32,436 nucleotides of DNA from Bacteroidaceae bacterium (lineage in GTDB: Bacteria; Bacteroidota; Bacteroidia; Bacteroidales; Bacteroidaceae): assembly GCA_024697285.1 (NCBI GenBank), contig JAILFY010000139.1, positions 1-32,436 on the forward strand, written 5' to 3'. Positions 1 to 32,436 of the stretch are shown here, piece by piece. A program made the translations under genes and the position numbers. Each line of letters opens with the position of its first letter. Position 1 is the first letter of the stretch. Below the pieces are notes generated by a model, which saw only the letters and a program-made list of their open reading frames with translations, was not told the DNA's origin and did no database searches.

Positions 1-54
1 TTGCATCTACGCGCTTAACGTCGAGAGCTGCGGCTAAGCAAGCTTGCCTTGCTC

Positions 55-170
55 TCTCTGAGCGCTGTGAAGTCAGCTCGAAAACAACACTCAGTTGTTT
101 CCGTCGCAGCCATCTCTGAGCGCTGTGAAGTCAGCTCGAAAACAACACTCAGTTGTTTCCGTCGCTGCCA
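55..170. repeat. Tandem direct repeat, 58-bp unit x2 (tctctgagcgctgtgaagtcagctcgaaaacaacactcagttgtttccgtcgcagcca), with internal AACAAC-ACTCA-GTTGTT dyad
   Basis: Near-identical copies starting at 55 and 113, read directly. Confidence 0.93.
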
Positions 171-225
171 CCCCCGAGGGGGGAGGACTGGTAGTGGCCC
201 CCCTCTAACTCTCCCGAGGGGAGGA

Positions 226-293
226 CTGGGCTGCGCGGAAGGATGGGGAAGGCTGGGCTGCGCGGAAGGAGATGGCTGGGTTGCGCGGAAGGA
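226..293. repeat. Short tandem repeat ctggg(c/t)tgcgcggaagga x3
   Basis: Copies at 226, 253 and 276, downstream of the prfA stop. Confidence 0.9.
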
Positions 294-323
294 GAGGGAG
301 GATAAAAGGAGGGGGAGAGAGGA

Positions 324-1439
324 TTAGAGAGCGGATTCCTTGAGGCGTTCGGCGTTTTCGGCTACTGTGAGGCGGTCTATGCATTCCTGGATGTCGCCGT
401 CCATGAAAGCAGAGAGATTGTAGATGGTGTAGCCGATGCGGTGGTCGGTGATGCGTCCCTGGGGATAGTTGTAGGTGCGAATTTTGGCGGAGCGGTCACC
501 AGTGCTGACCATCGTCTTGCGGCGGGCCGCTATGTCGTCGATGTATTTCTGGTGCTCCTTATCATATATAAAGGTACGCAGGCGCGCGAGAGCCCGTTCT
601 TTGTTCTTGGGTTGGTCTCGAGTCTCGGTACACTCGATGAGTATCTCCTCAGTCTCGCCCGTGTTGGGGTTGGTCCACATGTAGCGAGCGCGCACGCCTG
701 ATTCCACTTTGTTCACGTTCTGTCCGCCAGCACCCTGGCTCCGGAAGGTGTCCCACTTGATGGCACCCTCGTTGATCTCCACGTCGAACTCCTCAGCTTC
801 GGGGAGTACGGCAACGGTGGCGGCGCTGGTGTGCACGCGACCTTGGGTCTCGGTCACGGGCACTCGCTGTACGCGGTGGACGCCGCTCTCATATTTCATC
901 GTGCCATAGACTTTCTCTCCGGTCACGGAGAAGATGATTTCCTTATATCCACCGGCAGCACCTTCCGTGAAACTGGAGATTGCTATCTTCCAACCTTTTG
1001 TCTCGCAGTACTTGGAATACATGCGGAAGAGGTCGCCGGCAAAGAGGGCTGCCTCGTCGCCGCCTGTGCCACCACGTATCTCCATGATGACGTTCTTGTC
1101 GTCCTCGGGGTCTGCAGGAATCAGCAGCAGTTTTATCTCTTCCTCCAGCTGGGGCACGCGCTCCTGTGCGGAGCTGAGTTCCTCGCGCGCCATCTCCTTC
1201 ATCTCGGCGTCGTCTTCTGTGGTCAGCATTTCTTTGGCCTCATCGATGGTGGTGAGGGTCTGAATGTATTCGGCGCGTTTCTTCACGATGGCGCCGAGGT
1301 CCTTGTATTCCTTGGTGAGTTTGACATATCGGCGCTGATCAGCAATCACGGCGGGGTCAGTGATGAGCGTTCCCACTTCTTCGTAGCGGCTCACCAAACC
1401 TTCCAGGCGGTCCAGTAGTTCGTTGTTCTCTATGACCAT
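324..1439 (-). CDS. prfA: Peptide chain release factor 1
   Basis: Translation from MVIENNELLDRLEGL with class I RF GGQ region (RSQGAGGQNVNKVESGVRARY). The track ORF to 1640 runs through a tRNA, so the start is set at 1439. Confidence 0.97.
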   Translation of the reverse strand: MVIENNELLDRLEGLVSRYEEVGTLITDPAVIADQRRYVKLTKEYKDLGAIVKKRAEYIQTLTTIDEAKEMLTTEDDAEMKEMAREELSSAQERVPQLEEEIKLLLIPADPEDDKNVIMEIRGGTGGDEAALFAGDLFRMYSKYCETKGWKIAISSFTEGAAGGYKEIIFSVTGEKVYGTMKYESGVHRVQRVPVTETQGRVHTSAATVAVLPEAEEFDVEINEGAIKWDTFRSQGAGGQNVNKVESGVRARYMWTNPNTGETEEILIECTETRDQPKNKERALARLRTFIYDKEHQKYIDDIAARRKTMVSTGDRSAKIRTYNYPQGRITDHRIGYTIYNLSAFMDGDIQECIDRLTVAENAERLKESAL

Positions 1440-1489
1440 AATTTCAGTTTTGCTCTGTTGGATGAATGGTAATGTGATGGTGTTGGGCA

Positions 1490-1530
1490 AAGGAAAGAGG
1501 CGGACTTGCCATAATGGCCAGTCCGCCTCT
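1490..1530 (-). terminator. Strong hairpin after tRNA-Val, between tRNA and prfA (terminator/attenuator)
   Basis: AGAGGCGGACT ... AGTCCGCCTCT 11-bp stem with nested GCCAT/ATGGC, then TTTCCTTT on the - strand. Confidence 0.7.
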
Positions 1531-1538
1531 CGTAGTGG

Positions 1539-1616
1539 TGGTAGGAACGATCGGGCTCGAACCGATGACCTCTTCAATGTGACTGAAGCGCTCTGAACCA
1601 ACTGAGCTACGCTCCT
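1539..1616 (-). tRNA. tRNA-Val (anticodon CAC), encoded CCA
   Basis: Cloverleaf folded by eye on - strand: AGGAGCG/CGTTCCT acceptor, GCTC/GAGC D stem, CTTCA-GTCACAT-TGAAG anticodon arm, ATCGG-TTCGAGC-CCGAT T arm, discriminator A + CCA. Confidence 0.92.
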
Positions 1617-1633
1617 ATCCTTTTTGGTTTGCG

Positions 1634-1668
1634 GGTGCAAAGGTACAACATTCTTTTGAAACAGCCAA
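1634..1668 (-). promoter_or_regulatory. Bacteroidetes-type promoter for tRNA-Val/prfA
   Basis: TACCTTTG (-7 box) followed by CACCC on - strand, TTGG about 20 nt upstream. Confidence 0.6.
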
Positions 1669-1725
1669 CGAAAATGGAATATTTTTTTATTTATTCCTTA
1701 TTTTCGTAGTCAGGAGGCCTCCAAG

Positions 1726-2895
1726 TCAGTAGTTGAACTCGCCAAATTCGCTGCGGATGGTGAGGCTGCGAGGTCCTTCTTCGATGTGTCCCACTACCTG
1801 AGCATCGATATTAAAGCTCTTGGAGATGGCGATGACCTTCTCTGCATCTTCGGGACTGACGTAGACCTCGAGACGGTGGCCGCAGTTGAAAACCTTGTAC
1901 ATCTCGCTCCAGTCTGCTCCGCTCTCCTGGGCAATAATGCGAAAGAGGGGGGGGACGGAAAACATATTGTCCTTGATGACACGGCAGTTATCGCCCACGA
2001 AGTGGAGGACTTTCGTTTGGGCACCGCCGGTGCAATGTACCATTCCGTGGATGTGGGGACGCAGTTGGTCGAGCAGGACCTTGACGACGGGGGCGTAGGT
2101 GCGGGTGGGGGAGAGGACGAGCTGTCCGGCGCCCACAGGAGCGCCCTCCACCTCAGTGTCGAACCTATAGTGCCCACTATATACCAGTTCCTCTGGCACC
2201 GCCTTGTCGTAGGTCTCGGGGTATTTCTCGGCCAGGTACTTGCTGAAGACGTCGTGGCGGGCGCTGGTGAGTCCGTTGCTGCCCATTCCTCCGTTGTAGG
2301 ACTTCTCGTAGGTGGCTTGTCCGAAACTGGCGAGGCCTACGATGACGTCGCCAGGACGGATATTGGCGTTGTCGATGACGTCGGCACGACGCATGCGGCA
2401 GGTGACGGTGCTATCGACGATGATGGTTCTGACGAGGTCGCCCACGTCGGCTGTCTCGCCGCCAGTGGCGTAGATGCCGATGCCCATCTCGCGCAGCTCT
2501 GCCAGCAACTCATCGGTGCCATTGATGATGGCAGAGATGACTTCGCCAGGGATGAGCATCTTGTTGCGCCCGATGGTGGAGGAGACGAGGATGTTGTCCA
2601 CGGCTCCCACGCAGAGCAGGTCGTCGGTGTTCATGATCAGGGCGTCCTGTGCGATGCCTTTCCACACGGAGAGATCGCCTGTCTCGCGCCAATACGCATA
2701 AGCGAGGCTGCTCTTAGTGCCGGCGCCGTCGGCGTGCATGATATTGCAGTAGTCGGGGTCGCCTCCGAGGATGTCTGGGATAATCTTGCAGAAGGCCTGT
2801 GGGAAGATACCTTTGTCGATGTTCTTAATGGCGGCGTGGACGTCCTCCTTGGCGGCAGAGACGCCGCGCGCCATGTAGCGTTGTTTGTTGTCCAT
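1726..2895 (-). CDS. purM: Phosphoribosylformylglycinamidine cyclo-ligase (AIR synthase, PurM-like)
   Basis: 389-aa AIRS family protein (MHADGAGTKSSLAYAYW..., MNTDDLLCVGAVDN..., ATGGETADVGDLVRT). Confidence 0.9.
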   Translation of the reverse strand: MDNKQRYMARGVSAAKEDVHAAIKNIDKGIFPQAFCKIIPDILGGDPDYCNIMHADGAGTKSSLAYAYWRETGDLSVWKGIAQDALIMNTDDLLCVGAVDNILVSSTIGRNKMLIPGEVISAIINGTDELLAELREMGIGIYATGGETADVGDLVRTIIVDSTVTCRMRRADVIDNANIRPGDVIVGLASFGQATYEKSYNGGMGSNGLTSARHDVFSKYLAEKYPETYDKAVPEELVYSGHYRFDTEVEGAPVGAGQLVLSPTRTYAPVVKVLLDQLRPHIHGMVHCTGGAQTKVLHFVGDNCRVIKDNMFSVPPLFRIIAQESGADWSEMYKVFNCGHRLEVYVSPEDAEKVIAISKSFNIDAQVVGHIEEGPRSLTIRSEFGEFNY

Positions 2896-2920
2896 AAGTA
2901 TTTTTCAGCACGGAAGGTTT

Positions 2921-3508
2921 TCAGAAACTCACCTCGGGAGCTTTCTCGGCACCGGCATCTGCCTTGAAGTTGCCTTTGACGCTGAAGCCAAAGAGGGAGG
3001 CAAAGATATTGCCAGGGAAGCGACGTACACTGACGTTATACTCCTGAGCGGCCACATTGAAGAGACGACGGGACTCGGCGATGCGATTCTCGGTGCCTTC
3101 GAGCTGAGCCTGCAGTTCGCTGAACTGTTCGTTGGCCTTCAGGTCGGGATAGTTCTCGGTAATGGCGAGCAGTCGGCCCAGAGCCTGACTCACCTCGCCC
3201 TGTGCAGCCTGATACTCAGCGAGCTTCTCGGGAGTGAGGTTAGTGGGATCTACGGTAACTTGGGTAGCTTTCGAGCGAGCTTCCACGACGGCCTGCAGCG
3301 TCTGGCTCTCGTGGGCGGCATAGCCTTTGACGGTGTTCACGAGGTTGGGGATGAGGTCGGCGCGACGTTGGTACTGGGTTTCTACGTCAGACCAGGCGCG
3401 AGAAACGTTTTCGTCCTGGGCGACCAAGCCATTGTAGGTGTTGCAGCCATAAAAGCCACAGAAAACAACAAGTACTGCCAGTACAAGGTAGATAGTGGAT
3501 TTTTTCAT
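2921..3508 (-). CDS. LemA family protein
   Basis: Single N-terminal TM, then YNGLVAQDENVSRAWSDVETQYQRRADLIPNLVNTVKGYAAHE (LemA signature). Confidence 0.95.
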   Translation of the reverse strand: MKKSTIYLVLAVLVVFCGFYGCNTYNGLVAQDENVSRAWSDVETQYQRRADLIPNLVNTVKGYAAHESQTLQAVVEARSKATQVTVDPTNLTPEKLAEYQAAQGEVSQALGRLLAITENYPDLKANEQFSELQAQLEGTENRIAESRRLFNVAAQEYNVSVRRFPGNIFASLFGFSVKGNFKADAGAEKAPEVSF

Positions 3509-3552
3509 TGTTGTAAGGGTTTTTTATTATAGTGGGTTTGTAATGATGTTAT

Positions 3553-3748
3553 ATCTATTGAGGTGGGAGGATTCGGAGAAAGTTTTCTTTTCTTGTTGTC
3601 CTTCATTATTGTGGGATGAAGGGGGAGAAAGTTACCTTTTCTTGTTTTCCAACTATTATTGTGGGATGATGAGGGTGAAGTTTCCTTTTTTCTTTTTCTT
3701 TTTCTCCTTCTATTATTGTGGATGAAGTGGAGTATAATCTTCTTTTTG
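3553..3748. repeat. Degenerate ~50-bp tandem repeat (tattattgtgggatgaagggggagaaagttttcttttcttgtt), about 4 copies
   Basis: gtggga/gtggat cores at 3563, 3611, 3661 and 3718, each followed by purine then pyrimidine runs. Confidence 0.75.
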
Positions 3749-3802
3749 TGGCTTTCTTTCTTTTGGGGAATGTTTAGGGGGCCAAAGGACATCCGTCTTT
3801 TA

Positions 3803-4723
3803 TCAGAAACGTCCTCCAGCTCCACCTCCTCCGAAGCTGCCTCCTCCGAAACTGCCTCCGCTGAAGCCGCCTCCGAAGCCGCCTCCTCTGCCAAAGAAAC
3901 TGCCGCCCAGAGCTCCCCCTGCTGCCGCTCCGTTGCTGCCGCTGTGGAGGTCCTCGTCCCAATGGATTTCTTTCGTGAAATGGCAGTTGGTGCAGCGGTA
4001 GGTGTCGTGGTGGCTGCGAATTCCCAATCTGCGATTGGTGTCGGTGTAGCCCGATATCTTCTTCATCTTGTGCTGTTTGCAGCTGGGGCAATAGGACTTC
4101 TTGTAGTTCTCGTACCAGACGCCTAAGGCTACGAGGCCAATTCCGAACAGCATCATCAACACGAACACGATGAGGGCTGCCGTGTCGTCTTCACTCTCGA
4201 AATCCGAGGAACCCACCAGCGAGTCGTCGCCATCGACGTATTTCGTGATAGCTCGTACGGTGTTGAGCATTGCTTCGTCCCAGTCGCCCTCTCTCAGGGC
4301 GGGGAGCATCTGGTTGTTCTCTATTCGCTTGCAAATGGCATCTGGCAATGTGCCCTCGAGTCCGCGTCCGGTGAGGATGTAGTAGGCGCGGTCGCCCGTG
4401 GAGAGAAGGATGATGAGGCCGCTGTTCTGTTCCTTGTTACCAATCCCGTATTTGCGCCCCAGAGCCATGCTGAAATCGTAGGGGTCACCGCCTTCTATAC
4501 GTTCCACTACCGCCAGCAACGTCTGCACCCCATGTGCCGTCTCCATCGTTCCGAGCCAAAGGTTGAGGGAGTCCACGGTTTCTTGAGAGAGGATTCCATC
4601 GGGGTTGGAGACGTACTGCGTCTTGTCCTGCAAATAGGGAATAGGAAGGTCGTCGACGGAGTAGGTGGCGGCCTGCAAGCCAGTCACTAGCAGAAAGACA
4701 CAGAGGGATAATATTTTTTTCAT
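3803..4723 (-). CDS. TPM domain-containing (YgcG-like) membrane protein with Gly-rich C-terminus
   Basis: Signal peptide, TPM region (YVSNPDGILSQETVDSLNLWL...GRGLEGTLPDAICKRI), TM helix, CxxC pair, GGGFGGGFSGGSFGGG tail. Confidence 0.9.
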   Translation of the reverse strand: MKKILSLCVFLLVTGLQAATYSVDDLPIPYLQDKTQYVSNPDGILSQETVDSLNLWLGTMETAHGVQTLLAVVERIEGGDPYDFSMALGRKYGIGNKEQNSGLIILLSTGDRAYYILTGRGLEGTLPDAICKRIENNQMLPALREGDWDEAMLNTVRAITKYVDGDDSLVGSSDFESEDDTAALIVFVLMMLFGIGLVALGVWYENYKKSYCPSCKQHKMKKISGYTDTNRRLGIRSHHDTYRCTNCHFTKEIHWDEDLHSGSNGAAAGGALGGSFFGRGGGFGGGFSGGSFGGGSFGGGGAGGRF

Positions 4724-4792
4724 AAGCCTTTTTCGTTTTCCGTTTATGCGTTTTTGGATGGTGGGGTGACCTCCTCTTCACATTATTTAATA

Positions 4793-4880
4793 AGGTGTGG
4801 CCCGACATTCTAAAAGGTGTGGCACGACATTATATAATAAGGTGTGGCCCGACATTATTTAATAAGGTGTGGCCCGACAA
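4793..4880. repeat. Tandem repeat aggtgtggcccgacatt(atttaata) x4, period 22-25 bp
   Basis: Copies at 4793, 4815, 4840 and 4865. Confidence 0.93.
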
Positions 4881-4951
4881 GGTTCTTCGCCCGAGGAGCA
4901 GATGAGGTTGGTTCTTGGTCTCTCGGGCAGAGAAGAGCGCCCCATCCGCCC

Positions 4952-5698
4952 TCACTCCTTGCCGTTCCAGAACTCCCAGCTGGCGAGTGCCTGCAGGTGC
5001 AACATCTCAAGTCCTCCCTTGATGGTGGCACCGAATCGGCGTCCTTGTTTCAGGAAGAGAGTTAGTTCGGGGTTGTAAACGAGGTCGTAGAGCAGGTGGC
5101 GCGGGGAGAGGGCGGCATAAGCCAAGGTGGGTGCGACGTCCTCTTTGGGGTACATCCCCACTGGCGAACAGTTGACGATGATTGTATATTCGCTCAGAAC
5201 GGCGGGGGTGAGCGAGGAGTAGGTGAAGTGTCCCTCGCGAGGGGTGCGACTGACGTAGCGCCATTCTATCCCGAGCTGTTGGAGGCCGTGGCAGATGGCG
5301 CGGGAAGCACCGCCAGTGCCCAGCACGAGGGCCTTACGATGATGGGAGCGTAGCAGCGGGCGCAAGCTCTGGGTGAAGCCGATGATGTCGGAGTTGAAAC
5401 CTTTGAGACAGCGTCGGCCATTCTTTTCTCCTACGCGAATCACGTTCACTGCCCCTATGGCGCGTGCCTCGTCGCTGAGCTCGTCGAGCAGAGGTATTAC
5501 TGCTTGTTTGTGGGGAATTGTCACATTGAGTCCTCGCAGGTTAGGGTGCTCATCGAGTACCTGCAGGAGCATCTCTGCCCGAGGCAACTCGAAGTTGAGG
5601 TAGACCGCATCCAGGTGCTCCTGCGCGAATTTCTCTGTGAAGAAGGCGCGAGAGAAGGAGTGACCGAGGGGATAGCCTAAAAGACCATATTCTTGCAT
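4952..5698 (-). CDS. aroE: Shikimate dehydrogenase
   Basis: MQEYGLLGYPLGHSFSRAFF, NVTIPHKQAV, LGTGGASRAI motifs. Confidence 0.96.
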   Translation of the reverse strand: MQEYGLLGYPLGHSFSRAFFTEKFAQEHLDAVYLNFELPRAEMLLQVLDEHPNLRGLNVTIPHKQAVIPLLDELSDEARAIGAVNVIRVGEKNGRRCLKGFNSDIIGFTQSLRPLLRSHHRKALVLGTGGASRAICHGLQQLGIEWRYVSRTPREGHFTYSSLTPAVLSEYTIIVNCSPVGMYPKEDVAPTLAYAALSPRHLLYDLVYNPELTLFLKQGRRFGATIKGGLEMLHLQALASWEFWNGKE

Positions 5699-5800
5699 CG
5701 TTTGCTTGTTGAAGGGTTGGAGGGTGAGTGGTTGCTTGGCAACCTTTTCTTGGCTATAGTGATGACCTCGCCGGTGGCTACGGCACTGAATAAGTGGCGG

Positions 5801-6538
5801 TTATTTCGTGGCCAAATACATGGTGCTGAGTCCGAAGGTGAAGCGCCGGAACTGCACGTCGGAGAAGCCGGCTTGCAGCAGTCGGGGTTTCAGTTCCTCG
5901 GCTTGTGGGAAAGCCGCCATGGATTGTGGCAGATAGGTGTAGGCGCTGTCGTCGTGGCTGATGAGGCGGCCGAGGAAGGGCATTACTGTGTGGGCATAGA
6001 AGTTGAACAGCTGCTTCATCGGGAAGCGAGGAGGTGTGGTGAGCTCCACCAGCATCAGATGTCCTCCGGGATGGAGCACCCGGCACATTTCTTGCAGTCC
6101 TGCCTGGAGGTCGTCGAAGTTGCGTGCCCCGTAGGCGATGGTGATGGCGTCGAACGTGTCGTCGGGGAAGGAGAGGCAGGTGCAGTCGTCCTTCTGGAAC
6201 GAGATGATGTTCTCCAGTCCGGCTTCCTTCACCTTCCGGAGTCCCACTTCCATCATCCCCTCACTGATATCGGCTCCGATGATCTGTCTGGGCTTCAGGC
6301 GACGAGCAGCCAAGATGGCGAAGTCGCCAGTGCCTGTGGCAATGTCGAGTATCTTCTGGGGCGCAAAAGGTTTCAGCGAGTCGATGGCTGTGCGCCGCCA
6401 ATGCCGGTCGATGCCGAGGGAGAGGGAGTGGTTGAGGCGGTCGTAGGTGGGGGCAATGTGGTTGAACATCTCCACCACTTGTTGGCGCTTAGTCCCTTCA
6501 GAGGAGGGATATGGAGTGATGTTTTCTTGCTGATTCAT
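5801..6538 (-). CDS. ubiE: Demethylmenaquinone methyltransferase (UbiE/MenG)
   Basis: [46 protein letters not shown] motifs. Confidence 0.96.
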
Positions 6539-6545
6539 GAGCAGA

Positions 6546-6577
6546 AAGGGGGCTCTGCCGCAAGGCCGAGCCCCCTT
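6546..6577 (-). terminator. Hairpin between purC stop and ubiE start (terminator/attenuator)
   Basis: AAGGGGGCTC-(12 nt)-GAGCCCCCTT, 10-bp stem. Confidence 0.65.
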
Positions 6578-6586
6578 CGGTGTATC

Positions 6587-7537
6587 TTATTTCTGAGCGG
6601 CGAGCCAGTTGTTCACATTCTTCTCTATGCGAGCAGCCACATCAGCCTTGCTCTCGGCCTTCTCGAATTTCTCGCCCACGATATGTTCGTAGAGCTCGAT
6701 ATAGCGGTCGCTGATGCTCTCGACGAAAGCGTCAGTAAGTTCCGGCATCACGTCGCCGGGACGGTTCATGAAGTTGTGGTCTATGAGCCACTGGCGCACG
6801 AACTCTTTGGAGAGCTGGCGCTGGGGCTCGCCATTGGCGAATTTCTCCTCGTAGCCTTCGGCATAGAAGTAGCGGCTGCTGTCGGGCGTGTGGATTTCGT
6901 CGATGAGGATGACCTTGCCGTCGCGCTTTCCAAACTCATATTTCGTGTCCACGAGGATGAGGCCTTTTTTGGCAGCTATCTCGGTGCCGCGCTGGAAGAG
7001 AGCCTTCGTGTAGCCTTCCATAACCTCATAGTCCTCGGCGCTTACGAGCCCCTGAGCGATGATCTCCTCCTTGGAGATATTCTCGTCGTGACCCTCGTCG
7101 GCCTTTGTCGTCGGGGTGATAATGGGCTCGGGGAAACGTTCGTTTTCGCGCATGCCATCGGGAAGTTTTACTCCGCAGAGCTCGCGGCAACCATTTTTAT
7201 ATTCGCGCCAGGCGGAGCCAGTGAGGTAGCCGCGGATAATCATCTCCACACGGAAACCTTCGGCTTTCAGTCCCACAGTGACCATGGGGTCGGGGGTGGC
7301 CAGTTTCCAGTTGGGGACGATATCTGCAGTGGCATCGAGGAAGGCGGCGGCTATCTGGTTCAGTACCTGACCTTTGAAGGGGATGCCTTTGGGCAACACT
7401 ACGTCGAAGGCGCTGATGCGGTCGGAGGCGACCATGACCATCAGGTCGTCATTGATGTCGTAAACATCACGTACTTTTCCGTGGTAAACGCTGCGTTGTC
7501 CTGGGAAGTTGAAATCTGTGCGGGTTAATGCTTTCAT
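6587..7537 (-). CDS. purC: Phosphoribosylaminoimidazole-succinocarboxamide synthase
   Basis: SAICAR synthetase ([46 protein letters not shown]). Start set at [10 protein letters not shown] (7537); the track start at 7570 is a TTG. Confidence 0.96.
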
Positions 7538-7610
7538 TGTTTTTGTATGTTTAGAGGTTTGTTGTTTCAAGTAGGTCTTGCTGCGGGAGAGGAACTCTGC
7601 GGCGGGAGTC

Positions 7611-7740
7611 GCGTCGGCAGGAGGGCAGACCTGTCCGGCTTGTTGTGCCGCGTCGGCAGGAGGGCAGACCTGTCTGGCTTGTTGTGCCGCGTCGGCAGAA
7701 GGGCAGACGAGTTAGGTTCGTTGTGCCGTGTCGGCCTGTA
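7611..7740. repeat. 39-bp tandem repeat (about 3.3 copies) overlapping the phoH 3' end
   Basis: gcgtcggcaggagggcagacctgtccggcttgttgtgcc starting at 7611, 7650, 7689 and (partial) 7728. Confidence 0.95.
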
Positions 7741-8752
7741 ATGTGCTCTTTTCGGACGACTCAGCCGCGGCCTCGCTTTCTCGGCGAAGGCGGTCGCGTT
7801 CGTTGTAGGCTTCCACGATTTTCGTCACCAATCGATGGCGTACGATATCTTTCTGTGTCATCTCTATCACCGCTATCTCATTGACATCTCTGAGCACGTG
7901 TAGGGCGTCTTTCAGTCCGCTGCGCTGGGATGGGGGAAGATCTATCTGGGTGAGGTCGCCCGTGACGATCATCTTGGTGTTCATTCCCATGCGGGTGAGG
8001 AACATCTTTATCTGAGCGGAGGTGGTGTTCTGTGCCTCGTCGAGGATGACCACTGCATCGTTCAAGGTGCGACCACGCATAAAAGCCAGGGGTGCTATCT
8101 GAATGATGTTCTGTTCCATCATCTCGTTCAGTTTCTGTCGAGGTATCATATCTTCCAGCGCGTCGTACAGCGGTTGGAGGTAGGGGTCAATCTTATCCTT
8201 CATGTCGCCGGGCAGAAATCCCAGTTTCTCCCCAGCCTCCACAGCTGGACGGCTGAGGATGATGCGGCGCACCTCCTTGTTCTTCATGGCTCGAACAGCC
8301 AAGGCGATACTTGTATAGGTTTTGCCCGAACCTGCCGGTCCGATGGCAAAAACCATGTCGTGGGTCTCGAAGGCTTCCACCAGGCGCTGCTGGTTCTCGC
8401 TGCGGGCGGTGATGGGTTTGCCCGTGACACTGAAGACGATAGCGCCTTGGATGCTGTCGCGCTGGGTTTTCTCGCCTTTGATGATATGCAGGATATCTTC
8501 TTCTGTGAGGCTGTTGTACTTGGAGCAATGCGTCTGCAGTCGTTCGATATTCTCTTCGAAGGCGCATAATTCTTCCTCGTCGCCCATCACCTTGATGACA
8601 TTGCCGCGGGCTACTATGCGTAGCTTTGGATAGAGCGCTTTGACCATTTGCATATTGGCGTTGTTCACACCATAGAAGACCACTGGGTCTGCCTCTTCCA
8701 GAATTAGATGTTTCTCGGTCATTAAGACTGTATTTACTATTTTTCGCTGCAA
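7712..8752 (-). CDS. phoH: PhoH family ATPase
   Basis: GPAGSGKTYTSIALAVRAMKNKEVRRIILSRPAVEAGEKLGFLPGD, VILDEAQNTTSAQIKMFLTRMG, VTGDLTQIDLP. Confidence 0.96.
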   Translation of the reverse strand: MQRKIVNTVLMTEKHLILEEADPVVFYGVNNANMQMVKALYPKLRIVARGNVIKVMGDEEELCAFEENIERLQTHCSKYNSLTEEDILHIIKGEKTQRDSIQGAIVFSVTGKPITARSENQQRLVEAFETHDMVFAIGPAGSGKTYTSIALAVRAMKNKEVRRIILSRPAVEAGEKLGFLPGDMKDKIDPYLQPLYDALEDMIPRQKLNEMMEQNIIQIAPLAFMRGRTLNDAVVILDEAQNTTSAQIKMFLTRMGMNTKMIVTGDLTQIDLPPSQRSGLKDALHVLRDVNEIAVIEMTQKDIVRHRLVTKIVEAYNERDRLRRESEAAAESSEKSTLQADTAQRT

Positions 8753-8778
8753 AATTAGTGAAATTTAGTGGAACAACG
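8750..8778 (-). promoter_or_regulatory. Bacteroidetes-type promoter for phoH
   Basis: TAATTTTG on - strand with GTTG about 18 nt upstream; upstream of the phoH ATG. Confidence 0.55.
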
Positions 8779-8801
8779 AGCGTTATTCGGAAAATTTGTG
8801 C

Positions 8802-8809
8802 TACTTTTG
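8802..8809 (+). promoter_or_regulatory. -7 element TACTTTTG for the divergent DUF5715-like gene
   Basis: TACTTTTG upstream of the gene; -33 region weak. Confidence 0.5.
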
Positions 8810-8826
8810 TGCCAAAATTGATACAA

Positions 8827-9693
8827 GTGGCTTATAGAAGACTTAAGAAGAAGGTGTTTTTGGCCTTAGTGGGCATTTTGGTTGTCCTTTTGTTTGTTGT
8901 CCGGCTGCTGTTCCCCGAGGTTAACAGTCCTCAGCCGCATCCAGCAGAAGGTGCACTCTCGTCCGGCCAGGAACCGCTGGCGGAAGTGGAGTGCGGAGTT
9001 GAGGCGGATTCTGTGCGCTGCACAGAGTCGGGACCAGCCGTTGCCGCCCCCGGTCCCTCAGCCCTGGCGCCCTCTCCCCAGCTCGATGTTGCCTCTGAGG
9101 TGCCGCAATTGGATTTCACCTACAAACACCGCATCTACAGCGTCCCTTCTTATCATCGTTGTTTCCCCGATGTGCAGGAAGTCCATTATCCAGTGGCTCG
9201 CGCCAATGGAGTCCAGCCCGTTGCCAACCGTGAGGAGGCGGAGGCGCGGAAGAGTGAACTGCTCTTTGTGGGCTGCAATCCCTACTATCAGATAGATCCA
9301 GCCATCAGAAGCAGTATACCTTATTTAATACCGCGAGCTAGTTACCTCCTCCAACATATCGGCCGTCGCTTCCTGGACTCCTTGGCGGTGAAGCAGATCC
9401 CGCTGCATACCATCATCGTTACCAGTGTGTTGCGTACGGAAGAAGATGTCACCCGGCTACGCCGCATCAATGGCAATGCGTCGGAACAGAGTTGCCACCG
9501 CTTCGGCACCACCTTTGATATCTCCTATAACCGCTATCACACCGTTTGCCCGCCGGGAGAGACACGGCGCCAAGTGAGCAACGACACCTTAAAATATATA
9601 CTCTCTGAAGTGCTGAGAGATGCCCGCAACGAAGGACGTTGTTTTGTCAAATACGAGGTGAAGCAGGGGTGCTATCATATCACGGCAAGATAG
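8827..9693 (+). CDS. DUF5715-like membrane-anchored protein, M15/VanY-like putative peptidase
   Basis: N-terminal TM (VFLALVGILVVLLFVVRLLF) and SEQSCHRFGTTFDISYNRY, resembling the SxHxxGxAxD motif of M15 peptidases. Start uncertain (GTG 8827 or TTG 8818) because the ORF start at 8758 precedes the promoter. Confidence 0.75.
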   Translation: MAYRRLKKKVFLALVGILVVLLFVVRLLFPEVNSPQPHPAEGALSSGQEPLAEVECGVEADSVRCTESGPAVAAPGPSALAPSPQLDVASEVPQLDFTYKHRIYSVPSYHRCFPDVQEVHYPVARANGVQPVANREEAEARKSELLFVGCNPYYQIDPAIRSSIPYLIPRASYLLQHIGRRFLDSLAVKQIPLHTIIVTSVLRTEEDVTRLRRINGNASEQSCHRFGTTFDISYNRYHTVCPPGETRRQVSNDTLKYILSEVLRDARNEGRCFVKYEVKQGCYHITAR

Positions 9694-9743
9694 GTGCGAG
9701 AGGAAAAGAGGGGAGACGGAGCGGAAGGGAAACAGAGAGGGAG

Positions 9744-9762
9744 GTTGCAGCGACGCTGCAAC
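9744..9762. terminator. Perfect 8-bp hairpin GTTGCAGC-GAC-GCTGCAAC downstream of the DUF5715-like gene
   Basis: Perfect inverted repeat; no T-run follows. Confidence 0.4.
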
Positions 9763-9788
9763 GTACAGAACGAAAGTAATAGGGGAGG

Positions 9789-9910
9789 GAGAACATGATT
9801 AATGGGGAAAGGATGTGGTATCTGGGGAGGAATGGGCGGCAGTATGAAGAGAAGGAGAATATGATTAATGGGGAAAGGATGTGGTATTTGGGGAGGAATG
9901 GGCGGAATTA
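9789..9910. repeat. 66-bp tandem duplication (gagaacatgattaatggggaaaggatgtggtatctggggaggaatgggcgg...)
   Basis: gaacatgatt at 9791 and gaatatgatt at 9857; about 52 bp nearly identical in each copy. Confidence 0.93.
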
Positions 9911-10084
9911 TGGGGGGATTGTTGGGACTTTTGAGGTTCTTTCGGGGGAAAATGGCCTTTTTATTTGTTAAGGAATCTAAATTCTTTCTACACCTTTAAA
10001 CCTTTTTCTGTATGTAATGTCATAGGATTGTGATCACACAAAAAAAACACATATTCTAACAATCCTCAAAAAACACATTCAGAA

Positions 10085-10597
10085 ATGAAAAAGATATTCT
10101 TAACAACCATGATTGCACTCCTCTTAGGAGCAGTTAATACGATTCAAGCACAAGACAATCGCAGCGATCGTCGACAGGAAATGCAAGCTCGCCAAACAGA
10201 ACGTCTGGTGAAGGAGCTGAAACTCGAGGGCGAGAAGAAGACCCAGTTCGAGACTATCTACGCTCGCTATCAAGAAGAACTGGCTGCAACCCGACAGCAG
10301 CAACGCCGCGACGATGCCGACCGCTCTAAGAAAGACCTCACCGACGAGGAGGCAACAGCTCAGCTCAACGCCATCTTCACCCGTCAGGCAGAACAGATAC
10401 AACAGCAGCAACTTCGTCTGGATATCCAGAAGAAATACTGTGCAGAACTATCCTCTGTGCTTACACCTCAGCAGTTGCTGACCGTCTTCAACCAGCAGGG
10501 CGGACGTCAAGGCCGACAAATGCAGGGCCGACAGATGCAGGGCGGAGCCCGCGGAGGTGCTGGTGGCGGCTTCGGAGGCGGCCCCGGTGGATTCTAA
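10085..10597 (+). CDS. Secreted Spy/CpxP-like (LTXXQ-type) periplasmic protein with Gly-rich tail
   Basis: Signal peptide MKKIFLTTMIALLLGAVNTIQAQ, Gln/Arg-rich helical body, LTPQQLLTVFNQQ, GGARGGAGGGFGGGPGGF tail. Confidence 0.8.
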   Translation: MKKIFLTTMIALLLGAVNTIQAQDNRSDRRQEMQARQTERLVKELKLEGEKKTQFETIYARYQEELAATRQQQRRDDADRSKKDLTDEEATAQLNAIFTRQAEQIQQQQLRLDIQKKYCAELSSVLTPQQLLTVFNQQGGRQGRQMQGRQMQGGARGGAGGGFGGGPGGF

Positions 10598-10791
10598 TGA
10601 GTCTTCAGACACCATAAATCACATACCTTTTTTCCCTCTTTTAGAATATTCACATTGAACCTACTTGAGATTTTACAACACAAACACAATTTAACTCACA
10701 TGAAAGTGAAAAATGTAATCGTTGCATAAATCAGATTAGTTTTAGATTGATTAGTTGATTGAGTGTGCAGTGAAAACTGCATGCAAAAAAG

Positions 10792-10827
10792 GAGACCGCA
10801 GCCCGTGAGGGTAGCGGTCTCTTTCTT
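10792..10827 (+). terminator. Rho-independent terminator
   Basis: GAGACCGC-(14 nt)-GCGGTCTC followed by TTTCTT. Confidence 0.75.
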
Positions 10828-10995
10828 CATGGTTGTCGGTGTCCTTTATCAAACCTCGATAACCTTGATTTCCTAATCAGGTAACGTTCCCTTTCTTCTC
10901 GGTTGTCGGTATCCTTTATCCAATCTCGAGAACTTTGATTTCCCAAAACAGGTAGCGGTCTCTTTCTTCATGGTTGTTGGTATTCTTTATCCCTT
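10810..10995. repeat. 70-71-bp tandem repeat, about 2.6 copies, starting in the 3' arm of the terminator
   Basis: ggta(g/a)cg(g/t)tctctttcttcatggttgtcggt(g/a)tcctttatc at 10810, 10880 and 10951. Confidence 0.93.
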
Positions 10996-11108
10996 TCGCT
11001 GCGACCCCAATGGCTCTACGTCCCGTAGAGGGGAAGATGTCGGGCGTGGCCTTTTCGGGAAAAGAGTGGCAGCACTATCGTCTAAAAATAAAAAAAGTGG
11101 CTGCAAGT

Positions 11109-11139
11109 TTTGTTGTTTCGCCAAATAGCAGTAACTTTG
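11109..11139 (+). promoter_or_regulatory. Bacteroidetes-type promoter for the 710-aa ORF (true protein starts at 11170)
   Basis: TTTGTTG ... TAACTTTG. Confidence 0.65.
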
Positions 11140-11169
11140 CGCCATATTCATTTTAAAAACATTTTGTCT

Positions 11170-13242
11170 ATGAGAAAACTCTACTCTTTATGCATCGCAT
11201 TGCTGGCCGTTTGCGGACTGGCAAATGCACAAGTAACCTTTGACTTCACGGGCGAAACGGCCTATGAGCAGTTCGGCCTCGCTGGCTTCTCGAACTCCGA
11301 ATCCAAGGCCGGTGATATCACCGCCGATGCTACCGTTACTTCTGGAGATATCTCCATCACCGTTTCGGCCGCCGCAGAGGGTGCCAGCAATCCCAATCGC
11401 ATGTGGGGAACCGTAAACAAGGAGACATCTGCTGTTGTAGGTTCCCTCCGCATGTACAGCGGTACTTTGACTATTGAGTCAGCGGGTCAGGCCATGACCT
11501 CTATTCAGATGGGATATGGCAAATGGAATGACGGCAACACGGCTGACTGCGGCACCCTGGCCTCTGGCAAATGGACCGGTAGCTCCAACAAGGTTGTCAT
11601 CACCATTGCAGCAAACACACAGTTGAAGAACATCACCGTGAACTTCGGCGAGAATCCCACTCCCGACCCCGATCCCGAAGAGATTGACTGGACCAGCTCC
11701 GCCACCGCCCCCTTGACCGTGCCCCAGCTGCTGGAACGTGCTGCCAAGCTGCAGCAGGGCGAGAACAGCTCCAGCAACGCCGTTTATGTGAAAGGTAAGA
11801 TTTCACAAATCAAGTACACCTTCAGCGCACAATATGGCACCGCTCAGTTCCATATCTCCGAGGACGGCCAACAGGCCAATGAGTTCCTCTGCTACGGCTC
11901 CCTGTATCTGGGCAATCGCAGTTGGGTAGACGGCGACACCCAGATCGCTGTAGGTGATGAAGTCATCATGTGCGGCACAGTCACCAACTACAAAGGAACC
12001 CTTGAGTATGCCAATAAGAAGAACTACATCTACAGCCTCAATGGCGTCACCGATGGTGGGGAAGTCGTCGTTCCCGAGTACACCAAGATTGCTGATATCA
12101 AGGCCGCTGCAACGACAGCTCACGTACAGGTCCTCTACAAAGCCTCCGATGTTCTCGTGTCCTTTGTCAATGGCAGAAGCGTGTATGTCTATGATGGCAC
12201 CGACGGTCTGCTCCTCTACGGCGACAACAGCGGTATCAAGACCGGTGACAAAGTGTCCTTAACCGCCAAGGGTGAACTCTATCTCTACAACGGACTGACG
12301 GAGATTTCCGTAACCGAATATGCTGACCTGAAGGTTGCAAGCAGTGATAATGCCGTGGAACCCCAGAAGGTGACTATTGCTGACTTGGTGGATTTCGACA
12401 AGTATGAGAATGAACTGGTGGTCATGGAGGAACTGACTCCCGCTGCTGAGGCTTGGTCGAATCGCAATATCGTCTTCGTGGACGACAGCGACAATGAGGT
12501 TACTATTCGTGATAACTTCAACACTGCTACCACTCTTACTTTCGATACTTCCAAGAGCTACACCGTGACCGGTTTCGTCAGCATCTATCAAAATGACTCC
12601 GGCTCCACCATTCAGATTTATCCTCGCGACGCCGAAGACCTGTCCAACGGCACAGCTCCTGTGGAATATGAGTTCACGGGCGACGGCACGCTGAATAACC
12701 CCTTCACCGTGGAGGACGTCCAGCATATAGTAGCCCCTGACACCAAAACAGCCGTGAAGGAAGATGCATGGGTGAAGGCTTATATAGTGGGCTATATCAA
12801 CGGTAGCTCCCTCAGCGACAAGACCGCCATGTTCACCGCCAACGCTCCCGAGGGAACCGACAAGAACGGCGAACCCCTGACGACGGCTGTCTCGAATATC
12901 CTCGTGGCCGATGCTACTGACGCAGCTACCATCAGCGCCGTAGTGCCCGTTGCCCTGCCCAGCAAGAGCGTGGCTCGCACCGACCTGAATCTGGCCGACA
13001 ACCCCGACAAGCTTCATACTCAGGTGTGGCTGAATGGTAATATCATCAAGTACATGGGTGTCACAGGACTCAAGGAAGTGTATGCCTACAGCCTCGACGG
13101 CACAGCTATCGTTGATGCCATCCGCGACGTGCATTCCGCAACTGCAGAGGGTGCTATCTACAACCTTGCCGGCCAGCGCATGCAGAATATCAACCGTAGC
13201 GGCATCTATCTGATAAACGGCAAGAAGGTCGTTGTCAAATAA
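11170..13242 (+). CDS. Secreted multidomain protein with OB-fold-like modules and DUF6359-like C-terminal region
   Basis: Signal peptide MRKLYSLCIALLAVCGLANAQ; AVYVKGKISQIKY...VGDEVIMCGTVTNYKGTLEYANKKNYIYSL; GTLNNPFTVEDVQHI...AWVKAYIVGYI; C-terminal IYNLAGQRMQNINRSGIYLINGKKVVVK. Track start 11110 lies in the promoter. Confidence 0.85.
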   Translation: MRKLYSLCIALLAVCGLANAQVTFDFTGETAYEQFGLAGFSNSESKAGDITADATVTSGDISITVSAAAEGASNPNRMWGTVNKETSAVVGSLRMYSGTLTIESAGQAMTSIQMGYGKWNDGNTADCGTLASGKWTGSSNKVVITIAANTQLKNITVNFGENPTPDPDPEEIDWTSSATAPLTVPQLLERAAKLQQGENSSSNAVYVKGKISQIKYTFSAQYGTAQFHISEDGQQANEFLCYGSLYLGNRSWVDGDTQIAVGDEVIMCGTVTNYKGTLEYANKKNYIYSLNGVTDGGEVVVPEYTKIADIKAAATTAHVQVLYKASDVLVSFVNGRSVYVYDGTDGLLLYGDNSGIKTGDKVSLTAKGELYLYNGLTEISVTEYADLKVASSDNAVEPQKVTIADLVDFDKYENELVVMEELTPAAEAWSNRNIVFVDDSDNEVTIRDNFNTATTLTFDTSKSYTVTGFVSIYQNDSGSTIQIYPRDAEDLSNGTAPVEYEFTGDGTLNNPFTVEDVQHIVAPDTKTAVKEDAWVKAYIVGYINGSSLSDKTAMFTANAPEGTDKNGEPLTTAVSNILVADATDAATISAVVPVALPSKSVARTDLNLADNPDKLHTQVWLNGNIIKYMGVTGLKEVYAYSLDGTAIVDAIRDVHSATAEGAIYNLAGQRMQNINRSGIYLINGKKVVVK

Positions 13243-13423
13243 GACAGACGGTTGTCGATGGATTAACCTGATGGTAGTCATCAAATAAACCAGAAGGTTG
13301 TCGTCGGATTAATCAGAAAGTCGTAGCTCGATAAACTGGAAAGTTGCCGTCCGATAAACCAAAAGGTTATCGACAGAAGAACAAGAAAATTGTAGCCCGA
13401 TAAGCCAAAAGGTTATCGGCGTA
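13240..13423. repeat. 23-bp tandem repeat, 8 contiguous degenerate units, beginning on the stop codon of the upstream CDS
   Basis: Unit consensus taaaccagaaggttgtcgtccga, phased at 13240, 13263, 13286, 13309, 13332, 13355, 13378 and 13401. Confidence 0.92.
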
Positions 13424-13472
13424 GGAAACCTTCGAGCGTTGCATCCCTACGCGCGCAAACCATAAAATAAAG

Positions 13473-13504
13473 GAGCCAGGACAGCTGTTCTGGCTCTTTT
13501 TTGC
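13473..13504 (+). terminator. Rho-independent terminator
   Basis: GAGCCAGgACagctGTtCTGGCTC followed by TTTTTT. Confidence 0.88.
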
Positions 13505-13517
13505 TTTTATTCTTGTT

Positions 13518-13543
13518 CTTTGGTGAAAAATGCACTAACTTTG
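13518..13543 (+). promoter_or_regulatory. Bacteroidetes-type promoter for the endonuclease gene
   Basis: CTTTGG ... TAACTTTG, 24 nt before the ATG. Confidence 0.65.
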
Positions 13544-13566
13544 CCGCCAAATAAAAGAAATAGACA

Positions 13567-15015
13567 ATGAGACGATTCCTTACGCACCTCTTTCTGGCGA
13601 CAATTCTCGCCACGGTTTCTGGCTCGCCGCTGAGTGCACAATCCGTGGACCTCGCCACCTACTACTCCGCTGCCAACGGCAAGAAAGGCGCTCAGCTGAA
13701 GACCGCTCTATATGAGATTATCACCAACCACACCGTCATCAGCTACGACGGACTCCACGACGCCTATAAGACTTCTGATTGCCGGCCCGATGGCAAGTTG
13801 CGCGATTGGTACTCCAACGTCACCAACTACACCATCGGCACCGACAAGGCAGGCAGTTATACCGAAGAGGGAGACTGCTACAACCGCGAACACAGCGTGC
13901 CGCAGAGCTGGTTCAGCAAGGCTTCGCCCATGAAGAGCGATCTCGTTCATGTTGTGCCCACCGATGGCTATGTCAACAACCGCCGCAGCAGCTATCCCTT
14001 CGGCGAGACCAATGGAGAAGTATATCGTTCCGCTAATTCCTACAGCAAGTTGGGTGCTTGCACCACCAGCGGTTACACAGGTCTGGTCTTCGAACCCAAC
14101 GATGAGGTGAAGGGCGACTTCGCACGTATCTATTTCTATATGGTCACCTGCTACGAGAACCGCATCAGCAGTTGGAACGGCGGCACCGCCTCGCAGGTCT
14201 TCGACGGCAAGACATATCCGGGCCTGCGCGACTGGACCCTGAAAATGTTTCTGCGCTGGGCCAAAGAGGACCCCGTGGACGATACGGAACGTGCTCGCAA
14301 CGAAGCTGTGTATAAGTTGCAGAAGAACCGCAACCCCTATGTAGATTATCCTTCGCTCTGTGACTACGTCTGGGGCGACAGCATCAGCAATGCCTTCCAG
14401 GCGAGTGGGGGAGGGGGCACGGACCCGGTGGATCCCGTTGATCCTGTGGACCCCGTGGACCCTGTTGACCCCGAGGACCCCGAAGAACCGGTGTCTGGGG
14501 CCATTGACCTCACCAAACTTACATGGGTGTCCGATACTCATCCCACCTATGGACAAGGCTTCACCGCCACGACCAACGGCCTCACCCTGAGCTACTATAA
14601 AGACCAGTCTTCCGTGGAACCCAAAGCCGTGGGTACGGAACTGCGCTTCTACGACGGGTCCGTCTTCCTGATTTCAGGCGCCGAGGTGCAACGAGTGGTG
14701 TTCCACGACGCGGGCGGTTCCAAGAGCGGTTGCGCCATCATCATCGACGGAAAAGAATATTCCTTCCAGGATGGTAAGATAAGCTGGAGTGGCTCCATGA
14801 ATCCGTTCATCTGCAGAGCCAGCCTGCAATCCCGCTTCGCCTCCATAGATATCACGATATCTCAGCCCGACGGCGTCTCCAGTCCGTCTGATGTGCCTTC
14901 CTTTCGGTGCGTCTTCGACGAGCAAGGCCGCTATCTGGGTCATAGTGTGCCTCCTCGTCGTGGTGTTTATCTGGTTCGCAAGGGCGAGAAAACGGAGAAA
15001 GTGATTATCCGCTAA
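13567..15015 (+). CDS. Secreted endonuclease I family (EndA/NucM) nuclease with (PVD)n linker and C-terminal sorting-type tail
   Basis: YNREHSVPQSWF...DLVHVVPTDGYVNNRRSSYPFGE; TDPVDPVDPVDPVDPVDPEDPEEP linker; GVYLVRKGEKTEKVIIR end. Confidence 0.92.
   Translation: MRRFLTHLFLATILATVSGSPLSAQSVDLATYYSAANGKKGAQLKTALYEIITNHTVISYDGLHDAYKTSDCRPDGKLRDWYSNVTNYTIGTDKAGSYTEEGDCYNREHSVPQSWFSKASPMKSDLVHVVPTDGYVNNRRSSYPFGETNGEVYRSANSYSKLGACTTSGYTGLVFEPNDEVKGDFARIYFYMVTCYENRISSWNGGTASQVFDGKTYPGLRDWTLKMFLRWAKEDPVDDTERARNEAVYKLQKNRNPYVDYPSLCDYVWGDSISNAFQASGGGGTDPVDPVDPVDPVDPVDPEDPEEPVSGAIDLTKLTWVSDTHPTYGQGFTATTNGLTLSYYKDQSSVEPKAVGTELRFYDGSVFLISGAEVQRVVFHDAGGSKSGCAIIIDGKEYSFQDGKISWSGSMNPFICRASLQSRFASIDITISQPDGVSSPSDVPSFRCVFDEQGRYLGHSVPPRRGVYLVRKGEKTEKVIIR
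14421..14490 (+). repeat. 9-bp in-frame repeat (GTGGAYCCY)n encoding the PVDPVDP linker
   Basis: Consecutive gtggatccc/gttgatcct/gtggacccc units. Confidence 0.9.
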
Positions 15016-15033
15016 CGGGCCGCGGTTTCGTCC

Positions 15034-15816
15034 ATGCGTTATTTCATCTATCTCAGCTTCGACGGCACAGCCTACCACGGTTGGCAGGTGCAACCCAATG
15101 GCGAGAGCGTGCAAGGAACCATCCAGCGCGCCCTCTCCGCCTTATTGCGCGTGGATACACCGATAACCGGAGCCGGACGAACCGATGCGGGTGTGCATGC
15201 AGCCATGATGGTTGCCCATTTCGATGCCGAACCGGATCAGCTGCCAAGCAGTCCTCGCGAGGGTCAGTCGCCGCTCGACTATCTGACCTATCGACTGAAT
15301 GGAATGCTCCCTCCCGACATCGCTATCCAGCGAATAGAGCGCGTGGCAGACGACCTTCATGCTCGTTTCTCTGCTTGTGCGCGTACCTATTATTATTATG
15401 TCCACACCTGCAAGTCCCCTTTCTTGCGCGACCGTTCCTGGCGATTGGTTTCCACTCCGGACTTCGAGGCGATGAACCGCGCCGCTGACTTGTTGCTGGA
15501 ATATGAAGATTTTACCAGCTTCTCTCGCACCAACACCGACGTGAAGACCAATATCTGCCACATCAGCTCGGCCCGATGGGTGCAGCTCTCGGATTCCGAA
15601 TGGCGCTTCGAGATCACCTCCGACCGTTTTCTTCGCAATATGGTTCGCGCCATCGTTGGAACACTTATGGAGGTCGGGCGCGGTAAACTCACTCTGGATG
15701 GCTTTCGAAAGGTCATTGAACAGAAGAACCGCTGTGTTGCCGGGGACAGTGTCCCTGCCAGAGGCCTTTTCCTGCAGAAAGTGGAATATGAACATTTAAC
15801 AGGACCTACTTCCTGA
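15034..15816 (+). CDS. truA: tRNA pseudouridine(38-40) synthase TruA
   Basis: MRYFIYLSFDGTAYHGWQVQPNGESVQGTIQRAL, GAGRTDAGVHA, RFLRNMVRAIVGTL. Confidence 0.97.
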   Translation: MRYFIYLSFDGTAYHGWQVQPNGESVQGTIQRALSALLRVDTPITGAGRTDAGVHAAMMVAHFDAEPDQLPSSPREGQSPLDYLTYRLNGMLPPDIAIQRIERVADDLHARFSACARTYYYYVHTCKSPFLRDRSWRLVSTPDFEAMNRAADLLLEYEDFTSFSRTNTDVKTNICHISSARWVQLSDSEWRFEITSDRFLRNMVRAIVGTLMEVGRGKLTLDGFRKVIEQKNRCVAGDSVPARGLFLQKVEYEHLTGPTS

Positions 15817-15823
15817 TATCTTT

Positions 15824-16732
15824 ATGTGGTTGCTATTAGCCTTTGCTTCAGCCGCTTTGCTCGGCTTCTATGATGTCTTCAAGAAACATGCCTTGAGGGC
15901 AAATGATGTCGTGTCGGTACTTACGCTGAACACGCTCTTCGGCTCCCTTATCTTCCTGCCTTTCGTCTTCCTCTCTTCTACGGGTCGTTTGTCCCCAGAC
16001 CAACTGATGTACGTCCCCGTCTGCGGTTGGGAGGTCCACAAATATGTGTTCCTCAAGGCCATTATCGTGCTGGGCTCCTGGCTCTGTGGCTATTTCGCCC
16101 TGAAGAGTTTGCCCCTGACTATCGTTGGTCCCATTAATGCTACGCGACCGGTGATGGTGTTGCTGGGTGCCATCTTTGTCTTTGGCGAGCGGCTGAATCT
16201 CTGGCAATGGGTGGGTGTGCTCTTCGCCATCTTCGGTTTCTATCTCCTCAGCCGCAGCGGCAAGAAAGAAGGCATCGACTTCCGCCACAACCGGTGGATA
16301 TTTCTGGCAGTGATGGCCTCCGCCTTGGGAGCTGTCAGTGCCCTCTTTGACAAATACTTGCTGGCGCCCGTAGCCGCAGGAGGTCTGGGATTTAATCATA
16401 TGGTGGTCCAGAGCTACTTCATGTTCTATCAGTTTTTGATGATGGCGATGTTATTACTTGTGTTGCGACGTCACTCCACCATTCAGTTCACGTGGCGCTG
16501 GTCCATCCCTCTCATCTCCATCTTCCTCTGTGCTGCCGACTTCGTCTACTTCTATGCCCTCAGTCTCCCTTCTGCCCTCATCGCCGTAGTCTCCATGATT
16601 CGCCGCGGCAGCGTCGTCGTCTCGTTCTTCGTAGGCGCCCTCGTCTTCCACGAGAAGAACCTTCGCTACAAAGTTGTGGATCTAGCCCTCGTATTGCTCA
16701 GCATGCTTTTCCTATATATTGGTTCCAAATAA
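15824..16732 (+). CDS. EamA/DMT-family transporter
   Basis: About 10 predicted TM helices; GPINATRPVMVLLGAIFVFGERLNLWQWVGVLFAIFGFYLLS. Confidence 0.88.
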   Translation: MWLLLAFASAALLGFYDVFKKHALRANDVVSVLTLNTLFGSLIFLPFVFLSSTGRLSPDQLMYVPVCGWEVHKYVFLKAIIVLGSWLCGYFALKSLPLTIVGPINATRPVMVLLGAIFVFGERLNLWQWVGVLFAIFGFYLLSRSGKKEGIDFRHNRWIFLAVMASALGAVSALFDKYLLAPVAAGGLGFNHMVVQSYFMFYQFLMMAMLLLVLRRHSTIQFTWRWSIPLISIFLCAADFVYFYALSLPSALIAVVSMIRRGSVVVSFFVGALVFHEKNLRYKVVDLALVLLSMLFLYIGSK

Positions 16733-16747
16733 CCTTCCCCCTCTCCC

Positions 16748-16853
16748 GCAACTCCTCATCACCCTCTTCCGCAACTCCTCATCACCCTCTCCCTTAAGTC
16801 CTCCCAAAGCAACTCCTCATCAGCCCTCACGCAACACTTCATTTCCCTCTCTA
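16748..16853. repeat. 22-23-bp tandem repeat gcaactcctcatcaccctctccc, about 4 copies
   Basis: Copies at 16748, 16771, 16809 and 16831 (degenerate), with a partial unit between the second and third. Confidence 0.88.
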
Positions 16854-16859
16854 CTCAAT

Positions 16860-17537
16860 ATGAAACACTTCCTTTTCTTTTTTCTTTTTCCCTTCTTTTC
16901 TCTCCCCCTCTTTGGGCAGCAGGTTTTGATGCGCGATGTGTTTGCCGCCATGCCGGATTCCATTGCTCCGATGACCACTCGCAACAATCGTCTCGACTGC
17001 ATTGACTATATAGAGAATAACATGGAAGCACGAGTGCGCAACAAGCTCGATGAGAACGTTCTCCTCGAAGCACTTACCGCTGATTATGCACGTTTTCGCA
17101 CGAGCACTTCTGCTTTTCTGGAAATGAAGTTACTTCCTCAGACCGATACTACCTCGGTGCTTTGCCTGGTTCGAACAGCCCAGACCGGTGAGCCCGACAC
17201 TCCCCGTCGGCTCGAGGACAGTACTATCCGTTTCTTTCAACCCGATTGGACTCCTCTGGACACCCTCACCTCCTCCTTCTTCTCTCTCCCCTCCCTGGAC
17301 CACTATCTCTCTGCGCAAGCTGCTGACAGCCTCTCCGCCTCTTCTCCCGCTTTCGAGTCGGCACTTCGTTCCCTCCAGTCTTTCCATCCTGTGCGTCTTG
17401 CCCTCGGCGCCGACGCCTTCACCCTTACAGCCCAGTTGCAGCCCGCCTACCTCGCCACCGACGAGCGTAGCGCTCTGTTGCCCCATCTGCGCCCGTTGCT
17501 CTTCCGCTGGAATGGAAGTCGCTTCGTCCTCGAATGA
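16860..17537 (+). CDS. Secreted DUF3256-like protein
   Basis: Signal peptide MKHFLFFFLFPFFSLPLFGQQ, then MRDVFAAMPDSIAPMTTRNNRLDCIDYIENNMEARVRNKL. Start set at 16860, not 16719, which lies in the repeats. Confidence 0.75.
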   Translation: MKHFLFFFLFPFFSLPLFGQQVLMRDVFAAMPDSIAPMTTRNNRLDCIDYIENNMEARVRNKLDENVLLEALTADYARFRTSTSAFLEMKLLPQTDTTSVLCLVRTAQTGEPDTPRRLEDSTIRFFQPDWTPLDTLTSSFFSLPSLDHYLSAQAADSLSASSPAFESALRSLQSFHPVRLALGADAFTLTAQLQPAYLATDERSALLPHLRPLLFRWNGSRFVLE

Positions 17538-18580
17538 CCCTGAGCATGACCCTTCGTTCCGTCCTGTTCTCCTTCCTCCTCTTCAGTCCTCTGTACCTTC
17601 TGGCACAGAGCGAGCCTATCGTGGAGCGCCTGCACCTCGACAGTACCCGTGCCTCCCATATCCATTGGGCCGACAGTCTCCTCAGCGCCCACTACCGTCG
17701 CCTCACCTACGACACCACATACCTGAGTCGCCCTCGCCAGGATTTCACTTTCAAAGCCCGGATGAACACCTCCGGCAATGGCATCCACACAACAGGTACA
17801 TTCTCTGGTTCCCCCTTCAATAACCACCTCGAGACGGACCACCACATCACCTCCAGTTTCGGCCTCACCTTCCGTGGCATCTCCCTCTCCCTCACCCTCA
17901 ACCCCTCCAGACTCTCGGGCAAGAACCATAATACCGAACTCAACGCCAGCCTCTTTTCCAACCGCTATGGGCTGGAAGCCTCCTACCAGGACTCCAAGGA
18001 CTACCATGGCAGTACGTTACTGAACGCACAGCGCAGCGATTTCCCCTCAGATGTAGTCACTTCTCGCCTGCTCAACCTCAACGCTTACTACGTCTTCAAT
18101 CCCCGCAGGTTTTCCTATCCCGCCGCCTTCACCCAGAGTTACCTCCAGCTACGCAGTGCCGGTTCCTGGCTGTTGTCACTCTCCTGTCTGGCCGGAGAAA
18201 TCAGCGCCCAGCAGTCACCTGCCATTCAGAACCCTGCCATGCACCTGCGGCTCGGCGACCTTGGTGTGGGCGGCGGCTATGGTTATAACTGGGTGTTGCC
18301 CCACTCCTGGCTCCTCCATGCTTCATTCCTGCCAACGCTTGTCGTTTCTTCCTTCAATCGCCTCGATGTCGATGGAGAACGCAAGAAAGTGCCATACAGT
18401 TTTCCCAGCTTCATATTGACCGAACGCGTGGCCATCATCCATTATTTCAGCGAGCAGCATTTTGCCAGCATCACCTTCTCCATGAACAACAGCTTGCTCG
18501 CACATGTTCATGATTTGCGAATGACTAACGACCACTGGCGCCTCCGCGTGGGCTATGGGTTCCGTTTTTCCCTTCGATGA
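17534..18580 (+). CDS. Putative outer-membrane beta-barrel protein (possibly DUF4421-like)
   Basis: Signal peptide, alternating amphipathic strands, aromatic C-terminus (YGFRFSLR); ATGA overlap with the upstream gene. Confidence 0.6.
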   Translation: MTLSMTLRSVLFSFLLFSPLYLLAQSEPIVERLHLDSTRASHIHWADSLLSAHYRRLTYDTTYLSRPRQDFTFKARMNTSGNGIHTTGTFSGSPFNNHLETDHHITSSFGLTFRGISLSLTLNPSRLSGKNHNTELNASLFSNRYGLEASYQDSKDYHGSTLLNAQRSDFPSDVVTSRLLNLNAYYVFNPRRFSYPAAFTQSYLQLRSAGSWLLSLSCLAGEISAQQSPAIQNPAMHLRLGDLGVGGGYGYNWVLPHSWLLHASFLPTLVVSSFNRLDVDGERKKVPYSFPSFILTERVAIIHYFSEQHFASITFSMNNSLLAHVHDLRMTNDHWRLRVGYGFRFSLR

Positions 18581-18660
18581 AGTGCATCCTTTGGACTCGG
18601 TAAGATGTAAAAGATGATAAAAGATTCCAAAAAGCGGTGAGGGACGTTTATTTTTACAAC

Positions 18661-18697
18661 TTTTGATATGTTTTTACTTAGGTTTTTACTACCTTTG
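18661..18697 (+). promoter_or_regulatory. Bacteroidetes-type promoter for the GT2 gene
   Basis: TTTTG ... TACCTTTGCACCC; the track ORF start 18663 falls inside it. Confidence 0.6.
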
Positions 18698-18722
18698 CAC
18701 CCGTTTTAGCGTAAAACCCTTC

Positions 18723-19532
18723 ATGCAACAAGACCTTGTCTCCATCATCATGCCCACCTTCAATGCTGCTCAGCACGTGGCTGACAGCATCGAAAGCATT
18801 CTTGCCCAGACCTATCAGAACTGGGAACTGCTGCTTATCGATGATTGTTCGTCCGACGACACGCAGCAGATCCTGGAACACTATGCACAGCAAGATTCGC
18901 GACTGAGAGTCTTTGTGCAAGAAGGTAATATGGGAGCTGGTCACACCCGCAACAAGGGAATAGAGAATGCCCGAGGAAGATATATCGCTTTCTGCGACAG
19001 CGACGACCGTTGGTTGCCCGAGAAGTTGGAGCTGCAGATAACTTTTATGCAGCAGAACAACTACGCCTTCACCTTCACCAGCTACTATACCTGCGATGAA
19101 GAGGGAACCACCAATGGCATCATTCTTGCTCCCGAACGTCTGACGCTCTTTCAGCTCAAGTGCGACGACAAGATAGGCTTTCTCACGGCCGTCTATGATA
19201 CCGCTCGCTGTCCCAAGTTCCTGATGCCCCTGCAGCGCAAGCGCCAGGACTACGCTTATGTGCTGATGATTCAGCAGCAGGTGGGCGACTCCCACGCCTT
19301 GCGTCAGCCCCTGGCCATCTATCGTCAGCGCTCCAACAGCATTTCCCATAACAAATGGTCCTTGGTGAAATACAACGCAGCCGTCTATCGCAACGTCTTC
19401 GGTTACTCCACTCTTCAGTCCTACGCCTTCCTCTTTGTCTTCTTCCTTCCCACCTATTTCGTCAAGCGCGTCACCAACATCATCAACCGTCGTCGCCTCC
19501 GTTCCCAGTGGGAAAACTTTACTCTTTCCTGA
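18723..19532 (+). CDS. Glycosyltransferase family 2
   Basis: LVSIIMPTFNAAQHVADSIESILAQTYQNWELLLIDDCSSDDT, CDSDDRWLPEKLELQI. Confidence 0.95.
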   Translation: MQQDLVSIIMPTFNAAQHVADSIESILAQTYQNWELLLIDDCSSDDTQQILEHYAQQDSRLRVFVQEGNMGAGHTRNKGIENARGRYIAFCDSDDRWLPEKLELQITFMQQNNYAFTFTSYYTCDEEGTTNGIILAPERLTLFQLKCDDKIGFLTAVYDTARCPKFLMPLQRKRQDYAYVLMIQQQVGDSHALRQPLAIYRQRSNSISHNKWSLVKYNAAVYRNVFGYSTLQSYAFLFVFFLPTYFVKRVTNIINRRRLRSQWENFTLS

Positions 19533-19614
19533 TTCCTTCCTGTCGGACATCCAGTCCTTTATATTGACGCACGCGCTCCAGAAAAAGCTCTTGCGGTCGC
19601 CTCTTCTTGCACTT

Positions 19615-19741
19615 GCAGATAATCAAGTACTCCTTTTTTTTCTTTCGCAGATTATCCGGTAGTCCCTTCCTTCCTTCCGCAGATTATCCGGTAGTCCTAT
19701 TGTCCTTTCGCAGATTATCCGATAGTCCCTTTCAGCCCTCG
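19615..19741. repeat. 31-32-bp tandem repeat gcagattatccggtagtcc(n)12, 4 copies
   Basis: Copies at 19615 (degenerate), 19647, 19679 and 19710. Confidence 0.93.
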
Positions 19742-19851
19742 GTGCACTTCTGCTTCAGGTGCATCCTATACCTATTTATATAAGTATCCCCACTCAGATT
19801 CATTTCATCAGAAGAATTACCTCTCAGATTTATTCATCAGAAACCTCCTCT

Positions 19852-20985
19852 TCAGAAAGGAGCTTCGTATAATTCCATGGTGAGCCGTGCAATGCGCTCC
19901 CATCCGTAGTATTTCTGTACCCGGTTCCACATCTCTTTGTCCTCCTTCTTCTGTTGGACTTCCTCTGGGTGCGAGGAAAGGTGGAGGAGGAGCGAGCGGA
20001 GTTGGGAAGCGGAGTCGGGAGGAAGCGTCCATCCTATGGGAGCTATTTCGAATGGTTCGGTGAGACCGCCCACTTCCGTGGCGAGCACGGGAACGCCCTC
20101 GGCGATGGCCGTAAGGAGAACGCCGCTCTGCGATATCTCGCGGTAGGGAAGAAGATAGACATCTGTGTGGCTGAGCAGGAAGTAGAACTCGTCGTCGGGG
20201 ATGAGTCGGTCTTCGATAATCACGTTGTCAATTCCTTTTGCGGCCGAGAGGTCAGCGCCCTTGTTTTTCCCCACGAAGAGGAGCTTGAGTTCGGGGTTGT
20301 CGCGCAGGGCTGGTGTGCTGGCCCACACCTCTGCCAGGAGGTCTACACCTTTGTAGGGATACTGATAGCCGAGAGCGGAGAAAACCATGCGCCCGGAGAG
20401 GCCGTAGCGGCGTTCGTAGTCGTCGGAGTTCTGCCGAAGAGCGGCTGGGTCGTGCTCCATCTGAAGCACTCCGTGGCTGATGACCACCACCTTCTGCAGC
20501 GGGATATCGGGGAAGGTGTCGTGGAACTCGCTCTGGGTCGCCTTGGCATGGACGATGATATGGTCGGTCAGCTGGTACCATCTACGATAGCTCTTCAGAT
20601 AGCGGGTGCCTGTGTCGTGGGGGAGAATATTGTGGGCAGTGAAGACAACTTTGCAGCCAGTGAGGCGCTTGATGAGTCCGAAGAAGAAGATATCGAAAGC
20701 AGGCAACCGAAGCCATTGGACGTGGATGGTGCGGGGGCGCAAGCGGAGGATGAGGCAAAAGATACGAAGATAGGAAAGAAGATAGCTGAAGGCCTTGGAC
20801 CAGTTGTGGCGCAACTCATTATAGCGGAAGAGCGGATGAAAATGAATGTGCGACGGCAGCGGCTTGTAGTCATAATGCATCGAGCCCACGTAGTGCACAT
20901 CGGACTGCATGTGAGAGAGAAGGCTATAGTCGTAGATGGCGAGGTTCCTCATGGATTGAGGATTGATATACATAAAGGTTTTCAT
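19852..20985 (-). CDS. Glycosyltransferase family 4-like (GT-B)
   Basis: VVFTAHNILPHDTG, VISHGVLQMEHDP, LLPYREISQSGVLLTAIAEGVPVLATEVGGLTEPF. Start set at MKTFMYINPQSMRN. Confidence 0.93.
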   Translation of the reverse strand: MKTFMYINPQSMRNLAIYDYSLLSHMQSDVHYVGSMHYDYKPLPSHIHFHPLFRYNELRHNWSKAFSYLLSYLRIFCLILRLRPRTIHVQWLRLPAFDIFFFGLIKRLTGCKVVFTAHNILPHDTGTRYLKSYRRWYQLTDHIIVHAKATQSEFHDTFPDIPLQKVVVISHGVLQMEHDPAALRQNSDDYERRYGLSGRMVFSALGYQYPYKGVDLLAEVWASTPALRDNPELKLLFVGKNKGADLSAAKGIDNVIIEDRLIPDDEFYFLLSHTDVYLLPYREISQSGVLLTAIAEGVPVLATEVGGLTEPFEIAPIGWTLPPDSASQLRSLLLHLSSHPEEVQQKKEDKEMWNRVQKYYGWERIARLTMELYEAPF

Positions 20986-21010
20986 AGCAGACGGAGAGGG
21001 GAGAGGGGGA

Positions 21011-22156
21011 TTACTGAATAGCATCGCGAATAGCCTGGAGGAAACCGTGTCCGTGGAGCAGGTCGGGCTCCACATAGTTACCCTCCGCCCACTCGTTCCA
21101 GGAGCGCAAAATGAGGATGCGATGGTCGGGTTGTTTCTGTTTGATGACCTCCAGGGCTTGCTCTATATGTTCCCGGAAATGTTCGGGGGTGGCGTTGACG
21201 TAAATGCCGTCTGTCCTGCCGGTGCGTGCGGACCGATCCCATTGTGGCATGATGATGGGGAACACGTTTTCCCAGGTGTCCTCTGGAGCGAAGAAATGTC
21301 TAACCACCTTGGGGTAGTCAAGCTTCAGTGCCGGCAGCCAGGATAGATGATCGCGCAGCAGTCGTTCCGCCACCTTGCGGTATTTCCCCAAGTAGAGCAT
21401 CTCGGCGCGCGCTTTGCCGTTGGAGATGATGCCATCGAACCCCAGGTCCAGGAAAGGCTGGAACACGTCGGCACTGCTCTGGAGATTTGGCATCACACGC
21501 TCCACGGAGCCATCGTCGTGGCGCCGGATAGTACTGGTGTTATTGGTCTGTGCCACGAAATAAATCCCCGGCAGTCCATTTTTCTCTGCCAGCGAGCGCC
21601 ATAGTTGGAGGAAATGTCCCACGTCGGGGATGCGGTAAGGGTCGTAGATGACGAAGAGAGGTCGTCCGTCCACGGTGATGTAGCGGTGGTCGCGGAAGGC
21701 CGGCAGAACATAGTTGAAGTGCAGGATATAATCCTCGTCGCCGAGGTAGCGCTGTTCGGCAATCATCTGTGAGCCGCCCCCGTTCATCCAGGTGCCCGTC
21801 GTCCAGTCGTGGTTGGCCCATGCGAGGCAGAAGGGGAAGTCCGGTTGTCCACTCTTCAGCACCTCCTGAAAAGGGCGCTGAAGCAACATCTTGCCTCCAC
21901 CAAACCAATAGTGCCAATAGCAGAACCCCTCCACTCCCGCCTCCCGAGCGAGTTGCGCCTGTGCCTCTCTCACTTCTGGCATTCTGAGGTCATAGAAACC
22001 AAGGTCCGCGGGAATGCGAGGTTGATGGTGGCCTCTGAAGAGCGGGCGAGCCTTGGCGACGTTCGTCCACTCGGTGAAACCTTTTCCCCACACTGCATCA
22101 TTTTCGGGAATGGGATGAAATTGAGGAAGGTAATATGCGATGACTCTTGCTTTCAT
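21011..22156 (-). CDS. WbsX-type (GH99-like) glycan-processing protein
   Basis: MKARVIAYYLPQFHPIPENDAVWGKGFTEWTNVAKARPLFRGHHQPRIPADLGFYDLR, GFCYWHYWFGGGKMLL, RSWNEWAEGNYVEPD. Confidence 0.94.
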   Translation of the reverse strand: MKARVIAYYLPQFHPIPENDAVWGKGFTEWTNVAKARPLFRGHHQPRIPADLGFYDLRMPEVREAQAQLAREAGVEGFCYWHYWFGGGKMLLQRPFQEVLKSGQPDFPFCLAWANHDWTTGTWMNGGGSQMIAEQRYLGDEDYILHFNYVLPAFRDHRYITVDGRPLFVIYDPYRIPDVGHFLQLWRSLAEKNGLPGIYFVAQTNNTSTIRRHDDGSVERVMPNLQSSADVFQPFLDLGFDGIISNGKARAEMLYLGKYRKVAERLLRDHLSWLPALKLDYPKVVRHFFAPEDTWENVFPIIMPQWDRSARTGRTDGIYVNATPEHFREHIEQALEVIKQKQPDHRILILRSWNEWAEGNYVEPDLLHGHGFLQAIRDAIQ

Positions 22157-22181
22157 TTGCGATACATCTTGTTTTTGCGCC

Positions 22182-22213
22182 ACAAAGTTAGCGCTTTCTT
22201 CTGGAATGGCAAA
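22182..22213 (-). promoter_or_regulatory. Bacteroidetes-type promoter for the WbsX-GT4 unit
   Basis: - strand TTTTG ... TAACTTTG upstream of the ATG at 22156. Confidence 0.6.
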
Positions 22214-22432
22214 AAAAATAGATGGAAAAATCAAGAATAGGAGAAGGTCATAAGCCACAGAGGAATTCTACTTGCCTTTTCCCACGAAAGAATAACCTGT
22301 TTATCACATGTAATCAGCCGAAGGGCCACGGACACTCAAAACAAACCACATGTCCTGTTGACCTGCACCATGTAAACTCCGGTGTAACCCACTCGCTGCT
22401 TGCACCTCGTCTGACACCCTATAGTCCCTCCG

Positions 22433-22476
22433 TTGTTCGAACATGATGGAACAATTGTTCGAACATGATGGAACAA
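22433..22476. repeat. Exact 22-bp tandem duplication ttgttcgaacatgatggaacaa x2 containing GTTCGAAC and GAACAATTGTTC palindromes
   Basis: 22433-22454 and 22455-22476 identical. Confidence 0.96.
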
Positions 22477-22503
22477 CAAACACAGTGTAATGTATAAAAT
22501 CGC

Positions 22504-22679
22504 TACGTTCAGAGTCGTTTAATTCAACGCCTAAAGGTCTGAATTAAAGCGCTGGAAGTTATCCAGTTCGGCGCCTAATGGTTCGTGTCTCAGCGCAAGG
22601 AGTTATCACGTTCAGCTGCTAATGGTTCGAGTCTCAGCGCTGGGAGTTATCACTTTTGGTGCCTTTCTTGGTCCGAATC
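22504..22679. repeat. 44-bp degenerate tandem repeat, 4 units
   Basis: Units at 22504, 22548, 22592 and 22636 align column by column without gaps (consensus agcgctgggagttatcacgttcggcgcctaatggttcgagtctc). Confidence 0.9.
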
Positions 22680-22822
22680 ATTCCCATTAAGCTGATAGGT
22701 TCTGAATCATTGGGCTTTTCAATACATATATACGTGTTAGCCGATGCGAATATAGGCGCAAGGATTCAGTCTGTGAAGCTTCAGTTACTTTATACGTTCA
22801 GACTCGGAAAGTGCGACGAGAA

Positions 22823-23248
22823 TCAGAACTGCCACCACTTCTTGCGGGGCTTCATCTCCACGGCCGAAGGATTCAGTTGCTCCGTAAGCACTTCCTCATA
22901 GGTCTTGTGGTTGTGGATCATGTTATAGATGGTTCCCCAATCAGGCAACCCACCCACATTGCGGTCGTCAATCCAGAGATCGACTTTCAGCTTACGGGAG
23001 AAGTGCATGTTCTTAGACACATCTTCTTCGGGGAAATCGCGGTTCACGGCATAGAACTCCACTCCCCGCTCGCGACACCACTCCACAGCGTCGTCCAACA
23101 ATTGCCCTTCACGCACCGTCCAGAGAATCAGCTGATGTCGTTCCTCTATCAGCATACGTAGTGTTTGGGTGGCGAAGGGTATCTCCTCGCCTATTGCGGG
23201 ATAACGATGACGGACGATGGTTCCGTCGAAATCTACTGCTATTGTCAT
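22823..23248 (-). CDS. BT0820-like small HAD-superfamily phosphatase/hydrolase
   Basis: MTIAVDFDGTIV (HAD motif I), LILWTVREGQLLDDAVEWCRERG, VDLWIDDRNVGGLPDW. Confidence 0.88.
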   Translation of the reverse strand: MTIAVDFDGTIVRHRYPAIGEEIPFATQTLRMLIEERHQLILWTVREGQLLDDAVEWCRERGVEFYAVNRDFPEEDVSKNMHFSRKLKVDLWIDDRNVGGLPDWGTIYNMIHNHKTYEEVLTEQLNPSAVEMKPRKKWWQF

Positions 23249-23336
23249 TCTTTTTTATCGTTTTTATCCGATTTCGGGTGCAAAGATACATAAAAAACAT
23301 GACTTGACGTTTTATTTTTCATTTTTCTTTCCTCAT

Positions 23337-23369
23337 TTGGTTAGATACAAATTATTTTGTGTACTTTTG
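23337..23369 (+). promoter_or_regulatory. Bacteroidetes-type promoter for the 1244-aa surface protein, about 290-nt leader
   Basis: TTGG ... TACTTTTG. Confidence 0.55.
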
Positions 23370-23467
23370 CTGCGATTTCTCAAATAGGCACTATAAAAAC
23401 ACCTGGTTTTGGACCTCTTCTCCTATAGAAAGTTCCCGACCATCTATCAACTATATATAATAAGGTA

Positions 23468-23600
23468 AGGATAATCCTCATTTTAGCGTGATTTAAAGAC
23501 TGTCCTCATTTCAGTAGAAAAACTTTTTTAAGGACAATCTTCCTTTCAGAAAAACACTCTATTCAGGACAATCCTCCTTTCAGAAAAAGGACAGATAATC
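23468..23600. repeat. Degenerate repeat aggacaatcctcctttcagaaaaa in the 5' leader, 4-5 copies
   Basis: Copies at 23468, 23497, 23531, 23565 and partial 23588. Confidence 0.8.
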
Positions 23601-23660
23601 ATTTATTTTTTATCAAATAGCAAAATTTAATCATTTAATCACTAATTAACAAAATTAAGA

Positions 23661-26600
23661 ATGAAACAACGTATCCTTTCTCTTCTTGCCATGATCTTCC
23701 TGATGTTGGGAAGCGCAGTGGCACAAACGTGGACGGCCCCCGTTGCTCCCGAAACACCCGATGTGAAGGGTGTGGAACTGGAATCAGGGTCCTCCTATTA
23801 CATTCGCAATGTAGGTGCCGGACAATACATGGTCGGCGCCAATTCCTGGGCCACGCAGATATCAATCAGCGAAACGCCCACACCGAACCTGAAAGTGAAG
23901 CTCACGCAGGTGAACAACTCATGGCTCGAAACCGAAGATCCCAATTATCCCGCACAAGGATGGGAAATGTCGCTGGACGGCGACCATTTCTTCACGGGTG
24001 ACCACAACCGCAAGGACTATAAGGTCCCCAGTGGTAAGAAGCTCTTCCGCGACAGCGATGAAAGCGGTTTCGTGGACCTGGGAAGCCAGAACAGAGGCTT
24101 CATCTGGACTATCACCAAGAATGAGAGCGGCAACTACTTCATCCAGACTATTGCTGGCGACCCCAACTACCCCAATGCCATCGACGAATATGCGGGTGTG
24201 GCTGCAGGCACTGAGCCCGGAGCGCCCGTAGTGATGAACTTGGCGCTGGATACCGAGAACAACTGGATTGAATGGGAATTCATTCCCACAAACCTCTTCT
24301 CCGACTATGATGCCGCCGTTGCTATCTACAAGGCTCGCTTGGTGCTCTATCAGTACCTCGTGGACGCTACCACCTATGGCGCTGACACGGAAGCTGCCGG
24401 AGCCGTATACAACAATGCCGACGCCACCGTAGAAGAGATTAATGCCGCGGCCGAAGCCCTTCGCCCCGAAGTGCGCAAGGCTATCCTCGCCTATGCCAGC
24501 AAGAATGCTACGGCTGAGAACACCATTGACCTCACCAATTATGTCCTCGAGAACCCGGCTTTCGACACCGGCGACCTCTCTGGCTGGACCATCAGCGCCG
24601 GTGGCGGCAACCGCCAGTACCAAGGAGCCTCCTATGAGGATGCTGAAACAGGCGTGAAGATTCAGGGATTCATAGAGACCTGGGTGGCTGCGCCCAACTG
24701 TCTGGCCAACGGCAGCGCCAGCCAGAAGGTGGGTGGACTGCCCGATGGACACTACATCCTGGAATGCGATGGAATGGCCCTGAACCAGACGTCGGAAGAC
24801 AGCGAATACTATGTGGAGAAAGAGGACTATAAAGGTGCATACCTCTTCTATAGTAATGGCGCCATCACCGTGAAGAGCGAACCGCTGGCCAGCAACCGCG
24901 GCGTGAAAGAGAACGAAGAAGGCAATCTCGTAGACACATGGTTGCCCACACACTTCACCTTCGGATTCGATGTCACCGGAGCCGACACCATCAGCGTGGG
25001 CTTCCTGACGGATGATGCAAACATCAACTGGCTGGCTGCCGACAACTGGAAACTCATCGCTGCAGGTGCCGTACAGGCTCCCCCTGCCTACACGGCTCTG
25101 CTCACCGAGGTGGCTGCTGCCGACGCTGTGCTCGCCCAGCGTGACGACGTGGCTGCACAGACGGCCGCTTACGACGCTCTGGCTCAGGCCCTGGAAGAGG
25201 TGACGCCTCTCATCGAGGCTGCCGCCAGCTTCGACAAGGTCGCTGAATACGAGGCTGCATACACGAAGCTGAACGCTGCTCGAGTAGAGGTGCACGCTTC
25301 CATTGAAGCTTACGCCAAGATCGAGGGTTTCATCGACTTGCTGATGGACACCAACGAGCAGTATACTGACAACGAGACCTACAAGCCTCTCTGCGACAAG
25401 CTCGACGAGCTGCTGGAGAAGATGGAGAATGCACAGCAAGAACAGAACCTCTCTGCTGCTGAAATCAACAGCGACATCGACGGATTCGACGAGATGGTCA
25501 AGCAGACGGTGAAGGAGATCTTCGAGAGCATTGCCGCTCAGGGCAAGGAACTCGATAGCCCGCTGGACATCACCTCCCTCTTTGATAACATGAGCTTTGC
25601 CTATGGCACCAGCCAGGTGGCTTTCGCCGGTGGTTATCCAGCTGAGAACCCCGTATGGATGAACGAGACCGGAACAGGCAACTTCAAGACAAACTACAGC
25701 ACTGGAGAGGTATGGAATGTACGTCCTTTCAATATCTACCGCGACTTTGCTGGACTGCCAAAGGGCAAGTATACCATTCAGACCCATGCCTTCTATCGTG
25801 TGGAAGCCAACGCAGCCAACTATGAGAACTACAACGCCGGAGCCTATGAGGGAATGGAATATGCTTACGTCTATGCTGGTTCCAACAAGAGCCCGCTGGT
25901 CAACAATGCAGCTCTCGCTTGCGATATTTTCTCTGGACTTACCTCTCCCTACGACTGCGGTGATGGCAACTACCTGCCCAACAGCCAGCTGAACGCCTAT
26001 GAAATCTTCACGAAGGAGGAATATGCTGAGCAAGCAGAAATGGCACTCGTGGAGGCTTCTTCCGTGGTCACAGAAGACGGTGGCACTCTCAGAGTGGGTA
26101 TTGCTGGAACTGATCAATTGCTGGATAACCAATGGACTATCTGGTACGGATGGAAACTCTTCTACCATGGCGTGTCGTCCTCTGCACTCGCAGAAGAACT
26201 TGCAAAACTGATTGAAGAGGTGAGCATGCTGGATGCCTGGGGCGTTGAGGAAGGCGCTCAGATGATGGATGAGGCTCTCACTGCTGGCGAGAAAGCTCTC
26301 TCTGCTGATGAAGAGGCCATGAACGATGCTATCAGCAAGCTGAAAGCTGTCATCGAATATGTCAAGAAGAGCGAAGAACTCGCCAATATCATCTACAACT
26401 TGCCCATCACCTATCAGGATATGATGGCAGAACTCGCTGATTATCAGTTCACCGATACAGAGTTCACCGCACTCCTGAAGGAAGTGCAAGATGCGAACGC
26501 AAACAGCCAGTACAGCAGTAACGCACAGATAGAGAAGTGGATTGCTGACCTCAAGGCCCTCTGGCCCAACTACATCCTCTCACGTGCTGACCTCGCTGAT

Positions 26601-27395
26601 GCAACTGTCGAGAACCCCGTGGATATGAGCATGTTGATCAGCAACGCCAGCTTCGACAACAACGACAAGAGCGGATGGGATGTCACCTGCGAGTCCAATG
26701 GCGGCAAAGAACGCGAAGGTATCGCTGAGTTCTGGAACTGCAGCGCATGGGACCTCTCGCAGGAACTGCCCAAACTGAAGGATGGATACTGGCGCCTCGA
26801 GTGCGACGCCCTCTTCCGTGCTGGCAATAGCGACGACGAAATCTCAGCCCTTAAGACAAAGCGCGACTCCGTATTGTTCAACGAGGAATATCTCTACGTC
26901 AAGTCCGAGAATATCGACATCGAAACGAAAGTGGTGCAATGGAGCAACACCGAGAAGGGTGCCGTTGTGGACAACGAAGAGAATGCGGCGCTCCTGGAAC
27001 TGTTGTCCGGCAAGACGCTGTATGAAGTTACCTACGACACCGAAACGCTGAACTTCTACTCCGCCAACAACCAGAGTGCCCTTCTGGGCTTCTTCGAGAA
27101 CGGACGCTACCACAATGCCCTCACCTTCTCCTACAGCGAGGCTGAAGGACCCGTGCGCATCGGCCTGAAGTTGAAGGAAGCTTTCACTAACTGCTGGTGC
27201 CCCTTCGACAACTTCAAGCTGAACTATCTTGGCACGGAAGCACCCGTAGGTGTGGAGAACCTCGAAACTGAAAAGACTGCTATGGCGACCTCCGCTATCT
27301 ACGGCGTTGATGGTCGTCGGCAGAACCGACTCTCACGTGGCATAAATATCGTACGCACTGCCGACGGCAAGGTGCGTAAGGTGCTGGTGAAGTAA
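23661..27395 (+). CDS. Large secreted modular protein (1244 aa), putative carbohydrate-binding/adhesin-like
   Basis: Signal peptide; YYIRNVGAGQYMVGANSWATQ N-module; three NxxFD...GW beta-sandwich-like modules; helical FIVAR-like linkers; RGINIVRTADGKVRKVLVK C-terminus. Confidence 0.85.
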   Translation: MKQRILSLLAMIFLMLGSAVAQTWTAPVAPETPDVKGVELESGSSYYIRNVGAGQYMVGANSWATQISISETPTPNLKVKLTQVNNSWLETEDPNYPAQGWEMSLDGDHFFTGDHNRKDYKVPSGKKLFRDSDESGFVDLGSQNRGFIWTITKNESGNYFIQTIAGDPNYPNAIDEYAGVAAGTEPGAPVVMNLALDTENNWIEWEFIPTNLFSDYDAAVAIYKARLVLYQYLVDATTYGADTEAAGAVYNNADATVEEINAAAEALRPEVRKAILAYASKNATAENTIDLTNYVLENPAFDTGDLSGWTISAGGGNRQYQGASYEDAETGVKIQGFIETWVAAPNCLANGSASQKVGGLPDGHYILECDGMALNQTSEDSEYYVEKEDYKGAYLFYSNGAITVKSEPLASNRGVKENEEGNLVDTWLPTHFTFGFDVTGADTISVGFLTDDANINWLAADNWKLIAAGAVQAPPAYTALLTEVAAADAVLAQRDDVAAQTAAYDALAQALEEVTPLIEAAASFDKVAEYEAAYTKLNAARVEVHASIEAYAKIEGFIDLLMDTNEQYTDNETYKPLCDKLDELLEKMENAQQEQNLSAAEINSDIDGFDEMVKQTVKEIFESIAAQGKELDSPLDITSLFDNMSFAYGTSQVAFAGGYPAENPVWMNETGTGNFKTNYSTGEVWNVRPFNIYRDFAGLPKGKYTIQTHAFYRVEANAANYENYNAGAYEGMEYAYVYAGSNKSPLVNNAALACDIFSGLTSPYDCGDGNYLPNSQLNAYEIFTKEEYAEQAEMALVEASSVVTEDGGTLRVGIAGTDQLLDNQWTIWYGWKLFYHGVSSSALAEELAKLIEEVSMLDAWGVEEGAQMMDEALTAGEKALSADEEAMNDAISKLKAVIEYVKKSEELANIIYNLPITYQDMMAELADYQFTDTEFTALLKEVQDANANSQYSSNAQIEKWIADLKALWPNYILSRADLADATVENPVDMSMLISNASFDNNDKSGWDVTCESNGGKEREGIAEFWNCSAWDLSQELPKLKDGYWRLECDALFRAGNSDDEISALKTKRDSVLFNEEYLYVKSENIDIETKVVQWSNTEKGAVVDNEENAALLELLSGKTLYEVTYDTETLNFYSANNQSALLGFFENGRYHNALTFSYSEAEGPVRIGLKLKEAFTNCWCPFDNFKLNYLGTEAPVGVENLETEKTAMATSAIYGVDGRRQNRLSRGINIVRTADGKVRKVLVK

Positions 27396-27437
27396 GTCCG
27401 GAACCGAGCGCTCCGGCGCTCTATATATAATTAAGGT

Positions 27438-27480
27438 GTAGCGCCACGTCCTCTCCAGCGACGTGGCGCTACTTCTTTTC
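27438..27480 (+). terminator. Rho-independent terminator
   Basis: GTAGCGCCACGTC-(9 nt)-GACGTGGCGCTAC followed by TTCTTTTC. Confidence 0.92.
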
Positions 27481-27681
27481 TGCAAGATAGAGAGCGGAAG
27501 CCGATGGGCGGGAAACAATGTAATAGTATTTCTGCATTTTGAACAAATAATCATGAAAACACACCGGCATGTAACTATTGTAGAACATATTTACGGGCCT
27601 AAAGTAACAAATATCTGTTAATAAACTTTAAATGGTTTCACTTTTAACACTCTATCCTATACATATAATTAGAAATAAGTG

Positions 27682-27689
27682 TACATTTG
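27682..27689 (+). promoter_or_regulatory. -7 element TACATTTG for the 1211-aa gene
   Basis: TACATTTG about 100 nt upstream of the ATG; -33 element unclear. Confidence 0.4.
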
Positions 27690-27789
27690 CCTATAAAAGA
27701 ACGCAAAACGGCCTGTTTTCGGGCCTTAAACAAGGTAAATTCATTCATTTTATACACTAATTATCTCTTTTTTATTAATTAACTGCTTT

Positions 27790-30700
27790 ATGAAACACAA
27801 TTTACTCTCTTTCTTTGCACTTGCAGGTGCAATGTTCATGAGTGCAAGTGTTGCTGCATGGGATGAACCGGTAGCTCCCGTAGCTCCCACCACGGTTCCC
27901 ACGAGGCCCTCTTTCGAAGGCACCTGGGTAGAACCCGAAGATGGCGGCACTTATTATCTCTACAATGTAGGTTCCGGTCAGTTCCTCGGTGCTGGTCAGG
28001 ACTGGGGTACACGCGCTATTGCCACAGCAGAAGCCTGCGTGGCAATAACGGACGACGCCACGACAACACTCACAAAGAACAAGAACTACATCTTCCCCTT
28101 CTTGTTCAGCAAGCCCAGTGATCCCACACTCGACGAATCCCTTCAAGATAAGTGGATGATTCAGATTCAGCAATCCGACCGCACTGATGTGTATCTCTGC
28201 CACGAAGGCAATGCTGCTTGGGTGGATGGTGATCTCAATCGTCGCAACACGGACAACAATGGTTTCTGGGAAATCAGTGCTGTAGACGGTGGTTACGAAC
28301 TCATCCCTCTCGATGGCCAAGAAGGTAATACCATCGTCTATGGTGTTCACCTCACCAACCTGGCCAAGGCTCTCACCGCATACACTTGGACCGACTTGAC
28401 AAACGGCGATGCTACTGTTGCCGGTGTCTGGAAGTTCGTATCTGCTGACGATGCTGAAGCTATCAGAGCTTATGTGACAGAATGTGTAGGAAACACAGAA
28501 CTGACCTCCAGCTTCACTGCATATCAAGAGGAACTTGCTGCCTACAACACTGCTGTGACTCTGTACAATGCTCAGCTGGCTCTGTACAATCAACTTCTGG
28601 AAGCTGACAAATATGGCGTAGATGCTACAGAAGCTGGCGCTGTTTATACCAACGCTGAGTCTACTGTTGCCCAACTGAATGCTGCCACCGCAGCCCTGAA
28701 GGAAGCCATCGCACCTCATGCGCTGGCTGCTCTTATCAAGACTTCCACTGAAGACAATCCCGTTGATATCACCTCTTATGTCCTCAAGAATGCAGACTTC
28801 TCGGAAGCCTGCGATAATGGTAAGACTCCTCCGGGATGGGAAATCACCATCAAAGGTCAGAATGTAGGACAGCAGAACCGAACCGACACCAACTCTGAGA
28901 CTCAAGCTTCTATAACGAACTTCCTCGAGGCTTGGACTCCTCAACCGGGTACCCTCGGTGATGGTTATGCAGGACAATGGCTCACTGGTCTCCCCCAGGG
29001 TCGCTATCGTCTTGAGATGGATGCTACCGCTTGCCAACAGAGTAATCAAATTGCTATTCAAGACCTTACGGGTGTTTGCCTCTTCGTAGGAACTGGTTCC
29101 TATAACATCCAGGGAGATGCTGTTCAGACAGGTGAGAAGATGGTACAACACTACACCTTCGACTTCGACTTCAATGCTGAAAAGTTACTTGTTGGTCTGT
29201 TAGTTGAGAAAACTAATTGTAACTGGATCTCTGCTGACAATTTCAAGCTTTATGCTATTGGAGAAATGAAAGAAGATCCCAACCGTCTGGGTCTCCAGAG
29301 CAATATCGAGAAGGCTGAAAAGGTACAGAACAACATGCCAGTCAACAACATTGAAGACGCTAATATTCTGAACGTCAGCGAAGCTACTCGCACTTACTTC
29401 GAGGCCGCTCTGGAAGCTGCCAACGAAGCTCTCTCTGGTACCAGCGAAGAGATGAAGGCTGCTTCCGAGGCTCTGGCTCTCGCTATCGATTCCGTAAATG
29501 CTGATGCTGCTATCTACGCTGCTTATCAGGCTGTTTACAACCTGGCCAACAGCTATGCCAACAAACTGGATGAAATTGATCAGTGGGAAGATCTGAAGAA
29601 CGATCTCTGGGAATTTGCTGAAGATGAAATCGCTGCAAACTTCAACGATGGTCTCCTCACTGCTGAGGGCCTCGCTGCCGCTCAGGCCAAGCCCGATGAA
29701 CTCATTGCTGCATTCATTGGCGACGGCACCGGTATCGAACCGGGCGACGACCTCACCATCCTCGTTAAGAACGCTGACTTCAGCGAAGGCAGCGGTGCTA
29801 CCAACATTCCTGGTTGGACCATAGCCAGCGGTGCTATCACCGAACTCTCCGCATCTTTCCATAATATCGAAGCTTACCACAAAGCATTTGACTTCCAGCA
29901 GACCATCAAGAACCTGCCTAAGGGTACCTACAATATCTCCGTTCAGGGATTTGTACGTATTGATGGCGGTGTCAACGACATGGTTCTCTATGCCGGTGTT
30001 TCCGACAAGAAGTTCAAGGAGATTACCGATGAGTACAGCGAGTGGGCAATCCTGAGCAATGGCACAGACGAGGAAGGCCATCCCACCAGTACTGGAGCTT
30101 GGCCCTACGACACTCAGGTCTCCAACGGCTATCAGCCCAACTCCATGGAAGGTGCCAAGGCATACTTCGAAACGGAGAACCCCTTGACAGGCAAGCCCTT
30201 CTACCTCAACGAAGTTTCCATCGCCCACACGGGTGGCGACCTCACCATTGGTGTGAAGTGCAGTGCTACCAACCTCTGGATCCTCTGGGATAACTTCACC
30301 CTGACCTTTGTCAGCAGAGAGGCTCTCTCCGGCATCCTCGAAGATATCGACGCTCTGTCTGAACAACTCACAGCCATGCTCGACGAGTATCAGGCTCGCA
30401 CACTTGACACCAATGCCGCTTACGATGCTATCATGGAGCGCGTAGCTGCCAAGGACGAGATCACGACTGAAGAAGATGCTGTTGCACTGCTCAACGATAT
30501 CAAGGCTCTCATCGAGACCATCAAGAGTGACAACACCAAGATTCAGGAGCTCATCGACCTCTGCGACGAGTACAATGGCAAGATCGAGACTGCTGGTATT
30601 GAAATTGGCGAAGAATACATCGCTCTGCTTGACGAGGCCAGCGGAAAGGCTGCCAGCTACGAACTCAAGAATCAGGAGGAAATCGACAACTACATCCAGC

Positions 30701-31425
30701 AAATCAAGGCTGGTTGGATTCCCGCTGTCATGGCTAACGCACAGCCCGGTTCTGACGTAACCATCATCCTGAGCAACCCCGACTTCGAACTCGGCAACAT
30801 GAACTTCTGGACCATCACTCCTGCTGAGGAAGGCGATAAGATTGGTGACAACCAAGGCTTCCAGAACAACAATGTTTACAACAACGCAGAGAATCCTGAA
30901 CTGACCCTGGAGAACTTCGTTGAGGCATGGCGCAGCGCTGCCAGCTTGCACGATGGTACTATCAGCCAGACTATCGCAGTTGCCCTGCCCGCAGGTGCTT
31001 ACAAACTGGGTTGCGTAGGTTATGCTGTCAACCAGAGCGGCAATGGTGGTGTTCCCGAGGCAGGTGTCTCCGGTGGTTACCTCTATGCAAAGGTTGGCGA
31101 GAGTGTCGTTAAACAGTCCATCTGTGTAGACTCTGATACTGCTACCCCCACTCAGTTCGAGGTTGCCTTTATGTCCAACGGCACTGACCTCACCACTGTT
31201 GGTCTGATGGTTCAGGGTGCTAACTTCAACTGGATGGCTGCTGACAACTTCACGTTGACCTACCTCGGCAAAGATGCTCCCGATGCAGTTCAGAACCTGA
31301 ACAGCAAGGCTGCTGCCACTTCCACCATCTTCACAATCGATGGCCGTCAGTCCAACGTCCTGCGTCGCGGCATCAACATCGTTCGCATGAGCGATGGCAG
31401 CGTTCGCAAGGTTCTCGTGAAGTAA
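27790..31425 (+). CDS. Large secreted modular protein (1211 aa), tandem paralogue of the preceding gene
   Basis: Same architecture: TYYLYNVGSGQFLGAGQDWGTRA; ADFS...PGWEI / ADFS...PGWTI / PDFELGNMNFWTI modules; helical linkers; RGINIVRMSDGSVRKVLVK. Confidence 0.85.
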   Translation: MKHNLLSFFALAGAMFMSASVAAWDEPVAPVAPTTVPTRPSFEGTWVEPEDGGTYYLYNVGSGQFLGAGQDWGTRAIATAEACVAITDDATTTLTKNKNYIFPFLFSKPSDPTLDESLQDKWMIQIQQSDRTDVYLCHEGNAAWVDGDLNRRNTDNNGFWEISAVDGGYELIPLDGQEGNTIVYGVHLTNLAKALTAYTWTDLTNGDATVAGVWKFVSADDAEAIRAYVTECVGNTELTSSFTAYQEELAAYNTAVTLYNAQLALYNQLLEADKYGVDATEAGAVYTNAESTVAQLNAATAALKEAIAPHALAALIKTSTEDNPVDITSYVLKNADFSEACDNGKTPPGWEITIKGQNVGQQNRTDTNSETQASITNFLEAWTPQPGTLGDGYAGQWLTGLPQGRYRLEMDATACQQSNQIAIQDLTGVCLFVGTGSYNIQGDAVQTGEKMVQHYTFDFDFNAEKLLVGLLVEKTNCNWISADNFKLYAIGEMKEDPNRLGLQSNIEKAEKVQNNMPVNNIEDANILNVSEATRTYFEAALEAANEALSGTSEEMKAASEALALAIDSVNADAAIYAAYQAVYNLANSYANKLDEIDQWEDLKNDLWEFAEDEIAANFNDGLLTAEGLAAAQAKPDELIAAFIGDGTGIEPGDDLTILVKNADFSEGSGATNIPGWTIASGAITELSASFHNIEAYHKAFDFQQTIKNLPKGTYNISVQGFVRIDGGVNDMVLYAGVSDKKFKEITDEYSEWAILSNGTDEEGHPTSTGAWPYDTQVSNGYQPNSMEGAKAYFETENPLTGKPFYLNEVSIAHTGGDLTIGVKCSATNLWILWDNFTLTFVSREALSGILEDIDALSEQLTAMLDEYQARTLDTNAAYDAIMERVAAKDEITTEEDAVALLNDIKALIETIKSDNTKIQELIDLCDEYNGKIETAGIEIGEEYIALLDEASGKAASYELKNQEEIDNYIQQIKAGWIPAVMANAQPGSDVTIILSNPDFELGNMNFWTITPAEEGDKIGDNQGFQNNNVYNNAENPELTLENFVEAWRSAASLHDGTISQTIAVALPAGAYKLGCVGYAVNQSGNGGVPEAGVSGGYLYAKVGESVVKQSICVDSDTATPTQFEVAFMSNGTDLTTVGLMVQGANFNWMAADNFTLTYLGKDAPDAVQNLNSKAAATSTIFTIDGRQSNVLRRGINIVRMSDGSVRKVLVK

Positions 31426-31445
31426 AACAGAACTTAAATTCCCCA

Positions 31446-31473
31446 CGTTGAGTCCCAAAAAGCAACTCAACGA
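31446..31473 (+). other. Hairpin CGTTGAGT-(n)-ACTCAACG directly upstream of the terminator
   Basis: 8-bp perfect inverted repeat. Confidence 0.7.
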
Positions 31474-31484
31474 CACTAAGCAAG

Positions 31485-31513
31485 GCCTGCACAAGTACGT
31501 GCAGGCTTTTTTC
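31485..31513 (+). terminator. Rho-independent terminator
   Basis: GCCTGCAC-AAGTAC-GTGCAGGC-TTTTTTC. Confidence 0.95.
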
Positions 31514-31523
31514 TTGCAAATTT

Positions 31524-31556
31524 CTTTGGACATTTGTGAAAAAGTACGTACTTTTG
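31524..31556 (+). promoter_or_regulatory. Bacteroidetes-type promoter for the polysaccharide export gene
   Basis: CTTTGG ... TACTTTTG, 40 nt before the ATG at 31596. Confidence 0.65.
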
Positions 31557-31595
31557 CAGGCAGAAAACAGAAAACATCTAAAAAACAACAACAAC

Positions 31596-32423
31596 ATGAA
31601 GAAGTATTCAACTCTGGCCCTCTTAGCCATCGCCATCCTGTGTCTCTCTTCCTGCGTAAGCTCAAAGAAGATTATCTACTTCCAGGGAAGCGACAGTTTG
31701 TATGCTCAGGCACAAGATATTGTGCAGAAATATGAGATGCGCCTCAAGCCCGCTGACCAGGTGCTCATCAAAGTCACTTGCGACAATCCGGAACTGCTGG
31801 AAATCTTTAATCTCGATGTCACCATGGGTTCTGGTATGCGTGGTGGCGGTAACCTCAGCTATGGTACAACCGGTAGCATGGGTTCTGTCTATGGTTACAC
31901 CGTTGACAACGAAGGTTATCTGGACCTGCCTTCCTTGGGTAAAGTAAAAGTAGGTAATATGACCGTGGACGAAGCAGCAAGAGCCGTGGAGAAGGTTATC
32001 CAATCACGTAATCTCATCAAAGAACCTGAGGTGACGGTACGTCTGCTCAATGCACGTGTAGCCGTTCTCGGAGCTGTGAAGAGTCCGCATGTGGTCAGCC
32101 TCAACTCCGAGCGTAATACTATCCTCGATGTGCTTGCCAGTTGCGGTGATGTCAGCGACCAGGCTCTGCGTCAGAATGTTACACTCTTCCGCGAGAACAA
32201 CGGTAAGCGTGAGATGTTTCACATGGACCTCACACAAGCTGATATCTTCAAGAGTCCTGGCTTCTACGTTCAGCAGAATGACCTCATCTACATTCAGCCT
32301 AACAAGAGCCAAAACGTGAAGAGTTCCGCTTTCTCCACCTTCCTCGGCGTCGGTGGCAGCGTCATCAGCGCACTCGCTTCTATGACTGCTCTGGTCATCT
32401 CTATCGTAAACCTCAGCAAGTAA
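31596..32423 (+). CDS. Polysaccharide biosynthesis/export lipoprotein (Wza-like, SLBB)
   Basis: Lipobox LCLSSC; YEMRLKPADQVLIKVTCDNPELLEIFN; VTVRLLNARVAVLGAVKSPHVVSLNSERNTILDVLASCGDVSD; C-terminal TM. Confidence 0.93.
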   Translation: MKKYSTLALLAIAILCLSSCVSSKKIIYFQGSDSLYAQAQDIVQKYEMRLKPADQVLIKVTCDNPELLEIFNLDVTMGSGMRGGGNLSYGTTGSMGSVYGYTVDNEGYLDLPSLGKVKVGNMTVDEAARAVEKVIQSRNLIKEPEVTVRLLNARVAVLGAVKSPHVVSLNSERNTILDVLASCGDVSDQALRQNVTLFRENNGKREMFHMDLTQADIFKSPGFYVQQNDLIYIQPNKSQNVKSSAFSTFLGVGGSVISALASMTALVISIVNLSK

Positions 32424-32436
32424 GTCTACAATATCG

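Follow-up and report, generated by a model that had tools for sequence, protein, structure and literature searches.

Bacterial minisatellites, or VNTRs, are intergenic, lineage-specific arrays of tandem units of at least 20 bp for which slippage is the usual explanation (PMC2884548). The array that follows a DUF6359 gene in the window (the whole 32,436-nucleotide stretch of Bacteroidaceae DNA that was analysed) shares these traits and consists, as minisatellites do, of several contiguous head-to-tail copies of a unit in the size range of about 10-100 bp. It differs from described cases in that its units are only about 50-80% alike and in that its probable founder, the tail of the adjacent coding sequence (CDS) plus the stop codon, is still legible. 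REP/BIME and other small palindromic repeats are likewise intergenic and can form a hairpin per unit (PMC2817692), but the array occupies one locus, runs head to tail without alternating orientation, and its unit lacks the many dispersed genome copies typical of that class. The intergenic TAACTGA direct repeats of Beggiatoaceae, Cyanobacteria, and some Bacteroidetes are also tandem spacer repeats with a stop-like TAA (PMC4679880). Those, however, have a 7-bp unit, come in many sets per genome, and in the BOGUAY genome lie mostly directly upstream of start codons, whereas here a single array lies downstream of a stop. The array is an ordinary minisatellite, of a type already described, whose origin can be read with unusual ease. 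We consider it probable that this old, noncoding, lineage-specific array arose when the last 26 bp of the DUF6359 gene, including the stop codon, underwent tandem duplication, and that it persists in the 3' UTR of the gene as a neutral relic with no dedicated function to be expected.

Features of the array and its surroundings (coordinates are those of the window)
Feature	Coordinates	Strand	Evidence
CDS, secreted DUF6359-domain protein with N-terminal signal peptide and conserved C-terminal tail ending in GIYLINGKKVVVK and stop	11170..13242	+	
Putative founder GATAAACGGCAAGAAGGTCGTTGTCAAATAA, codons INGKKVVVK + stop, ATAA at each end, hairpin between	13212..13242	+	
Degenerate tandem array, 8 x 23 bp, consensus TAAACCAGAAGGTTGTCGTCCGA	13240..13423	+	autocorrelation, PSSM, relaxed TRF
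Intrinsic terminator of upstream gene, 14 bp stem + T run	13469..13500	+	conserved in relatives
Promoter-like TTTG...TAACTTTG, presumed Bacteroidales type, for next gene	13519..13543	+	sequence; position from spacer alignment
Secreted Endonuclease I (PF04231)	13567..15015	+	syntenic with DUF6359 gene across genus

The eight units start at 13240, 13263, 13286, 13309, 13332, 13355, 13378, and 13401, the last base being 13423, and they are contiguous with 0 indels across 184 bp even though single units deviate from the consensus at up to 8 of 23 positions. Autocorrelation over 13240-13423 gave a self-match of 59% at offset 23 (96/162, 0.593) and of 68% at offset 46 (95/139, 0.683), against about 0.16-0.34 elsewhere (about 25% for most other offsets); the stronger match at 46 bp marks a higher-order 46-bp step. 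The unit coordinates and the autocorrelation together bear out the original prediction of eight contiguous 23-bp units without indels. A PSSM of the unit places its eight top hits in the window on these same units, with leave-one-out scores of 9.9-29.8 bits. Because neighboring units are only about 60% alike, Tandem Repeats Finder (TRF) missed the array at standard weights; with relaxed weights, it recovered 13208-13411. The array had also been described as starting on the stop codon. Its units do run from 13240, but the repetition reaches back into the end of the CDS, where 13217-13239 forms a worn unit in register and one repeat call extends to 13224. This in-register unit makes the predicted start at 13210 a sensible one. 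The terminator stem begins at 13469, 45 bp past the array, a slight correction to the predicted distance of about 50 bp. Lying ahead of both the terminator and the promoter-like site, the array would form a 3' UTR on the DUF6359 transcript. Several further intergenic arrays occur in the window, at 4780-4879 (25 x 4.1), 10810-10992 (70 x 2.6), 19615-19732 (32 x 3.7), 22548-22653 (44 x 2.4), and 23503-23588 (34 x 2.5).

A single 3-nt gap is enough to align the consensus unit in its repeat context, (GA)TAAACCAGAAGGTTGTCGTCCGA(TAA), with the CDS end (GATAAACggcAAGAAGGTCGTTGTCAAATAA versus GATAAAC-CAGAAGGTTGTCGTCCGATAA, three gapped bases). The local alignment score is 31 there and at most 25 elsewhere (0 of 12,845 sub-windows on both strands of the whole window), and none of 20,000 shuffles reached it. 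Translated in the frame of the tail, the unit reads I-N-Q-K-V-V-V-R-stop, next to I-N-G-K-K-V-V-V-K-stop in the gene. Ungapped and in register, the final 23 nt of the CDS (13217-13239) score 10.4 bits against the array profile, which is close to the lowest leave-one-out score of a true unit (9.9) and is equalled by only 6 of 64,346 other positions. The units thus resemble the adjacent CDS end more than they resemble other sequence. What does count against founding by the CDS tail is the 3-nt gap that separates unit from founder, since it requires an extra step. In a separate observation, full-spacer alignment placed the CDS tails of relatives inside the array, a sign of the likeness between tail and unit.

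The DUF6359 and Endonuclease I genes are syntenic in many genomes of the genus, and the named records with this pair are rumen or gut Prevotellaceae/Bacteroidaceae MAGs. Synteny was found via Endonuclease I, a related-locus search with the 690-aa DUF6359 protein having returned none. The spacers, taken from about 18 distinct gene pairs (several present twice, as a G handle and as a named record), range from 9 to 253 bp, with one further pair whose next match lies far away; the array is absent from all of them. In the three whose flanks align best, the spacer measures 143 (G082), 144 (G088), and 143 bp (G035), compared with 327 bp in the window. The difference of 183-184 bp matches eight units of 23 bp (184 bp). 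The window spacer without its units, 143 bp long, can be aligned with these three across the CGCGCAAACC stretch, the terminator, and the promoter region, where TAACTTTG is retained in G082 and G088 and replaced by TAATTTTG in G035; we take this site to be of the Bacteroidales promoter type. Since the orthologous spacers lack the array but are otherwise alignable, it is an addition in this lineage. The copy number in orthologues of other species is 0, this species being represented by one genome. The gene pair itself (11170-13239 and 13567-15012; a secreted DUF6359/OB-fold-like protein followed by a secreted Endonuclease I) is conserved across the genus, and the two products possibly act together. 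The Endonuclease I CDS also carries GGACCCCGT-like repeats at 14421-14482, past the catalytic domain.

Two outcomes had been named as damaging to a CDS-tail origin: unit-to-CDS similarity no better than that of shuffled sequence, and orthologous loci that carry the array behind an unrelated CDS end. Neither was encountered. The proposal that a duplicated CDS 3' end, stop included, seeded the array is supported by the best match in the window, the shuffles, the array-less orthologous spacers, and a fresh stop-straddling duplication elsewhere in the same genome. There, a gene with a tail of the same kind, DGKKVVVR-stop (G000:C12/C156), shows a 46-bp tandem duplication that begins in the last codons, passes the stop, and repeats tail and spacer in near-identical copies with TTGAC microhomology at the junction (L166 17447-17540, minus strand; again in the overlapping contig C156, L195 1-110). 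This gene tail is the exception among searches of the genome for unit copies, which yielded no other good match.

It is very improbable that a dispersed intergenic element with a tail-like motif was inserted behind the gene and then amplified. Such an element does exist in G030, G053, G059, and G075, where it also follows a gene whose tail is of another type (L221), and pieces of it recur at up to ten places in these genomes. It has no match in the window's genome, however, its sequence (TGA stop, GAGCGAAG) is unlike the array, and the array unit has no dispersed copies and stands in register with the adjacent CDS. The element, ...GAGCTCGAGCGAAGCTCAAGGTnnTGATTAAGTGAGCGAAG... (L198, L199, L200, L018 about 1930-2010, L221), combines conserved tail codons with a TGA stop, occurs behind genes with and without the tail, and may be a small mobile repeat imitating the end of a gene. 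Tail copies past the stop in G030, G059, and G075 were considered as independent parallels and rejected as parts of this element, since a near-identical stretch follows the differently tailed gene of G053 (L221).

Duplication of the CDS tail would have begun with strand slippage between the direct repeats GATAAAC, in the Ile-Asn codons, and AAATAA, at the stop. The ATAA copies at the two ends of the putative founder lie 26 bp apart with a 9-bp bulged stem between them, and the short repeats would bracket a hairpin, GATAA-A-CGGC/GTCG-TTGTC. Hairpins with short direct repeats cause slippage of replicative polymerases in vitro, as documented for archaeal enzymes (PMC4134008). Slippage at this site would copy the tail together with its stop, one codon-sized loss would shorten the unit to 23 bp, more slippage, some of it by 46 bp at a time, would bring the array to eight copies, and point mutation may then have worn the copies down. 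Because each copy carries its own TAA, growth at the stop is harmless to the protein, which would explain why the array begins there; with nearly every copy beginning with TAA, the protein is unchanged at any copy number.

The C-terminal tail of the DUF6359 protein recurs in many genes of the genus. We take it to resemble the tails of T9SS CTDs; the upstream protein matched no curated CTD model of the T9SS type A sorting domain in NCBIfam or Pfam. That protein spans 690-710 aa depending on its start, the mechanical one being a TTG at 11110 and the Met that precedes the signal peptide lying at 11170. We regard as unlikely a broader reading in which the conserved tail codons of the secreted proteins of this group, as hairpins flanked by short repeats at the stop, are recurrent seeds for 3'-UTR arrays, so that coding sequence repeatedly "spills" past the stop into new structured 3' UTR that can gain a regulatory role.

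Each unit can in principle form a hairpin (CGATAAACC-AGAA-GGTTGTCG), which raises the idea that a row of RNA hairpins is maintained in the 3' UTR to protect the mRNA or aid termination; we consider this improbable. The unit consensus folds as a bulged hairpin, three of the eight units keep it near-whole (two intact, one minus a single pair), units 2 and 5 carry paired changes (A-U to U-A, C-G to U-A), and the plus strand of the array folds better than shuffles (z -3.3) and better than the minus strand (z -1.8), although these shuffle controls are weak. Column shuffles looked stronger still (summed unit energy of -29.5 versus -16.4) but destroy the relatedness of the units; under neutral, random mutation of the consensus, hairpin stability was not significant (P of 0.09, or 0.23 when one member of the most similar pair of units is dropped). 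The hairpin is already present in the founder CDS and is thus inherited by the units, and sister species manage without the array. Rfam returned no match in the window except a tRNA elsewhere.

The kept period had been read as a sign of either an old array or selection on spacing. Age fits; selection on spacing is not supported, given those hairpin values and the behavior of other worn arrays in the genome, which likewise stay in period at indel levels of 0-2% (an array of 22 bp x 13, for instance, shows 75% match and 0% indels). The same behavior weighs against units that serve as binding sites for a DNA- or RNA-binding protein, held at a spacing of two helical turns (23 bp). This is a highly doubtful proposal for which the absence of indels from such divergent units speaks, but within the genome the presumed site recurs only at the C12/C156 gene tail. 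In 440 kb of sampled stretches with a crude ORF caller, tandem arrays number 28.9 per 100 kb in this genome, compared with 12.6 and 16.2 in two relatives, a richness that makes a slippage-prone or weakly purged genome plausible. Array periods of 22 (18), 44 (7), and 66 (4) are in excess (L152, L155, L156, L160, L162, L166, L167, L176, L179). The genome's tandem arrays also include a dispersed 22-bp family like CAACACGTATATACATCTTCGC, many of them near contig ends.

To conclude, the array offers a legible case of a minisatellite with a known birth sequence, namely, the last codons of a gene and its stop, and it shows why growth directly past a stop codon is tolerated. It fits a rumen Prevotellaceae genome that is seemingly gaining spacer DNA through tandem duplication.
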